Source: Nitrosomonadales bacterium
GTDB lineage: Bacteria > Pseudomonadota > Gammaproteobacteria > Burkholderiales > Gallionellaceae
Length of the DNA stretch: 64,000 nucleotides
Reading direction: 5' to 3'
NCBI GenBank assembly: GCA_016199835.1
Contig: JACQFX010000056.1
Coordinates: 62,001-126,000, forward strand
Shown: positions 1 to 64,000 of the stretch, one piece after another
Layout of the letters: each line of letters opens with the position of its first letter
Position numbering within the stretch: the first letter of the stretch is position 1
The notes under the pieces: generated by a model
Databases searched by the model: none
Seen by the model: the letters and a program-made list of their open reading frames with translations, nothing else
Told to the model about the DNA's origin: nothing
Position numbers and translations under genes: made by a program

Positions 1-42
1 GAAATCCTCGTCGATGATGATGATAGGGAAGTTGAATTTCAT
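1..42 (-). CDS. Orn/Lys/Arg decarboxylase, N-terminal fragment cut by window edge
   Basis: Only the first 14 codons are inside the window, reading MKFNFPIIIIDEDF on the minus strand. This matches the start of betaproteobacterial arginine/lysine/ornithine decarboxylases (PLP-dependent fold-type I family), which open with MKF-x-FP-[IV]-[IV]-IIDEDF. A good ribosome-binding site (AGGAG, 6 nt before ATG) precedes it. The gene lies just downstream of dcd in the same direction, an arrangement I recall from Burkholderia and Ralstonia. The exact substrate cannot be told from this fragment. Confidence 0.72.
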   Translation of the reverse strand, partial: MKFNFPIIIIDEDF

Positions 43-116
43 GATGTGCTCCTGAAGGGCGGGCAACGAGGCGCGGATTGTCGCAGATTTATTATGGGAT
101 TTGTGTGAATGTATGG

Positions 117-160
117 GTAGGTCGGGTTCTGCCCGCCATGTCGGGCAAAGCCCGACCTAC
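117..160. repeat. GTAG-headed REP-like palindrome (dcd 3' end)
   Basis: An inverted pair GTAGGTCGGG ... CCCGACCTAC with an inner GCCCGCCATGTCGGGC palindrome. On the minus strand the GTAG head begins a few bases after the dcd stop codon. Close relatives occur at 1971-2009 and 18596-18639. The GTAG tetranucleotide next to a hairpin is the hallmark of REP elements mobilised by RAYT transposases. No RAYT gene is present in this window. Confidence 0.75.
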
Positions 161-161
161 A

Positions 162-728
162 TCATATTTTTGGCAGCGTCACGCCGACCTGTCCCTGATA
201 TTTTCCGCCGCGATCCTTGTACGAAGTTTCGCACACCTCGTCGCTTTCGAAGAACAGCACCTGTGCCACGCCTTCGTTGGCGTAGATCTTGGCGGGCAGC
301 GGCGTGGTGTTGGAGAACTCCAGCGTCACATAGCCTTCCCACTCTGGCTCAAAAGGAGTCACATTTACAATAATCCCGCAGCGCGCGTAAGTGCTCTTGC
401 CGAGGCAGATGGTCAGCACGTTGCGCGGGATGCGGAAATATTCCACAGTGCGCGCGAGCGCGAACGAATTCGGCGGGATCACGCAGTAGTCCGCCTCCAC
501 TTTCACAAAAGAATTCGGATCGAAATTCTTCGGGTCGACTATCGTGCTGTTGATATTGGTAAACAGCTTGAATTCGCGCGAGCAGCGGATGTCGTAACCG
601 TAGCTTGACGTGCCGTAAGACACGATCTTCTGGCCGTTTTCCTCCTTCACCTGATTGGGCGAAAACGGTTCTATCATGCCGTGCTGCTCCGCCATGCGGC
701 GTATCCATTTGTCTGACTTGATGCTCAT
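162..728 (-). CDS. dcd: dCTP deaminase
   Basis: A 188-residue cytosolic enzyme that deaminates dCTP to dUTP, the main source of dUMP for thymidylate synthesis in many proteobacteria. The length matches the family (188-193). Visible signatures are [10 protein letters not shown] near residue 44, [10 protein letters not shown] near residue 110 (the substrate-binding Ser/Arg region) and [12 protein letters not shown] near residue 130 containing the catalytic glutamate. It lies between apbC upstream and a PLP decarboxylase downstream, all on the minus strand. A REP-like palindrome starts a few bases after its stop codon. Confidence 0.96.
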
Positions 729-761
729 GCTTTTCCCTTGCGTATCACTATAAATCCAGTC

Positions 762-839
762 CGTTCGTGGCGAGTTTGTCGAACCATGAATGGGTGACCG
801 CCCTTCTATCCTTCGGCAAGCTCGGACTCGGGGCGAATG
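762..839. repeat. Dispersed imperfect inverted repeat (CGTTCGTGG-type)
   Basis: Arms CCGTTCGTGGCGAGTTTGTC and CTTCGGCAAGCTCGG...GGCGAATGG form an imperfect inverted repeat between apbC and dcd. The same family occurs at 25526-25583 in a better-preserved form (GAGCTTGTCGAAC / TTCGACAAGCTC). This sequence type is a common intergenic repeat in beta- and gammaproteobacteria. It may act as a transcript-end structure, but no U-tract terminator is present. Confidence 0.7.
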
Positions 840-845
840 GATTTT

Positions 846-1940
846 TTATGTGTTCTGCACCACGATTTTCGGAAACACTGCGCTGTGATCCTGCGCCATT
901 TCCGCCACTTTCACCGCGATGCGGCGCGCGATTTGTTTGTACTCTTTGGCGATCTTGCCGTCCGGGTCGGCGACCACGGTGGGCTTGCCGGAGTCGGCTT
1001 GCTCGCGGATGCGGATGTCCAGCGGCAGACTGCCCAGGAATTCGGTGCCGTAGTCGGCGCACATCTTTTCGCCGCCGCCTGCGCCGAAGATGTGCTCTTC
1101 ATGGCCGCACTTGGAGCAGATGTGCGTGCTCATGTTTTCCACGATGCCGAGGATTTTGATGTCCACCTTCTCGAACATTTTCAGTCCTTTTTTCGCATCC
1201 ATCAACGCGATGTCCTGCGGCGTGGTTACGATCACCGCGCCGGTCACCGGCACCTTCTGCGCCAGCGTGAGCTGGATGTCGCCGGTGCCCGGCGGCAGGT
1301 CCACTATCAGGTAATCCAGGCCTTCCCAGCGCGTCTGGCGCAAGAGCTGATCGAGTGCCTGCGTCGCCATCGGGCCGCGCCAGATCATGGGCGCATCATC
1401 CGCGTCGAGCATGAAGCCGATGGACATGGCTTGCAGCCCATGGCCTTCCATCGGCTGTATGGATTGGCCGTCAGCCGACTGGGGCTGGCCGCTGATGCCC
1501 AGCATGGTGGGCTGCGACGGGCCGTAGATGTCGGCGTCCAGCATGCCGACTTTCGCACCTTCTGCGGCCAGCGCCAGCGCGAGATTCACGGCAGTCGTGG
1601 ATTTCCCTACACCACCCTTTCCGCTCGCCACCGCGATGATGTTCTTCACGCCATCCACGAGTTTTACGCCGCGCTGCACGCCATGCGGCACCACTTTGCT
1701 GCTCACGTTGGCTTCGACTTTAACGGCACCCGGCAGGGCGGCGCGCAGATGGTTTTCCACCAGCGTCCTGATCTCGCCCCACACGCTTTTCGCGGGATAG
1801 CCGAGCAGAATGTCGAGCGTCACATCGTTGCCGCTGACCTTGATGTTCTTCACCGATTTGCCCGCCACGAAATCTTTTTTCGTGTTGGGGTCGGTCAGTT
1901 GTTTCATTGCGGACTGCACGTCCGTTTCGGTAAATGCCAT
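846..1940 (-). CDS. apbC: Mrp/ApbC family iron-sulfur cluster carrier ATPase
   Basis: A 364-residue Mrp/NBP35-type P-loop ATPase that carries and delivers 4Fe-4S clusters to apoproteins in the cytosol. It has an N-terminal MIP18/DUF59-like domain (about residues 1-85), the deviant Walker A motif GKGGVGKST near residue 108, and a C-terminal CSKCG (CXXC) motif near residue 275 that bridges the cluster in the dimer. The start at 1940 is preceded by AGGAAATC. The gene is divergent from metG, as in many betaproteobacteria, and a REP-like palindrome lies between them. Confidence 0.95.
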   Translation of the reverse strand: MAFTETDVQSAMKQLTDPNTKKDFVAGKSVKNIKVSGNDVTLDILLGYPAKSVWGEIRTLVENHLRAALPGAVKVEANVSSKVVPHGVQRGVKLVDGVKNIIAVASGKGGVGKSTTAVNLALALAAEGAKVGMLDADIYGPSQPTMLGISGQPQSADGQSIQPMEGHGLQAMSIGFMLDADDAPMIWRGPMATQALDQLLRQTRWEGLDYLIVDLPPGTGDIQLTLAQKVPVTGAVIVTTPQDIALMDAKKGLKMFEKVDIKILGIVENMSTHICSKCGHEEHIFGAGGGEKMCADYGTEFLGSLPLDIRIREQADSGKPTVVADPDGKIAKEYKQIARRIAVKVAEMAQDHSAVFPKIVVQNT

Positions 1941-1970
1941 GATTTCCTCGTTCCTAAAAATATCTTAACC

Positions 1971-2009
1971 GTAGGGCGGGCTTTGCCCGCCATGTCGGGC
2001 CCGACCTGC
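1971..2009. repeat. GTAG-headed REP-like palindrome (apbC-metG gap)
   Basis: GTAGGGCGGGC followed by TTTGCCCGCCATGTCGGGC and CCGACCTGC forms an imperfect double palindrome of the family also seen at 117-160 and 18596-18639. It sits in the divergent apbC-metG intergenic region, so both promoters must lie beside or within it. Confidence 0.7.
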
Positions 2010-2090
2010 GGGGGTGCAATTTTACCCAATTCCGCAGCCCCGTGCGGCATTTGCTACAATCCGCCCCTTGAATAAGGTACATACACAACC

Positions 2091-4184
2091 ATGAGCCGCA
2101 AAATTCTCGTCACCTCCGCGCTGCCCTATGCCAACGGCAGTATCCATCTGGGCCACCTGGTCGAATATATCCAGACCGACATCTGGGTGCGCTTCCAGAA
2201 AATGCAGGGCAACGAATGTCACTACGTCTGTGCCGACGATACCCACGGCACGCCGATAATGTTACGCGCCGAGAAGGAAGGCATCACGCCGGAACAATTG
2301 ATTTCGCGCGTGTGGCAGGAACACTACGACGATTTCACCGCGTTCCATGTGCAATTCGACAACTACGGCTCGACCAATTCGAACGAGACCAAAGAATATG
2401 CGCAGGGCATCTATCGCAAGCTCAAGGAAGCGGGCCTGATCGAAGTGCGCTCCATCGAACAGTTCTACGACCCGGTCAAGAACATGTTCCTGCCGGACCG
2501 CTTCATCAAGGGCGAATGCCCGAAGTGCCACGCCAAGGACCAATATGGCGACAACTGCGAAGCCTGCGGCGCGGCCTATGCGCCCACCGATTTGATCGAA
2601 CCCTTTTCCGCCGTGTCTGGCGCGAAACCGGAACTGCGCAACTCGGATCACTACTTCTTCAAGCTCTCCGACAAACGCTGCCAGGAATTCCTGCGCCAGT
2701 GGACGAAGAGCGACACGCTGCAAACCGAAGCATCGAACAAGATGCAGGAATGGCTTGGGGCTGAGGGCGAAAACAAGTTGTCGGACTGGGACATCTCGCG
2801 CGACGCGCCTTACTTCGGCTTCGAGATACCTGATGCGCCGGGCAAGTATTTTTATGTGTGGCTGGATGCGCCGGTGGGCTACATGGGCAGCTTCCGGCAA
2901 CTGTGCGGAAAGAGCGACCTCAATTTCGACGACTACTGGAAACAGGGCTCCGATGCCGAGCTGTACCACTTCATCGGCAAAGATATTTTATATTTCCACG
3001 CGCTGTTCTGGCCCGCCATGCTGCAACACGCCGGCTTCCGCACGCCGACCAAACTGTTCGCGCACGGCTTCCTCACCGTCAACGGCGAGAAGATGAGCAA
3101 GTCGCGCGGCACCTTCATCACCGCGCGCAGCTATGCGGATCACATCAAGAACACCGAGTATCTGCGCTACTACTATGCTTCCAAACTCAACGGCACGATG
3201 GAAGACCTCGACTTGAACCTTGAGGATTTCGTGGCGAAGGTGAATAGCGATTTGATTGGGAAGTACATCAATATTGCGAGTCGGTGCGCGGGGTTTATTA
3301 CTAAGCGATTTCAAGGAGTGCTTGCCGATCTTAATTCGGAAAGCGCTATGCAATGTATTGGTTTTGAAATTGGACTTACCTCAGCGTTTGAGAGCCAAAG
3401 CAAAGCAATTGCGCAGGGATATGAGCAGCGTGATTATTCTCGGGCATTAAGAGAGATTATGTGGTTCGCTGACAAAGCGAACGTATTTGTTAACGATAAG
3501 AAACCCTGGGAGTTGGCCAAGCAAGAGGGCAAGGATTATGAGCTTCATCTTGTATGCTCAATGGCGCTTATATTGTTCAAGCAATTAACCGCGATGCTTA
3601 AGCCGGTCTTGCCTAAACTGGCTGCTGAAGTCGAATCGTTCTTGAATATTGCGCCATTGGCTTGGGACGACATCACTTCTAAGCTTCCGGCAGGTCATGT
3701 AATCAACGAATATAAACACCTTGCAACCCGCCTCGACCCCAAGCTCATCGAAGCCATGGTCGCTGCCAACCAGGAAAGCCTGAAACCCATGACCGAATCG
3801 CATTCCGAAACACGTCACGCCGAACACCAGCAACATGCCATCGCCCCTATCGCCGAAACCATCAGCATCGACGACTTTATGAAGGTGGACCTGCGCGTCG
3901 CGCGCATCGCCAACGCCGAGCACGTCGAAGGCGCAGAGAAGCTGCTCAAGCTCACGCTCGACATCGGTGAAGCGCAACCGCGCACGGTGTTCGCCGGCAT
4001 CAAGTCGGCCTACGATCCGGAAAAGCTCAAGGGGCGCATGACGGTGATGGTCGCCAACCTCGCGCCGCGCAAGATGAAGTTCGGCCTGTCGGAAGGCATG
4101 GTGCTGGCGGCATCGGGCGAGACGCCGGGATTGTTCATCCTGTCGCCGGATAGCGGTGCGCAGCCGGGGATGCGCATCAAGTAA
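2091..4184 (+). CDS. metG: Methionyl-tRNA synthetase
   Basis: A 697-residue class I aminoacyl-tRNA synthetase charging tRNA-Met. It shows the HIGH-type box HLGH near residue 21, a zinc-knuckle block with CPKC and CEAC near residues 144-160, and KMSKS at residues 334-338. A C-terminal EMAP-II/Trbp111-like tRNA-binding domain starts near residue 590 ([11 protein letters not shown]). The length and order match the long bacterial form. Codons for about residues 383-543 (3238-3720), the anticodon-binding domain, are visibly more AT-rich and use different synonymous codons from both flanks, suggesting an allelic replacement inside the gene. The reading frame stays open throughout. Confidence 0.97.
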
Positions 4185-4215
4185 GCATGGTGTACTTGCC
4201 TGAGATGGCACGTTC

Positions 4216-4890
4216 ATGAATCTCCTCCTGATCGAAGATAACCGCGATCTCGCCAGCAATCTGTTCGATTATTTCGAGCTGCGCGGGCACACCATGGATA
4301 TTGCCCATGACGGCATCAGCGGCCTGCATTTCGCTTCCGCGAATCAATACGACGTGATCGTGCTGGACCTGATGTTGCCTGGCATGGACGGCCTGACGCT
4401 GTGCCGTCGCCTGCGCGACGCAGGACGCTACACGCCGGTGCTGATGCTTACTGCCCTCGATTCGCTGAATGACAAGATCGCGGGTCTGGAAGCAGGCGCC
4501 GACGATTACGTGGTCAAGCCGTTTGCGTTGCGCGAAGTGGAAGCACGTTTGCAGGCGCTGATCCGGCGCGCGCAGGTGCGCGAAGGCACAAGCACCTTGC
4601 AGGTCGGCGACCTGTCTTTCAATACCGGCACGCTCAAGGTGCGGCGCGGCGAACGTGTGATCGAGCTGCCGCCGATCCCGCTGAAGCTGCTGGAAGTACT
4701 CATGCGCCATTCGCCGCGCGTGATGCCGCGCGAAGAAGTGGAGCGCGCCATCTGGGGCGATTCGCCGCCGGACAGCGATGCCTTGCGCGCGCATCTGCAT
4801 ATCCTGCGTAACGCAGTGGACAAGAAATCCGATCAGCCGTTGATCAAAACCTTGCGCGGCATCGGTTACCAGATCAGCAATGAGCAGTAG
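4216..4890 (+). CDS. OmpR-family response regulator
   Basis: A 224-residue two-component regulator with an N-terminal receiver (phospho-acceptor Asp51 in VIVLDLMLPGMDG, Lys in VVKPF near residue 101) and a C-terminal winged-helix DNA-binding domain (about 127-220). It resembles the QseB/PmrA/TctD group by length and layout. Its 3' end overlaps the sensor kinase start by 11 nt, so the two are translationally coupled. Phased TTGACG repeats at the end of the kinase gene are a plausible binding site. The stimulus is unknown. Confidence 0.92.
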   Translation: MNLLLIEDNRDLASNLFDYFELRGHTMDIAHDGISGLHFASANQYDVIVLDLMLPGMDGLTLCRRLRDAGRYTPVLMLTALDSLNDKIAGLEAGADDYVVKPFALREVEARLQALIRRAQVREGTSTLQVGDLSFNTGTLKVRRGERVIELPPIPLKLLEVLMRHSPRVMPREEVERAIWGDSPPDSDALRAHLHILRNAVDKKSDQPLIKTLRGIGYQISNEQ

Positions 4891-6166
4891 CGTACTGCAT
4901 AGTCTCAGGTTCAAGCTGGCGCTGACCTTTGCGCTCTTCGGCGCGATGATCAGTCTGCTCTTGTCGCTGGGCCTGTTCTTTACCGCGCACAGTTTGGGCG
5001 TGCGCCTGATGGACGAGACGCTGCGCGCGGAAATAGACGACTATATTTTCCGGCGCGCGCGCAATCCGAATTCGCTGCCTCCGGCGACAGTCAGCATACA
5101 CGGCTATCTGCTGACGCCAAGATCGGGCAACGAGAACATCCCGCCTGAGTTGCGCACATTGCCTGCGGGAACCTATCAACTGACGCTGAGTGGCACGCCG
5201 TACCGGATCGTCGTGGCGGACAAGGACGATGATCGCTATTTCATGCTGTTCAACGAGAATCGCCAGAACCATCGCGAGGAGACCTTCATCGTTTATCTGG
5301 TGTCGGGCGCGCTCATCATGATTCTGGTTTCGGCATGGGCGGGCTGGTGGCTGGCCGGCCGCGTGGTCGCGCCGATCGAAGAACTCGCGCGCCGCGTACT
5401 TCGCGCCAGTCCGGAACAGGATGCCAGCAACGTAGCCGCCGGCTTCCAGAACGACGAGATCGGCCAGCTCGCGCAAGTGTTTTCCTCTTATCTTGGGCGC
5501 ATGCGCGCCTTCATCGAGCGCGAGCGCAATTTCACCAGCGATGTTAGCCACGAATTGCGCACGCCGCTGGCCATCGTGCAAGGCGTGGTGGAGCTGATGG
5601 AAGACGAAAGACAGGAAACAGGCAAACGGCAGGAGCGCATCGCACGGATAAGCCGCGCCAACCGAGAGATGTCTGACCTGACCAATGCCTTGCTGCTGAT
5701 GGCCAGGGAAAATACGGATGAGATGGTCGCGCAGGTTTGCGACGTATGCGAAATTGTCGGCGTCGCCATCGAAATGAACCGCCATCTACTGAGCGAACAA
5801 ACCGCGCTGGATATCGTTTGTCGTGCGCAACCCCACATCGGCGCGGAACGCACTCTGCTCGGTATAGTTGTCGCCAACCTGATCCGCAACGCCTTCACGC
5901 ACACGCCATCTGGCACCGTCTCGATCACGGTGGACGAGAATGAGCTCATCGTCAGCGATACCGGCACCGGCATACGCGGAGACGAGATGGGCAAGGTGTT
6001 CCAGCAGCACTTCAAGGGCGCAGCCAGCACCGGATCGGGTATCGGCCTGTCGCTGGTCAAGCGCATCTGCGACCGCTACGGCTGGGAAATAATTCTCGGA
6101 AGCACGGAGGGGCGTGGCACTTCTGCGCGTCTCGTGTTCAGCGGCAACTCCTTGACGTTCCCTTGA
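4880..6166 (+). CDS. Two-component sensor histidine kinase
   Basis: A 428-residue inner-membrane kinase with TM1 at about residues 12-32, a short periplasmic sensor (about 33-135), TM2 at about 136-160 and a HAMP linker. The HisKA domain carries His224 in SHELRTPL. The HATPase domain shows the N box NLIRNAFTH, G1 DTGTG and G2 GSGIGLSL. It is the partner of the overlapping OmpR-type regulator just upstream. The periplasmic segment has no family I recognise. The gene's last codons and the downstream flank carry four 11-bp-phased TTGACG-like repeats. Confidence 0.93.
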   Translation: MSSSVLHSLRFKLALTFALFGAMISLLLSLGLFFTAHSLGVRLMDETLRAEIDDYIFRRARNPNSLPPATVSIHGYLLTPRSGNENIPPELRTLPAGTYQLTLSGTPYRIVVADKDDDRYFMLFNENRQNHREETFIVYLVSGALIMILVSAWAGWWLAGRVVAPIEELARRVLRASPEQDASNVAAGFQNDEIGQLAQVFSSYLGRMRAFIERERNFTSDVSHELRTPLAIVQGVVELMEDERQETGKRQERIARISRANREMSDLTNALLLMARENTDEMVAQVCDVCEIVGVAIEMNRHLLSEQTALDIVCRAQPHIGAERTLLGIVVANLIRNAFTHTPSGTVSITVDENELIVSDTGTGIRGDEMGKVFQQHFKGAASTGSGIGLSLVKRICDRYGWEIILGSTEGRGTSARLVFSGNSLTFP

Positions 6167-6206
6167 CGCAGCGTTGACGTATTCCTGACGCGGCCTGTCG
6201 TAACAT
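6152..6206 (+). promoter_or_regulatory. Four 11-bp-phased repeats with TAACAT -10 (response-regulator-type promoter)
   Basis: TTGACG begins at 6152, 6163 and 6174, and CTGACG at 6185, exactly 11 bases apart. Ten bases after the last repeat is TAACAT (6201-6206), a good -10 box. OmpR/PhoB-class regulators bind direct repeats with 11-bp spacing, and activated promoters of that class (for example pho boxes) place the last half-site where the -35 would be. The array overlaps the kinase stop codon and points toward the small ORF and sulP. The assignment to the adjacent regulator is inference. Confidence 0.6.
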
Positions 6207-6261
6207 CGCAGCCATAGCAAATGCGCAAGATTGCTCCGTGCATCTTGTCCCGGCAAGCGAA

Positions 6262-6468
6262 ATGAAAACTTCTTCGACAGCAACTGGCAGTATGAGTACT
6301 CCTCGGCAAGTGCGTGAGTCACGGTTTGCTCGGCTGCGTCGCGTGCTGCGCACTTTTTCTTCGGAGCTGGACAAGACTCAGCTAGCCATCGTGCTGAGCG
6401 AGGCTGGGGATGTGGAAGGCGCACAAGCGTTGCTTGATAAACCCCGCTCCGTTCGGGACAATGCGTAG
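6262..6468 (+). CDS. Small hypothetical protein (68 aa)
   Basis: A 68-residue basic small ORF that I do not recognise. The N-terminus is Ser/Thr-rich; the middle is Arg-rich (ESRFARLRRVLRTF). The C-terminus looks helical and acidic (SELDKTQLAIVLSEAGDVEG). No signal peptide or membrane helix is visible. I prefer ATG at 6262 to the upstream in-frame GTG at 6238, which has no ribosome-binding site, though the SD at 6262 is weak as well. It lies about 55 bases after the phased-repeat promoter and 52 bases before sulP, so it may be co-expressed with the transporter. It could still be non-coding leader. Confidence 0.45.
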   Translation: MKTSSTATGSMSTPRQVRESRFARLRRVLRTFSSELDKTQLAIVLSEAGDVEGAQALLDKPRSVRDNA

Positions 6469-6520
6469 CGGTGCTTTCGCCGTCACGCAGCCGGGAGACC
6501 GGCTCGATACTGAATAAGCT

Positions 6521-8254
6521 GTGAATAAAACTTCAACGGACAACCCCGCGCAATCGGGATCGAATCTCTTTCTGCGCCTCTTTCCTTTTCTCGGCTGGCA
6601 GCGCTGCACGGCAAAGAGCCTCAGGGAAGACCTCATCGCGGGCGTCACGGTTTCGCTCGTGGCCATCCCGCAAGCGCTGGCGTATGCGCAGCTCGCGGGC
6701 GTATCGCCTTACTATGGGCTGTATGCGGCCTTCATCCCCACCATCATCGGTGTGCTGTTCGGCTCCTCGGCCATCCTGTCCACCGGCCCGGTGGCGATGA
6801 CCTCGTTGCTCACGGCCGCCAGCATCGCGCCGCTGGCGGCAGCGGGATCGGATCAGTTTTATGCTTATGCGATTCTGCTCGCGTTGCTCTCCGGAATGAT
6901 TCAGATAGGGTTCGGTCTGGCGCGCATGGGCGTGCTGCTGAATTTCCTGTCGCATCCGGTGCTGATGGGCTTTATCAATGCCGCCGCGCTCATCATCGCC
7001 ATTTCGCAGATACCCGCGTTCCTCGGCATCTCCGTGAAGCAGAGCAAACATCTGCTGCTGGATACCTGGAATGTGTTGGCAAATTTCGATGCGCTGCACG
7101 GCATGTCCCTGGCATTCGGTCTGGGTGCGATCACGCTGCTGTTCGCGTTCAAAAAATTCCTGCCCAAACTTCCGGGCGTGCTGATCACCGTGAGCCTGTT
7201 CACCTGGATCAGTTACGCGACCGGGTTCGCCGAACACGGCGGGCGGGTCGTGGGTGAGATTCCGAGCGGGCTTCCGAGCCTGAGCGTCCCGTCCTTCGAC
7301 TGGGCGGCGATCCGCGACCTGCTGCCTGCGGCCTTCGTGGTGGCGCTGATCAGCTTCGTGGAAGCCATGTCGAGTTGCAAGGTGATCGCCATGAAGACGC
7401 GCTCGCGCTGGGATGAGAATCAGGAACTGGTCGGGCAGGGGCTGGCCAAGGTCGCCGCTGCATTCTGCCAATCCATGCCGGTCAGCGGCTCGTTCTCACG
7501 CTCGGCGCTGAACCTCGCCGCCCATGCCCGCACCGGCCTATCGTCCATCATCAGTGCCGGCTTTGTGTTCGTCACGCTGATGTTCTTCACCGGCGCGCTG
7601 TATCACCTGCCCAAGCCCGTGCTGGCCGCGATGATCATGATGGCGGTGGCCAATCTGGTGAACTTCAAGAGCATCCGGCATGCATGGCAGGCGAGCAAGG
7701 ATGACGGGGTCGCCGCCATCGCCACCTTCTGCGCCACGCTGATGTTCGCGCCCAATATCCAGGACGGCATACTCACCGGCATCATCCTGTCGCTGGTGCT
7801 GTACCTGTACCGGCGCATGCGCCCGCGCATCATCGTCGCACCCGGTTTGCATCCGGATGGCACGCTGCGCGATGCGGCGCGCTTCGGCCTGCCCATGCTG
7901 CCGCCGCAGATCGGCGCGTTGCGCTTCGACTCGTCGCTGCTGTTTTTCAACGTCGCCTATTTCGAGAATGCGATATTGAAACTGATACAGGATAAGCCGG
8001 AAGTGCAATACATCTTGGTTGCCGGACACAGCATCAATCATCTGGATGGCTCTGGTGCGGAAATCATTTTCAGCCTCGCGCGCCATCTGCATGAAAGCGG
8101 CATCACGCTGGTGTTCAGCGGCCTCAAGATGCAGGTGCAGGAAGTGATGGAGCGCACCGGACTCATCGCTACCCTAGGCGAACATAATATTTACAGCAGC
8201 GACAAGATCGCTGTCGAAGCGTTGCAAGCGCGCATCGGGTCTGCTGCTGCATGA
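6521..8254 (+). CDS. SulP-family inorganic anion transporter with STAS domain
   Basis: A 577-residue SLC26/SulP transporter with many hydrophobic helices in its first 430 residues. These include the family signature near residue 50 (VAIPQALAYAQLAGVSPYYG). A cytoplasmic STAS domain follows at about residues 455-565. Members carry sulfate, bicarbonate or other anions and the sequence alone does not decide. It starts with GTG. It lies downstream of a two-component system and just upstream of a Hyf-like membrane complex with its own promoter. That setting hints at energised anion or bicarbonate uptake, which is inference. Confidence 0.9.
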   Translation: MNKTSTDNPAQSGSNLFLRLFPFLGWQRCTAKSLREDLIAGVTVSLVAIPQALAYAQLAGVSPYYGLYAAFIPTIIGVLFGSSAILSTGPVAMTSLLTAASIAPLAAAGSDQFYAYAILLALLSGMIQIGFGLARMGVLLNFLSHPVLMGFINAAALIIAISQIPAFLGISVKQSKHLLLDTWNVLANFDALHGMSLAFGLGAITLLFAFKKFLPKLPGVLITVSLFTWISYATGFAEHGGRVVGEIPSGLPSLSVPSFDWAAIRDLLPAAFVVALISFVEAMSSCKVIAMKTRSRWDENQELVGQGLAKVAAAFCQSMPVSGSFSRSALNLAAHARTGLSSIISAGFVFVTLMFFTGALYHLPKPVLAAMIMMAVANLVNFKSIRHAWQASKDDGVAAIATFCATLMFAPNIQDGILTGIILSLVLYLYRRMRPRIIVAPGLHPDGTLRDAARFGLPMLPPQIGALRFDSSLLFFNVAYFENAILKLIQDKPEVQYILVAGHSINHLDGSGAEIIFSLARHLHESGITLVFSGLKMQVQEVMERTGLIATLGEHNIYSSDKIAVEALQARIGSAAA

Positions 8255-8285
8255 TGTGGCGCGATGCAGGGCGCAGGGAGTTGTT

Positions 8286-8313
8286 TTCACTCTGCCTGCA
8301 ACAGGACTATAAT
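8286..8313 (+). promoter_or_regulatory. Sigma-70 promoter candidate for hyf-like operon
   Basis: TTCACT (8286-8291), a 16-base spacer and a perfect TATAAT (8308-8313). Transcription would start near 8320. GGGAGG (8324-8329) follows as ribosome-binding site for the GTG start at 8341. The spacing and perfect -10 make this the best vegetative promoter in this part of the window. Confidence 0.6.
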
Positions 8314-8340
8314 TCGCGCCTTCGGGAGGTCTAAGAGACA

Positions 8341-10350
8341 GTGTTCGATCAATTCGGGTTGTTGCCCATTGATGTAGCCTTGGGCGTGGTTGTGGCGTGG
8401 CTGGTACTCGGTATCGCCGGGCTGCTGCTGCAAAACACCCGGATCATCACGCAGTTCATTTTCCCCGCCGGAGCCCTGTGTTCCCTCGTACTGGCCGCTG
8501 CCGGCCTCGCCGGCCTGAGCGAAACCAGCGTCGCCATCCTGCCGCTAGGTTTGCCCGACCTGCCGTTCCATTTGCGCATGGATGCGCTCTCATCCTTTTT
8601 CCTGTTGTTGCTGGGCGGCGCGAGCGTCGGTATTTCGCTGTTCTCGGCAGGATATTTTCGCAGCATGGCCGACGATGCATTGGCGCTGCTCAGCCTCGAA
8701 TACCACGTGTTCATGGCGGCCATGGCGCTCGTGTTCATGGCCGACGATGCTTACATGTTCATGGTGGCGTGGGAGAGCATGGCGCTGTCGTCCTATTTGC
8801 TCGTCACCACCGACCACGAACAGGGGGAAGTGCGCCGCGCCGGTTTTCTCTACCTGCTCATCGCGCACGTCGGCGCCATCGCCATCCTGATGGGCTTCGG
8901 CGTGATGCAGGGCGGCCAGGGCGATTACACCTTTGACTCCATGCGCCACACGCATCTGTCCACGTTCTGGGCCACCGTCACTTTCCTGCTGGCGCTGTTC
9001 GGCTTCGGCGCCAAGGCCGGTGTGCTGCCGCTGCACGCCTGGTTGCCGGAGGCGCATCCGGCAGCACCTTCGCCGGTGTCCGCGATGATGAGCGGCATCA
9101 TGCTGAAGACCGCTGTCTACGGTATCCTGCGCGTGTCCTTCGATCTGCTCGATACGCAATTGTGGTGGTGGGGCGTGTTGGCGCTGACGCTGGGTTTGCT
9201 CACCGCGCTATTCGGCGTGATTTTCGCCGCCGTGCAGAGCGACATGAAACGGCTGCTGGCTTATTCGTCCATCGAGAATATCGGCATCATCCTGGTCGGC
9301 ATCGGCCTTACGCTGATCTTCCATGCTTTCCACAAAGATGCGCTGGCGGCGCTGGCGCTCACCGCGACGCTGTATCACGCGCTCAATCATGCTTTCATGA
9401 AAAGCCTGTTGTTCCTCGGCACCGGCTCGGTGCTGCATGCCACCGGCGAACGCCAGCTCGGCAAGCTCGGCGGCCTGATTCACAAGATGCCCAAACTGGC
9501 TTTGCTGATGCTGGTGGGCACGCTGGCCATCGCCGGGTTGCCGCCGTTGAATGGTTTCGTGTCCGAATGGTTGCTGCTACAGGCCTTCCTGTTGTCGCCC
9601 GGTTTGCCGCAGCCTTACCTCAATATGCTGGTACCGCTCGCGGCGGCGGCGCTGGCGTTGGCCGCAGCCCTGGCCGGCTATGTGATGGTGAAATTCTACG
9701 GCGTGATTTTTCTGGGCCAGCCGCGCGATGAAAAGATAATCGAGGTGCATGACATCGGCATCTGGGAACGCATCGGCATGCTGTGCATGGTCGTTGCCTG
9801 TATCGCGCTGGGCGTGTTCCCCACCTTCATCATCCTGCAACTCGACCTCGTCACCGAAATGCTGGTGCACCACGCGCTTGGCGGCAGCGCGCTGCAACAT
9901 GGGTGGCTGATGCTCACGCCTATCCAGGCCGAACGTGCCAGTTACGGGCCATTGATCCTGCTGTGCATCATCGTCATCGGCGGACTGGCCACTTCGCTGG
10001 TAGTGAAAAAATTCTATCATGGACGTTTGCGTCGCGGCCCGGCCTGGGATTGCGGCTTCCCCGCGCAGACTGCGCGCATGCAGGACACGGCGGAGGGTTT
10101 CGGCCAGCCGATACGGCAGATATTCGAATGGTTCATGGGCGTGGTCAGGCAAATGCCCACGCCGTTCGATCTGCATCCGCATTTCCATTCCGAGACGCAC
10201 GACCTGCTGTGGAATATTTTCTATGCGCCGATCAAGCGCGTGAACGAGATGGTCGGCAGCCAGGTGGGCAAGCTGCAACATGGGCGCATCCATGTTTACC
10301 TGCTCTATAGCTTCGTCACGCTGTTGGCCTTGCTGGCGTTTATCCAATGA
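8341..10350 (+). CDS. hyfB: Hydrogenase-4 component B-like / antiporter-like proton pump subunit
   Basis: A 669-residue polytopic membrane protein of the NuoL/M/N and MrpA/D antiporter superfamily, closest in layout to HyfB/HycC. The family core is visible as MVAWESMALSSYLLV near residue 140 and the conserved Lys/Glu block around GAKAGVLPLHAWLPEAHPAAPSPVS (shown as KAGVLPLHAWLPEAHP, residues about 222-237). A lateral-helix-like C-terminal region (about 540-669) follows. It would conduct protons or sodium ions, driven by the peripheral subunits HyfG/I. It starts with GTG after a strong SD and is the first gene of the operon. Confidence 0.88.
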   Translation: MFDQFGLLPIDVALGVVVAWLVLGIAGLLLQNTRIITQFIFPAGALCSLVLAAAGLAGLSETSVAILPLGLPDLPFHLRMDALSSFFLLLLGGASVGISLFSAGYFRSMADDALALLSLEYHVFMAAMALVFMADDAYMFMVAWESMALSSYLLVTTDHEQGEVRRAGFLYLLIAHVGAIAILMGFGVMQGGQGDYTFDSMRHTHLSTFWATVTFLLALFGFGAKAGVLPLHAWLPEAHPAAPSPVSAMMSGIMLKTAVYGILRVSFDLLDTQLWWWGVLALTLGLLTALFGVIFAAVQSDMKRLLAYSSIENIGIILVGIGLTLIFHAFHKDALAALALTATLYHALNHAFMKSLLFLGTGSVLHATGERQLGKLGGLIHKMPKLALLMLVGTLAIAGLPPLNGFVSEWLLLQAFLLSPGLPQPYLNMLVPLAAAALALAAALAGYVMVKFYGVIFLGQPRDEKIIEVHDIGIWERIGMLCMVVACIALGVFPTFIILQLDLVTEMLVHHALGGSALQHGWLMLTPIQAERASYGPLILLCIIVIGGLATSLVVKKFYHGRLRRGPAWDCGFPAQTARMQDTAEGFGQPIRQIFEWFMGVVRQMPTPFDLHPHFHSETHDLLWNIFYAPIKRVNEMVGSQVGKLQHGRIHVYLLYSFVTLLALLAFIQ

Positions 10351-10363
10351 ATTACGCTTATCC

Positions 10364-11317
10364 ATGAGCTATACCGCGCTATTGTTCCAGGCCGTACAGA
10401 ATGTGCTGGTGCTGCTGGCAGCGCCATTGCTGCTCGGCTGGATTACCCAGTGCCGCGCGTGGTTGCAGAACCGCACGGGTGCCGGCGTGCTGCAACCCTG
10501 CCGCAACCTGATCAAGTTATTCCATAAGGACGCCGTGCTGGCGCACAACGCCTCGCCGTTGTTCCGCGCCACGCCCTATATCCTGTTCTCCTGCATGTGG
10601 CTGGCGGCGGCGCTGGTGCCGGTGCTGGCTACCGACCTGCCGCTGTCGCCTGCGGTGGACGTGATCGCGCTGGTAGGCATTTTCGCGCTGGCGCGCGTGT
10701 TCATCTCGCTGGCCGCGATGGACATCGGCACCGCCTTCGGCTCGCTCGGCGCGCGGCGCGAAATGTTGGTGGGCTTCCTCGCCGAACCGGCGCTGCTGAT
10801 GGTGCTGTTCACGGCTTCCACCATCAGCCAGTCCACTTCACTCATCACCATCGTCGAGACGCTGGCGCACAAGCAGTTTGTGCTGTATCCCAGCATGGCC
10901 TTCGCCGCCGTCGCATTTCTCATGGTGCTGCTCGCCGAGAACGCGCGCATCCCGGTGGACAACCCTTCCACCCATCTCGAACTCACCATGATCCACGAGG
11001 CGATGATCCTCGAATATTCCGCGCGCCATCTGGCGCTGGTGGAATGGGCCAGCGCACTGAAACTGCTCGCTTACATGACCATAGGCATCGCACTGTTTGC
11101 GCCCTGGGGCATTGCGGAGAGCGGCGATTGGGGCGCGTTGCCGCTGGCGCTGCTGCTGCTGTTCAGCAAGCTGCTGCTAGGCGGCGCCGGACTCGCACTG
11201 ATGGAGACCTTGAGCGCCAAGATGCGTATCTTCCGCGTGCCGGAATTCATGGGCACGGCTTTCCTGTTGGCGGTGTTGGGGCTGCTGACGCACTTCCTGC
11301 TGGAGACGACAACATGA
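10364..11317 (+). CDS. hyfC: Hydrogenase-4 component C-like / NuoH-type membrane anchor
   Basis: A 317-residue NuoH/HycD/EchB-family membrane subunit that anchors the peripheral arm and lies next to the quinone- or redox-coupling site. It shows the family block GAGVLQPCRNLIKLFHKD near residue 36 and the conserved acidic loop AENARIPVDNPSTHLELTMIHEA near residue 190 (seen as ENARIPVDNPSTHLELTM). I chose ATG 10364 because the longer frame opening at 10280 lies inside hyfB. It follows hyfB by 13 bases. A palindromic element separates it from hyfE. Confidence 0.9.
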   Translation: MSYTALLFQAVQNVLVLLAAPLLLGWITQCRAWLQNRTGAGVLQPCRNLIKLFHKDAVLAHNASPLFRATPYILFSCMWLAAALVPVLATDLPLSPAVDVIALVGIFALARVFISLAAMDIGTAFGSLGARREMLVGFLAEPALLMVLFTASTISQSTSLITIVETLAHKQFVLYPSMAFAAVAFLMVLLAENARIPVDNPSTHLELTMIHEAMILEYSARHLALVEWASALKLLAYMTIGIALFAPWGIAESGDWGALPLALLLLFSKLLLGGAGLALMETLSAKMRIFRVPEFMGTAFLLAVLGLLTHFLLETTT

Positions 11318-11329
11318 ATATCCTGTGCC

Positions 11330-11467
11330 GTAGGCTGGTGGTGATAACCAGCCACTTCGCAATCGTTTTTAGATTGCTTAGTGGAATGGCTAGGTGTTCC
11401 ATCAGGTACGAACCCCGGCATGTTTTAAAACATCAGAAGCCGGGGTTCGTGCCTCACCCCAGCCTAC
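11330..11467. mobile_element. MITE/BIME-like palindromic element between hyfC and hyfE
   Basis: GTAGGCTGGTG (11330-11340) and CCCCAGCCTAC (11457-11467) form 11-base near-perfect terminal inverted repeats with GTAG heads. Inside is a perfect 10-bp stem GAACCCCGGC/GCCGGGGTTC (11410-11419 and 11439-11448) around the 14-base palindrome ATGTTTTAAAACAT. A smaller hairpin GGCTGGT/ACCAGCC lies at the left end. A related element is at 17678-17753. It splits two genes that are normally nearly adjacent in hyf-type operons. Confidence 0.7.
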
Positions 11468-11494
11468 AAACCATTTGATGGTGGTTTTTACAGA

Positions 11495-12157
11495 ATGAAC
11501 ATTCCGTTCACCGCTCAGTTGATCAATATGTGCGCGGCATTGCTGCTGCTGATTGCGTTCGCCATGCTGTCGCAGCGCCGCATCCTGTCCTTGATCAACC
11601 TGTTCGCCTTGCAGGGGCTGATACTTTCTTTCAGCACCGCCGTCGTCGCCTACACTACCAGCCAGCATCATTTGTACACCTCGGCGGCGCTGACCTTGCT
11701 GCTGAAGGTCATTGTGCTGCCATTGATATTGCATCGCCTCATTCGCAAGCTGAACATCAAGTGGGACGTGGAGACCATGTTCAACATTCCCACCATCATG
11801 TTGATCGGCCTGGCGCTGGTGGTGTTCGCGTTCAACCTTGCCGCCCCGATTTCGCAGATGGCGGGTACCGTCACCAAGAGCACTCTGGGCATCGCCATGG
11901 CCAGCGTGCTGCTGTCCTTCCTGATGATGATCACGCGCAGCAAGGCGGTGCCGCAGGTGGTGGGTTTCCTCGCCATGGAAAACGGGCTGTTCTTCGCTGC
12001 GACCTCAGCCACTTATGGCATGCCGCTGGTGGTGGAACTCGGCATCGCGCTCGACGTGCTGGTAGGTATGTTCATACTCGGGATTTTCTTCTTCCAGATA
12101 CGCGTCGCGTTCGACAGCCTGGACCTGAAGCACATGGAAAAATTGAAAGAGGATTGA
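11495..12157 (+). CDS. hyfE: Hydrogenase-4 component E-like membrane subunit
   Basis: A 220-residue polytopic membrane protein of the HyfE family, related to NuoK/MrpC-type small subunits but with a duplicated length typical of HyfE. Several hydrophobic helices are evident (for example AALLLLIAFAMLS near residue 12). It is placed between hyfC and hyfF, as in E. coli hyf. The start MNIPFTAQL follows the palindromic element by 27 bases; a similar ATGAATATCC string occurs at the hyfC end, before the element. Confidence 0.85.
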   Translation: MNIPFTAQLINMCAALLLLIAFAMLSQRRILSLINLFALQGLILSFSTAVVAYTTSQHHLYTSAALTLLLKVIVLPLILHRLIRKLNIKWDVETMFNIPTIMLIGLALVVFAFNLAAPISQMAGTVTKSTLGIAMASVLLSFLMMITRSKAVPQVVGFLAMENGLFFAATSATYGMPLVVELGIALDVLVGMFILGIFFFQIRVAFDSLDLKHMEKLKED

Positions 12158-12158
12158 G

Positions 12159-13607
12159 GTGGAGATTTTTCTGGTATTGCTTATCCCTTTGCTCGGCGGC
12201 CTCATGCTTGCCGCGTTCGGCACGCGGTCGTATGCGCCGGAACTCAACTCGGCGATGAGCTTCTGCACTTTCGCTGCCGCCGTTGCGCTCACCGTGCGCG
12301 TGATTTCCAGCGGTTCGTTCAGCGTGTGGGATGAACAGTTTTTCGTGGATGCATTCAACGTGTTTCTGGTCGCGCTGACCGCTTTCGTCGGCTTCACCAC
12401 CTCGCTGTTCTCGCGCCCCTACATGCGCATCGAACAGCATCACGGTAAACTCACCGTCAACATGCTGCGCCTGTACTATAGCATGTACCAGTTGTTCAGT
12501 TTTACCATGCTGCTGGCGCTGCTCACCAACAACATGGGCATCCTGTGGGTGGCGATGGAAGCGGCCACGCTGACCACGGTGCTGCTGGTGTCGCTGTACC
12601 GCACCCCGGCCAGCATCGAAGCCGCGTGGAAATATTTCATCCTGTGCGGCGTGGGTCTCGCGCAGGCATTGTTCGGCACCATCCTGCTGTATTTCGCTGC
12701 CGAAAAAATCCTCGGCGCGGGCGGCAACGCGCTGCTGTGGACGCACTTGAATGAAGTGAAGGCGCAACTCGAACCGACCGTGCTGTCGCTGTCTTTCGTG
12801 TTCCTGCTGGTCGGTTATGGCACCAAGGTGGGTTTGGCACCCTTGCACAACTGGTTGCCGGACGCGCACGCCGAAGGCCCGACGCCAGTGTCGGCGGTGC
12901 TCTCCGGCCTGCTGCTCAATGTCGCGCTGTATGCCGTGGTGCGTTCCAAGGTGCTGGTGGACGGCGCACTGGGTTCGCACTTCGCGGGCAACTTCATGAT
13001 GGGCTTCGGCCTGCTTTCCGTGGTGATGGCGGCATTCTTCCTGTCGCGGCAGAAAGACGTGAAGCGCATGTTCGCCTACTCCTCCATCGAACACATGGGG
13101 CTGATGACTTTCGCCTTCGGCATGGGCGGGCCGGTGGCGACCTTCGCCGGCTTGCTGCACATGACCGTGCACTCGCTGACCAAGTCCGCCATATTCTTCG
13201 CCGTCGGTCATGCCGCACAGAAATCCGGCACGCAACTCATGGAGGGCATACGCGGCCTGATCAAGACCAATCCCACCATAGGCTGGGGGCTGGCGCTGGG
13301 TGCGCTGGCGATACTCGGCATGCCGCCGTTCGGCGTGTTCACCAGCGAATTCATGATCCTCACCACCGCCATGCACAGCTACCCGTGGACCATGCCCTTC
13401 CTGCTGATCGCGCTCGGCGTGGCATTTGCTTCCATCTTCGGGCGCGTGCAACTCATGGTGTTCGGCGAAACCAGTGGAGTGCGCCTGCCGCATCCGCCCG
13501 CGCTGATCCCGGTGTTCGTGCATCTGGGGCTGGTGCTGCTGTTGGGCTTGTATATACCGCCTTATCTGGCCGCGTGGTATCGGCAGGCGACGGCGCTGAT
13601 AGGATGA
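12159..13607 (+). CDS. hyfF: Hydrogenase-4 component F-like / antiporter-like subunit
   Basis: A 482-residue second NuoM/N-like antiporter subunit. It shows the family block WVAMEAATLTTVLLVSLYR near residue 130 and TKVGLAPLHNWLPDAHAEGP near residue 223, with the conserved lysine and histidine of the ion channel. A GTG start one base after the hyfE stop implies tight coupling. Together with HyfB it gives two ion-translocating modules. An MNT/HEPN pair follows it before hyfG. Confidence 0.9.
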   Translation: MEIFLVLLIPLLGGLMLAAFGTRSYAPELNSAMSFCTFAAAVALTVRVISSGSFSVWDEQFFVDAFNVFLVALTAFVGFTTSLFSRPYMRIEQHHGKLTVNMLRLYYSMYQLFSFTMLLALLTNNMGILWVAMEAATLTTVLLVSLYRTPASIEAAWKYFILCGVGLAQALFGTILLYFAAEKILGAGGNALLWTHLNEVKAQLEPTVLSLSFVFLLVGYGTKVGLAPLHNWLPDAHAEGPTPVSAVLSGLLLNVALYAVVRSKVLVDGALGSHFAGNFMMGFGLLSVVMAAFFLSRQKDVKRMFAYSSIEHMGLMTFAFGMGGPVATFAGLLHMTVHSLTKSAIFFAVGHAAQKSGTQLMEGIRGLIKTNPTIGWGLALGALAILGMPPFGVFTSEFMILTTAMHSYPWTMPFLLIALGVAFASIFGRVQLMVFGETSGVRLPHPPALIPVFVHLGLVLLLGLYIPPYLAAWYRQATALIG

Positions 13608-13661
13608 GATGATGCATGTTATTCTGGCGTGCATTGAATATGTTCGATAAGGCTAACATTC

Positions 13662-14000
13662 ATGGAAAAACTAACGTTATTGACGCCGGAGAAACTGCAA
13701 TCCGCCGTGGCGCGTATCGCCGCAAGCGCGTGTTCGCCTGCACGTGTGATCCTGTTTGGCTCGCAGGCACGCGGCAATACCGATAGCAAGTCAGACCTTG
13801 ATTTGATGGTCATCGAGCGGGAGTTGCCGGACAAAGCGGCGGAATACCTGCGCCTGAAGGCGGCCATCGGACGCATGGGCGTGGGCGTGGATTTGCTGCT
13901 GTATTCGGAGGCGGAGTTCGAGCGCCGCAGCCAGGTGCCGGGCACGGTTCCGTACTGGGTTAGCAAGGAAGGCAAGGTGTTGTATGACGCCGCAGCGTGA
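13662..14000 (+). CDS. mntA: MNT-type nucleotidyltransferase, antitoxin of MNT/HEPN pair
   Basis: A 112-residue minimal nucleotidyltransferase with the signature GSQARGNTDSKSDLDL, that is GS-x10-DXD, and a later Asp in GVDLLLYSE, completing the metal-binding set. MntA antitoxins of this family AMPylate and silence HEPN RNase toxins. It overlaps the HEPN gene by 17 bases, the usual pair arrangement. The pair sits between hyfF and hyfG, in the operon direction. The active-site motif looks intact. Confidence 0.85.
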   Translation: MEKLTLLTPEKLQSAVARIAASACSPARVILFGSQARGNTDSKSDLDLMVIERELPDKAAEYLRLKAAIGRMGVGVDLLLYSEAEFERRSQVPGTVPYWVSKEGKVLYDAAA

Positions 14001-14376
14001 AGAAGCCGAACGTTTCCTGCGTCTTGCGCGCCGCGATGAAGCTGCATTCCGCGCATTACTGGCGACCCCATCGGTGGATTTTTCCGTGGCCTGTTTTCAC
14101 GCCCAGCAGGCGGTCGAGAAGGCATTGAAGGCCATCATGTTTCTGCACAGGCTGGAATTCCAGCGCACGCATGATCTGGAGGAACTGGCGGGCAGGTTGA
14201 TGGACGCGGGTGTTGTCATTCCGCTGGAAAATGAAGAGCTGCGCCGCCTGACGCCATATGCCGTCGAATTCCGTTATGACGATGAACCCATGCCTCTGGT
14301 GACGCCGGAGCAGGCGGTTTCATATACTTCCCGCATTCTGGGCTGGGCTGACAACATCCTGGCCAATTTTCCGTGA
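13984..14376 (+). CDS. HEPN-domain protein, putative toxin of MNT/HEPN pair
   Basis: A 130-residue HEPN-domain protein (PF05168-like) with the typical helix FHAQQAVEKALKAIMFLH near residue 38 and RTHDLEEL near residue 57. The C-terminal YAVEFRYDDEPMPL block also fits the family. HEPN partners of MNT proteins are usually RNases. The canonical RX4-6H catalytic motif is not obvious here, so toxicity is uncertain. Its start overlaps the mntA end. The pair may stabilise the locus or simply be an insertion in the hyf operon. Confidence 0.82.
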   Translation: MTPQREEAERFLRLARRDEAAFRALLATPSVDFSVACFHAQQAVEKALKAIMFLHRLEFQRTHDLEELAGRLMDAGVVIPLENEELRRLTPYAVEFRYDDEPMPLVTPEQAVSYTSRILGWADNILANFP

Positions 14377-14440
14377 AGATTCGCCGCGAATGAATTATGA
14401 AGCCCATGGGCGGTATCCGGTACGCTGAGCAGATTCCCTT

Positions 14441-15991
14441 ATGAAACTGGACGATTTCACCTCAACCTTCCCCAGGCTGCCCGGCGCGATGCCGGTGTGG
14501 CACGGCAGCGTGAGCGCGGAAGATCTGCGTGCATTGTGCGAGCAGGTGCTGCACGGCGGTGGCAAACTGGTGGCGTTGTGGGGCAGTGACGAGACGCAAG
14601 CGAATGCGCATTATGCACTGCATGTCGCGCTGGTCGCGGCTCCCGGCATGCTGGTGCTGAGCTTGCCGATAGACCACGAGAAGCCTGCCTTCCCCGACCT
14701 CAGCGATTTATTTCCGGCAGCGAACCGTATGCAGCGCAGCGTGACGGACATGCTCGGACTGCATCCCGTGGGCGCGAGCGACCAGCGCAAGTGGCTGCGG
14801 CATGCGGCATGGCCGGGCAAGCTGTATCCGCTGCGCAAAGCGTTCGACAGCGCGGGCAGTTTTCCGCTCGAAGAAGATGGCTATGCTTTTGTGCCGGTAA
14901 CCGGCAATGGCGTGCATGAGATCGCGGTCGGCCCGGTACACGCGGGCACCATTGAACCGGGGCACTTCCGCTTCTCCGTCGTCGGCGAGCGCGTGCTGCG
15001 CCTTGAAGAACGCCTGGGCTACAAACACAAGGGCATAGAAAAACGCTTCGAGGACATGACGCTGCAACAAGGCGCGAAACTCGCCGGGCGCATCTCCGGC
15101 GATTCCACGGTTGCCTATGCCTGGGCCTACGCGCAGGCGGTCGAGAGCGTGACTGGCTGCACGCCGCCCAGACGCGCGCTATGGCTGCGCGCGCTGCTGC
15201 TGGAACTCGAACGCATGCACAATCATCTCGGCGATCTCGGCTATCTTGGCAACGACGCGGCGCTGGTCTTCGGTTTTGCGCAGTTCTGGATATTGAAAGA
15301 AGATCTGTTGCGCATGAACGGCGAAGTGTTCGGCCATCGCTACCTGATGGATCGCATCATTCCGGGCGGTGTGGCGTGCGATCTCGACGAGGCGGGACTT
15401 GCGCGCATCACCGCAACGCTGAACCACATCGAACACGAGATAGCTATCCTGAAAGACATCTACGACGAACACGCCGGGGTGCAGGATCGCTTCCTGACTA
15501 CCGGGCGCGTGATGCCCGAACTTGCCGCCAGACTCGGATTGACCGGCATGGCCGGACGCGCCAGCGGGCAGGCGTGGGATGCGCGCGCGCAATTTCCTTG
15601 CGTGCCTTACGACCAGCTCGACGTGCGCATGGCGACTCACCGCAACGGCGACGTGGCGGCGCGCGTCATCGTGCGCTTCGAGGAGATCGCCGAATCCATG
15701 CGCCTGATCCGCCTGATGCTGGAACGGATGCCGGTAGGGGACGACTTGATCGCGCCCCTGGCCGATGCGCAGGAAGGAGTTCTGGGCATCGGCTGGGTGG
15801 AAGGCTGGCGCGGCGAGATACTGGTCGCACTGCACACTGGAAAAAATAATTCCATCCAGCGCCTGCATGCGCACGATCCCTCGTGGCAGAACTGGCCGGT
15901 GCTGGAGCACGCCATCATGGACAACATCGTGCCGGATTTCCCGCTGATTAATAAATCGTTCAACCTGAGTTACAGCGGAGTGGACCTTTAA
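14441..15991 (+). CDS. hyfG: HyfG/HycE-like large subunit lacking NiFe cysteines
   Basis: A 516-residue fusion of a NuoC-like N-terminal domain (about 1-165) and a NuoD/hydrogenase large-subunit domain (about 170-516). Hydrogenases have RVCGIC and DPCxxC as Ni ligands; here the aligned sites read RISGDS (near residue 212) and DPSWQN (near residue 484). All four cysteines are therefore gone and no NiFe centre can form. It belongs with energy-converting hydrogenase-related (Ehr) complexes. The last base of its stop codon is the first base of hyfI. Confidence 0.88.
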   Translation: MKLDDFTSTFPRLPGAMPVWHGSVSAEDLRALCEQVLHGGGKLVALWGSDETQANAHYALHVALVAAPGMLVLSLPIDHEKPAFPDLSDLFPAANRMQRSVTDMLGLHPVGASDQRKWLRHAAWPGKLYPLRKAFDSAGSFPLEEDGYAFVPVTGNGVHEIAVGPVHAGTIEPGHFRFSVVGERVLRLEERLGYKHKGIEKRFEDMTLQQGAKLAGRISGDSTVAYAWAYAQAVESVTGCTPPRRALWLRALLLELERMHNHLGDLGYLGNDAALVFGFAQFWILKEDLLRMNGEVFGHRYLMDRIIPGGVACDLDEAGLARITATLNHIEHEIAILKDIYDEHAGVQDRFLTTGRVMPELAARLGLTGMAGRASGQAWDARAQFPCVPYDQLDVRMATHRNGDVAARVIVRFEEIAESMRLIRLMLERMPVGDDLIAPLADAQEGVLGIGWVEGWRGEILVALHTGKNNSIQRLHAHDPSWQNWPVLEHAIMDNIVPDFPLINKSFNLSYSGVDL

Positions 15992-16509
15992 TGCATCAGA
16001 TCATTAAACAAATCCTGCGTACCGGCATCAAGACCGAAGCGCCACCGCAGCCCGACGATGCGTTGCGCCACGAGATGCAGCAGATCAACGCACAGATCCT
16101 GCATCACGTCGGTCGCGCGCTCGCCATCCGTCACGTGGACGCCGGTTCCTGCAATGCTTGCGAGCTGGAAATCCACTGCCTCAACAACGCCTATTACAAC
16201 ATCGAAGGGCTGGGCATACACTTCGTCGCCAGTCCGCGCCATGCGGACATGCTGCTGGTCACCGGCCCGGTGTCGCGGCACATGGAAATCGCGCTCAAGC
16301 GCACTTACGACGCCACGCCCGATCCCAAGCTGGTGGTGGCTCTCGGCGACTGCGGTTGCGACGGCGGTATCTTCGGCGAGAGTTACGCGAGTCGCGGCAG
16401 GATTGCCAACGTGATCCCCGTGGATGTCGCGGTACCCGGCTGTCCGCCTGCGCCCATCGCTATCCTGCAAGGCATACTCACTGCGGTCAGCAGTCGCAAG
16501 GTGGTTTGA
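15991..16509 (+). CDS. hyfI: HyfI/NuoB-like iron-sulfur subunit
   Basis: A 172-residue NuoB/EchC-like small subunit carrying the proximal (N2-type) 4Fe-4S cluster. Candidate ligands are Cys54 and Cys57 (GSCNACELE), Cys121 or Cys123 (GDCGCDGG) and Cys151 (PGCPP). The cluster ligands are kept although the partner HyfG has lost its NiFe ligands. Electrons could therefore still reach the HyfG interface. No polyferredoxin subunit (HyfA/HyfH type) is encoded in the operon. It overlaps hyfG by one base and is followed by acylphosphatase one base after its stop. Confidence 0.9.
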
Positions 16510-16510
16510 C

Positions 16511-16786
16511 ATGTCTGCACAAACAACGCTGCACCTCATCATCCATGGCCGCGTGCAAGGCGTGTATTTCCGCGACTCGATGCGGCGCGAAGCGCAAAAG
16601 CTGGGCGTGGCGGGTTGGGTGCGCAATCGCAGCGACGGTACAGTCGAAGCCGTGGTGCAGGGCGAGGCCGATGCTATGGAAGCAATCGTGCGCTGGGCGC
16701 ATCGCGGCCCGGAGTTCGCGCAGGTGATGCAGGTGGACAGCGAAGCGGCGGAAGGTGTTTATACCGGCTTCGAGATTTTGTACTGA
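16511..16786 (+). CDS. acyP: Acylphosphatase
   Basis: A 91-residue acylphosphatase hydrolysing carboxyl-phosphate bonds. It shows the family signature [16 protein letters not shown] (the catalytic Arg lies in VYFR, near residue 22) and [17 protein letters not shown] near residue 37, including the catalytic Asn. I chose ATG 16511, one base after the hyfI stop; the longer upstream frame is inside hyfI. It is the last gene of the hyf-like operon, and a functional link to the complex is not known. Confidence 0.93.
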
Positions 16787-16811
16787 ATAACAGGGGGGGG
16801 CAAAAGGCATC

Positions 16812-16839
16812 TGACCCCGAACTCTTGACCCCGAACTCT
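16812..16839. repeat. Tandem 14-bp direct repeat after G8 tract
   Basis: TGACCCCGAACTCT occurs twice head to tail (16812-16825 and 16826-16839), exactly repeated. It is preceded by a run of eight G at 16793-16800. It lies between acyP and the convergent peptidase gene, at the edge of a likely insertion. Confidence 0.7.
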
Positions 16840-16849
16840 CGAACGTTAG

Positions 16850-17636
16850 GTTAGAGGGCATATAACTTAGGCACTTGGCTGGCCCACCCCTCAATTGTGG
16901 CAATGTCGGCTAGGTGACCCTTGATATGAATTGCAGCACTGCCAGCCAAAGCACCCTCTAGCGGAGATGATTCGTAGGTTATTCCGAGAAGTCCATAGTT
17001 ACTTCCGTTGCTCCAGTAGATTGGCCCGCCACTTAGGCCGCTCAAGTCTCTGATCGCCGGCGTTGATTCAAGCTCGCTAAAGAGAGTGAACGAGTGCCCT
17101 TGATCTGATCGGTTATCTGCTACCGCATGGACGCATGGCATAGACAAGCGATAACCTAACCCCTCTTGAATTTGCTCTTTCATGCGGTCTGGAAATCCAA
17201 CCGCAATGGCAAAAGCAATCTCTGAAAGAGGTGGCACGACACACGCCTCTATATCTAGGGCAGATTTACCGACATGCTCTGGAAAGTCTGGATGAAGCTC
17301 CCGAATAGCAATGTCCGGTTCTGGTGTTATCCAGTCTCCCGCAGGAATAACGAAGCGATCTTGAACCATATGATGCTTCTTTAGGGCGATGAAGAAAGTA
17401 TGAGAGAACTGATTGCCGGACACTTTTATGTCGTTCCGCAGTGACTCTACGACATGCTTGCAGGTGACGCCAAACGTCCGGCCTCGAAACCGAATGAACG
17501 TTAGAGTTGCGCTCGGATCGTTTGCAGTAGGTGCCATGTTGACATGCTGTTGAATGATGAACATCGGCGCGCAGTGTTTGCACGCATTGGCACTAAAGTC
17601 GTCACTAACTGCATAGACCATTGATTGCCCTCTAAC
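16850..17636. repeat. 11-bp inverted repeats bounding the peptidase gene
   Basis: GTTAGAGGGCA (16850-16860) and its exact reverse complement TGCCCTCTAAC (17626-17636) flank the peptidase gene. The outer copy contains the gene's stop codon; the inner copy lies four bases upstream of its ATG and provides GAGGG as SD. The pattern G-TTAGAG ... CTCTAAC resembles the core ends of integron gene cassettes, but no full attC hairpin follows the stop codon. Confidence 0.6.
16851..17621 (-). CDS. Trypsin-like serine peptidase domain protein
   Basis: A 256-residue protein with a trypsin-like (chymotrypsin-fold) catalytic set: His56 in VTCKHVVES, Asp103 in EPDIAI and Ser197 in LSGLSGGPIYW (GxSGGP). No signal peptide is obvious, so it may be cytosolic. 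I prefer the ATG at 17621, with GAGGG eight bases upstream, over the longer frame to 17699. Its base composition is clearly more AT-rich than its neighbours, and it is bounded by 11-bp inverted repeats, so recent transfer is likely. Phage-defence or stress functions are known for some trypsin-like proteins but nothing here proves one. Confidence 0.75.
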   Translation of the reverse strand: MVYAVSDDFSANACKHCAPMFIIQQHVNMAPTANDPSATLTFIRFRGRTFGVTCKHVVESLRNDIKVSGNQFSHTFFIALKKHHMVQDRFVIPAGDWITPEPDIAIRELHPDFPEHVGKSALDIEACVVPPLSEIAFAIAVGFPDRMKEQIQEGLGYRLSMPCVHAVADNRSDQGHSFTLFSELESTPAIRDLSGLSGGPIYWSNGSNYGLLGITYESSPLEGALAGSAAIHIKGHLADIATIEGWASQVPKLYAL

Positions 17637-17677
17637 GAACGAAAGGGACTTCCCCGTTCCGAGGCTGCGGAGCGCGG

Positions 17678-17753
17678 TAGGCTGGGGTAAGGAACGCACC
17701 CCAGCGCTTCAAGGTTGCCCCATGCTGGGGTTCGCAAGCTCCCCCCAGCCTAC
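17678..17753. repeat. GTAG-headed palindromic element (CTGGGG type)
   Basis: GTAGGCTGGGG (17678-17688, last base variable) and CCCCAGCCTAC (17743-17753) form terminal inverted repeats, with inner CACCCCAGCG and CATGCTGGGG half-hairpins. It has the same heads as the element at 11330-11467. It lies between rnfB and the peptidase gene. Confidence 0.68.
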
Positions 17754-17803
17754 GAGGCCGGAATTGAGGTCTTGCCTTTTGCCTTGCGCTGCTGACAATC
17801 CCA

Positions 17804-18544
17804 TCATTCCTTGTCCTTCGCATCCGGGTTCGACGGCGCGTGTGCCTGCGCGCGGCGCGCATCGGATGCGGCGATCTGCGCCTGTTGTTCGGGCGTCAGC
17901 TTCTCGGTGTTCTGCGGTTTGACTGCGGAGGCTTGCATTCTTGCGCGCGCGATCGCGGCCCGGATGATGGTTTGTTCGTCGGTGGGAGCGGCGGCTTGCT
18001 GCGCCAATGCGGCGGTCTTTTGCGCGAGCCGCTCGGCCTTCTCGCGTTTGTCGCGCGCCATGCGCTCCAGGCGAAATTCGTAGCGTGCCCTTGCGGCATT
18101 TGCGGCGGCATGTTTTTCCTCGCGCGTTACTGTCTGCTGCGACAACGGCAGCATGCTGATGCAATCGACCGGGCAGGGTGCGACGCACAGCTCGCAGCCG
18201 GTGCAGAGCGAGGCGATGATGGTGTGCATCAGCTTGGACGCGCCGGCAATCGCATCCACTGGACAGGCTTGCAGGCACAGCGTGCAGCCTATGCAGATGT
18301 TTTCGTCGATGAAGGCGACGGACTTGGGCTTGAGTACCACGCCTGCTTCAAATGATTTGAATGGGACGCCGAGCAGAGCCGCCAGTTCGTGTATGCCTTC
18401 TTCGCCGCCGGGCGGGCATTTATTGATGTCCGCTTCCTTGTTGGCAATGGCCTCGGCGTAAGGCCGGCAGCCGGGATAGCCGCACTTGCCGCATTGGGTC
18501 TGCGGCAGGATGTCGTTTATTTGTTCTGTCAGCGGGGCCAGCAT
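17804..18544 (-). CDS. rnfB: RnfB-type electron transport protein
   Basis: A 246-residue iron-sulfur protein with an N-terminal 4Fe-4S Fes domain ([10 protein letters not shown] near residue 17, with a further Cys near 43) and two 4Fe-4S ferredoxin motifs ([12 protein letters not shown] near residue 84 and [12 protein letters not shown] near residue 114). A charged, Ala/Arg-rich tail (about 135-246) has no recognised domain. The N-terminal membrane helix of canonical RnfB is absent. No other rnf genes are in the window; orphan rnfB genes of this form are common in betaproteobacteria. Its electron partner is unknown. Confidence 0.9.
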
Positions 18545-18595
18545 GGTTCTCTGATTATCACCGCATTCACCTGCTGCTTCAACGAGGGCGGATCG

Positions 18596-18639
18596 TAGGG
18601 CGGGCTTCGCTCGCCGCGTCGGGCAAAGCCCGACCTACA
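18596..18639. repeat. GTAG-headed REP-like palindrome (kup 3' end)
   Basis: GTAGGGCGGGC ... GCCCGACCTAC, an inverted pair nearly identical to the elements at 117-160 and 1971-2009. It starts about nine bases downstream of the kup stop codon on the minus strand. Confidence 0.75.
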
Positions 18640-18648
18640 AAAGTAAAA

Positions 18649-20514
18649 TTACAGCATCACCTTTGTTCCCAGCTCCACCACCTGGTTGGCAGGCAGGTTG
18701 AAGAAGCTGGCAGCGCCTTCGGACTGGCGGGTCATCCACGAGAACAGGGCGCAGCGCCATGCGGCCATGCCGCCGGGGCCGTCCACGACGTTCGAGCGCG
18801 CGATGAAAAAAGTCGTGGTCATCGGCTCGAGTTCTAGCCCGTGCGCGGCCAGTCCTTGCAGTGCGGCGGGGATGTCCGTTTCCTGGCGGAAACCGAAATG
18901 CACGGCAACATCGATCATGCCGGGAGCGAGCTGTTTTACTTCCAGCCGCTGCTCTTGCGGAATGTATGGAACGTCGGCGGTCACCACATGCAGGAATAGG
19001 GTGCGTTCATGCAGCACCTTGAAGTGTTTCAGGTTGTGGAACAGCGCGCTGGGCACCATGCTCGGATCGGCGGTCAGATAGACCGCAGTGCCCGGCACGC
19101 GCGGTACTTCGGGCATTGCTCCCGAGATGAAGGCGGACATCGGAATGTCGATCTTGCGCCGTTGCTCGGCGATGAGGACGCTGCCGCGCTTCCAGGTGGA
19201 GAGCATGACGAACAGGATCAGGCCGAGCGCCAAGGGCATCCAGCCGCCACTGGCGACCTTGGTCAGGTTGGAACTGAAGAACAGAAGCTCTAGCAGACCG
19301 AATGTAGCCAACGCCAGCAGCAAGAAGATTCTTGTGCGCCCCGGCAACATCAGCGTGACGAAGATAGTCAGCAAAGTGGTGATGATCATGGTGCCGGATA
19401 CGGCGATGCCGTAAGCCGCAGCCAGCGCGCTGGAAGAGCCGAACTGGAACACGAGAATGATCACGCCGGTCAGCATGGCCCAGTTCACGGACGGAATATA
19501 AATCTGCCCGCGTTGCGAATCGGAAGTGTTCAGGATGTACAAGCGCGGCAGATAACCCATGCGCATCGCTTGCAGCGTCATCGAGTAGGCTCCGGAAATC
19601 GTCGCCTGCGAAGCTATCACCGTTGCGGCGGTAGCGAGCGCGACCAGCGGCAGTGTGAACCAGTCCGGCGCCAGCAGGTAGAACGGATTCTGGATCGCAT
19701 CCGCCGAACGCAGCACCAGCGCACCTTGGCCGAAATAATTGAGGAGCAGCGCCGGACACACTAGTCCGTACCAAGCCAGCCGCACTGGCTTGGCGCCGAA
19801 GTGCCCCATGTCCGCATACAGCGCTTCTCCGCCAGTGAGCGCGAGGAATACCGCCGACAACAGCAGGAACATGGCGGAAGGATGTTCAATAGCAAAGTTG
19901 ATGGCGTACATCGGATTCATGGCCTGCAATACGGTTGGCGTTTGCGCAATGCTGAGTGCGCCGAGCACCGCCAGCGCGGCGAACCACAGCAGCGTGACCG
20001 GGCCGAACAATTTGCCCACGCTGCCCGTGCCACGCCGCTGGATCATGAACAATCCGGCGATGACGCCGACGGTGATCGGGATGATGAATTTTTCGAAAGC
20101 GGGGGTGGCGATGCTGAGCCCCTCGACGGCAGACAGCACCGAGATCGCCGGTGTGATCAGCGCATCGCCGTAGAACAGCGCGGCGGCGAAGATGCCGCCC
20201 GTGGCGATCAACAGCGTGCGGTGCGCGGTGCCGCGTGTCGAGCGGTTCGCCAGCGCAGCCAGCGCGAGCACGCCGCCTTCGCCCTCGTTGTCGAACTTCA
20301 GCACGACCCACACATATTTGATCGAGATGATCAGCGTCATCGCCCAGAACAAAGCCGACAGCGCGGCGAGCACGTTGGGTTCGGTGGGCGTCATGCCGTG
20401 GGCGAAGGCTTCCTTGAAGGCATACAGCGGGCTGGTGCCGATGTCGCCGTAGACCACGCCGAGGGCAGCCAGAGCCAGCATTCCGGTGGAGGATTTTTTA
20501 TGAGTCTGATCCAT
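18649..20514 (-). CDS. kup: Kup-family potassium transporter
   Basis: A 621-residue inner-membrane K+/H+ symporter of the KUP/HAK family, with the N-terminal signature GVVYGDIGTSPLYAFKE near residue 19 and about twelve hydrophobic segments to residue 430. A cytoplasmic C-terminal domain follows. The length matches the family (about 620-630). It is preceded by kdpE and a kdpD-like kinase on the same strand with an 8-base gap, implying an operon and likely KdpDE control of Kup. No kdpFABC genes are present nearby. Confidence 0.95.
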   Translation of the reverse strand: MDQTHKKSSTGMLALAALGVVYGDIGTSPLYAFKEAFAHGMTPTEPNVLAALSALFWAMTLIISIKYVWVVLKFDNEGEGGVLALAALANRSTRGTAHRTLLIATGGIFAAALFYGDALITPAISVLSAVEGLSIATPAFEKFIIPITVGVIAGLFMIQRRGTGSVGKLFGPVTLLWFAALAVLGALSIAQTPTVLQAMNPMYAINFAIEHPSAMFLLLSAVFLALTGGEALYADMGHFGAKPVRLAWYGLVCPALLLNYFGQGALVLRSADAIQNPFYLLAPDWFTLPLVALATAATVIASQATISGAYSMTLQAMRMGYLPRLYILNTSDSQRGQIYIPSVNWAMLTGVIILVFQFGSSSALAAAYGIAVSGTMIITTLLTIFVTLMLPGRTRIFLLLALATFGLLELLFFSSNLTKVASGGWMPLALGLILFVMLSTWKRGSVLIAEQRRKIDIPMSAFISGAMPEVPRVPGTAVYLTADPSMVPSALFHNLKHFKVLHERTLFLHVVTADVPYIPQEQRLEVKQLAPGMIDVAVHFGFRQETDIPAALQGLAAHGLELEPMTTTFFIARSNVVDGPGGMAAWRCALFSWMTRQSEGAASFFNLPANQVVELGTKVML

Positions 20515-20522
20515 GAGGTTCC

Positions 20523-21206
20523 CTAAATGTTGAAGCGGTAGCCGACGCCAGTTTCGGTCAGGAAATGTTTCGGCTGCGTCGGATCGTTTTCCAGTTTCTG
20601 CCGCAAATGGCTTACGTAGATGCGCAGGTAATGGTTGCTCTCAATGTGGGAGTTGCCCCACACCGCACGCAGCAGGTGGCGATACGTCATCACCTTGCCG
20701 ACGTTCGCGAGCATGGCGCACAGCAAACGATATTCGATGGGCGTGAGATGGACGACATCGCCGTTGCGCGTGACCAGCCGCTGCACGAGATCAACCGCGA
20801 CCTCGCCGAATCTGAACATCAGCTCTGCCGGCGCGGCTTTGTTGCGCCGCAGCAGGGCGCGCACGCGCGCCAGCAATTCGCCGATGGAAAACGGCTTGGT
20901 CAAATAATCGTCCGCGCCGGCGTCGAGCGCGCGTATCTTGTCCCCTTCGCTCGAGCGCGCGGACAGCACCAGCACCGGCATCTCCGAGTGCGTGTGCAAC
21001 TCGCGGATGAAGTCGATGCCATCGCCGTCGGGCAGGCCGAGATCGAGGATGGCGAGTTGCGGTTTCGCTGCGTGTACATGCGCCATGCTTGGCTTCAGGG
21101 TTCCGCATTCCAGCACCTGATGGCCCTCATCTTCCAGCGCGGAGCGCACGAAACGCCGGATCTGGATTTCGTCTTCGATCAGCAGGATGACGGCTGGCTC
21201 ATTCAT
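20523..21206 (-). CDS. kdpE: KdpE-like response regulator
   Basis: A 227-residue OmpR-type regulator. It has an N-terminal receiver (acidic pocket LIEDE near residue 9, phospho-acceptor Asp in LAILDLGLPDGDG near residue 54, Lys in LTKPFSIGEL). The C-terminal winged-helix domain shows the KdpE-like end YLRIYVSHLRQKLE and TGVGYRF. Its start overlaps the kinase gene by 8 bases. The neighbouring target is kup rather than the usual kdpFABC. Confidence 0.92.
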   Translation of the reverse strand: MNEPAVILLIEDEIQIRRFVRSALEDEGHQVLECGTLKPSMAHVHAAKPQLAILDLGLPDGDGIDFIRELHTHSEMPVLVLSARSSEGDKIRALDAGADDYLTKPFSIGELLARVRALLRRNKAAPAELMFRFGEVAVDLVQRLVTRNGDVVHLTPIEYRLLCAMLANVGKVMTYRHLLRAVWGNSHIESNHYLRIYVSHLRQKLENDPTQPKHFLTETGVGYRFNI

Positions 21207-22701
21207 CGTCTTCAGTCTCGATGACGGGAGGTGTGTCCAAAGGCAAGGTGAACGTCACGCAGGCGCCATCGCGGTTGCTGGCGTGGATCTTGCCGCCGTG
21301 AGCCTCGACGATGCTGCGGCAGATAGCCAGGCCCAACCCAACGCCGGGAACGCTGGATTCAGTGTCTCCCCGCTCGAACAACTCGAACACCTTGTCCAGC
21401 TTGTCCGGCGGGAAGCCGGGGCCGCTGTCGCACACCGATATTTTTGCCTTGTCGCCCGCGAGCTGTGCGTTGACGCTGACCGGGATGTCCGGCGGGGAAT
21501 ATTTGGCGGCGTTCTCCAGCAGGTTGCACAGCACGCGCTCCATCAGCACCGCGTCGAATTTCAGCAGCGGGAAATCCGGCGGCAGCATCACTTTCACCGG
21601 ATGATGTTCCAGCGCCGCGCCCAGCAATTTGATGCTGGCACCGATCACCTCTTCGACCGGTTGCCATTCCTGGTTGAGCCGGATGCTTCCGGCGTTCAGT
21701 TTCGCCATGTCCAGCAGATTTTCCACCATGCTGTTCAGCCACAACGCCTGCTCGCGCATCGCCTCTGCGCTGTCGCGCGCCGGTTGCGGCAATTGCATCA
21801 GCGCCAGCGTGTCGGCCATGCCGTAGATTGCGGTAAGCGGGGTGCGGATGTCGTGCGACAGCGCGGCAAGGATGGCGCTGCGCAGGCGCTCGTCGGTCAT
21901 TTGCAGTTGCACGCGCTGCGCCACTTCGACGAAGTGCAGGCGCTCGACGGCGATAGCGGCCAGCGAAGCAACGGCTGCGTACAGCGCCTGCCGCGCGTTG
22001 ATCGTCGCTTGCGGCGTCGCGCTGAAATCGATGGCGAGTACGCCACGGACGTAGGTCGAGCCGTGCAATGGCAGAAACATCCAGTATTGGTTTCCTTCCA
22101 GCAGATTGCGCACTTGTGCCAGTTGCATGGCGGTATATGCGGCTGCGGATTGCAGTTCCGAGTCCAGGTGATGTTCGGGTTCGACGGGTTGCAGCATGTC
22201 GCTGCGGCGCACCAGCAGCACGCCGCGACAGCCTTGTGAACGGTGCAGAAAATTGCGCGTCGCTGCCGCCATTTGCTCCAGCGATGTTGCCCCGGCAAGT
22301 TTGCTGGCGAGTTCATACAGGGCGCGCGACTGGCGTTCGCGCTCGATTGCGTCGGTGGCCTGGCTTTGCAGGCCAGTGGTCAGTTTGCTGATGATGAGCG
22401 CCACCGCCAACATGACGGCCAGCGTGACGCCATATTGCACATCGCCAATGGCAAAGGAAAATCTGGGCTGGATGAAAAAGAAATCCAGCAGCACGACGTT
22501 GAGGCACGCGGCGAGGATGGCGGCTCGCTTTCCTGCCTGCACGGCGACCATTGTTACGGCAAGCAGGTAGAGCATGGCGATATTGGCCGGGTCGAGATAG
22601 TTGTGCAGAGGTAGTAGCGGCAGCGTGACCAGCAGGCAGGCGGCAATCGCCCATATCAGGCTGGAGTTTATGCTGCGTGGCTCAGGGGGTATGGCGGTCA
22701 T
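21199..22701 (-). CDS. KdpD-like sensor kinase lacking the N-terminal KdpD/Usp domains
   Basis: A 500-residue membrane kinase. It has a four-helix DUF4118 domain (about residues 15-110, with the FFFIQPRFSFAIGD block), a GAF-like region (about 125-255) and HisKA (ALSHDIRTPLTAIYG). The HATPase domain follows (NLLENAAKYSP, DSGPGFP, GVGLGLAICR). Full KdpD is about 900 residues; the cytoplasmic KdpD and Usp domains are missing. I chose ATG 22701 because CGGGAGGC lies just upstream and the longer frame to 22788 has no SD. It is paired with kdpE and kup. Confidence 0.9.
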   Translation of the reverse strand: MTAIPPEPRSINSSLIWAIAACLLVTLPLLPLHNYLDPANIAMLYLLAVTMVAVQAGKRAAILAACLNVVLLDFFFIQPRFSFAIGDVQYGVTLAVMLAVALIISKLTTGLQSQATDAIERERQSRALYELASKLAGATSLEQMAAATRNFLHRSQGCRGVLLVRRSDMLQPVEPEHHLDSELQSAAAYTAMQLAQVRNLLEGNQYWMFLPLHGSTYVRGVLAIDFSATPQATINARQALYAAVASLAAIAVERLHFVEVAQRVQLQMTDERLRSAILAALSHDIRTPLTAIYGMADTLALMQLPQPARDSAEAMREQALWLNSMVENLLDMAKLNAGSIRLNQEWQPVEEVIGASIKLLGAALEHHPVKVMLPPDFPLLKFDAVLMERVLCNLLENAAKYSPPDIPVSVNAQLAGDKAKISVCDSGPGFPPDKLDKVFELFERGDTESSVPGVGLGLAICRSIVEAHGGKIHASNRDGACVTFTLPLDTPPVIETEDDE

Positions 22702-22854
22702 GCATGCCTCCCGTTTCGAAGCTGGATGGTGTGCAGTACAGGGAATGGCATGAGGCATCTCATGCGTAGAGATTATTCCAGTCCGCAAATAAAAAAGCTG
22801 TAAAAAGTCAGGCGATCCACACTTCAGCGAGAGTGGTCAGACTACGGGATGGCT

Positions 22855-23304
22855 TCAGTTGTGTACGACCGGGATGGCCTTGAATGCGGGCGAAGATTTG
22901 GGGGCGGTCTTGACCGCGTCGGCCAGCGTGTATTTGTCGAGTTCCTCGAGGAATATATCGCGAGCCTCGAATAGCACGAACTTCAAGCTGCACGCGCGGG
23001 TGATGACGCAATGGTCTTCCTTCGGGTTGAAGCATTCGAGCAGGTCGAAGTCCGGTTCCATGGCGCGTACCACGTGGCCGATTATGATTTCAGAGGCAGG
23101 GCGTGCAAGCCGGAGCCCGCCGTTTTTCCCGCGTGTGGTATGAATGTAGTTCTTGAGGCCGAGGTTGTGCACCACCTTGACCAGATGATTGCGTGAAATC
23201 TTGTAGAAGTCTGCCAGCTCGCTGATGGTCACGGTCTCGTCCTTTTTGTAGGCAAGATAAAGCAGGACGCGTAGCGAGTAATCTGTATACAGGGTCAGGC
23301 GCAT
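22855..23304 (-). CDS. nsrR: Rrf2-family regulator, NsrR-like
   Basis: A 149-residue Rrf2 winged-helix repressor. The start MRLTLYTDYSLRVLLYLA and the DNA-binding helix SRNHLVKVVHNL near residue 38 are typical. Three cysteines in ECFNPKEDHCVITRAC (near residues 91-104), spaced C-x7-C-x5-C, match the 4Fe-4S ligands of NsrR. NsrR senses nitric oxide through this cluster and loses repression. It is divergent from a truncated hemoglobin and a reductase, and the intergenic region holds two GATG[CT]AT half-sites. Confidence 0.87.
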   Translation of the reverse strand: MRLTLYTDYSLRVLLYLAYKKDETVTISELADFYKISRNHLVKVVHNLGLKNYIHTTRGKNGGLRLARPASEIIIGHVVRAMEPDFDLLECFNPKEDHCVITRACSLKFVLFEARDIFLEELDKYTLADAVKTAPKSSPAFKAIPVVHN

Positions 23305-23370
23305 TTCGCACTTTCCAGAGTTTGTGTTCCGTCCTTGACAGGGGATACATCGAACAATAACATGTAGTCC

Positions 23371-23419
23371 GGATGCATTTTATGGGCACCCTGATAAAAA
23401 CAGTCCGAATATACATCCT
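23371..23419. promoter_or_regulatory. Candidate NsrR half-sites
   Basis: GGATGCATTTT (23371-23381) and, on the minus strand, GGATGTATATT (23409-23419) both resemble the NsrR half-site GATGYATTT. They face each other across about 27 bases instead of being adjacent, so they would be two half-sites or a looped pair. A further GATGTATCC-like string is near 23343-23351. All lie between divergent nsrR and the hemoglobin gene. Confidence 0.45.
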
Positions 23420-23485
23420 GAGCAGGTGTTGCACAATCGCCGGAATGTCCCGGCGGCCGGTTTATCATCACGAAAGGAAAGTGCC

Positions 23486-23842
23486 ATGAGCTTGTACGAC
23501 GAAATCGGTGGGGAAGCCGCCATCAATGCAGCGGTGGATGTGTTCTATCGCAAAGTACTGAAAGACGATCGCATCAAACATTATTTCGATGGTCTGGATA
23601 TGGTCAAGCAAGCGGCCAAACAGAAGGCCTTCCTGACCCTGGCGCTGGGCGGCCCCAACAACTATACCGGCGAAGACATGCGTAAAGGACATGCGCACCT
23701 GAAGGGGTTGAACGATTCGCATTTCGACGCAGTGATGGAAAATCTCGGCGCTACGCTTACCGAGCTCAATGTTCCCGGCCACTTGATCGCACAGGCTGCG
23801 GCCATCGCGGAAAGCACACGCAAAGACGTTCTGAACCGATAG
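23486..23842 (+). CDS. Group I truncated hemoglobin
   Basis: A 118-residue 2-on-2 globin of the TrHbN group. It shows the start SLYDEIGGEAAINAAVDVFY, the Tyr in DVFYRKVL (B10-type, near residue 21), and the proximal histidine region GHAHLKGLNDSHFDAV. Such globins oxidise nitric oxide to nitrate using O2, given a reductase. It starts at ATG 23486 behind GAAAGGAAAG. It is followed within 11 bases by a ferredoxin reductase-type gene and is divergent from nsrR. Together they look like a flavohemoglobin split in two. Confidence 0.93.
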   Translation: MSLYDEIGGEAAINAAVDVFYRKVLKDDRIKHYFDGLDMVKQAAKQKAFLTLALGGPNNYTGEDMRKGHAHLKGLNDSHFDAVMENLGATLTELNVPGHLIAQAAAIAESTRKDVLNR

Positions 23843-23853
23843 GAAATACACCC

Positions 23854-24810
23854 ATGCCCAAGGTCGTTTATGGCGGGCAGTCATACGAGAGCGCGGGGAA
23901 ATCCGTGCTCGAGTGCCTGACTGCCCAAGGTGTTTCCATTCCTTCTTCCTGCCACTCCGGTTTGTGCCAGACCTGTATGATGCGCGCGGTCAGCGGCGCA
24001 GTGCCGGCAAAAGCGCAGGCCGGATTGAAGGACGCGCTCGTTGCACAGAATTATTTTCTGGCCTGCACCTGCTATCCGGAGCAAGACATCGAGGCGGTTC
24101 TCGCCGCCGATGGTCTGGACAAGCAGCAAGCCATGGTCACGAAGGTTGAATATCTCAATGCCGACATACTCGGCATCCGTCTCAAACCGTCGCAGCCGTT
24201 TGAATATCGCGCTGGGCAATTCATCAACTTCTTCAAGGATGCGGACACTGTGCGCTGCTACTCGCTGGCCAGTGTCCCCGGCATCGACGATGAGCTGAGT
24301 CTGCATGTGCGCAAGGTTCCCGGCGGCCAGGTGAGCGGCTGGATGTTCGAGAGCCTCAAGGCGGGCGACGCCATCACTATTTCCGAAGCGGCGGGCGATT
24401 GTTTTTATCTCGCGGGAAAACCGGAGCAGAACATCCTGCTGGTTGGCACCGGCTCCGGACTCGCGCCGCTGTATGGCATCATACGCGATGCGTTGCGCAA
24501 TGGGCACAAGGGCAAAATCAGTCTGTACCACGGCAGTTACAACACGGAAGGGCTTTACCTGGTCGATGAATTGCGCAAGCTCGCGCAGGCTCATGCCAAC
24601 TTCAGCTATGTTCCCTGTGTGTCCGAAGGGGCCGCGCCGCAAGGCTATGCATATGGCATGGTGCTGGACGTTGCGCTGGAAGGCCATCCCGATCTTTCCG
24701 GCTGGCGCGTATTCCTGTGCGGCAACCCGGATATGGTGAAAGCCGCACAACAGCAGACCTTTCTGGCGGGTGCTTCCATGGGCGAGATTTTTGCCGATCC
24801 GTTCGGTTGA
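23854..24810 (+). CDS. 2Fe-2S / FAD / NAD(P)H oxidoreductase
   Basis: A 318-residue electron-transfer flavoprotein. It has an N-terminal plant-type 2Fe-2S domain (SCHSGLCQTCMMR near residues 31-43 and a fourth Cys near residue 71 in LACTCYPEQ). An FAD-binding barrel follows (FEYRAGQFINF, RCYSLASVP), then an NAD(P)-binding domain (LLVGTGSGLAPLYGI, FLCGNPDMV). It resembles phenol-hydroxylase and CDP-6-deoxyglucoseen reductase components. Because it follows the truncated hemoglobin by 11 bases, it is the likely reductase for that globin (inference). Confidence 0.88.
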   Translation: MPKVVYGGQSYESAGKSVLECLTAQGVSIPSSCHSGLCQTCMMRAVSGAVPAKAQAGLKDALVAQNYFLACTCYPEQDIEAVLAADGLDKQQAMVTKVEYLNADILGIRLKPSQPFEYRAGQFINFFKDADTVRCYSLASVPGIDDELSLHVRKVPGGQVSGWMFESLKAGDAITISEAAGDCFYLAGKPEQNILLVGTGSGLAPLYGIIRDALRNGHKGKISLYHGSYNTEGLYLVDELRKLAQAHANFSYVPCVSEGAAPQGYAYGMVLDVALEGHPDLSGWRVFLCGNPDMVKAAQQQTFLAGASMGEIFADPFG

Positions 24811-24856
24811 TCTGGGATATTTCGCGGCACGTCCTGGTGCCGCTGGGTGATATGAA

Positions 24857-25507
24857 ATGGAAAAAGAGTTTTGGCTGGAGCGCTGGGAGCGGCAGGAGAT
24901 AGGCTTCCATCAGGATGAGATCAATCCTTATCTGGAACGCTACTGGCAGGAATTGCATGCCGATGGCCTGGTGTTCGTGCCGCTGTGCGGCAAGAGCCGC
25001 GATATGCTGTGGCTGCGCGGGCAAGGGCATCCAGTGCTGGGCGTGGAGCTGAGCCCGATTGCAGTACACGCGTTTTTTGAGGAGAACGGCCGTATCCCGC
25101 ATCATGCCGCCGCCGGAAAATTCGAGAGCTGCACAGCGGATGGCATTCGTATCCTGTGCGGCGATTTCTTCGATCTGGATAAGGATGGGCTGGCGCTGGT
25201 CAGCGTCGTGTACGACCGCGCTTCGCTGGTCGCATTGCCACCGGAGATGCGCGAACGCTATACCCGCCATCTCGCGAGCATCCTGCCGCCCGCCACGCAA
25301 ATACTGCTCATCACCTTCGACTATCCGCAGGAAGAAATGCCGGGGCCGCCGTTCGCGGTTTCCGTTGATGAAGTGGAAGCGCTCTACCGCGAATACGCCG
25401 AGGTGCGCCTGCTGGCGCAACTCGATGTGCTACCGCAAAATCCGCGCTTCCAGCAACGCGGCTTGAGCCGGTTGCAGGAGAATATATTTTTGCTGACTCT
25501 TCATTAA
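24857..25507 (+). CDS. tpm: Thiopurine S-methyltransferase family protein
   Basis: A 216-residue SAM-dependent methyltransferase of the TPMT family. It shows the family start EFWLERWERQEIGFHQDEIN, the SAM-binding block VFVPLCGKSRDMLWL near residue 41 and VLGVELSPIAV near residue 63. Bacterial members methylate thiopurines and selenium or tellurium oxyanion derivatives. It follows the reductase by 46 bases and may share its transcript. A convergent repeat separates it from ald. Confidence 0.93.
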   Translation: MEKEFWLERWERQEIGFHQDEINPYLERYWQELHADGLVFVPLCGKSRDMLWLRGQGHPVLGVELSPIAVHAFFEENGRIPHHAAAGKFESCTADGIRILCGDFFDLDKDGLALVSVVYDRASLVALPPEMRERYTRHLASILPPATQILLITFDYPQEEMPGPPFAVSVDEVEALYREYAEVRLLAQLDVLPQNPRFQQRGLSRLQENIFLLTLH

Positions 25508-25525
25508 CCACGCACCCATCCTGCC

Positions 25526-25583
25526 GTTCGTGGTGAGCTTGTCGAACCACATACCAGGCCCTTCGACAAGCTCAGGGCGAAGT
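25526..25583. repeat. Dispersed inverted repeat between convergent tpm and ald
   Basis: GTTCGTGGTGAGCTTGTCGAA and TTCGACAAGCTCAGGGCGAA are near-perfect inverted arms (GAGCTTGTCGAA / TTCGACAAGCTC exact over 12 bases) separated by about 13 bases. It is the same family as 762-839. Lying between convergent genes it may serve as a bidirectional transcript-end hairpin. Confidence 0.75.
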
Positions 25584-25603
25584 GCCATGAATAATTGGTT
25601 CTC

Positions 25604-26722
25604 TCAAATCTCCGCCAGCGCGTGCTCCGGTGCAAGCGCCGGATAACCCAGATCCTCTGCCAGACTACCGTGCGTGATGCGTCCGGCGCACAGGTTGAGG
25701 CCGCCCCTGAGTCCCGCATCTTCCAGCATCGCGCGCGCCACGCCTTGGTTGGCGAGGGCCAGTGCGTAGGGCAACGTGGCGTGAGTGAGCGCTTCGGTGG
25801 AGGTGAGCGCGGTGGCGGCGGGGAGGTTGGCGACGCAGTAGTGCACCACGCCTTCCTCGACGTAGATCGGATTGCTGTGGGTGGTGGGGCGCGAGGTTTC
25901 GGCGCAGCCGCCCTGGTCGATGGCGATGTCCACGATGGCCGAGCCGGGACGCATGGAGCGCACGAGTTCGCGGCTGATGAGTCGGGGCGCATGCTTGCCC
26001 GGCACCAGCACTGCGCCGATGACCAGATCGGAGCCGCGCACGCATTGCTCGATCGCGGCGGAATCGGAATGGCGCGTCTTCAGGTTTGCGCCGAATTGTT
26101 CTTCGAGTGCGCGCAGCCGCGCCGGGTTTTTTTCCAGTAGCGTGACATCCGCGCCCATGCCGATGGCGATACGCGCGGCATTGCTTCCCACCACGCCGCC
26201 ACCGAGTATGGCTACTTTGCCGGGCGCCACACCGGGCACGCCCGAGAGCAGCACGCCGCGACCGCCATTGACCATGGTCAACGCCCATGCACCCATCTGC
26301 ACCGACAACCTCCCCGCCACCGCCGACATCGGCGTGAGCAGCGGCAGGCCGCCTTGCGCGTCGAGTACGGTTTCGTAGGCGATGCCAATGACCTTGCTGC
26401 GCAGGAGTTGTTCGGTGAGTTCGCGCGCAGCGGCCAAATGCAAGTAACAGAACAGGATCAGGCCTTCATGGAGCAATGGCACTTCAGCGGGTTGCGGTTC
26501 CTTCACCTTGATCACCATGTCGCAGGCCCAGATTTCCTGCGGCGTAGTGGCGATGAGCGCACCTGCTTCCGCGTACAGCGCATCGGAAAAGCCAATCGCG
26601 GAAGCGGCACCGGTTTCGACGACGACATCGTGGCCTGCGGCGCGCAGTGCTGTCACACCTTGCGGCGTAACCCCGACGCGAAATTCGTGGTCTTTGATTT
26701 CCTTCGGGATGCCGATGCGCAT
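25604..26722 (-). CDS. ald: Alanine dehydrogenase
   Basis: A 372-residue NAD-dependent L-alanine dehydrogenase interconverting alanine and pyruvate plus ammonia. It shows the start MRIGIPKEIKDHEFRVGVTP with the family lysine/arginine, the catalytic-region block MVIKVKEP near residue 70, the NAD-binding GGGVVGSNAARIAIGMGADV near residue 173 and the conserved IDQGGCAETSRPTTHS near residue 268. The length matches the family (about 370). It is monocistronic or paired with the downstream-lying tpm by convergence; a REP-like palindrome separates it from pyrD upstream. Confidence 0.96.
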   Translation of the reverse strand: MRIGIPKEIKDHEFRVGVTPQGVTALRAAGHDVVVETGAASAIGFSDALYAEAGALIATTPQEIWACDMVIKVKEPQPAEVPLLHEGLILFCYLHLAAARELTEQLLRSKVIGIAYETVLDAQGGLPLLTPMSAVAGRLSVQMGAWALTMVNGGRGVLLSGVPGVAPGKVAILGGGVVGSNAARIAIGMGADVTLLEKNPARLRALEEQFGANLKTRHSDSAAIEQCVRGSDLVIGAVLVPGKHAPRLISRELVRSMRPGSAIVDIAIDQGGCAETSRPTTHSNPIYVEEGVVHYCVANLPAATALTSTEALTHATLPYALALANQGVARAMLEDAGLRGGLNLCAGRITHGSLAEDLGYPALAPEHALAEI

Positions 26723-26749
26723 GGCTACTCCTTCGTGCTCAATAGATTT

Positions 26750-26784
26750 GTAGGATGGGTTGCGCTACGCTTCACCCATCCTAC
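26750..26784. repeat. GTAG-headed REP-like palindrome overlapping pyrD stop codon
   Basis: GTAGGATGGGT (26750-26760) and ACCCATCCTAC (26774-26784) form an exact 11-bp inverted repeat around TGCGCTACGCTTC. The minus-strand GTAG head at 26781-26784 contains the TAG stop codon of pyrD. Confidence 0.8.
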
Positions 26785-27791
26785 GACGCCAACGCTGCTA
26801 TGGACTCGCCCACCAGATCCGGCCCGCGATAAATCATGCCGCTGTATATCTGTACCAGCGCGGCACCCGCCTGAATTTTTCCCACGGCATCCGCGCCGCT
26901 GAGTATGCCGCCAACGCCGATGATGGGCAGTGCGCCTTGCAATTCGGCGGCAAGCTGGCGGATGACGGCGGTGGATTTTTCGCGCACGGGGGCGCCGCTC
27001 AAGCCGCCCATTTCCTTGCCGTGTTGCAGGTTTTCCACGCCTGCACGCGACAGAGTGGTGTTGGTGGCGATCACGCCATCGATGTGATGGCGCATCAGTA
27101 GCGCGGCGATCTGTTTGATCTGTTCGCCATCGAGATCGGGCGCGATCTTCACCGCCAGCGGCACATATTTGCCGTGCTGCTCGGCGAGTTTCTCCTGTTC
27201 CGCCTTGAGTTGCGCAAGTAAAGCGTCGAGTTCATCGCCGCCCTGCAACTGGCGCAGGTTCTTGGTGTTGGGCGAGGAGATGTTGATGGCGACGTAGCTG
27301 GCGTGCGCATACACCTTGCGCAGCCCAATTAGATAATCGTCGGCTGCTTTTTCGATCGGCGTGTCGGCATTCTTGCCGATGTTGATGCCGAGGATGCCGG
27401 TGTGTTTTGCGCGCTGCACATTTTCGATCAGCGCATCCACGCCGAGGTTGTTGAAGCCCATGCGGTTGATGATGCCCTGCGCTTCAGGCAGGCGGAACAT
27501 GCGCGGCTTGGGATTGCCGGGCTGCGGACGCGGCGTGACGGTGCCGATCTCGATGAAGCCGAAACCGAGTGCGGCCAGCGCGTCTATGTATTCGCCGTTC
27601 TTGTCGAGGCCTGCGGCCAGTCCGACCGGGTTGGGGAAGGCCAGACCCATCACGGTGCGCGGATTGTCTGCGGGATGTTTGGCGCAGAGCAGGCCGAGCT
27701 TGTGCGCTTTTTTCAGCGCATCCAGCGTGGCATGGTGGGCGGTTTCGGGGTCGAGGGTGAACAGCAGCGGGCGCAGCAATGGGTACATCAA
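26781..27791 (-). CDS. pyrD: Dihydroorotate dehydrogenase (quinone), class 2
   Basis: A 336-residue membrane-associated flavoenzyme that oxidises dihydroorotate to orotate with quinone as acceptor in pyrimidine synthesis. It shows the class 2 N-terminal helix ([18 protein letters not shown]), [20 protein letters not shown] near residue 59, the [11 protein letters not shown] block near residue 170 with the catalytic Ser region, and [11 protein letters not shown] near residue 295. Its TAG stop codon is part of a REP-like GTAG head. It lies downstream of bpt on the same strand. Confidence 0.96.
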
Positions 27792-27809
27792 TTCGTTCTT
27801 TCCAAAAGG

Positions 27810-27834
27810 GTAGGGTGGGCATAGCCCACCCTAC
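27810..27834. repeat. GTAG-headed REP-like palindrome overlapping bpt stop codon
   Basis: GTAGGGTGGGC (27810-27820), loop ATA, GCCCACCCTAC (27824-27834): an exact 11-bp stem with three-base loop. The minus-strand GTAG head holds the TAG stop codon of bpt (27831-27833). Such a hairpin would also act on the bpt transcript end just before pyrD. Confidence 0.82.
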
Positions 27835-28550
27835 AAGTTTTTCCACATGCCCTCTATGAGGCCTTGCAGCGGGCGGAAGTTGGCTTTGTATGCCATCTTG
27901 CCGCTCGCGCTTATCCAGTAGCCGAGGTAGAGGAATTCCAGTTCCAGTTTGCGGCACAGTTCGATCTGCCACATTACGTTGTAGGTGCCGTAGCTGGCTT
28001 GCGATACATCCGGATCGTAGAAAGTGTAGACCGAGGACAGGCCGTCTTCGAGTATGTCTATCAGACTCACCATACGCAGCACGCCGTTTTCGCGGAATTC
28101 CACCAGCGTGGAATCCACATGGCTTTGCAGCAGGAAGTTGCGGTATTGCTCGGGGCTGTCGCTGTCCATGCCATCGTCACGGTGGCGCGCCAACTGGTAG
28201 CGCTGATAGAGATTGAAATGCTCTTCGCTATCTTGCAGCGGTTTTAGCGCCACTTCCAGATTATGGTGGCGCTGCACGGCACGGCGTTGTGCGCGGCTGG
28301 AGGCGAAGGCGGCGACTTCGATGCGCACCGGCACACAGGCGCAGCAGGCATCGCAACGCGGGCGGTAGGTGAACGTGCCGCTGCGGCGGAAGCCGCGCAG
28401 CACCAGTTCCGAATAGACCTTGGTGGTGATCAGGAAGCTCGGCGTGGCGACCTGCGAGCGCGCCAGATAATCCGGCAGATAGCTGCACGGATAGGGCGCG
28501 GTGAGGTAGAGCTGCAACGCGGATAGAGGGATGTCATCCAGTAAATTCAT
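27831..28550 (-). CDS. bpt: Aspartate/glutamate leucyltransferase (Bpt; ATE-family)
   Basis: A 239-residue aminoacyl-tRNA-protein transferase of the ATE/Bpt family, which adds leucine to N-terminal Asp or Glu and so marks proteins for ClpS/ClpAP. It shows [16 protein letters not shown] near residue 20, the [12 protein letters not shown] cysteine cluster near residue 65 and the C-terminal YKANFRPLQ block. The length matches bacterial Bpt (about 240). Its start overlaps aat by 17 bases, so both N-degron transferases are co-translated. Confidence 0.93.
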
Positions 28551-29235
28551 GCTTGTCGAAGCACCAGAGGGTAGGCGTGTCCGGATAGTGTATCAATTCC
28601 AGCAGGCGATGGAGAAATTCTGAGCGCGGGATTTCGCGCGCGCCGAGCGAGGCAAGATGCGACGTGTTCATCTGGCAATCTATCATGCCGAAGTTCCATA
28701 GCCGCAACTGTGCGGCAAGATGGGCCAGTGCGGCCTTGGATGCGTCGCTGCGGCGGCTGAACATGGACTCGCCGTAGAACATGCGCCCGATGGCGACGCC
28801 GTACAGTCCGCCCACGAGTATGCCATCCTGCCAGCTTTCAACCGAATGCGCATAACCCATGCGATGCAAAGCGCTATAAGCCGCGATCATGTCCTCGTGT
28901 ATCCAGGTTCCCGCATCTTCGCCTCGCGGCGCAGCACAGGCGCGCATCACTTGTTCAAACACGGTATCGGTCCGTATCTCATGAATTTTATTGCGCAGGG
29001 TCTTGCGCAGCGAATGCGAGATCCTGAATTCCTGCGGGAGCAGCACCATGCGCGGGTCTGGGCTCCACCACAGTATGGGATCGTCTGCGTTGAACCAGGG
29101 GAAGATGCCGTGGCGGTAAGCGTCCAGCAGGCGCGCCGCAGTGAGATTGCCGCCAGCCGCAAGCAGCCCGTTGGGTGCGCGCAATGCGCTCGCAACAGGC
29201 GGGAAGGGGGTGTCGTCGTGCAGCAGCGGGATCAT
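28534..29235 (-). CDS. aat: Leucyl/phenylalanyl-tRNA-protein transferase
   Basis: A 233-residue Aat enzyme adding Leu or Phe to N-terminal Arg/Lys substrates for ClpAPS degradation. It shows the family blocks [25 protein letters not shown] (seen as [15 protein letters not shown]), [10 protein letters not shown] near residue 57 and [16 protein letters not shown] near residue 153. I chose ATG 29235 (start [13 protein letters not shown]); the longer frame to 29493 runs into the divergent gene. It overlaps bpt by 17 bases. Confidence 0.94.
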
Positions 29236-29328
29236 GGTGCGTGTCTTTATGGGCGGCCGGCGGTATAGCCAATCAACAAGGTTTGTGATTATATTACCAA
29301 ACGCAAAGCACGCTTCTGGAGGTGGGCC

Positions 29329-30855
29329 ATGCTGGGATTGTTCGGCAAAAAGACGGATCACCCGATGGCAGACATCAAGTCGGCGCAGGCGCTGCTGGAC
29401 GACTTGCCGAAAAACGATGCGCTCAAGGCCTTGCACGAGATTTCCTCGTGGATAGAATCCGTGCGCGAGCAGGACGCGTTCCGCGTGGATCATCAGTTTG
29501 CCGTGCTGCGCTTGCTCGATGAAGCCGCGCGTCCGTTCGAGCGCAAGCTGGCGCGCGATTATTTTTCCGCCACTACGCTGTCCACTTTTCAGGAAAATCG
29601 TTTGTGGCTGGGGCTGAACGAATTCTACGGGCAGCTTGCGCAGGCATACCGCCAGTTGCTGGCGCGTTACTGCAATGACGACAAAGGCAGCTCCCCGATC
29701 AAATCATTGCTGCCGCTGCTTGCCGTGCGCGCCATCTATGCCGTGGCGGGCAGGCTGAAATGCGCTGCGGCGCACTATGCGCTGGTCGAGCCGGAAGTGT
29801 GGCAATGTCTGGCCGATTTCTATAGCCATGCCGAGACGCAACGCTATGCGGACGAAGCTGTCGCGCCTTATGCCGGATATGGCGCAAGCGTTACGGCGCG
29901 CTATAGCTTTGCCGGTGTGCTGATGTGGTATGCCTCCTGCGCTGGCTCGCTCACGCGCCTGAGCCTGCATCTGGCCGAGCGTTTGCTGGCGCATCTGTGC
30001 AGCAATCTCAGCGTGGATATGCAGCATGGGGCGAACAGTCTGTTTGGTTTCGATTTGCAGCATCCCGCGCAGCCTGTACGGGCGATAGTGGAGAATGGGC
30101 AGCGACCCGGATTGCGCTATCTTGGCGTGCATGACATCCAGCCGAAATTCGGAGCATTGCTTGGAATGCTGGGCAAGGGAGTTGTGCCGGAGGCTATCAA
30201 CCTCGGCGGCGTATATGGAGTCGATGCGGTGCGCGATGCAGTACGCTATCTGGCGGGATGCCTGGGTTTGCCGCCGCCCAAGCGGCGCAACGCGCGGCGC
30301 AGCATCAAAGTGAATCTGAGCGTGGCGAGCGGTTTCTCCTGCGTGGTTGAGCACACCGATGTGGGCTTGAATTTCGGCGACGACAGCAGCCTGACCTGGG
30401 AGATAGACGAGATCAGCGCGGGCGGATTCCGTTGTGTCCTGCCTGCGTCGCGCGCGAATGGGGTAGCGATAGGCATGTTGATCGGCATCAAGCCGGAGAA
30501 GCTGGAGCGCTGGGGGATAGGTATCGTGCGCCGCCTGAGCCGCGATGCCGGGAATAATTTGCAGATTGGGGTGGAGATACTGGCGAACCAGATGGCGGGG
30601 GTGGTGCTGCGCGACCAGCTTCTGGGTGAAGAGCAAGCTGCGCTGTGGCTGAATACTCCCGACACCGATGCAGGCGAGGTCAGCATTCTGATGAATGCCG
30701 ATGCTTATTCCGATATTCGCAGCCTGAATGTGCATCTGGGCGGCAAGCATTATCTATTGATGCCGCAAGGGTTGCAGGAACGGGGCGCAGATTACGATCT
30801 GGCGCGCTATCGCAAGATCGAGCAGGATGCTGGCGGAAGCGATGAGGCTTATTGA
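29329..30855 (+). CDS. Conserved hypothetical protein, possible PilZ-like C-terminal domain
   Basis: A 508-residue cytosolic-looking protein with no signal peptide. It is mostly helical in the first 300 residues (for example [13 protein letters not shown]) and then carries a beta-rich C-terminal part (about 325-480) with [14 protein letters not shown] and [18 protein letters not shown], which recalls PilZ-like folds. The RxxxR and D/NxSxxG c-di-GMP motifs are only partly recognisable ([10 protein letters not shown]), so ligand binding is uncertain. I do not know its function. It is convergent with an esterase gene, and their ends overlap by 7 bases. Confidence 0.8.
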
Positions 30856-31523
30856 GGTTTTGCGCGCATGCGTTGTGCGAGCCAGCTTTCTATATCGCGC
30901 ACTTCTTCCGCGCACACCGAGTGGGGCATGGCGTATTCGCGCCAGGTCAGGACGTAACCCAGCCCGCTTAATTTTTCCGCAGACGTTTTGCCCAGTGCGT
31001 AGGGTACGATGGGATCGTTGCGCCCGTGCGCCATGAAGATGGGCGTGTCCCTGGCAGCATTACTGGCCTCATTCGATAAAGTGTCGGCGAGTGGCAGGTA
31101 AGTCGAGAGCGCGAGTATGCCGCCGAGTTTTTCTGCATGGCGCAGGCCGGTTTGCAGTACGACAGCGCCGCCCTGCGAGAAGCCGGCGAGGTAGATATTT
31201 TCCGCTGCGATGCCACGTTGTTTTTCCTGCGCGATGAGTTTCTCGATCTCGGCCTGTGATGCGCGCACGCCTGGCTCGTCCTGCTGCGTACCGATGTCGG
31301 TGGCCACGATGTCGTACCAGGAGCGCATCACGAAGCCACCGTTGATGCTGACCGGCTGCATCGGTGCATGCGGGAATATATAGCGCACCGCCACTGGCAG
31401 GTTCATCTCTTCCGCGATGGGAACGAAATCTCCGCCGTCCGCGCCCAGGCCGTGCAGCCAGATGATGCTGTGTTGCGGCGACACTCCGGTTTCAAGGGCG
31501 ATGTGGGGCAGCGGCTTGTTCAT
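30849..31523 (-). CDS. Carboxylesterase/phospholipase family alpha-beta hydrolase
   Basis: A 224-residue alpha/beta-hydrolase of the carboxylesterase 2 family (YpfH/EstB-like). It shows IIWLHGLGADGGDFVPIAEE near residue 20 (oxyanion HG), the nucleophile elbow GFSQGGAV (GxSxG, Ser near residue 116), the Asp region HGRNDPIVPY near residue 170 and the catalytic His in YAMPHSVCAEE near residue 203. No signal peptide is visible, so it is probably cytosolic. It lies 6 bases downstream of darP, co-oriented. Confidence 0.93.
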   Translation of the reverse strand: MNKPLPHIALETGVSPQHSIIWLHGLGADGGDFVPIAEEMNLPVAVRYIFPHAPMQPVSINGGFVMRSWYDIVATDIGTQQDEPGVRASQAEIEKLIAQEKQRGIAAENIYLAGFSQGGAVVLQTGLRHAEKLGGILALSTYLPLADTLSNEASNAARDTPIFMAHGRNDPIVPYALGKTSAEKLSGLGYVLTWREYAMPHSVCAEEVRDIESWLAQRMRAKPQ

Positions 31524-31529
31524 GGTTGT

Positions 31530-32051
31530 CTATTCCGGCAGTATTTCGCGCAACACCTGGAATATCTCGCGGTAGTTTCTGGGCGGTTTCAGCAGATCTT
31601 TTTCCTTGAGCGCATTGCGTATCAGCGCGCGCAGCCGCTGTGCATCCGCGCCGGGATGTTCGGCGAGCAACTCCGTGAGCGCGCTCTCGTCCTCCAGCAG
31701 GCGTTCGCGCCAGCGCTCCAGCCGATGCAGGTAGGCAGTATGCTGGTGCGATTTTCCGTTCCACATGTCCAGCTTGGCGATGATGGGTTCGGGCTCCACA
31801 TCGCGCATCAGTCTGCCGATGTATTGCATTTGCCGTTTTAGCGCGCCGAACTTGGTGATGCGCTTCGCCTCATGGATGGCGTCGCGCAGGGTTTCCGGAA
31901 TATCCACTTCCTTCAGTTGATCCTTGCTCAAGGCCACCAGTTGTTCGCCGAGATCCTGCAATTCGTGCATCTGTTTCTTGATCTTGGTCTTGCTGGGTGG
32001 CAGCTCAAGCTCTTCCTCAAGCCCTTCGTGCGATTTGTGATGTGGATGCAT
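31530..32051 (-). CDS. darP: Ribosome-associated protein DarP/YjgA (DUF615)
   Basis: A 173-residue DUF615 protein. In E. coli, YjgA/DarP associates with late 50S precursors and promotes their maturation. It shows the charged start (PSKTKIKKQMHELQDLGEQL near residue 19, seen as PSKTKIKKQMHELQDLG) and the conserved block RQMQYIGRLMRD near residue 73. It is divergent from pmbA, an arrangement very common in beta- and gammaproteobacteria, with a short shared promoter region. Confidence 0.92.
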   Translation of the reverse strand: MHPHHKSHEGLEEELELPPSKTKIKKQMHELQDLGEQLVALSKDQLKEVDIPETLRDAIHEAKRITKFGALKRQMQYIGRLMRDVEPEPIIAKLDMWNGKSHQHTAYLHRLERWRERLLEDESALTELLAEHPGADAQRLRALIRNALKEKDLLKPPRNYREIFQVLREILPE

Positions 32052-32122
32052 GGTGACGAAATAATAAACAGATGTTGATATGATAGCGTCTTCCGTTAAA
32101 ACCGTTTGCCGATATTTATTCC

Positions 32123-33478
32123 ATGAATGCCTTAGTCCAGCACGAATCGAGATTTTCCCATTCCGCCGACACCTTGCGCCAGCTTGCGCAAGACATGCTC
32201 GAGTACGCCAAACAACAAGGTGCCAGCGCCTGTGCGACGGAAGTCTCGGACGGCTTCGGCCAGGCCGTCACCGTGCGCAATGGCGCGGTGGAGACTATCG
32301 AATACAATCGCGACAAGGGCATAGCCGTCAGCGTGTATATCGGTCAGCGGCGCGGCAATGCCAACACTTCTGATTTCTCGCAACGCGCCGTGCGCGATAC
32401 CGTGGACGCTGCGCTCGCCATCGCGCGCCACACCGCCAGCGACGACTGCGCGGGATTGCCCGAAAAAGACCTGCTCGCTACCGGGTTCCCCGATCTCGAT
32501 TTATATCACCCCTGGCAATTGAGCGTGGAACAGGCCATCGAATTGGCCAGGGAGTGCGAACAGGCCGCCTATGCGCGCGACAAACGCATCAGGAATTCCG
32601 AAGGCGCTACGATCAACGTGCATGAGTCGCAGTTCATTTATGCGAATAGCCTGGGATTTATGGGCGGCTTCCCCACTTCGCGTCACGGTGTCAGTTGTGC
32701 CGTGATTGCCGGCAAGGGTGGCGCCATGCAGCGCGATTACTGGTATACCGAAGCGCGTGAGGCAAGCGACATGCTCAAGGTGGAAGAGGTCGGGCGCATC
32801 GCGGCGGAGCGCGCCATCCGGCGGCTCAAGGCGCGCAAGCTCGGCACCATGCAGTGCGCCGTGCTGTATGAGGCTCCGGTCGCGGCCAGTTTGCTCGGAC
32901 ACTTCGTCGGTGCAGTCAGCGGCGGCAGCCTGTACCGTAAATCCTCTTTCCTGCTGGATCAGCTCGGCAAGCAAGTGTTCTCGGATCACATCCGCATAGA
33001 CGACATGCCGGATATTCCCAGAGGCCTCGCCAGCGGCGCATTCGATAATGAAGGTGTGCAGACCCGGCGCCGCACCATCGTCGAAAAGGGTGTGCTGCAA
33101 GGCTATTTCCTCGGTACCTATTCCGCGCGCAAACTCGGCATGAAGACTACCGGCAACGCAGGCGGCAACCATAACCTCATCGTGCAACCGGGCAAGCTGG
33201 ATTTCGACGGCTTGCTCAAGAAAATGGGGCGCGGCCTGGTGGTCACCGAGCTGCTGGGACAGGGTGTCAATCACGTCACGGGCGATTACTCCAGGGGTGC
33301 TGCCGGCTTTTGGGTGGAGAACGGTGAAATCCAGTATCCCGTCGAAGAGATTACCATCGCGGGCAACCTCAGGGATATGTACCGCCATATCGTGGCGGTG
33401 GGCAATGACGTGCTGGTGCAGGGCTCACGCCAGTGCGGCTCGATACTGGTGGGAAATATGACGGTAGCAGGGCAGTAG
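32123..33478 (+). CDS. pmbA: TldE/PmbA metalloprotease subunit
   Basis: A 451-residue PmbA/TldE family protein, partner of TldD in a heterodimeric zinc protease that matures microcin B17/PQQ-type peptides and degrades CcdA. It shows NGAVETIEYNRDKGIAVSVYIG near residue 54 (seen as VETIEYNRDKGIAVSVY) and the C-terminal GAAGFWVENGEIQYPVEEIT near residue 393 (seen as GAAGFWVENGEIQYPVEE). TldE is the subunit without the HExxxH zinc site, and none is seen. The start follows a short gap from divergent darP. No tldD is in the window. Confidence 0.94.
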   Translation: MNALVQHESRFSHSADTLRQLAQDMLEYAKQQGASACATEVSDGFGQAVTVRNGAVETIEYNRDKGIAVSVYIGQRRGNANTSDFSQRAVRDTVDAALAIARHTASDDCAGLPEKDLLATGFPDLDLYHPWQLSVEQAIELARECEQAAYARDKRIRNSEGATINVHESQFIYANSLGFMGGFPTSRHGVSCAVIAGKGGAMQRDYWYTEAREASDMLKVEEVGRIAAERAIRRLKARKLGTMQCAVLYEAPVAASLLGHFVGAVSGGSLYRKSSFLLDQLGKQVFSDHIRIDDMPDIPRGLASGAFDNEGVQTRRRTIVEKGVLQGYFLGTYSARKLGMKTTGNAGGNHNLIVQPGKLDFDGLLKKMGRGLVVTELLGQGVNHVTGDYSRGAAGFWVENGEIQYPVEEITIAGNLRDMYRHIVAVGNDVLVQGSRQCGSILVGNMTVAGQ

Positions 33479-33496
33479 GGGAATTAAGGGCGGGCC

Positions 33497-33523
33497 TGAG
33501 GTTTATAAAAGGAGGGCCGATAA
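33497..33523 (+). promoter_or_regulatory. FliA (sigma-28) type promoter upstream of flhDC
   Basis: TGAGGTTT (33497-33504, 6 of 8 to TAAAGTTT), an 11-base spacer and a perfect GCCGATAA (33516-33523). This is the full sigma-28 consensus layout. Transcription would start near 33530, giving a leader of about 200 bases before the flhD ATG. flhDC is usually class I and not driven by FliA, so this is notable. Confidence 0.65.
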
Positions 33524-33538
33524 AATAGCTGCAACCTG

Positions 33539-33733
33539 GATTTCGTCCCCTCGAATTCAGTTCGAATGCAGTGTTGGCAAGCTTCCACCGTGTTCGGCGG
33601 TGGAGCTGTTCCCGTGTAGGAAGACTTCTTACGCATAAATTGGAAACCTTCCAATTTATTCCCGGCCATCCGCATAGCAAGATGCGACCGTCGAAAGAGA
33701 CGATGTTGTTTTTGATTATACGGGGACGAAATC
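33539..33733 (+). promoter_or_regulatory. Structured flhD leader; 5' anti-SD pairs with flhD ribosome-binding site
   Basis: GATTTCGTCCCC (33539-33550) is the exact reverse complement of GGGGACGAAATC (33722-33733), which holds the flhD SD (GGGGA) and ends on the base before the ATG. Between the arms lie hairpins CCACCG/CGGTGG (33585-33603) and an 11-bp stem at 33635-33659. In RNA this would hide the SD. The same arrangement could also be a mobile element with 12-bp terminal inverted repeats. Confidence 0.6.
33635..33659. repeat. Perfect 11-bp inverted repeat in flhD leader
   Basis: ATAAATTGGAA, loop ACC, TTCCAATTTAT: an uninterrupted 11-bp dyad. It could be an RNA hairpin inside the leader or an operator for a dimeric regulator of flhDC. 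No U-tract typical of an intrinsic terminator follows. Confidence 0.8.
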
Positions 33734-34054
33734 ATGAAGACAGCTCAATTGCAGGAAGAGATCAGGGAAGCCAACTTGTCTTATATGTTGCTTGCGCGGC
33801 AAATGATACAAGAGGACAAGGAAGCGGCTATTTTCCGCCTGGGCATAAGCGAAGAAATGGCAGAGCTCATTTCTGGCTTGAGTCCGGCCCAGTTGCTCAA
33901 GATGGCTGCGACCAACATGTTGTTGTGCCGCTTCCGCTTCGACGAAAAACTGTTGCTCAATATGATCACGGATTACAACAAGGACAGGATGATGTCGCAG
34001 GCGCATACTGCCATTCTGATGGCGGGGCAGCCGATGGAAGTATTGGCTGCCTGA
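33734..34054 (+). CDS. flhD: Flagellar transcriptional activator subunit FlhD
   Basis: A 106-residue FlhD, which with FlhC forms the FlhD4C2 activator of class II flagellar promoters. It shows the typical helical start EIREANLSYMLLARQMIQED near residue 8 (seen as ANLSYMLLARQMIQED) and RLGISEEMAELISGLSPAQL near residue 36. FlhC follows by 25 bases. The GGGGA SD ends 7 bases before the ATG and lies in a 12-base inverted repeat with the leader's start, pointing to translational control. Confidence 0.95.
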   Translation: MKTAQLQEEIREANLSYMLLARQMIQEDKEAAIFRLGISEEMAELISGLSPAQLLKMAATNMLLCRFRFDEKLLLNMITDYNKDRMMSQAHTAILMAGQPMEVLAA

Positions 34055-34079
34055 CTGCAATCAATCCTGAGGAAGCATC

Positions 34080-34637
34080 ATGCGCAATAAGAGCGTCGTA
34101 ACTGAAGCGTATCAAATCCAGATTGCGGTGGAGTTGATTGAGCTGGGTGCGCGCTTGCAGTTGCTGCAGGAAGAGACGGCGTTGAGCCGCGAGCGTCTGC
34201 TCAAGTTGTACAAGGAAGTCAAAGGCGAGTCGCCGTCCAAGGGTATGCTGCCCTATTCCACCGACTGGTTCATGAGCTGGTCACCTAACATCCATTCCTC
34301 CTTGTTCATGGATATCCATCAGTTTCTGGTCACGCATACCAGCCTCTCGGGTGTCGAGGTGCTGATCAAGAGCTATCGCCTGTATCTCGAACAAATCAGT
34401 GTCAGCGGTGACGAGGCTGTGCTGAGTATTACGCGCGCCTGGTTTCTGGTGCGCTTCTTCGATGCAAAAATGCTGCAATCGACCGCTTGCTCCGAGTGTG
34501 GCGGACACTTCGTCGTGCATAGCAACGAACTGTATGTTGACTACATATGCGGCATTTGCCGCCCGCCTTCTCGCGCCGGGAAGACAAGCAAGAGAAATGA
34601 CGCGTTGGGCCGGTTGGTCGCGAACCCGGCATTTTAA
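34080..34637 (+). CDS. flhC: Flagellar transcriptional activator subunit FlhC
   Basis: A 185-residue FlhC, the DNA-contacting partner of FlhD. It shows AYQIQIAVELIELGARLQLL near residue 9 (seen as ELIELGARLQLLQEET) and a zinc site with four cysteines, CSECGGHFV (near 139-142) and CGICRPP (near 159-162). The length matches the family (about 190). It is co-transcribed with flhD and followed by motA after 128 bases. Confidence 0.95.
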   Translation: MRNKSVVTEAYQIQIAVELIELGARLQLLQEETALSRERLLKLYKEVKGESPSKGMLPYSTDWFMSWSPNIHSSLFMDIHQFLVTHTSLSGVEVLIKSYRLYLEQISVSGDEAVLSITRAWFLVRFFDAKMLQSTACSECGGHFVVHSNELYVDYICGICRPPSRAGKTSKRNDALGRLVANPAF

Positions 34638-34765
34638 CTGCTTACACTCCTGGCGAAAGCAATGGCACTTGGCTTTTCAGCCTGTTTCGGGATTAGCACA
34701 AAGGGGGGGATGTGGTACCCTATTGTCGTGCATTATTTCAAAATAATTATACGGGGAGAGGGGCC

Positions 34766-35620
34766 ATGCTGGTAATAGTCGGGTATGTGGTGGTGGCGAT
34801 TTCGGTGCTGGGAGGGTTTATCCTCGCGGGCGGGCATGTGGGGGCGCTGCTTCAACCGGTTGAATTCCTAATGATAGGCGGGGCGGCGGCGGGAGCCTTC
34901 GTCGTAGGGAATAACGGAAAAACCATCAAGGCGACATTCAAGGCGCTGCCTACCGTATTCAAGGGTTCAAAATATACCAAGGACAGCTACATGGAGCTCA
35001 TGGCGCTGCTCTATGAGTTGCTCGGCAAGGTACGCAAAGAAGGTTTGATGTCCATCGAGGGCGATATCGAAAATCCGGATCAAAGCCCCGTCTTCGCCAA
35101 ATATCCCGCCGTGTTGGCAGATCACCACGTAGTCGAATTCATGACCGATTACCTGCGCATCATGGTGAGCGGCAACCTCAATGCGATGGAAATCGAGAGC
35201 CTGATGGATGTGGAGATTGAAACCCACCATCATGAGGCCGTTGTTCCGGCGCACGTGGTTGCCAAGGCCGGCGATGCGATGCCGGCTTTCGGTATCGTTG
35301 CTGCGGTGATGGGCGTGGTACACACCATGGAATCGGTCGGCATTCCGCCTGCCGAACTGGGGATTCTTATCGCGCACGCGTTGGTGGGTACCTTCCTCGG
35401 CATCTTGCTGGCATATGGATTCGTTGGCCCACTGGCGACGGTGCTGGAACAAAAGGCGGAAGAATCCACCAAGATGTTTCAGACCATCAAGGTTACCTTG
35501 CTGGCCAACTTGAATGGTTACGCCCCGGCGATGGCGGTGGAATTTGGCCGCAAGGCCTTGTATTCCACCGAGCGCCCCGGTTTCGTCGAGCTGGAAGAAC
35601 ACGTCAAGCAGAAACGCTGA
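34766..35620 (+). CDS. motA: Flagellar motor stator protein MotA
   Basis: A 284-residue four-helix stator subunit, proton-driven type. It shows the N-terminal helix IVGYVVVAISVLGGFILAGG, the GNNGKTIKATFKAL cytoplasmic start near residue 48, the conserved loop residues around RKEGLMSIEGDIENP near residue 91 and TM3/TM4 with PAFGIVAAVMGVVHTM and GILLAYGFVGPLA. ATG 34766 follows GGGGAGAGGGG; the longer upstream frame is not supported. Its motB partner is separated by a mobile-element-like repeat. A second MotA-like protein (MotC) is encoded at 63304. Confidence 0.95.
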   Translation: MLVIVGYVVVAISVLGGFILAGGHVGALLQPVEFLMIGGAAAGAFVVGNNGKTIKATFKALPTVFKGSKYTKDSYMELMALLYELLGKVRKEGLMSIEGDIENPDQSPVFAKYPAVLADHHVVEFMTDYLRIMVSGNLNAMEIESLMDVEIETHHHEAVVPAHVVAKAGDAMPAFGIVAAVMGVVHTMESVGIPPAELGILIAHALVGTFLGILLAYGFVGPLATVLEQKAEESTKMFQTIKVTLLANLNGYAPAMAVEFGRKALYSTERPGFVELEEHVKQKR

Positions 35621-35662
35621 TCTGTTTCAAGAATTGAGAACTCACCAGGCGTAATCGAAATT

Positions 35663-35846
35663 ATGGGTGCCTCTAAAAATCAGAGTTCGCCCAAATGCAA
35701 GGCGCGGAAGAAATTTCGCCGCGCCGCATATGTGAGTATATGTAAGCAAGAAATTTCTTCCGCAACGCAGCAGTCGGGATGAAATGGTTTAAGCAGGCAA
35801 TCCGCGTAGCGGATGCTCGCAAATCTGGGTTTTTAGAGGTACCCAT
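35663..35846. mobile_element. MITE-like element with ~22-bp terminal inverted repeats ending at the motB start codon
   Basis: ATGGGTGCCTCTAAAAA (from 35663) and TTTTTAGAGGTACCCAT (to 35846) are near-perfect terminal inverted repeats, extending to TCAGA/TCTGG. Inside, GCGGAAGAAATTTC (35704-35717) and GAAATTTCTTCCGC (35750-35763) are an exact 14-bp inverted pair. It has no coding capacity. The right terminus abuts the motB ATG and its AGAGG (35835-35839) is the only SD for motB. Confidence 0.75.
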
Positions 35847-36806
35847 ATGGCAAGCAACGAAAAACGACCGATAGTAATCAAGCGCATCAAGAAGGTGGCG
35901 GGCGGCCACCATGGCGGTGCATGGAAAATCGCCTATGCCGACTTCGTTACGGCGATGATGGCGTTCTTTCTGCTGATGTGGTTACTGGGTTCGACCAGCA
36001 GGCAGGATCTGGCAGGTATCTCGGAATATTTCAAGATGCCGCTCAGTGTTGCGTTGGCTGGCGGGCCGAGCGCGGCTTTGAGTCCCAGCGTGATCAAAGG
36101 TGGCGGCAAGGATCTGATGCGTACCGAGGGTGATGTGAAGAAGGGCGAATTACCGCCAGAAAAAGCGCTCAACCTCAAGTTGTCAGCGGAAGAAGCTATC
36201 AAGGTCGAGCGGCAAAAAGAGCTGGAAAAACTCAAGGAGCTGAAAACCAGCATAGAGAAGGCGATAGATTCCAACCAGAAGCTGCAGCAGTTCAAGAAGC
36301 AGATATTGCTCGATATCACTACGGAAGGTTTGCGCATCCAGATCGTGGACGAGAAGAATCGTCCCATGTTCAAGAGCGGAAGCGCAAGACTCGAGCCTTA
36401 TACCGTGGAGATTCTCCATGAGATCGGCAATATGCTGAACCAGGTTCCCAACAAGATCAGCCTGTCCGGACATACCGATGCGTTGTCTTACTCGGTCGGG
36501 GATAAAGGTTACAGTAACTGGGAATTGTCGGCAGATCGTGCCAATGCCTCGCGCCGCGAATTGACGGTGGGCGGCCTGGGCGAGGACAAAGTCGTGCGCG
36601 TGGTGGGATTGTCCTCGGCGGTGTTGTTCGACAAGATCGATCCGTTCAATCCGGTCAACCGGCGCATCAGCATCATCGTGATGAACAAGAAAGCGGAAGA
36701 GGCCGCGCGCAACGATGGGGGGAGCGTCGAGATTGATGGGGGCGGAGATGCAAAACAGGCGATCATGAACGGCATTGACGCGCCGCCTGCAGCGGCCAGA
36801 CAGTAA
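35847..36806 (+). CDS. motB: Flagellar motor stator protein MotB
   Basis: A 319-residue stator subunit. It has an N-terminal basic segment, a single TM with the proton-binding Asp (WKIAYADFVTAMMAFFLLMW, Asp near residue 32), a plug/linker and a C-terminal OmpA-like peptidoglycan-binding domain (about 165-290, with LSGHTDALSY near residue 209 and NRRISIIVM near residue 271). Length and order match MotB. The Shine-Dalgarno sequence comes from the end of the upstream palindromic element. Confidence 0.95.
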   Translation: MASNEKRPIVIKRIKKVAGGHHGGAWKIAYADFVTAMMAFFLLMWLLGSTSRQDLAGISEYFKMPLSVALAGGPSAALSPSVIKGGGKDLMRTEGDVKKGELPPEKALNLKLSAEEAIKVERQKELEKLKELKTSIEKAIDSNQKLQQFKKQILLDITTEGLRIQIVDEKNRPMFKSGSARLEPYTVEILHEIGNMLNQVPNKISLSGHTDALSYSVGDKGYSNWELSADRANASRRELTVGGLGEDKVVRVVGLSSAVLFDKIDPFNPVNRRISIIVMNKKAEEAARNDGGSVEIDGGGDAKQAIMNGIDAPPAAARQ

Positions 36807-36831
36807 GGCGCCACGCGAGGTGCCGGCTTTT
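36807..36831 (+). terminator. Possible weak intrinsic terminator after motB
   Basis: GGCGCC, loop ACGCGA, GGTGCC (one G-T wobble) directly after the motB stop, followed by GGCTTTT. The stem is short and the T-run has only four bases, so this is a weak candidate. Confidence 0.35.
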
Positions 36832-36877
36832 CCACAGGTTTAATACTGCATTCAAGCCCGGATAAATCAGGGTTTCC

Positions 36878-36904
36878 TAAAGTTTCCAGTCGCGTAGCCG
36901 TTAT
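36878..36904 (+). promoter_or_regulatory. FliA (sigma-28) promoter for chemoreceptor operon
   Basis: TAAAGTTT (36878-36885, 8 of 8), an 11-base spacer and GCCGTTAT (36897-36904, 6 of 8 to GCCGATAA). It lies 57 bases before the receptor gene at 36961 and likely drives the che operon as a class III promoter. Confidence 0.75.
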
Positions 36905-36960
36905 GAAGCTACAGGCCGGGCGAGCTGCCCTCAAGAAGCCGGAAAGCAAGGGAGAGAAAA

Positions 36961-38586
36961 GTGAAAAACTGGTGGGGTGCTTTGTCCCTCAAGAACAAGC
37001 TACAGATACCCATTCAGCTCATCTTGTTGCTGATCATGGTGTTTGCGCAGCGGTGGGCTTTTGACCAGTTTGAGGCGCGCGTGCTGGAAGAGGCGAAGCA
37101 AAAAGCCAGGGTGTCGGCGGATGGTGTCATCAACGGTCTGAACATGTTGATGATCAACGGCATCATCAGCCAGGCGGATCAGCGCCAGCTCCTCATCAAG
37201 AAAATGGGCTCCTCCGAAAACGTCGAAGAGCTGCGCGTCATTCGTGCCAAGCAGGTGCAGGATCAGTTTGGCCCCGGCCTGCCGGAAGAGCAGGCGCGCG
37301 ACGACATGGATCGCGAAGCGATACAAAGCGCCACGGCGCAATTCAAGTCTTCTGCCGAAGGCGGCAAGCACACGCTGCGTGCGGTGGTGCCCTTTATCGT
37401 AAGCACCAACTTCCGTGGCACCAACTGCCTGATGTGTCATCAGGTCAAGGCGGGGTCGGTGAATGGGGCGGCCAGCATTACCTTGAACATGGAAGCTGAA
37501 TATGCCGTGATGCAAAGAGCCAGCATACTGTTGTGGGTCGGGCAATTGCTGATCCAGATCGTGTTGTTCTTCGTGATTGGCTGGATCATAGGTCACGTCA
37601 TCCAGCCCTCCAGGGAATTGCAGCGCACCATGCTTGCCATGCAGGCCGATAGCGATTTGTCGAAGCGTGTTCCCGTGCGCAGCGCGGATGAGATCGGGCA
37701 GACCGCGCGCGCATTTAATGAGTTGGTTGGAAGTTTTCAGGGCCTTGTCGGTCAGGTGCATGGCTATTCCGGGCAAGTTGCCAGCGCCGCTTCTTCTCTG
37801 GCGCGCGATGCGGACGGGATAGCGCAAAGCTCCCAGCAGCAGAGCGACGCTGCGGCAAATGCTGCGGGTACGGTGGAAGGGATGAGCGCCAGTATCGCCA
37901 CCGTGGCGGAAAGCACCAACGCAGTTTCTCGCTTGTCACAGGATAGTCTGGAGCGTGCCGTGCGAGGCCAGCAAAGCCTGAATGAAATGATGGGAGAGAT
38001 CGGCCAGGTCGAGAACGCGGTGAAGCAGATGGCAAATTCGGTAGAGGCATTCGTGAAAAGCACGCAGACCATCACCAGCATGACGCAGCAGGTGCGCGAT
38101 ATCGCCGAACAGACCAATCTGCTGGCGCTGAATGCGGCGATTGAGGCGGCGCGCGCCGGCGAGCAGGGGCGCGGATTCGCCGTGGTGGCGGATGAGGTGC
38201 GCAAGCTCGCAGAAAAGTCCGCACAGTCAGCGAGCCAGATCGATGTGGTGACCAAGACGCTATCTGTCCAGAGCGAACAGGTGGAGCGCAGCATACAGCA
38301 AGGTTTGCAGTCGCTGCAAAGCAGCCAGAATCACATGCAGAACGTCTCTTCCGTGCTGGCACAATCCAACGAGTCGGTGGGGAGCGTGAGCCAGGGCGTA
38401 GATGGCATCACGGCCTCCGTGAACGAACTGAAACAGGCAAGCCACGATATCGCATACAACGTGGAAAACATTGCATCCATGGCGGAAAATAACAATGTAT
38501 CCATCATGCACACCGTGCAGGCCGTGCGCGAAATGGAGCAGCTTGCCGACAACCTCAAACAATCGGTGGGGCATTTCAAGCTCTGA
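36961..38586 (+). CDS. Methyl-accepting chemotaxis protein with periplasmic CXXCH motif
   Basis: A 541-residue transmembrane chemoreceptor. TM1 is near residues 15-31 and a periplasmic DUF3365-like sensor spans about 32-182. TM2 is near 185-208 and is followed by HAMP and a cytoplasmic signalling hairpin (about 260-541, tip [20 protein letters not shown]). The sensor contains Cys156-x-x-Cys159-His160 (CLMCH), a covalent c-type heme attachment motif. Heme-bearing receptors of this kind are known (Geobacter). It starts with GTG behind AGGGAGAG and has a FliA promoter upstream. It could sense redox state, oxygen or nitric oxide. Confidence 0.9.
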
Positions 38587-38607
38587 CCGGGAAAATGGAA
38601 ATTCATC

Positions 38608-39552
38608 ATGTCCGAACTGCTTAAGAATATAGACGAGCGCACCAAGCTGGCGGGGACCAACAAACTGGAAATCCTGATGTTCACGCTGGGTCTGGACAAT
38701 CGTAACGGGCGCCGCGAGACATTCGGCATCAATGTGTTCAAGGTGCGCGAAGTGATGCGCAGTCCTCCCATCACGCGCGCGCCGGAGATGCCGGATGCAG
38801 TGGAAGGCATGGTGAGCTTGCGTGGCGCGCTGGTGCCGGTGATAGACCTGGCGAAATACACCGGGGTACAGACCGATGTCAAACCGGGAATCATGGTCGT
38901 TACCGAATATAACGGCCATACCCAGGGTTTCCTGGTCGAGGCGGTGGATACCATATTGCGGCTGGATTGGTCTTCGATGAAAGTGCCGCCGGATATGTTG
39001 AACGCACAGATGGGCGGCCTGGTCACTGCCGTTACAGAGTTGCCGGACGGGCGGCTGGTGATGATGATGGACGTGGAAAAAGTGCTGGCCGAAACCGGGC
39101 ACTTTAATGATGAAATAGAGCTGAAAGGGATACAGCCTATGGGTATCCCGGGGCGCACGGTGTTCTTTGCCGATGATTCGGCGGTGGCGCGCAAACAGGT
39201 CTCTGCGACGCTGGATGCGATGCAGGTGAATTACATCTCCGCCATCAATGGGCGCCAGGCGTGGGATGAGTTGCAGCGCATAGCCAGTCGCGCGGATGCT
39301 ACCGGAGTACCGGTGCGAGATCTGGTTCAACTCATCCTGACTGACGTGGAGATGCCGGAAATGGATGGTTATATGCTGACGCGCAAAGTGAAGTCCGACC
39401 AGCGTTTTAGCGGGATACCGGTGCTCATGCACTCTTCGCTTTCCGGCACTTCCAATCAACAATTGGGCAAGGCTGTCGGGGTCGATGAATACGTGTCCAA
39501 ATTTGAACCGCACAAACTGGCACAGACGCTCAAGCGCCTGCTGACCCGATAA
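38608..39552 (+). CDS. cheV: CheV-type CheW-receiver coupling protein (first copy)
   Basis: A 314-residue CheV with an N-terminal CheW-like domain (about 15-170, [19 protein letters not shown]) and a C-terminal receiver (about 185-312, FADDSAVARKQ, phospho-acceptor Asp in [15 protein letters not shown], Lys in YVSKFEPHKL). CheV couples receptors to CheA and tunes adaptation. It is followed 9 bases later by a second cheV. Confidence 0.93.
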   Translation: MSELLKNIDERTKLAGTNKLEILMFTLGLDNRNGRRETFGINVFKVREVMRSPPITRAPEMPDAVEGMVSLRGALVPVIDLAKYTGVQTDVKPGIMVVTEYNGHTQGFLVEAVDTILRLDWSSMKVPPDMLNAQMGGLVTAVTELPDGRLVMMMDVEKVLAETGHFNDEIELKGIQPMGIPGRTVFFADDSAVARKQVSATLDAMQVNYISAINGRQAWDELQRIASRADATGVPVRDLVQLILTDVEMPEMDGYMLTRKVKSDQRFSGIPVLMHSSLSGTSNQQLGKAVGVDEYVSKFEPHKLAQTLKRLLTR

Positions 39553-39561
39553 GGAGTGATC

Positions 39562-40545
39562 ATGTCTTCCGTCGAATACCACACTTCAAGTTCACGGTTG
39601 CTGGAAGATGACCAGCAATCCGGAGGTAGCCTGTTCGATACAGTCGATGCGCGCACCAGTCTGGCTGGCTCCAACAAGATGGAGATATTGCTGTTCTCGC
39701 TCGGCACACAGGAGATATTTGGCATCAATGTGTTCAAGGTCAAAGAAGTGTGCCGCGCGATATCGATCACCAAGACGCCCAACATGCCGGATGGCGTGGA
39801 AGGCATCGTGTCATTGCGCGGGCACATCATCCCGGTGCTGACCCTGGCCAAATTCATGGGATTCGATATACCTGAGCCGGGTGCACACGCGACCATGATG
39901 GTGGCGGAATACAGTCGTCACATCCTCGGCTTCCTGGTGCGCGATGTGGATCGCATCATCCGCGTGGACTGGGACAAGGTGCGCCCGGCGGAAGGCATGC
40001 TGGCCGGCAACCGCGACATGATCACCGCCATCACGGAATTGCCTGACGGCAAGCTGGTTTCGATTCTGGATGTTGAGCAGATACTTGCCAGTGCATTCGG
40101 CGAAGAGGTGGTGGGCAATGTGGAGAAAGTCGAAAGAGGACACGAAATGTGCGTCTTTTTCGTGGATGACTCGACGGTCGCGCGTAAGAAAATAAGCGAA
40201 GTGCTGGACAAGATGGGTGTCAAGCACATGCAGGCGAACAATGGGCAGGAAGGATGGGACAGGCTGAAAGGCCTGGCGGATGTGTCGCAGAACAGTGGTG
40301 CCAACTTGCGCGCGCAGATACAGGTGATACTGGTGGATGCAGAGATGCCGGAAATGGACGGTTATGTACTAACCCAGCATATCAAGGCGGACAAGCGTTT
40401 CGACGGCATACCGGTGGTGATGCACTCATCCTTGTCATCGGAAGCCAACAAGGACATGGGAAAACGGGTCGGGGTAGATTATTACGTGCCCAAGTTCGAC
40501 ACGGGGATACTGGCAAATACGCTGTTGCCGCTGCTGGCAGCGTAA
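39562..40545 (+). CDS. cheV: CheV-type CheW-receiver coupling protein (second copy)
   Basis: A 327-residue CheV paralogue with the same CheW plus receiver layout ([19 protein letters not shown] near residue 54; [36 protein letters not shown]). AAGGAG at 39551-39556 supports ATG 39562 over the in-frame GTG at 39556. Its N-terminus is about 15 residues longer than that of the first copy. Tandem cheV genes suggest each coupler serves a different receptor group or CheA. Confidence 0.93.
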
Positions 40546-40600
40546 CAACCGGATAGATACATGCCCATGCCGTATCAGGCATGAGGCACAGGGAGGTAGC

Positions 40601-40900
40601 GTGGTCGACGCAAACATGAAATTTCTGGTCGTGGACGATTTCTCCACCATGCGGCGCATCGTGCGCAATTTGCTCAAGGAACTGGGTTTCACCAATGTGA
40701 CCGAGGCGGAGGATGGCGTGGACGGGCTGAACAAGCTGCGCGGCGGCGATTTCGACTTCGTGGTGTCCGACTGGAATATGCCCAACATGACGGGCATAGA
40801 CATGCTGCGCGCGATACGTTCCGACCCGTCGCTCAAGCACCTGCCGGTGCTGATGGTGACCGCCGAGGCCAAGCGCGAGAACATCATCGAGGCGGAATGA
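40601..40900 (+). CDS. cheY: CheY-like receiver, C-terminally truncated
   Basis: A 99-residue receiver ending at [11 protein letters not shown]; CheY is normally about 128 residues. The acidic pocket ([10 protein letters not shown]), phospho-acceptor Asp57 (SDWNMPN) and switch Thr (MVTAEAK) are present, but the block with the essential Lys (VVKPF) and helix 5 is missing. After the TGA stop the sequence continues at once as an out-of-frame CheZ N-terminus. A deletion therefore seems to have removed the cheY end and the cheZ start. It starts with GTG after GGAGG. It is probably non-functional. Confidence 0.75.
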
Positions 40901-40955
40901 AGAAGCGACTGCAAGCGCGGCCTTTGTCGGCGACGAAAACAATCCTGCCGACCAG

Positions 40956-41549
40956 ATGATCAACAAGATCGGCCACATGACGCGCGCGCTGCACGACAGC
41001 CTGCGCGAACTGGGTTATGACAAGAATCTGGAGAAAGCCACTTCCGCCATCCCGGATGCGCGCGACCGCCTCAATTATGTTGCCGCCATGACCCAGCAGG
41101 CCGCCGAGAAGGTGCTGAATGCCACCGATGCGGCGCAGCCGGTGGTGGAAAAAATCGAGATCGAATCGCAGCGGCTGGCGCGCGAATGGCAGAGATTGTT
41201 CGATAAGCAGATGGATGTCGAACAGTTCAAGAATCTGGCCACGCAAACCCATGCGTTCCTGGTCGAGGTGCCCAAGCAAACCAAGGTGACCAATGCCTAC
41301 CTGACGGACATCATGATGGCGCAGGATTTTCAGGATCTGACCGGGCAGGTTATCAAGAAGATCGTGGAAGTGACACAGCAGATGGAAAAACAACTGGTGG
41401 AATTGCTGCTCGCGAACCCGCCTTCTACCGCTCATCTGGAGGCTCATGCCGGAACGCTGAACGGTCCGGTGATCAACGCGGCGGGGCGCACTGACGTGGT
41501 GACCAGCCAGGATCAGGTGGACGATCTCCTGGAAAGCCTGGGGTTCTGA
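40956..41549 (+). CDS. cheZ: CheZ protein phosphatase, N-terminally shortened
   Basis: A 197-residue CheZ from ATG 40956, dephosphorylating CheY-P. It shows the helical start IGHMTRALHDSLRELGYDK, the catalytic region AQDFQDLTGQVIKKI near residue 124 (Asp and Gln) and the CheY-binding tail QDQVDDLLESLGF. In-frame CheZ-like codons continue upstream to 40898 ([19 protein letters not shown]) without a start, so the true N-terminus is lost at the cheY junction. Core phosphatase residues remain. The cheA that follows starts two bases after its stop. Confidence 0.85.
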   Translation: MINKIGHMTRALHDSLRELGYDKNLEKATSAIPDARDRLNYVAAMTQQAAEKVLNATDAAQPVVEKIEIESQRLAREWQRLFDKQMDVEQFKNLATQTHAFLVEVPKQTKVTNAYLTDIMMAQDFQDLTGQVIKKIVEVTQQMEKQLVELLLANPPSTAHLEAHAGTLNGPVINAAGRTDVVTSQDQVDDLLESLGF

Positions 41550-41550
41550 A

Positions 41551-43410
41551 ATGAACGACTTCGCAGGCATGGAAGAATTGATGCAGGATTTCCTGACGGA
41601 ATCCTCCGACCTGTTGTCAGATGTCGACAGCAAGTTGATGGATCTGGAAAAGACGCCGCAAGATCGCGCCCTGCTCAACGTCATATTCCGTGGCTTCCAT
41701 ACCATCAAGGGGGGGGCCGGTTTTCTTAATGCTACGGAATTGGTCACGCTGTGCCATCTCACCGAAAACCTGTTCGATAAGTTGCGCAATGGCGAGCTGG
41801 AGCTGGACGCCGATCTCATGGATGTGATCTTTGCCGCGACAGGTGAGGTCCGGCAGATGTTCGGTTATCTGGCGCAGAACAGACAGCCGGAGGCCGCCCC
41901 AGCGCATCTTATCGCGTCATTGCATGCCGCGCTGGAAGGCAAGCCGGTTGCCGCTGCCACTCCGGTACCTGCGCCGCAAGCGGCGGCGTCTGTCGCACCC
42001 CAGGCCGTGGCAGGCAGTGGGCCGGACTGGAATGTGCTGTATCACGCTTTGGTGGGCGGTGAACCGCCACAGGCTGTGCCTGCATCCGATCCTGTTCCGG
42101 TTGCTCCTGCGGTATCCGCTCCGGTGCAAGCTGTCGCTGTGGCACCTGATCCGGCTTTGAGTGCACTGGGTCGTCGCGCGGCCGATATCCCGGGCAACAA
42201 GGCACCGGCTGTGCGCCGCGAGGCTGATGCGGGCAAGGACAACACCATACGCGTGGATACCGATCGCCTGGATCAGGTGCTCAACCTCTCCGGCGAGATC
42301 GGCCTGACCAAAAACCGCCTGACACATCTGCGCAGCGACGTGTTGCAAGGGCGCACCGATGCGGCGGTTTTGCGCGCACTGGACGAGTCGGTCAGCCAGC
42401 TCGACATGCTGGTGGTGAATCTGCAAAACGCGGTGATGAAGACGCGCATGCAACCCATCGGCCGCTTGTTCAACAAGTATCCGCGCCTCGCGCGCGACCT
42501 GGCGCGCCAGCTCGGCAAGGATGTGGAGCTAGTGCTGTTCGGCGAAGAGACCGAGATAGATAAGACCATGATCGAGGATCTCAACGATCCGCTGGTGCAC
42601 CTGATCCGTAATGCGGTGGATCATGGTGTGGAAGAACCCGATCAGCGTGCGGCGGCGGGCAAGCCCGCAAAGAGCCTGGTACGCCTCGGGGCGCGCCAGG
42701 AAGGCGATCACATTCTCATTTCCATCGCCGACGACGGCAAGGGCATGCGCCCGGAAGTGATACGCAACAAGGCCATCGAAAAAGGCCTGATCGGCGCAGA
42801 TTCGGCCAGCAGCCTGACTGATGAGCAAAGTCTGGAGCTGGTGTTCCTGCCGGGCTTTTCGACCAAGGATCAGATATCCAGCGTCTCCGGACGCGGTGTT
42901 GGTATGGATGTGGTGAAGACCAATATCCAGAAATTGAACGGCACCATCAACATCGTATCCGAGCCGGGCAAGGGCAGCGAATTTACCATCGCGTTGCCGC
43001 TCACGCTGGCGATTCTGCCGGTGCTGTTGCTGCGTCTCAACAACCAGTCGTTTGCTGTGCCGCTGTCGCTGGTGCGCGAGATACTGTCCATTTCGCCATC
43101 CGATCTGCAACAGGTTTCCGGCAAGGCTACCATGGTGGTGCGCGGTGAGGTGCTGCCGGTGTTGCCTCTGGCCCACCTGATCGGCTGGAGTCAGAACGTG
43201 GAACCGGAAGTGGGCGTGCTGATGCAGGTGGGTAGCAGCAGCTTCATCCTGTCTGCGGATGGTTTCGCCGGGCATGATGACGTGGTGATCAAGTCACTGG
43301 ATACCTTCCGACCCAAAGGCGTGGCGGGTGTAACCATGTCCAGCGAAGGCGATATCGTGCTGATCCTGGACATCAAGGAATTGCTCGGCGATGTGCGCGG
43401 GCATGGCTAG
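41551..43410 (+). CDS. cheA: Chemotaxis histidine kinase CheA (first copy)
   Basis: A 619-residue CheA with an HPt domain (His50 in [12 protein letters not shown]), a long Ala/Pro/Val linker (about 130-225) without a recognisable P2 domain and a dimerisation/HATPase core. The core shows [18 protein letters not shown] and [10 protein letters not shown]-terminal CheW-like domain (about 480-619) follows. The HPt glycine codons lie in a run of eight G (41709-41716). It is encoded right after cheZ and followed by a receptor gene. A second CheA is at 45221. Confidence 0.93.
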
Positions 43411-43421
43411 AAGGGCGGATC

Positions 43422-44615
43422 GTGCAGAACCATAAAAAAAATGCCGGGGCAATGCTGCTAGCTATCGCCGCCGTGGCGCTGTTGCTGCACTGGGGAGTGG
43501 CGCAACTTGAAGCCGGATGGTTTGTGACTGGCATGCATGCCACCATCACGGCGCTGTCGATCTGGCTGGTCGCCTGGCTTGTGTGTCAGCCGCAGCACGG
43601 TAGCCGGACAGGCTCGCTCCTTGAGGCATCCGTGCGCGAAGAGCGCGGGGTGGACAGCGTGCTGTTGAAGACCCATGCCGAGTTTTCCACCCATTTCTCC
43701 GGATCAAATGAAGATTTAAGTCAGATACAGTCCTTGCTGGGCGATGCGATAGGAAAATTGCTCAACAGCTTCGATGGTATGCACCGTTTGATACAGGCGC
43801 AGCATGATGCGGCGATTTCCGTTTCCGGTGATGACTCGGGGTTTTCCATCGAGAATACGCTGGGCGAAACTACCGAAACCCTGAAATTGCTGGTGGGCAG
43901 CATCGTCAATAACAGCAAGATCGGCATGGAGCTGGTCGAGAAGATGGAAGCGGTCAGCCAGCAGGTGCAGGCCATCCTGCAAGTGCTGGGCGAGATAGAC
44001 TCCATCTCCAAGCAGACCAATCTGCTGTCGCTCAATGCTGCCATCGAGGCGGCGCGTGCGGGCGAATCGGGACGCGGCTTCGCGGTGGTGGCGGACGAAG
44101 TGCGCAAGCTGTCGGCGCGTGCCGAGCATTTCAGCCAGCAGATACGCAGCAACGTCAAGCAGGTGCATGCCGCCATCCTGGATGCGGAGCAGTCCATCAA
44201 CCAGATGGCTTCGCTGGATATGAGTTTCGCGCTCAACTCGAAAGATCGCCTGGGCGCCATCATGCAGCGCGTGCAGGACACCAACCAGCGCATGTCACAG
44301 GTTATTGTCGAGCAGGCCGCGATCTCGGGGCAAGTGGACGTGGTGGTTGGCAATGCGGTGACTTCGCTGCAATTCCAGGATATGGTCAGCCAACTGGTGC
44401 AGCACTCCAGGTTGCGTCTCGACAGCATGCAGGATGCCTGGAACAGGATAGGCAATCTGGCGCGCGAAGAGCAGAATGGCAGGTATGCCTCCCCGGATGA
44501 AGTTGCCCGCCTGTGTCGTGAGATTGGCGATATATTCGAGCGTGCCAACAGCGTCAGTCAGCGCAATCCGGTGCGGCAGGAGCACATGCAAAGCGGCGAC
44601 GTGGATCTATTTTAA
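43422..44615 (+). CDS. Methyl-accepting chemotaxis protein, short, no HAMP
   Basis: A 397-residue receptor with two closely spaced N-terminal hydrophobic helices (about 8-28 and 33-55), little periplasmic sequence and no HAMP domain. The cytoplasmic coiled coil has the canonical tip [20 protein letters not shown] near residue 196 and ends with a CheZ/CheD-like acidic tail (SGDVDLF). Such receptors may sense internal signals near the membrane. It starts with GTG 11 bases after the first cheA, placing it in the same operon. Confidence 0.88.
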
Positions 44616-44690
44616 CAATAAGCTGGGTTGACTCGCTTGCATGGGGATGAGGCCATGTTGTCTCACGTGGAATCCGAGCGAAGTTGTGGC

Positions 44691-44719
44691 TTGTTTAAAC
44701 CATTGGAGCAGGCTAAGAT
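44691..44719 (+). promoter_or_regulatory. Sigma-70 promoter candidate for second che block
   Basis: TTGTTT (44691-44696), a 17-base spacer and TAAGAT (44714-44719), located about 40 bases before the cheY at 44761. It suggests a separate promoter for cheY-cheA2-cheW. Confidence 0.4.
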
Positions 44720-44760
44720 AGCCGAGCTTATAAGCAATAGTAACCAGTCGGGGCATATCC

Positions 44761-45126
44761 ATGGCAAAAACAATACTTAGCGTTGATGATTCATCTTCCA
44801 TCCGGCAGATGGTGGCATTCACCCTCAAGGGTGCAGGCTATGAAGTGATCGAGGCAGCGGACGGGCAGGAAGGGCTGGACAAGGCCAAGATGAAAACCGT
44901 AGACATGGTGCTGACCGACCAGAATATGCCGCGTATGGATGGCCTGACACTGATCAAGAATCTGCGCGCCATGCCGAGTTATCGCAGCGTCCCCATTTTG
45001 ATGCTGACCACCGAATCCGGTGATGCCATGAAGCAGCAGGGCAAGGCGGCTGGTGCAACCGGCTGGCTGGTGAAGCCATTTGACCCTGCGAAGCTGCTGG
45101 AAGTGACCAAAAAAGTAATTGGCTAA
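44761..45126 (+). CDS. cheY: Chemotaxis response regulator CheY (intact)
   Basis: A 121-residue single-domain receiver with all key residues: SVDDSSS acidic pocket, phospho-acceptor Asp in MVLTDQNMPRMDG near residue 53, Thr in LMLTTES near residue 83 and Lys in GWLVKPFDPAKL near residue 105. It is the complete CheY of the region and precedes the second cheA by 94 bases. It can replace the truncated copy at 40601. Confidence 0.93.
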   Translation: MAKTILSVDDSSSIRQMVAFTLKGAGYEVIEAADGQEGLDKAKMKTVDMVLTDQNMPRMDGLTLIKNLRAMPSYRSVPILMLTTESGDAMKQQGKAAGATGWLVKPFDPAKLLEVTKKVIG

Positions 45127-45220
45127 ATTCGGTTTCGAGCCGTCAGTTGGAAGACTGGCGATATAAATAAAATCAGTAACTCGAAGCTGTAGACTCCAAC
45201 TCGAGACTCAAGACCGTCCA

Positions 45221-47200
45221 ATGAGCATAGATCTCACCCAGTTCTATCAGATATTCTTCGAGGAGGCTGCCGAGCATCTGGCGACAATGGAGACGCTGCT
45301 GCTTGAGCTTGATGTGTCCAATCCCAGCATGGACGACCTCAATGCGATCTTCCGCTCGGCGCATTCCATCAAGGGGGGGGCGGGGACTTTCGGTTTCACC
45401 GACATGACCGAAGTGACCCATGTACTGGAAACCCTGCTGGACAGGCTGCGCAAGCAGGAAATGACGCTGACCGACGAGATGGTCACGGCTTTCCTCGAAG
45501 CGGGCGACGTGATTGCCATGCAGTTGGCCGCGCACCGTGACGAGGGTAGTGTGGACGAAGCAGAAGTCAAAGCAGTGTGCGAAAGGCTCGCATATTTGAC
45601 GGAAGGAAAGGCTGCCCCGTCTCCAATTACGCCTTCGGCGGCGGTGGCCAAAACGGACGCAGAAGAAGATGCCTATGGCTTCTTCGACGACCTGTTCGAT
45701 GCGACCAAGTCCGCTGCCGAGGCTGCTGCGCAGTCCGCTGGCGAGGCCTACGGCTTCTTCGATGAAGTTCCGCCCCCGGCCCCGGCTACACAACAGGCAG
45801 AGGAATCGGGCTACGGTTTCTTCGAAGAAACACCCGTACAAAAAAGCGAACGCGAGGAAAAGCAGGGTTACGGATTCTTCCAGGAGCCGCAGCCAGTAAA
45901 TCAGGCCGCTCCTGCTGCACCTTCCGCCACACCGGCTCCTGCCTCGAGTGAAGCAGCACGCATTGCCGATACAGGCAGCGCCCCTGCCGCCAAGCGTCCT
46001 GCCGAAAAAGCGGCTACGGCGGCTTCCGCCGAGACCTCCATCCGCGTGAGCGTGGAGAAGGTGGACCAGTTGATCAACCTCGCGGGCGAATTGGTCATCA
46101 CCCAGGCCATGCTGGCGCAGGCTGCGCTGGATAGCGGAGAAGAACGTTTGCAACGCGGCCTGTATCAACTGGAACGCAACACGCGCGATTTGCAGGAAGC
46201 CGTGATGTCCATCCGCATGATGCCGATTTCTTTCGTGTTCAGCCGCTTCCCACGCGTGGTGCGCGATCTGGCAGGCAAGTTGAACAAGCAGGTCGAATTG
46301 AAGACGGTGGGCGAGAGCACCGAACTGGACAAAGGCTTGATCGAAAAAATTGCCGATCCGCTGACTCACCTGATACGCAACAGCCTGGATCACGGCATCG
46401 AGTCGCCGGAGAAGCGCATGGCGGCGGGCAAGGATGCGCGCGGCACCATCACGCTCAAGGCCTATCATCAGGGCGGCAACGTGGTGATCGAAGTGACTGA
46501 CGATGGCGGCGGCCTGAACAAGGCCAGGATATTGAACAAGGCCAGAGAGCGCGGTTTGTCGCTGCGTGATGACATGACCGATCAGGATGTCTATGCGCTG
46601 ATCATGGAGGCGGGTTTTTCCACCGCCGAAGTGGTGACCGATGTGTCCGGGCGCGGCGTGGGCATGGACGTGGTCAAGCGCAACATCACCGAGCTGGGCG
46701 GGCGCCTGGAGCTGGATTCCGTAGAAGGTTTCGGTACGCGCACCATCATCCGCTTGCCGCTGACGCTGGCCATACTGGATGGCTTGTCGGTCTCGGTTGG
46801 ACATGAGGTCTATATCATTCCGCTGAACGCCATCATCGAGTCTCTGCAAGTGACTGTAGCCGACCTCAAGACAGTGAGCGGCGAGGGTCGCTTGCTGCGC
46901 GTGCGCGGTGAATACCTGCCGCTGGTCGCGCTGCATGAGATATTCAATACCAGGCCGGTTGCGGAAGGGCTGGAAAAAGGCATCGTGGTGATCGTCGAGG
47001 CGGAGGGCAGGAAGACAGCGCTGTTCGTGGACGAGTTGCTGGGCCAGCATCAGGTGGTCATCAAGAGCCTGGAGTCGAATTTTCGCAAGATACAAGGCAT
47101 CTCCGGCGCGACCATCATGGGCGATGGCAAGGTGGCGTTGATACTGGATGTGGCGGCACTGGTGGCGTATCACGGGCAGAACGCAAAAGCGGTGGTGTAG
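45221..47200 (+). CDS. cheA: Chemotaxis histidine kinase CheA (second copy)
   Basis: A 659-residue CheA with an HPt (His48 in RSAHSIKGGAG), a linker, a dimerisation/HATPase core ([25 protein letters not shown]) and a C-terminal CheW-like domain. The linker (about 150-225) holds four copies of [AG]YGFF[DEQ] at residues 151, 176, 197 and 216, and no P2 domain. The glycine codons after the His box lie in a run of eight G (45373-45380). It is followed by cheW. No clear SD precedes the ATG. Confidence 0.94.
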   Translation: MSIDLTQFYQIFFEEAAEHLATMETLLLELDVSNPSMDDLNAIFRSAHSIKGGAGTFGFTDMTEVTHVLETLLDRLRKQEMTLTDEMVTAFLEAGDVIAMQLAAHRDEGSVDEAEVKAVCERLAYLTEGKAAPSPITPSAAVAKTDAEEDAYGFFDDLFDATKSAAEAAAQSAGEAYGFFDEVPPPAPATQQAEESGYGFFEETPVQKSEREEKQGYGFFQEPQPVNQAAPAAPSATPAPASSEAARIADTGSAPAAKRPAEKAATAASAETSIRVSVEKVDQLINLAGELVITQAMLAQAALDSGEERLQRGLYQLERNTRDLQEAVMSIRMMPISFVFSRFPRVVRDLAGKLNKQVELKTVGESTELDKGLIEKIADPLTHLIRNSLDHGIESPEKRMAAGKDARGTITLKAYHQGGNVVIEVTDDGGGLNKARILNKARERGLSLRDDMTDQDVYALIMEAGFSTAEVVTDVSGRGVGMDVVKRNITELGGRLELDSVEGFGTRTIIRLPLTLAILDGLSVSVGHEVYIIPLNAIIESLQVTVADLKTVSGEGRLLRVRGEYLPLVALHEIFNTRPVAEGLEKGIVVIVEAEGRKTALFVDELLGQHQVVIKSLESNFRKIQGISGATIMGDGKVALILDVAALVAYHGQNAKAVV

Positions 47201-47245
47201 CAGCAGGTTGCTGGCGCGCATTCGTTCGCATCTGGATATAAGAAA

Positions 47246-47267
47246 GTGCGGATAAATCCGCACCTAC
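47246..47267. repeat. GTAG-headed REP-like hairpin (cheA-cheW gap)
   Basis: GTGCGGAT AA ATCCGCAC followed by CTAC: an 8-bp palindrome with a GTAG head read on the minus strand (GTAGGTGCGG). It is a single REP-type unit between the second cheA and cheW. Confidence 0.7.
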
Positions 47268-47289
47268 AGTAACAGGGGGAGCACAAACA

Positions 47290-47775
47290 ATGACAACAGA
47301 AAATACGAATTCTGCAATCGGGGCAGTGGGCAGCGAATTCCTCACCTTCACGCTGGGCAGCGAAGAGTACGGCTTGGACATACTCAAGGTGCAGGAGATA
47401 CGCGGCTATGATGCGGTGACCACCATCGCCAATACGCCAGCCTTCATCAAGGGCGTGATCAACCTGCGCGGCACCATTGTTCCCATTGTGGATCTGCGCA
47501 TCAAATTCAATCTGGGCACGGTGGAATACAACCAGTTCACCGTGGTCATCATCCTCAATCTCGGCCACCGCGTGGTGGGCATCGTGGTGGACAGCGTGTC
47601 CGACGTGCTGGCGTTGACGCCGGAACAGATACGTCCCGCGCCGGAGTTGTCGTCCGCGCTGGATACGCGCTACATCATGGGCCTGGGCACAGTGGACGAG
47701 CGCATGCTGATCCTGGTGGACATAGAGAAGCTGATGAGCAGCAGCGAGATGGCTTTGATGAACGAGATGGCCTGA
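47290..47775 (+). CDS. cheW: Chemotaxis coupling protein CheW
   Basis: A 161-residue CheW adaptor linking receptors to CheA. It shows [18 protein letters not shown] near residue 24, [18 protein letters not shown] near residue 58 and [18 protein letters not shown] near residue 134. It starts behind AGGGGGAG and is followed 33 bases later by the PAS receptor gene. The length is normal (about 160). Confidence 0.95.
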
Positions 47776-47808
47776 CGATAATTAGAGAACGAGACGAGGA
47801 GAGTACAA

Positions 47809-50658
47809 ATGCGCATGAACACACCGGTGACGAACGTCGAATACGAGTTGAAGGATGGCACCTCGATCGTCTCCAAGACGGATCTCAAGGGCCTTATCAC
47901 CTACATCAATGCCGATTTTCTCGAAGCTTCCGGATTCACCGAGAAGGAACTGATCGGCCAGCCGCACAATCTGGTACGCCATCCGGATATGCCGGAGGAA
48001 GCGTTCGCCGACTTGTGGGATACGCTCAAGCAAGGCAGGCCGTGGACCGGCCTGGTCAAGAACCGCCGCAAGAACGGCGACCATTACTGGGTAGTGGCGA
48101 ATGCCACGCCCATCTTCGAGGGCGGCAGTTGCGTGGGCTATATGTCGGTACGCAGCAAGCCGACGCGCGAACAGATCGATGCGCATGCGGCGGCTTACCG
48201 TTTATTCAAGGAGGGGCGCCAGGGCAACCTGCGCATCAGGGAAGGCAAGGCGGTCAAGCGTACTTTCTGGCAGAAGCTGAACGTGTTCGGAAAAATGAGT
48301 ATCAAGGCGCGCATGTTCGCGCTGATCGGCGGTCTGTCCTTGCTGCTGGTGCTGGTGGGTGCGGTCGGCGTGGCGGGCATGAAATCCACCATGAACATAT
48401 CGGATGCGGAAGCCGATAACGATTTCATGTCGCAGATACATCTGCATGAGGCGACTTCCCTGATAAACCGCAATCGCGTGCTGATACTGGATGGCGTCAT
48501 CAACCCGACCCAGGAGAACATTCAGAAGCGTTCCGAAGAGTTTGAAAAGAATCGCGCGAACATAGGCAAGATATTAGATGAGTTGCGCGGGGTGCAGAAG
48601 GATGTGCCGAAATACAAGGCGCTGCTGGATAATTTCCTTGTTGCGGACGACAAGCTGGTAAAAGAAGGCTATATCCCCGCCATGGCGGCACTGCGTGACG
48701 GTGATATCAAGGAGGCGGCGCGCCTTGCCGAGGGCAAGGTCAGCACATTGAATCAGCCGGTGCGGGAAGCCGAGAGCGAGCTGGTGGCATTCCTGTCCCA
48801 GGACGCCAAGACAACAGACGACAAGGCGGAGGCGATTTTCCGCGAGGAGCTGGATGTTCTGATCGCCATGATCGTGGTGGGGATAGTCGTGGTGCTCAGC
48901 ATGGGTTGGGTGGTGATCAATGGTATGGCGCGTTCCATCGGAGTGGCGCGCAGCCAGTTGATGCGTATCGCGCAGGGCGCCTATCACGACCAGATCGACG
49001 TGGCGCACGCGGACGAGGCCGGGATGTTGTTATATGCGATGAAGTCCATGCAGATCCGCATGGGTTTCGAGGTCTCCGACACGAGGCGTCTGGCGGAAGA
49101 GTCGCTGCGCATCAAGATCGCGCTGGACAGTATCTCGAACAGCGTCACGGTCTCGGATGACAATAGCGTACTCATCTACATGAACCGTTCGGCGAGCCAG
49201 TTGTTCCGTGCGATGGAGCCGAAGCTGAAGGAAGCCTTCCCACATTTTGACGCGGACAACATGATAGGCACGAACACCAAGCTGTCGGATTTCTTTGAGG
49301 ATGAAATCCTGAAAGTGGCTTACGCCGGAAAGCTTGATGCGCCCAAGTCGTTCGACACCCGCATGGCGGGTCGCGAAATGCGTTTGACCGCTTCGCCGGT
49401 GCGCGATGATGCGGGCAAGTATTTGGGGCGCGTCACACAGTGGGATGACCGTACCGGGGAAGTGGCCGTGGAACGAGAGGTCGCCGATATTGTCCAGGCC
49501 GCATCGAACGGCGACTTCGGTCGTCGCATCGTCATGGAAGGCAAGACGGGTTTCTTCAAGCAGATCGGGGAAGGCATGAACAACCTGATGGAAACCAGCG
49601 CGGAGGGTCTGAATGAAGTGGCGCGAGTACTGGGCGCTCTATCCAAGGGCGACCTGACCGAGAAAATTACCAATGATTATCACGGTACTTTCGGACAGCT
49701 CAAGGATGACTCCAACGCTACCGTTGAACAGCTCACCGAAGTGATCAGCCGCATCAAGGAGGCGGGTGACACCATCAATACGGCGGCCAAGGAGATCGCC
49801 TCCGGCAACACCGATTTGTCGCAGCGCACCGAGGAGCAGGCGTCCAGCCTGGAAGAGACGGCGGCCAGCATGGAAGAACTGACTTCCACCGTGAAACAGA
49901 ATGCGGAGAACGCCAAACAGGCCAACCAGTTGGCGGCAGGCGCTTCGGAAATAGCCAAACGCGGTGGCGAAGTGGTCGGCCAGGTGGTGCACACCATGTC
50001 TTCGATCAGCGAGAGTTCGAAGAAGATCGTGGACATCATCAGCGTGATAGACGGCATCGCGTTCCAGACCAATATCCTGGCGCTGAATGCGGCGGTGGAA
50101 GCGGCTCGCGCGGGCGAGCAGGGGCGCGGCTTCGCGGTGGTGGCGAGCGAGGTACGCAACCTGGCGCAACGTTCGGCCGCAGCGGCGAAGGAGATCAAGA
50201 CGCTGATCGGCGACTCGGTGGACAAGGTCGCGGTGGGCACCGATCTGGTGGACAAGGCCGGCAAGACCATGGACGAAGTGGTGAACGCCGTGCGCCGCGT
50301 GACCGACATCATGGCGGAGATCAGCGCGGCTTCGGTCGAGCAGAGTTCGGGTATCGAACAGGTGAATCAGGCCATCAGCCAGATGGACGATGTGACGCAA
50401 CAGAACGCGGCACTGGTCGAGCAGGCTGCTGCCGCTGCCGAGTCGCTCGAGGAGCAGGCGCAGGAACTTAGCGGTTTGATGGACACCTTCCGTCTGGCCA
50501 ACGGTGCCGGGACGTCGCACACGACGGTGGCGGTGCGCACGCAACGGGCGACCGCAGTGGCTCCGGCCCAGCGTCAGCCAGCGAAATTTGCCAAACCTGC
50601 CGGTCGTCCTTTGCCCAAGGTCAGTGCGGCGGACGACGAGGAATGGAAAGAGTTTTGA
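47809..50658 (+). CDS. PAS-containing methyl-accepting chemotaxis protein (Aer-like, with periplasmic domain)
   Basis: A 949-residue receptor. It begins with an Aer-type PAS domain (about 10-120, with the HxDMP-like [14 protein letters not shown] and [16 protein letters not shown]). TM1 (about 168-190), a four-helix-bundle periplasmic domain (about 190-340), TM2 (about 348-370), HAMP, a second PAS-like domain (about 440-560) and a signalling hairpin (tip [17 protein letters not shown]) follow. The C-terminus EEWKEF matches the xWxxF pentapeptide that tethers CheR/CheB. It likely senses redox via FAD plus a periplasmic ligand. Confidence 0.9.
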
Positions 50659-50669
50659 GGGGCGGGAAT

Positions 50670-50734
50670 CAGGTTCAAGGCGCAGGGAGCAAGGCAGACG
50701 TTGCCCGCTTCCTGACCTTGTTCCCTGAACCTTG
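50670..50734. repeat. Imperfect inverted repeat before cheR
   Basis: CAGGTTCAAGG ... CAAGGCAG (50670-50697) and CTGACCTTG ... TGAACCTTGA (50712-50734) pair as an imperfect hairpin covering nearly the whole gap between the PAS receptor and cheR. It may be a dispersed repeat remnant and could attenuate transcription into cheR. Confidence 0.6.
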
Positions 50735-50741
50735 AGCCAGC

Positions 50742-51632
50742 ATGACAGAACAGACAAATTTCAGGGATAAGGACGGACGCGAATTCAAATTCACGGCGCA
50801 GGATTTCAGCCGCGTGCAGAAACTCATCTATGACCATGCCGGGATCGCACTGAGCGAGAGCAAGCAGGAGATGGTTTACAGCCGATTATCGCGGCGTTTG
50901 CGCGCCACCGGCAGGCGCTCTTTCACGGAATATCTGGATTGGGTGGTGGAGAGCGGTGACGAAACGGAGTGGGAGCAATTCGCCAACGCGCTGACTACCA
51001 ATCTCACTTCATTTTTTCGTGAACCGCACCATTTCCCCATCCTCGCCGAGCATGCGCGCAAGCACAGAGGACCGGAGCTCTTCTCTGTGTGGTGCTCGGC
51101 TTCTTCCACCGGCGAGGAGCCCTATTCGATCGCGATGACCCTGGTTGATGCCTGCGGCAGTTTCAAGCCGCCGGTGAACATCATCGCCACCGATATAGAT
51201 ACCAAGGTGCTGGCGACGGCGCAGGCGGGGATCTATCCGGAAAGCCGCGTGGAAAAGCTGGATCCGGACGTGGTCAAGCGTTTTTTCCTGCGCGGTACCG
51301 GCTCGCGTGAGGGTTATGTCAGGGTTCGTCCGGAGTTGCGCAACATGATCACGTTTCGACAACTGAATCTGCTGGATGGTGACTGGCCGGTGCGTGCGCC
51401 GCTGGATGCGATATTCTGCCGCAATGTGATGATCTATTTTGACAAGGCCACGCAACTCGCCATCCTGAAGAAGTTTGTTCCGCTGCTGCGCCACGATGGC
51501 CTGTTGTTTGCCGGGCACTCGGAAAGCTTTTACCATGCGGCGGACTACTTCAAGCTGCTGGGGAAAACGGTGTATGAGCTCGCGCCCAGGCAGCGCGATA
51601 CGCAGGGTATGACACACAAGGTTGGCAAGTAG
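50742..51632 (+). CDS. cheR: Chemoreceptor methyltransferase CheR
   Basis: A 296-residue SAM-dependent methyltransferase that methylates receptor glutamates. It shows the N-terminal helical domain (FSRVQKLIYDHAGIALSESK) and the SAM motif WCSASSTGEEPYSIAM near residue 118. The conserved CRNVMIYFDKATQ near residue 226 and LFAGHSESF near residue 256 follow. It starts behind an inverted repeat and is followed 9 bases later by cheD. One CheR serves at least three receptors in this island. Confidence 0.95.
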   Translation: MTEQTNFRDKDGREFKFTAQDFSRVQKLIYDHAGIALSESKQEMVYSRLSRRLRATGRRSFTEYLDWVVESGDETEWEQFANALTTNLTSFFREPHHFPILAEHARKHRGPELFSVWCSASSTGEEPYSIAMTLVDACGSFKPPVNIIATDIDTKVLATAQAGIYPESRVEKLDPDVVKRFFLRGTGSREGYVRVRPELRNMITFRQLNLLDGDWPVRAPLDAIFCRNVMIYFDKATQLAILKKFVPLLRHDGLLFAGHSESFYHAADYFKLLGKTVYELAPRQRDTQGMTHKVGK

Positions 51633-51641
51633 CGCCGAGCC

Positions 51642-52280
51642 ATGGAGATTAACGATCCATTCGCTCACATGCATGACAAGACTTATGAGGAAGTCTTGTC
51701 GCCCAACGTGTATTACGATAAGCACTTTGATATTGAGGCGGTCAAGATATTGCCGGGCGAATATTATGTGACGTCGCGCGACATGGCGCTGGTGACGGTG
51801 CTGGGTTCGTGTGTCGCCACCTGTTTGTATGACAGGTTCGCCGGGCTGGGCGGGATGAATCATTTCATGCTGCCAGCCGGAGGACGCGAGAACAAGGATA
51901 TTCTGAGCTCGTCCGCGCGCTACGGGGTATACGCGATGGAAATCATGATCAACGAGCTGCTCAAGATGGGCGCGAAGCGCAACAATCTGGAGGCCAAGGT
52001 ATTCGGCGGCGGCAACGTGCTGCGCGGCTTTACGGTGAGCAACGTGGGGCAGAGCAACGCAAATTTTGCAGTGGACTTCCTGCGCAAGGAAAACATCAAG
52101 GTAATGGCGCAGGATGTGCTCGATATTTATCCGCGCAAGGTTTATTTCTTTCCGCGCAGTTGCCGGGTGCTGGTGAAGCAATTGCGCGGTGCGCATAATG
52201 ACACCATTGTCGAGCGCGAACGGGCCTACAGTGCGCGACTCAAGGGCGCCGATGTACAGGGCGATGTGGAGTTGTTTTAA
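51642..52280 (+). CDS. cheD: Chemoreceptor glutamine deamidase CheD
   Basis: A 212-residue CheD, which deamidates receptor glutamines. It shows the catalytic Cys in LGSCVATCLYD near residue 54, the His in GGMNHFMLP near residue 71 and the KVFGGGNVLRGF block near residue 121. The C-terminus ends GDVELF. It sits between cheR and cheB, as in most betaproteobacterial operons. Confidence 0.95.
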   Translation: MEINDPFAHMHDKTYEEVLSPNVYYDKHFDIEAVKILPGEYYVTSRDMALVTVLGSCVATCLYDRFAGLGGMNHFMLPAGGRENKDILSSSARYGVYAMEIMINELLKMGAKRNNLEAKVFGGGNVLRGFTVSNVGQSNANFAVDFLRKENIKVMAQDVLDIYPRKVYFFPRSCRVLVKQLRGAHNDTIVERERAYSARLKGADVQGDVELF

Positions 52281-52307
52281 GTTGGATGGAATTTCAAGGT
52301 GTTGGTT

Positions 52308-53390
52308 ATGAATAATCCGGTTCCAGAACGCAAGATCAAAGTGTTGGTCATAGATGATTCCGCGCTGATACGCAGCATTCTGCAGGAAGTCATCAATAGC
52401 TATCCCGACATGGAGGCGGTCGGCGCGGCGTCGCAGCCGTTGCAGGCGCGCGAGATGATCAAGACGCTTAATCCCGACGTGTTGACGCTGGACGTGGAAA
52501 TGCCGCAGATGGATGGGCTGACCTTTCTGGAAAAGCTGATGCGCCTGCGCCCCATGCCGGTGCTGATGATCTCCAGCTTGACCGAGCGCGGTTCGGAGGC
52601 GGCGCTGCGTGCGCTGGAACTGGGTGCGGTGGATTTCCTGCCCAAGCCCAAGATGGGTATCGTGGACGGCATACAGGGATATGCCGACGAGATAGCGGAA
52701 AAAATCCGGGTCGCGTACAAGACCAAGCCACGACAACGCGGCGGGGCACCGTCGGCGCGTGAAGCGCTGCCCGCACTGGGCAATCCTATTTCCACTACCG
52801 AGAAGATCATCGCGGTCGGCTCCTCTACCGGTGGTACCGAGGCGATCAAGGAATTCCTGATCAGGATGCCCTCCGATGCGCCGGGCATCGTGATTACCCA
52901 GCACATGCCTGAAGCTTTCACCAAGTCATTTGCCAACCGGCTGGACGGACTATGCAAGATCAGGGTGAGCGAAGCCGTGGATAACGAACGCGTGCTGCCT
53001 GGCCATGCGTATATCGCACCCGGCCATTCGCATCTGCTGCTCAAGCGCAGCGGGGCGAATTACATGACCCAGTTGAGCCAGTCCGATCCGGTGAATCACC
53101 ATCGCCCGTCGGTGGATGTGCTGTTTCGTTCTGTCGCGCAGTGCGCGGGCAAGAACGCCATCGGCGTGATGTTGACCGGCATGGGCAAGGATGGCGCGGT
53201 CGCCATGCTGGAGATGCGCCAGGCCGGAGCTTACAACCTGGCGCAGGATGAAGCGAGCTGCGTGGTGTTCGGCATGCCGCGCGAGGCGATAGCAGTCGGT
53301 GCAGTGGACGAAGTGGCGCCTATCACCGAGATGACGCAACGGGTGTTGAACCGGTTGATGCAGCGCGGCGGCATGGCTAACCGCGTGTAA
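52308..53390 (+). CDS. cheB: Chemoreceptor methylesterase CheB
   Basis: A 360-residue CheB with an N-terminal receiver ([10 protein letters not shown]; phospho-acceptor Asp in [12 protein letters not shown] near residue 64; Lys in FLPKPK) and a C-terminal methylesterase domain. The catalytic Ser lies in [12 protein letters not shown] near residue 171. ITQHMPEAF and GKDGAVAML complete the triad region. I prefer ATG 52308 to GTG 52299; AGG at 52297-52299 then acts as SD. It completes the cheR-cheD-cheB adaptation set. Confidence 0.95.
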
Positions 53391-53492
53391 GGACAGTCGG
53401 CATCCCGTGGTTTCAATGCGGCATGTCATGTTGCGGCAACTGATCGCAAGAGGATAGCGGCAAGAATCAGAACATCAGGGGAGAGGAAGACA

Positions 53493-53798
53493 ATGGACAT
53501 CAGGGTGACAACAGCAGGCCAGACCGGAACCATCCATATGAGCGGGCGTTTTGATTTTAACGTGCATCGCGCATTCAGGGAGGCATATGAGCCTTTGGTG
53601 CACCAGAAAGACATAAGCAGCATCGAACTCAATCTGGCTAGCGTGGAATATATGGACAGCTCGGCACTGGGCATGTTGCTGATGCTGCGCGAACGTGCAC
53701 AGGTGGAGAAGAAAGAGGTCGTGTTGAGCAAGCCAACCGACACTGTCGCGCAAATACTGGACATCGCCAATTTCGCGAAAATGTTCACCATCCGCTGA
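53493..53798 (+). CDS. STAS-domain anti-sigma factor antagonist (HsbA/SpoIIAA-like)
   Basis: A 101-residue single STAS domain with the phosphorylatable serine region VEYMDSSALGMLLMLRE near residue 49. Proteins of this type switch partners between a kinase/phosphatase and an anti-sigma factor. It starts behind GGGGAGAGGAAG and is followed 4 bases later by an HsbR-like REC-PP2C-kinase fusion. In Pseudomonas, HsbA/HsbR sit near flgM and shift cells between swimming and biofilm through FlgM. By context this pair may act on FlgM/FliA (inference). Confidence 0.88.
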   Translation: MDIRVTTAGQTGTIHMSGRFDFNVHRAFREAYEPLVHQKDISSIELNLASVEYMDSSALGMLLMLRERAQVEKKEVVLSKPTDTVAQILDIANFAKMFTIR

Positions 53799-53802
53799 AC
53801 AG

Positions 53803-55665
53803 ATGATTGCTCCCGCCCCATCTGCCATGGAACAGAGGATGCGTATCCTGATCGTGGACGATACGCGCGCCAATCTGCTGCTGTTGTCTGCCATGGTGGA
53901 GAAAATGGGTTATGCGGCGACGCAGGCAGATAGCGGCGAACAGGCGCTGGAGCTGTTTGCGCAGGGCGAGCCGGACATGGTGCTGATGGATGTATTCATG
54001 CCTGGCATGGACGGGTATGAGACGGTGCAGAAAATCCGCCGCATAGCCACAAAATGGATGCCGATCATATTTGTTACTGCGGCAGGGCGCGAGGATGATC
54101 TGGTGCGCAGCATCGAAGCCGGGGGCGACGACTATTTGCCCAAGCCGCTCAACTACAAGGTATTGCAGGCGAAGATCAATGTGTTGTTCGAGCGCCTGCG
54201 ACTCTCCAGAAAGCTCGAAGAGCAGAATCGCTTGCTGCTCGATTACCATGGGCGGAACGAGGAAGAGCGGCAGACAGCCCAGGAATTCATGAACCGGCTG
54301 TTGGCGCTGGACAAGATAAATGATCCCCAGGTGCACTTTCATCTGCGAGCAGCGGAAATTTTCAGCGGCGACCTGATCGCGGTGGCGCGTACCCCGGCGA
54401 ATCATCTGTATGCCATGCTGGCCGACAGCACCGGTCACGGCCTGACGGCTGCGCTGGCGGTGATGCCGACGCTGCAATTGTTTCACACCATGGCCGCAAA
54501 GGGTTACAGCATCGGTGCGATCGCGGCCGAGGTCAACTGCAAGGTGCAGGAATATTTGCCGTCCAATCGTTTTGTCGCGGCCGTGCTGGTTGCGCTGGAT
54601 GAAGAAAATTGCCGGGTAAGCGTATGGAATGGCGGCTGCCCGCCCGTCGCTTTGTTTTGTTCGGGCGAAGCGGGTGTCCGCCAGTTCGATTCCAGACATC
54701 TGCCGATGGGCGTACTCAAGGCGGATGAGTTTGATGATGAGGTGGAGCATTGCCACTATGGCGAACAGGGATGCCAGTTGCTGCTGTGTTCGGATGGTGC
54801 AGTGGATATTGCGGATGCGGCCAGCATGGCGGACGGCATGGGGCGCTTATTGCAGGCGGCGCAAGCTGTGGACGCGCCAGCAGCGCGCCTGTCGGCCATG
54901 GTTGGCATGCTGGAGGCGCGGCTGGCAGGCAAGCCGGCGTTCGATGATATTGCGCTGATCCTGATTGATTGCCCGCAAGAGTCCGAGACTGTGCCCATCC
55001 CGGCGCAGCCGGTACACTCCGGGGCCGAGTCGCTGGGCGCCATTGCGGCACAGGAGCAAGATGAGCATCAGGCAAAAACAGAGTGGCAGTTTGCGTTAAC
55101 CCTGACTGCGCCGCAGTTGCGCCAGATTGACGCCGTGCCGCTGTTGTTGAATCTGGTGAACCAGATAGAACTCGAGGGGCGGGAGCTGTCACGCAAATTG
55201 TTCCTGATCCTGTCGGAGCTGTTCAATAACGCATTGGACCATGGTTTGCTCAGGCTGGATTCGGCGCTGAAGCATGATCCGCAGGGTATGGAGCGCTATT
55301 TTGAAGAACGTGCTGCGCGTCTGAAGCGGCTGGCGGAAGGCGAGATCAATATCAGGCTACAGAAGATTTCCACTACGCTCGGCCCCTGCCTCATAGTCGT
55401 CATCAGCGATACCGGCAAGGGTTTTGATTACCTTGCCACTCTCCAGGTTGCTGCAATGGAAACGGGCATGCGGCGTCATGGTCGGGGCATCATGCTGGTG
55501 CAGAGCCTGAGTGGAGATTTGCAGTATTCCAATAATGGCGCACAGGCCCAGGTCTGCATCCCGTTGCATGACACCGGGCTGTGCGCTCCTCCCGGATCTG
55601 ATGGTGGATGCAAGATAGCGCGAGCGAGTGTGGCTGAGTGCGCGTCAGCGGGTGGAGGAGCATGA
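53803..55665 (+). CDS. HsbR-like receiver-PP2C phosphatase-HATPase fusion
   Basis: A 620-residue protein with three domains. The receiver spans about 10-130 (LIVDDTRAN, phospho-acceptor Asp in VLMDVFMPGMDG). The SpoIIE-type PP2C phosphatase spans about 165-390 (LADSTGHGLTAALAVMP with metal-binding Asp; LLCSDGAVD; FDDIALILID). The RsbW-like HATPase domain spans about 420-600 (LSELFNNALDHG; ISDTGKGFD; GRGIMLVQSLSG). It combines the phosphatase and kinase of a STAS switch. It overlaps or nearly abuts the STAS gene upstream and a second PP2C gene downstream. Confidence 0.9.
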   Translation: MIAPAPSAMEQRMRILIVDDTRANLLLLSAMVEKMGYAATQADSGEQALELFAQGEPDMVLMDVFMPGMDGYETVQKIRRIATKWMPIIFVTAAGREDDLVRSIEAGGDDYLPKPLNYKVLQAKINVLFERLRLSRKLEEQNRLLLDYHGRNEEERQTAQEFMNRLLALDKINDPQVHFHLRAAEIFSGDLIAVARTPANHLYAMLADSTGHGLTAALAVMPTLQLFHTMAAKGYSIGAIAAEVNCKVQEYLPSNRFVAAVLVALDEENCRVSVWNGGCPPVALFCSGEAGVRQFDSRHLPMGVLKADEFDDEVEHCHYGEQGCQLLLCSDGAVDIADAASMADGMGRLLQAAQAVDAPAARLSAMVGMLEARLAGKPAFDDIALILIDCPQESETVPIPAQPVHSGAESLGAIAAQEQDEHQAKTEWQFALTLTAPQLRQIDAVPLLLNLVNQIELEGRELSRKLFLILSELFNNALDHGLLRLDSALKHDPQGMERYFEERAARLKRLAEGEINIRLQKISTTLGPCLIVVISDTGKGFDYLATLQVAAMETGMRRHGRGIMLVQSLSGDLQYSNNGAQAQVCIPLHDTGLCAPPGSDGGCKIARASVAECASAGGGA

Positions 55666-55687
55666 GGCTCATCAAGCGGAGTCGGTC

Positions 55688-56725
55688 GTGGGAATAAAAC
55701 CTTCGCCAGTCAGGATGCTGCTCGTCTTGATGGGGGTGGTGTTTGCCATAGAATGGCTGGTCATGACTGTGTTCCAGCGGATTCCCCACATATCACCCTG
55801 GCTGGAAAATTTTCTCGATGCTTCAGTGCTGGTCGTGCTGCTTTTCCCGACACTCTATTTTTCTGTGTTCCGGCCACTGGCGCAGTTGGTTGAGCAGCAC
55901 AGGGAAATGGAGGCCGAGCTGCTCGGGCATCGCAGTCACCTGGAAGAGATGGTCGCACAGCGAACCGAGCAGATTAACGGCTATCTGGAACAGCACGAGC
56001 AAGAAGACGTGCTGGCCGCCTATGTGATGGGGCGTTACCTCAATGCGAGCCACGATGATCCTAGAGTTGGGTATTCGATACTGTCGGCGTCGCATCATTT
56101 CAGCGGCGATGCGATTTCCGTAGCCAGGACGCCGGAAGGCGGGTTGAACGTAATGATGCTGGATGCCACGGGTCATGGCTTGTCTGCGGCCATCAATTTG
56201 CTGCCTGCGATACAGGCATTTTATTCGATGTCGAGAAAGGGGCTGCCGCTGGAAATGCTGGTTCCCGAGATAAACGACAAGACTCGCGAACTGTCGTCGC
56301 CCGGCCGCTTCCTGGCAGCTACTTTTCTCCATATCGACCCGGCAGCCTCACGGCTTACAGGTTGGGTGGGCGGTACACCCAAGGTGTATGTGCAGGGGCC
56401 GGAAGGGATACAGTCTTTCAAGTCGGGCAATCTGGCGCTGGGCATCCTTCCTTCCAGAGAATTGCATTTTGAATTTTTCAGTGCTCCCTGGAACAGTCTG
56501 TCCATGCTGGTGACTTGCTCGGATGGTGTGCTCGAATCCCAGGGAAAAGACGGCCGGGATCTGGGCGAGAACTGGGTTTATGGCGCCATCCAGCGATATG
56601 GCAACGCGCTGGATAAAGCGCTTTTTGAGAAAATCTGGGAAGAGAGTCTGGACGGGAACAAGCCGCATGACGATGCGACCATACTGATCATCAATCAGGC
56701 GATGGCTCCGATGCCGGGGCTTTAG
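55688..56725 (+). CDS. Membrane-associated PP2C (SpoIIE-type) phosphatase
   Basis: A 345-residue protein with two N-terminal membrane helices (about 8-30 and 48-70), a coiled-coil linker (EMEAELLGHRSHLEEMVAQR near residue 78) and a SpoIIE-like phosphatase domain (about 120-340). The phosphatase shows LDATGHGLSAAINLLP near residue 157, TCSDGVLESQ near residue 276 and PHDDATILII near residue 328. I chose GTG 55688 (GGAG seven bases upstream); an in-frame GTG at 55628 overlapping the upstream gene is possible. It probably dephosphorylates the same STAS protein, giving a second input. Confidence 0.8.
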   Translation: MGIKPSPVRMLLVLMGVVFAIEWLVMTVFQRIPHISPWLENFLDASVLVVLLFPTLYFSVFRPLAQLVEQHREMEAELLGHRSHLEEMVAQRTEQINGYLEQHEQEDVLAAYVMGRYLNASHDDPRVGYSILSASHHFSGDAISVARTPEGGLNVMMLDATGHGLSAAINLLPAIQAFYSMSRKGLPLEMLVPEINDKTRELSSPGRFLAATFLHIDPAASRLTGWVGGTPKVYVQGPEGIQSFKSGNLALGILPSRELHFEFFSAPWNSLSMLVTCSDGVLESQGKDGRDLGENWVYGAIQRYGNALDKALFEKIWEESLDGNKPHDDATILIINQAMAPMPGL

Positions 56726-56785
56726 TCTTCTGCCTGCTGTAAAACTCCAAAATGAAATAGACAGGAAACCATAGCCTGTTCGCGG

Positions 56786-56812
56786 CATCGATTTTTCTTT
56801 TGATGCCGATAA
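56786..56812 (+). promoter_or_regulatory. Possible FliA-type promoter before flhB
   Basis: A perfect GCCGATAA (56805-56812) lies 11 bases after CATCGATT (only 4 of 8 to TAAAGTTT). The -10 overlaps a 7-bp inverted repeat CGGCATC/GATGCCG (56783-56789 and 56802-56808). The promoter call is weak because of the poor -35. Confidence 0.35.
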
Positions 56813-56836
56813 TCACCATAACTAGAGGTAAAGGTT

Positions 56837-57988
56837 ATGGCCGAAGACAGTGATCTGGAACGAACGGAACAACCCTCACAGCGGCGAATAGATCAGGCGC
56901 GCGAAGAGGGGCAGGTCGCGCGTTCGCGCGAATTGTCCACGTTCGCCGTGATGATGGCGGGCGGAGCGGGAATATGGTTGATGGGTTCCTCGCTGTCCGG
57001 GCAATTGATCAGGTTGCTGCATGACGGGCTCACCGTGGATCGCGAACTTGCCTTTCATTCCGATCTGCTGCTGCTGCGTTTGTACACACTGTCGGCGGAT
57101 ACGCTGCTGGTCTTCCTGCCGCTGCTGCTGCTGCTGTTGCTTACGGCCGCATTCTCTCCCTTGCTGCTTAATGGCTGGCTGTTCACCCTGAAACCGCTGC
57201 AACCGAATTTCACGAAACTCAATCCGATCGAGGGTATCTCCCGCATGTTCTCCGTCAATAGTCTGGCCGAGCTGGGCAAGGCCATCGGCAAATCGGTGAT
57301 CGTGGGCGGCATCGGAGCGTGGGCGATTTGGCACAACAAGGATGCGGTGATGGAATTGATCGCACAACCTGCGGTTGTCTCCGTCCCGCACCTGGGCTAT
57401 CTGATGTGGATGAGCTTTGCTGCCATCATGGGCGGCATGCTGCTGATCGTGGCGGTGGATGTGCCGCTCCAGTTGTGGGAACACAACAAGAAGCTGAAGA
57501 TGACCAAGGAGGAAGTGCGCCAGGAAGCCAAGGAAACCGAGGGCGATCCGCAGGTCAAGGGACGTATCCGCAGCATGCAGCGCGAAATGGCGCGCCGCCG
57601 CATGATGGCCGAGATTCCGACCGCCGACGTGGTGGTGACCAACCCGACGCACTACTCAGTGGCTTTACGTTACGCCGATGGCAGCATGAAGGCGCCCATC
57701 GTGGTAGCCAAGGGCTCGCATCATCTGGCGGCGAAGATCAAGGAAATCGCCATTGCCAACAATGTGCCGATACTCGAAGCGCCGCCACTGGCGCGTGCCT
57801 TGCACAAATATACCGAGCTGGGCGAGACCATACCCGAAGCGCTGTACATGGCCGTGGCGGAAGTGCTGTCTTACGTTTATCAATTGCGTCGTTACAACAA
57901 GGTGGGCGGTGCCCGGCCGGAAGAGCCGCACGAATTGCCGGTGCCGCCGCAGCTTGACCCGGCTAACGAGGAAGCCCGGCCGGCGTAG
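56837..57988 (+). CDS. flhB: Flagellar export switch protein FlhB
   Basis: A 383-residue type III export protein of the flagellum. It has an N-terminal basic segment (ERTEQPSQRRIDQAREEGQV), four hydrophobic helices (about 30-210) and a cytoplasmic domain with the autocleavage motif NPTH near residue 270 (VVVTNPTHYSVALRY). Cleavage switches export from hook to filament substrates. Its stop codon TAG is part of a GTAG head of a palindromic repeat. Confidence 0.95.
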   Translation: MAEDSDLERTEQPSQRRIDQAREEGQVARSRELSTFAVMMAGGAGIWLMGSSLSGQLIRLLHDGLTVDRELAFHSDLLLLRLYTLSADTLLVFLPLLLLLLLTAAFSPLLLNGWLFTLKPLQPNFTKLNPIEGISRMFSVNSLAELGKAIGKSVIVGGIGAWAIWHNKDAVMELIAQPAVVSVPHLGYLMWMSFAAIMGGMLLIVAVDVPLQLWEHNKKLKMTKEEVRQEAKETEGDPQVKGRIRSMQREMARRRMMAEIPTADVVVTNPTHYSVALRYADGSMKAPIVVAKGSHHLAAKIKEIAIANNVPILEAPPLARALHKYTELGETIPEALYMAVAEVLSYVYQLRRYNKVGGARPEEPHELPVPPQLDPANEEARPA

Positions 57989-58061
57989 GTGCGGACTACC
58001 TCAAAGAAGTTCCTGTCCCCGGAGGGTATTCGCACGTGGCTCCATGGACGCCGTGCGAATA
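57985..58061. repeat. GTAG-headed repeat and 10-bp hairpin in flhB-flhA gap
   Basis: GTAGGTGCGGACTACC begins at 57985, where its TAG is the flhB stop codon. Downstream, TATTCGCACG (58027-58036) and CGTGCGAATA (58052-58061) form an exact 10-bp inverted repeat. The remaining flhB-flhA gap to 58244 shows no other gene. Confidence 0.65.
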
Positions 58062-58244
58062 AATGCGCACTTGGAGCGGGTGACCCCCCGGTTTTTCTGC
58101 AAGTTGCGCGCTGCGGACTACCATCTGAAAAGCCGCAAAAAAAACCTCCTATTCCCACGATGCCCATTGCCACCTGGCTCGGATAATGTCCCTGTATGAA
58201 ATTGGGTCAGCATGGCCACCGCAATCTGCGAAAGAGAACGCATC

Positions 58245-60332
58245 ATGAACCTGCTACAAAGTATACAAAATCTGATCAAGCGCGCCGGGCTGCGCACCCT
58301 GGCCGGGCCAGTGTTGATCGTGTTAATCCTGGCGATGATGGTGTTGCCGCTGCCGCCTTTCCTGCTCGATATTCTGTTCACCTTCAATATCGCAATCGCG
58401 GTGATGGTGTTGCTGGTGAGCATGAACACCACAAAAGCTCTGGACTTTGCGGTGTTTCCTACCGTGTTGCTGGTCACCACGCTGCTGCGTCTGTCGCTTA
58501 ATGTCGCGTCTACTCGCGTGGTGCTGCTGGAAGGACATACCGGTCCGGCTGCTGCGGGTAAGGTGATCGAGGCATTCGGCCACTTTCTGGTGGGCGGCAA
58601 TTATGCAGTCGGTATCGTGGTGTTTGCCATTCTGGTGGTAATCAACTTTGTGGTCATCACCAAGGGTGCGGGGCGCATTGCCGAGGTGGGCGCACGCTTC
58701 ACTCTGGATGCGATGCCTGGCAAGCAGATGGCGATTGATGCCGACCTCAATGCGGGCTTGATCGGTGAGGACGAGGCGCGTCGTCGCCGTTCCGAGGTCG
58801 CCCAGGAAGCCGATTTCTTCGGGTCGATGGATGGTGCATCCAAGTTTGTGCGCGGCGATGCGGTGGCGGGTATCGTGATCATGTTGATCAACGTGGTCGG
58901 TGGCTTGATAGTGGGCGTGCTGCAACACAATCTGAGCCTGTCTACGGCGGCGCAGAACTATACCCTGCTAGCTATCGGTGACGGGCTGGTGGCGCAGATC
59001 CCGGCCCTGGTTATTTCCACGGCCGCTGGTATGGTGGTGAGCCGTGTGTCCACGGATGAGAATATCGGGCAGCAACTCATGGGCCAGTTGTTCAGCCAGC
59101 CTCAAGTACTGGTGCTGACGGGCGGCATTCTTGCCATGATGGGATTGATTCCCGGTATGCCGCATTTCGCTTTCCTGTTGCTGGCAAGCGCATTAGGTGG
59201 GCTGGCATATTATCTTGTGCAACGTGGCAAGAAAGCAACGGAGCAGGCCGCCGTAGAAACCATCGCGGCGCCAGTTGCAACGGAAGCGCCGGAAGCCAGT
59301 TGGGAAGATGTGGCACAGGTGGACGTACTGGGTCTGGAGGTTGGTTATCGCTTGATCACACTGGTGGACAAGGCGCAGGACGGCGACCTGCTGCGCCGTA
59401 TCAAGGGTATCCGCAAGAAATTCACGCAGGACATCGGTTTTCTGCCGCCTCCCATCCACATCCGCGATAATCTGGATCTGCGCCCCAACGCTTACCGTAT
59501 CACTCTGAAGGGTGCGGAGATAGGTGCGGGCGAGGCTTATCCCAACATGCATCTGGCGATCAACCCCGGCAATGCGGGTGGCGAGTTGCCCGGCACGCCG
59601 ACCACCGATCCGGCATTCGGTTTGCCTGCGGTCTGGATAGACAACGCCATGCGCGAGCAGGCGCAGGCCATGGGCTACACCGTGGTGGATGCCAGCACAG
59701 TGGTTGCCACGCATCTGAGCCACTTGATCCACACCCATGCTGCCGAATTGCTGGGGCGGCAGGAGTTGCAGCAGTTGCTGGATCATCTGGCCAAGCTCGC
59801 CCCGAAACTCACGGAGGATCTGATACCCAAGCTGTTGCCATTGTCTACGGTGCAGAAGGTGATGCAGAACCTGCTGGATGAGGGGATGCACATTCGCGAT
59901 ATGCGCACCATACTGGAAACGCTGGCTGAATATGCCGGGCAGACGCAGGATCCCTATCAGCTTACTGCGCTGGTGCGCGTGGCGCTGGGCCCGGCCATCG
60001 TCCAGCAATTCTATCCGTCGGCGCAGGAATTGCAGGTCATCGGCATGGACAAGGAACTGGAATATGTGCTGATGCAGGCGTTGCAGGCCGGCGGCAGCAA
60101 CCAGGCCATTGAGCCCGGATTGGCCGATACCTTGCTGCGCGAAGCGCGCAATGCGGCACAGGCGCAGGAACAGTTGGGGTTGCCCACAGTATTGCTGGTG
60201 CCTGGCCAGTTGCGCGACCTGCTGGCGCGTTTCCTGAAGCGCGCATTGCCGCAACTCAAGGTTATCTCGCATGACGAAGTGCCCGGATTCAAGGCCGTGC
60301 GTGTGACCTCCATGGTGGGCGGACGCGCATAG
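58245..60332 (+). CDS. flhA: Flagellar export gate protein FlhA
   Basis: A 695-residue export gate of the flagellar type III system. It has eight hydrophobic helices in its first 320 residues, including LLRLSLNVASTRVVLLEGHT near residue 87 (seen as RLSLNVASTRVVLLEG). The cytoplasmic loop and domain carry the FHIPEP-type signature region (GARFTLDAMPGKQMAIDADL near residue 145, seen as FTLDAMPGKQMAIDADLN). A large C-terminal cytoplasmic domain follows. I prefer ATG 58245 (MNLLQSIQNL) over 58212; both have modest SD sequences. Confidence 0.94.
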   Translation: MNLLQSIQNLIKRAGLRTLAGPVLIVLILAMMVLPLPPFLLDILFTFNIAIAVMVLLVSMNTTKALDFAVFPTVLLVTTLLRLSLNVASTRVVLLEGHTGPAAAGKVIEAFGHFLVGGNYAVGIVVFAILVVINFVVITKGAGRIAEVGARFTLDAMPGKQMAIDADLNAGLIGEDEARRRRSEVAQEADFFGSMDGASKFVRGDAVAGIVIMLINVVGGLIVGVLQHNLSLSTAAQNYTLLAIGDGLVAQIPALVISTAAGMVVSRVSTDENIGQQLMGQLFSQPQVLVLTGGILAMMGLIPGMPHFAFLLLASALGGLAYYLVQRGKKATEQAAVETIAAPVATEAPEASWEDVAQVDVLGLEVGYRLITLVDKAQDGDLLRRIKGIRKKFTQDIGFLPPPIHIRDNLDLRPNAYRITLKGAEIGAGEAYPNMHLAINPGNAGGELPGTPTTDPAFGLPAVWIDNAMREQAQAMGYTVVDASTVVATHLSHLIHTHAAELLGRQELQQLLDHLAKLAPKLTEDLIPKLLPLSTVQKVMQNLLDEGMHIRDMRTILETLAEYAGQTQDPYQLTALVRVALGPAIVQQFYPSAQELQVIGMDKELEYVLMQALQAGGSNQAIEPGLADTLLREARNAAQAQEQLGLPTVLLVPGQLRDLLARFLKRALPQLKVISHDEVPGFKAVRVTSMVGGRA

Positions 60333-60462
60333 GAATGTGCTTTGAGTTGAATAGCGTGATAAAGCCCCTTTTATTCGTGCGAACGGAGGGACTGCAAATG
60401 TCGATAATGTTAATCACGGATAAAGTAAATCGTGCCGGATGATTCGATGTTGGGAGGAAAGC

Positions 60463-61695
60463 ATGAACGCAAGGAAATTTGTCGCAGCGACATCGCGTGA
60501 GGCCTTGCGCCTGGTGCGCGACGAGCTGGGTGCGGACGCAGTCGTCCTGTCTAACCGCAAGGTGGATGAGGGCGTCGAGATCATGGCCGTATCGGGTGCC
60601 GAGTTTGCCGGGCTGACGCAGGAACGCAAGGCGGAGCCGGCGCACAGGGCGCCAGTCCAGGCGCAGCCGGTTGTGACCATGCCCGCACCTGTCGCGGCCG
60701 CGCCGGAAATGCATTCAGCCATCATATTGGAACAGCAGGGCATACTCAGTGAAATAAAATCCATGCGCGATATGGTGCAGGAACAGCTGGCCTGCCTGTC
60801 GTGGTCGGATATGCAGCAGCGCGACCCGCAACGTGCGCGCATGTTGCGCGACCTGCTCAATGCCGGGTTCAGCCCGGCATTGTCGCGCCAGTTGCTCGAT
60901 AAAATGCCAGCAGATACGGAGGCTTCCTGGCTGCGCCAGGTGCTGGGGTTGAATCTGCGCGTGGCCACGCAGGAAGAAGATGTGGTGGTGCGCGGCGGCG
61001 TGCTTGCGTTGATCGGTCCCACTGGTGTGGGCAAAACCACCACCACGGCCAAGCTGGCGGCGCGTGCCGTGGTGCGCTACGGCGCCGACAAAGTGGCGCT
61101 GATTACCACGGACAGTTACCGTATCGGTGCGCATGAGCAGTTGCGTATCTACGGCAAGATACTCGGTGTCGAGGTGCATGCGGTGCGCGATACGGAGGAC
61201 TTGCGCCTTACCCTGTCGGCGTTGAAGAAAAAGCATCTGGTGCTGATAGACACCATAGGAATGGGCCAACGCGACAAGCGCGTGGCCGGGCAAACCGAGA
61301 TGTTCGACGCCTGTGGTGTACAGCGCCTGCTGCTGCTGAATGCCACCAGTGGCGGCGATACGCTGGATGATGTGGTGCGCATGTACCACGGCACCGGTGT
61401 CGTCGGTTGCATTCCGACCAAACTGGACGAGGCCGTGTCTCTGGGTACGGTGCTGGATGTGGTGGTACGCCATAAACTGACCTTGCACTACATCACCAAC
61501 GGCCAGCGCGTGCCCGAAGATCTGCATGAGGTTAATCTGGAATACCTGTTGCACCGCGCATTGAAACCGGCTGCCAGGGCCGCGACGTTTACTTTGAATG
61601 AACTGGAGTTCCCGATGCTGATGGCGGGCGTGGGTTCGGCATCGGCAAGAAATTTGAATACCTCCCCAGCGAACGGGGTGCAATATGCTGCTTGA
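60463..61695 (+). CDS. flhF: Flagellar SRP-like GTPase FlhF
   Basis: A 410-residue SRP-family GTPase that sets flagellar position. It has an N-terminal basic region (RKFVAATSREALRLVRDELG) and the G1 motif GPTGVGKTTTTAKLAARA near residue 188. Further motifs are TTDSYRIGAHEQL near residue 214, DTIGMGQRD near residue 265 and TKLDE near residue 317. ATG 60463 follows GGGAGGAAAGC. It overlaps flhG by 11 bases. FlhF and FlhG together usually set polar number and place of flagella. Confidence 0.95.
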   Translation: MNARKFVAATSREALRLVRDELGADAVVLSNRKVDEGVEIMAVSGAEFAGLTQERKAEPAHRAPVQAQPVVTMPAPVAAAPEMHSAIILEQQGILSEIKSMRDMVQEQLACLSWSDMQQRDPQRARMLRDLLNAGFSPALSRQLLDKMPADTEASWLRQVLGLNLRVATQEEDVVVRGGVLALIGPTGVGKTTTTAKLAARAVVRYGADKVALITTDSYRIGAHEQLRIYGKILGVEVHAVRDTEDLRLTLSALKKKHLVLIDTIGMGQRDKRVAGQTEMFDACGVQRLLLLNATSGGDTLDDVVRMYHGTGVVGCIPTKLDEAVSLGTVLDVVVRHKLTLHYITNGQRVPEDLHEVNLEYLLHRALKPAARAATFTLNELEFPMLMAGVGSASARNLNTSPANGVQYAA

Positions 61696-62578
61696 TGAGC
61701 GCATGATGGATCAGGCGGAAGGTTTGCGTCGCATGTTGATGCGTGCTTCCACGCGCGTGATCACGGTGGCTGCGGCGCAGGCCGGACTGGGTTCGACCAG
61801 CGTGGTGGTAAATCTGGCATCGGCGCTGGCGCGTAGCGGCAAGGACGTTCTGGTGCTGGACGAGCATCTGTCGCACGACAATGTCGGCAACGCGCTGGCG
61901 CTCAAGCCACGCTATGACTTGTTGCATGCCGTGCGCGGCGAGAAGACCTTGCGTGAGATTATGTTGTGTTCAGCGCATGGCATGCGTGTGCTGTCGATGG
62001 CTCATGCCATGCGGTCTTTGCCGCAATTGGCGGCAGTGGAGCGCGAACGTTTGCAGGAATTTCTGGCTGAAGCTGCGCGCGATGCGGATATCGTGCTGGT
62101 GGATGCAGCGGCAGCCGGGCAGCATGGCATTTCCGCCAGCCTGGCGACAGATCAACCGCTGTTGCTGGTGCTGAATGCCACAGCTTCCGCGATCACTGAA
62201 AGCTATGCCTTGATCAAGCGCATGGCCTTGCAGGATGGGCGGCAGAATTTCGAGATCGTGGTCAACAAGGCACGGGATGCGCGGGAGGCGCGAGTCATAT
62301 TTGGCAACATGGCTGCGGTGGCGCGCCGTCATTTGCGTGTGCGCGTGGATTATCTGGGTTATATTCCGATTGATGAAAAGCTCAAACGTGCGACACAATT
62401 ATGCCGTACCGTGATTGAGGCATTCCCGACTGCCCCCTCTGCACTGGCATTCGGGGAATTGGGTAGCAACCTGATGTTGCTGCCCGCAATCGGGAGCGAG
62501 GAAGCAGGCGGCCTGCCTGATGTGATACGACGTTTGATGCGGCGGGCGCGCGCACCGGTTATGGTGCAGACGATATAA
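61685..62578 (+). CDS. flhG: FlhG/FleN-type MinD-like ATPase
   Basis: A 297-residue ParA/MinD-family protein that limits flagellar number with FlhF. It has an N-terminal DQAEGLRRMLMRA helix, typical of FlhG (FliA/FlhF-activating segment). A Walker A region follows, reading AAAQAGLGSTSVVVNLASAL near residue 33. The usual signature Lys residues (KGGVGKT) are replaced, so ATP hydrolysis may differ. I recall similar weakened P-loops in other betaproteobacterial FlhG. VLVDAAAAGQ near residue 139 fits the Walker B strand. It overlaps flhF and is followed by fliA. Confidence 0.9.
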   Translation: MLLDERMMDQAEGLRRMLMRASTRVITVAAAQAGLGSTSVVVNLASALARSGKDVLVLDEHLSHDNVGNALALKPRYDLLHAVRGEKTLREIMLCSAHGMRVLSMAHAMRSLPQLAAVERERLQEFLAEAARDADIVLVDAAAAGQHGISASLATDQPLLLVLNATASAITESYALIKRMALQDGRQNFEIVVNKARDAREARVIFGNMAAVARRHLRVRVDYLGYIPIDEKLKRATQLCRTVIEAFPTAPSALAFGELGSNLMLLPAIGSEEAGGLPDVIRRLMRRARAPVMVQTI

Positions 62579-62580
62579 TC

Positions 62581-63300
62581 ATGAACATTATGTACACGCC
62601 AAGCGGATTAAGCGACAAGGAACAGTGCCTCAAGGAGTATGCGCCGCTGGTCAAGCGTATCGCGCACCATCTGATGGCACGGCTGCCCAGCAGCGTGGCG
62701 GTGGATGACATCATCCAGGCGGGCATGATGGGTCTGCTGGAAGCTGCCGGGCGGTATGACGAGTTGCGCGGTGCTCAATTCGAGACCTATGCCGCACAGC
62801 GTATACGCGGCTCGATGCTGGATGAGTTGCGCCAGGCCGACTGGATGCCGCGCAGTCTGCGCCGCGACATGCGCCGTATCGAGGCTGCGATGAGCAAGTT
62901 GCAGCAGCATCTTGGTCGACTGCCGAATGAAACGGAGATCGCCAGAGAGTTGGACATGCCGCTGACTGAATACCAGCAGATGCTGTTCGAGTCGCGCGGT
63001 GCGCAATTGGTTTATTACGAGGATTTTCATGAAGAGGGCGACGAGGATTTTTTCGACCGTTTTGAATTCGACAGTGATTCCGATCCGCTGGCAATGCTGC
63101 AAGACGAGGGTTTCCGCAATGCCCTGATCAAGGCGATAGACAATCTACCGGAGCGTGAACGCATGTTGATGGGCATGCATTACGAGCAGGAAATGAATTT
63201 GCGAGAGATCGGTGAGGTGATGGGAGTTAGCGAGTCGCGCGTATGTCAGTTGCATAGCCAGGCAGTGGCGCGCCTGCGTGTTTTGCTGAAAGGGCACTAA
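62581..63300 (+). CDS. fliA: Flagellar sigma factor FliA (sigma-28)
   Basis: A 239-residue sigma-28 directing late flagellar and chemotaxis genes. It shows region 2 (LVKRIAHHLMARLPSSVAVDD; AGMMGLLEAAGRYD; FETYAAQRIRGSMLDELR), a short region 3 and region 4 (RERMLMGMHYEQEMNLREIG; VSESRVCQLHSQAV). It lies two bases after flhG. Its consensus (TAAAGTTT-N11-GCCGATAA) appears upstream of flhDC and of the CXXCH receptor. Confidence 0.96.
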   Translation: MNIMYTPSGLSDKEQCLKEYAPLVKRIAHHLMARLPSSVAVDDIIQAGMMGLLEAAGRYDELRGAQFETYAAQRIRGSMLDELRQADWMPRSLRRDMRRIEAAMSKLQQHLGRLPNETEIARELDMPLTEYQQMLFESRGAQLVYYEDFHEEGDEDFFDRFEFDSDSDPLAMLQDEGFRNALIKAIDNLPERERMLMGMHYEQEMNLREIGEVMGVSESRVCQLHSQAVARLRVLLKGH

Positions 63301-63303
63301 CTA

Positions 63304-64000
63304 ATGGACAAGCTCAGCCTCATCGGCCTGTTGATCGGCATTGGCGGCATCGTTGGCGGACAATGGCTGGAGGGTGGCGCACTCTCAATACTGTTTCAGG
63401 GGGCTGCGTTCCTGATTGTGTTTGGCGGTACGCTGGGTGCGGTAATGTTGCAGAATCCGCCCAAGGTTTTCGTGAACGGCATCAGGATGGTACGCTGGGT
63501 GTTCATTACTCCGCAATTATCCCCGCAGAAACTGGTGTATCAGATCACCGCATGGAGCAGTTTGGCGCGCAAGGACGGGATACTGGCGCTGGAGCCGCAG
63601 ATTCCCACGAACAAGGATCCGTTCGTGCGCAAGGGATTGCAGTTGCTGGTAGATGGCAATAGCGCAGAAAAGATTCGCGAGGTGCTCGAGGTGGATATCA
63701 GTACCTACGACCATTTGCAATGGGAGTCTGCGCGGTTGTGGGAGTCGGCAGCGGGTTATTCCCCGACCATAGGCATATTGGGCGCGGTGCTCGGCCTGAT
63801 CCACATCATGCAGAGTTTGACCGACCCATCCAAATTGGGAGCGGGCATTTCGGTTGCTTTCGTCTCCACCATCTACGGTGTGGGCCTGGCAAATCTGGTG
63901 TTTCTGCCCTTTGCGGGCAAACTGAAGATACTCATCGCGCGGCAGGTGATGATGCGCGAGATACTGGTGGATGGGCTGGTTGCCATCGCCAGCGGCGACA
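63304..64000 (+). CDS. motC: MotA-like stator protein MotC, cut by window end
   Basis: A MotA/ExbB-family stator component; about 232 codons are in the window and the C-terminus is missing. It shows TM1 (LSLIGLLIGIGGIVGG), TM2 (LFQGAAFLIVFGGTLGAVML) and the MotA TM3-TM4 region (SPTIGILGAVLGLIHIMQSL; STIYGVGLANLVFLPFAGKL). The start at 63304 has only a weak SD. Lying after fliA it matches the motCD stator of Pseudomonas and many betaproteobacteria, the second stator beside motAB at 34766. Confidence 0.9.
   Translation, partial: MDKLSLIGLLIGIGGIVGGQWLEGGALSILFQGAAFLIVFGGTLGAVMLQNPPKVFVNGIRMVRWVFITPQLSPQKLVYQITAWSSLARKDGILALEPQIPTNKDPFVRKGLQLLVDGNSAEKIREVLEVDISTYDHLQWESARLWESAAGYSPTIGILGAVLGLIHIMQSLTDPSKLGAGISVAFVSTIYGVGLANLVFLPFAGKLKILIARQVMMREILVDGLVAIASGD

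Follow-up and report, generated by a model that had tools for sequence, protein, structure and literature searches.

A predicted FliA-dependent RNA unit in the flhDC control region of Gallionellaceae may pair with the flhD ribosome-binding site

The region upstream of flhD appears to consist of two stacked modules, with a sigma-28-dependent short RNA from the distal module predicted to pair with the flhD Shine-Dalgarno (SD) sequence and thus to give negative feedback by FliA; we place the probability of this reading at roughly 0.6. Direct computational support comes from promoter matches, tandem copies, conservation and co-variation, and the rigid spacing of the operators. All coordinates are positions in the window, the whole 64,000-nt stretch of DNA that was analyzed (1 = first letter), and the genome to which it belongs comprises 2.81 Mb in 69 contigs. 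The relatives of the window are Gallionellaceae (Sideroxydans, Candidatus Nitrotoga, and related MAGs), and flhD was found in 111 of 158 family genomes. Counting from flhD, the gene order is flhD, flhC, motA, and fliA is located in the same window (62629-63288). The regulator genes and the two arms of the inverted repeat are as follows.

33734-34054, + strand: flhD, with its ATG at 33734 and a product identified as FlhD by profile matches (PF05247, E=1.3e-43; NF002783, E=1.3e-42)
34080-34637, + strand: flhC (PF05280, E=5.8e-86)
33539-33550, + strand: first arm (anti-SD), GATTTCGTCCCC, an exact complement that co-varies with the SD
33722-33733, + strand: second arm, the flhD SD region, GGGGACGAAATC, an exact reverse complement of the first arm

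A first-pass annotation had described the arms as exact reverse complements, with the second covering the flhD SD and ending on the base directly before the ATG, and both statements were correct. Its judgment that such a match is unlikely by chance was borne out when the 262-nt upstream region was resampled 20,000 times under a Markov-1 model: a 12-bp match with one arm within the last 20 nt arose at a rate of 1.5e-4. Single-strand folding gave z = -5.7 and a minimum-energy fold that holds the 12-bp helix; this z value is partly due to palindromes that we read as DNA operators. Rfam scans of the window and its relatives yielded zero matches. The elements of the distal module are listed below.

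33497-33523, + strand: FliA (sigma-28) promoter, TGAGGTTT-N11-GCCGATAA, predicted start near 33530
33536-33560, + strand: HP1 hairpin, CUGGAUUUCG-UCCCCU-CGAAUUCAG, with the anti-SD as its apical loop
33580-33607, + strand: P3, a GC-rich hairpin, AGCTTCCACCG-TGTTC-GGCGGTGGAGCT, terminator-like in relatives and with a poor T tail here

The FliA-like promoter that had been proposed at these positions was confirmed, its halves (33497-33504 and 33516-33523, separated by N11) matching 14 of 16 consensus positions, with both mismatches in the -35. When flhD upstream regions gathered from family genomes were scored against TAAAGTTT-N11-GCCGATAA, a score of at least 14 of 16 was reached by 63 of the 107 regions scored versus 0 of 535 shuffled regions; about 40% of the family flhD regions were without a strong FliA match. 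HP1 begins some 10 to 20 nt past the promoter, placing a sigma-28 promoter immediately upstream of the putative small RNA. The distal arm corresponds to the apical loop of HP1, which is kept across genera as UCCCCU/ACCCCUYG and, in the modeled pairing with the SD, would offer a conserved and accessible seed complementary to its target. For class B relatives, true stems paired better than swapped stems (0.717 versus a mean of 0.64 and a maximum of 0.69 among 500), and for class A the fixed-register stem test was not significant (0.704 versus 0.677, maximum 0.721), probably owing to bulges that displace the outer stem. The shuffle z of HP1 had a median of -2.0 in relatives and was only -0.4 in the window.

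P3, situated between HP1 and the operators, is the CCACCG/CGGTGG hairpin noticed earlier and was found in both the sequence and the fold; its pairing is conserved and its sequence is not. The terminator score lay beyond the null 5% point in 41 of 63 relatives, often with a T run, and no qualifying terminator was detected in the window itself. A more distant betaproteobacterium (L035:2201-2500) carries a FliA promoter, hairpins, and T-runs before flhD without the C-rich anti-SD loop, and the FliA unit may therefore predate the anti-SD function.

Downstream of P3 are the predicted elements of the proximal module.

33616-33632, no strand assigned: P4, distal palindromic operator, GTAGGAAGACTTCTTAC, RcsAB-box-like, assessed by spacing and A.C mismatch tests
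33635-33659, no strand assigned: P5, proximal palindromic operator, ATAAATTGGAA-ACC-TTCCAATTTAT, centered at about -42, 23.5 bp from the center of P4 and 31 bp from the -10 box
33678-33683, + strand: CAAGAT, -10 box of a predicted proximal flhDC promoter, with transcription expected to start near 33690

The palindrome at 33635-33659 had been reported as a hairpin, and its 11-bp arms are indeed present; as candidates judged from sequence, P4 and P5 fit DNA operators rather than RNA hairpins. Across the family, P4 follows the pattern GTARG-N7-CYTAC and P5 the pattern TCRGA..TCYGAT, and the P4-type pattern occurs at a single site in the organism's own genome. Of 68 distinct regions, 44 had the P4 and P5 centers spaced by 23.5 bp, and the other 24 had about double that spacing, 45.5-47.5 bp; inspection of the more widely spaced sequences revealed a good right half-site between P4 and P5, and some relatives probably possess three phased operators. 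The fourth position of P4 combined A with C in 22 of the 68 regions, which breaks the RNA pair. The hexamer exactly 31 bp past P5 had A, A, and T at positions 2, 5, and 6 in 67 of 67 sequences, chosen by a pattern that excluded the hexamer. Because the -10 box stands at this fixed distance, P5 would be centered near -42, which is a class II activator position, and P4 near -65. The rigid spacing, the A.C mismatches, and the fixed -10 distance suggest that the middle of the apparent leader is promoter DNA, and the operators together with the -10 box thus point to a separate proximal flhDC promoter, with a start near 33690 and an mRNA that would lack the first arm. RNAalifold applied to the whole leader recovered P4 and P5 and no more than 4 bp of the long helix, and an earlier candidate prompted by this, a riboswitch-like multiway junction, was abandoned in light of the spacing and A.C tests.

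The P4 palindrome, present as GTARG..CYTAC in the 68 distinct regions, is near the RcsAB box consensus TaAGaatatTCcta (PMC4325325), and E. coli RcsB binds a site of the RcsAB-box type at flhDC (PMC5829831). The likeness lies in the palindromic form, the similar sequence, and the location at flhDC; unlike the RcsAB box, the sites described here have a center about 1 bp longer, are tandem and phased, and occupy an activator position. The putative binder would be a dimeric activator, probably a response regulator of the NarL/FixJ type.

Several other features of the proximal region were observed. Within the region, conservation across the family is highest in GCAACCGTCGAA (GCGACCGTCGAAA in the window; 33684-33696), directly past the -10 box; this conservation exceeds the needs of a promoter, and the stretch possibly forms a 5'-end hairpin (GUC..GAC). 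A conserved upstream ORF starting from the ATG of this core was rejected on inspection, as the ATG is lost in relatives (e.g., ATATTC in Nitrotoga) and the frame relative to flhD shifts. In Sideroxydans, a further anti-SD, GTCCCCG, precedes the core in a proximal position and lies within the proximal promoter. The organism's own genome also encodes a diverged second flhD (53% identity; L037, G000:C64:35980-36249), and a similar second copy is found in several family genomes. By inspection, the region upstream of L037 flhD has similar palindromic operators, a similar -10 module, and a GCAAAATGCAACTGTCGAATC core, without the HP1 unit.

In rpoS-type cis-inhibited leaders, the SD can be covered by a strand from further upstream in the leader. 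A cis riboregulator of this kind would require the FliA promoter to produce a long-leader flhDC mRNA, in which the helix sequesters the SD until a factor (sRNA, Hfq, or CsrA) opens it. Such a leader agrees with the constant position of the unit directly upstream of flhD, with the presence of the helix in the minimum-energy fold of the window and in the folds of many relatives, and with the weak terminator tail in the window; the conserved pairing of the SD to an upstream strand also agrees with it, though a trans RNA would predict such pairing just as well. We nevertheless consider it unlikely, since the operator spacing of 23.5 or 46.5 bp, the P4 mismatches, and the fixed -10 distance suggest promoter DNA, terminator-like hairpins intervene between the arms, and promoter-HP1 copies occur in tandem. 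Unlike the rpoS-type leaders, this region has operators and a probable second promoter between the arms. The riboregulator proposed in the first-pass annotation is retained in part: pairing of the distal arm with the SD is conserved and co-varies, whereas a single continuous folded leader is improbable. If the main flhDC start lies near 33690, the first arm would be outside the mRNA and the distal unit would act in trans. Because relatives often have a terminator-like hairpin between the first arm and flhD, pairing is probably mainly in trans; the weak terminator tail and -35 leave room for a cis leader in the organism's own genome.

The proposed pairing is supported by the co-variation of loop and SD. 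Genera g1 (own), g5, g10, g11 (Nitrotoga), g13, and g14 (Sideroxydans) share an anti-SD near -190 opposite an SD arm near -14; part of g6 has the anti-SD at about -200 to -260 within different flanking sequence, and in some Gallionella-type (g6) genomes the loop/SD match is limited to the GGGG core. The arm flanks are lineage specific (GTCCCCTCGCA/TGCGAGGGGAC in Sideroxydans and GTCCCCTTGCA/TGCAAGGGGAC in Nitrotoga), and the window arms are extended on the other side than those of these two lineages. The duplex energy of true HP1:SD pairs averaged -20.6 kcal/mol versus -17.9 for permuted pairs (sd 0.38; 0/5000), and permutation within genera gave -19.95 kcal/mol (sd 0.24; 22/5000), a modest signal at that level. 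Because the CCCC/GGGG core is nearly invariant, the co-variation stems from the flanks. Presence of the unit was weakly associated with GGGG in the SD (p=0.03).

Target specificity was assessed by a loop-seeded test of 7500 candidate starts within 559 kb of the organism's own genome, in which flhD was the sole start with more than 8 seed-anchored Watson-Crick pairs (12, next 8). This test replaced a broad energy ranking over many alternative starts, which was noisy and put flhD at rank 8 of 379. The 12-mer ATTATACGGGGA precedes both flhD (about 33715-33726) and motA (about 34747-34758) and overlaps both SD regions; pairing of HP1 with motA is far weaker than with flhD (-15.2 versus -24.3 kcal/mol). 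These data bear on a further alternative, that the FliA promoter mainly provides positive feedback on flhDC, with HP1 and P3 serving only as a transcription attenuator and RNA stabilizer and the SD complementarity being a by-product of a C-rich loop. Conserved FliA promoters and conserved strong hairpins are compatible with that arrangement, but true pairs outperform permuted ones even when permutation stays within genera, and flhD is unique among the 7500 starts, leaving it distinctly improbable.

A search for the promoter followed by CCCCTYG gave 41 exact matches in 39 of the 158 family genomes, and the reversed-pattern control gave 0. Comparison of coordinates located all family matches of the promoter-anti-SD unit upstream of flhD; none was found away from flhD in the 158 genomes, a placement that would have supported trans action. 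Among 399 order genomes, the unit was present in 4 family genomes, and there was one unrelated match preceding a flgM-like reading frame (named by inspection) that we regard as a chance match. Four genomes possess tandem units, two recognized by the pattern match (G111 and G121) and two by promoter score and sequence (G109 and G110). In G121 (L067), the first of two tandem FliA-HP1 units, at about -330 to -250 from flhD, already has T7 after its HP1; it could possibly specify an RNA of about 50 nt with little beyond the anti-SD hairpin.

Two earlier suggestions fared poorly. An RNA thermometer, with heat melting the 12-bp helix, would account for the SD lying inside the predicted helix; however, we found no positive evidence for one, the scans of the window and relatives returned no known thermometer family in Rfam (though a novel one could escape such scans), the helix is very stable at about -24 kcal/mol, and the loop-hairpin architecture and operators would be left unexplained, so this option is very improbable. 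A mobile element bounded by 12-bp termini and inserted at the start codon would explain why the termini are inverted, but the sequence is in single copy across the organism's own genome rather than in several copies and sits at the orthologous place in many genera, whose arm sequences have diverged, which makes the likelihood of this option negligible.

For the favored trans-acting RNA, we envision the following sequence of events. The distal FliA promoter would generate a short RNA of about 80-110 nt that includes HP1 and the terminator-like hairpin. By forming a duplex of about 7-12 bp with the flhD SD, the C-rich HP1 loop would block translation of FlhD, so that late-stage FliA activity would feed back on the class I regulator. 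The proximal promoter, with operators at about -42 and -65, would supply an flhDC mRNA whose leader, about 44 nt long, would not include the first arm, and read-through of the distal transcript, which may happen in the organism's own genome given its poor T tail, would allow the same HP1-SD pairing in cis. From the sequence we infer that the distal unit is transcribed and terminated, that its effect is repression (given the SD occlusion), and what type of activator is involved. The fuller proposal, to which we give somewhat less than even odds and which we offer tentatively, is that of a family-specific FliA-dependent sRNA that is encoded within the flhDC control region, uses its loop to mask the flhD SD both in trans and in cis, and thereby provides direct last-to-first-tier negative feedback, with tandem copies tuning the dose.

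Neisseria sibling sRNAs are tandem and base-pair with ribosome-binding sites through single-stranded loops, and they are not known to be FliA driven. These siblings (NmsR, PMC5362039; NgncR_162/163, PMC9973317) differ in having metabolic targets. The sigma-28-dependent sRNAs of E. coli, UhpU, MotR, FliX, and FlgO, are driven by FliA and influence the flagellar program through base pairing (PMC10578931), as is predicted here from sequence. The E. coli RNAs are UTR derived, and UhpU reaches flhDC indirectly via lrhA (PMC10578931), whereas the present unit is located in the promoter region of flhDC and is complementary to the flhD SD itself. Post-transcriptional control of flhDC via base pairing is likewise known for ArcZ, OmrA/B, OxyS, and McaS, which act on the E. 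coli flhDC mRNA, and for AsflhD; that source does not describe them as FliA dependent (PMC10578931), and the likeness drawn here is to their mode of action. Campylobacter sRNAs are reported to be tied to FliA-dependent control (PMC11187230, PMC4626219). We found no description in the open-licence literature of a FliA-dependent RNA that derives from the flhDC control region and targets the flhD SD, and of the open-licence papers naming both Gallionella and flhDC, none appeared to concern such regulation.

How flagella synthesis is stopped once enough have been built is less understood than how it is started. If the proposal is true, a class III sigma factor would, by way of an RNA, turn off the class I regulator in a very short feedback circuit. 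This circuit would operate outside the enterics, in the iron- and nitrite-oxidizing Gallionellaceae, and the suggested feedback brake on flagella would be common to many relatives.
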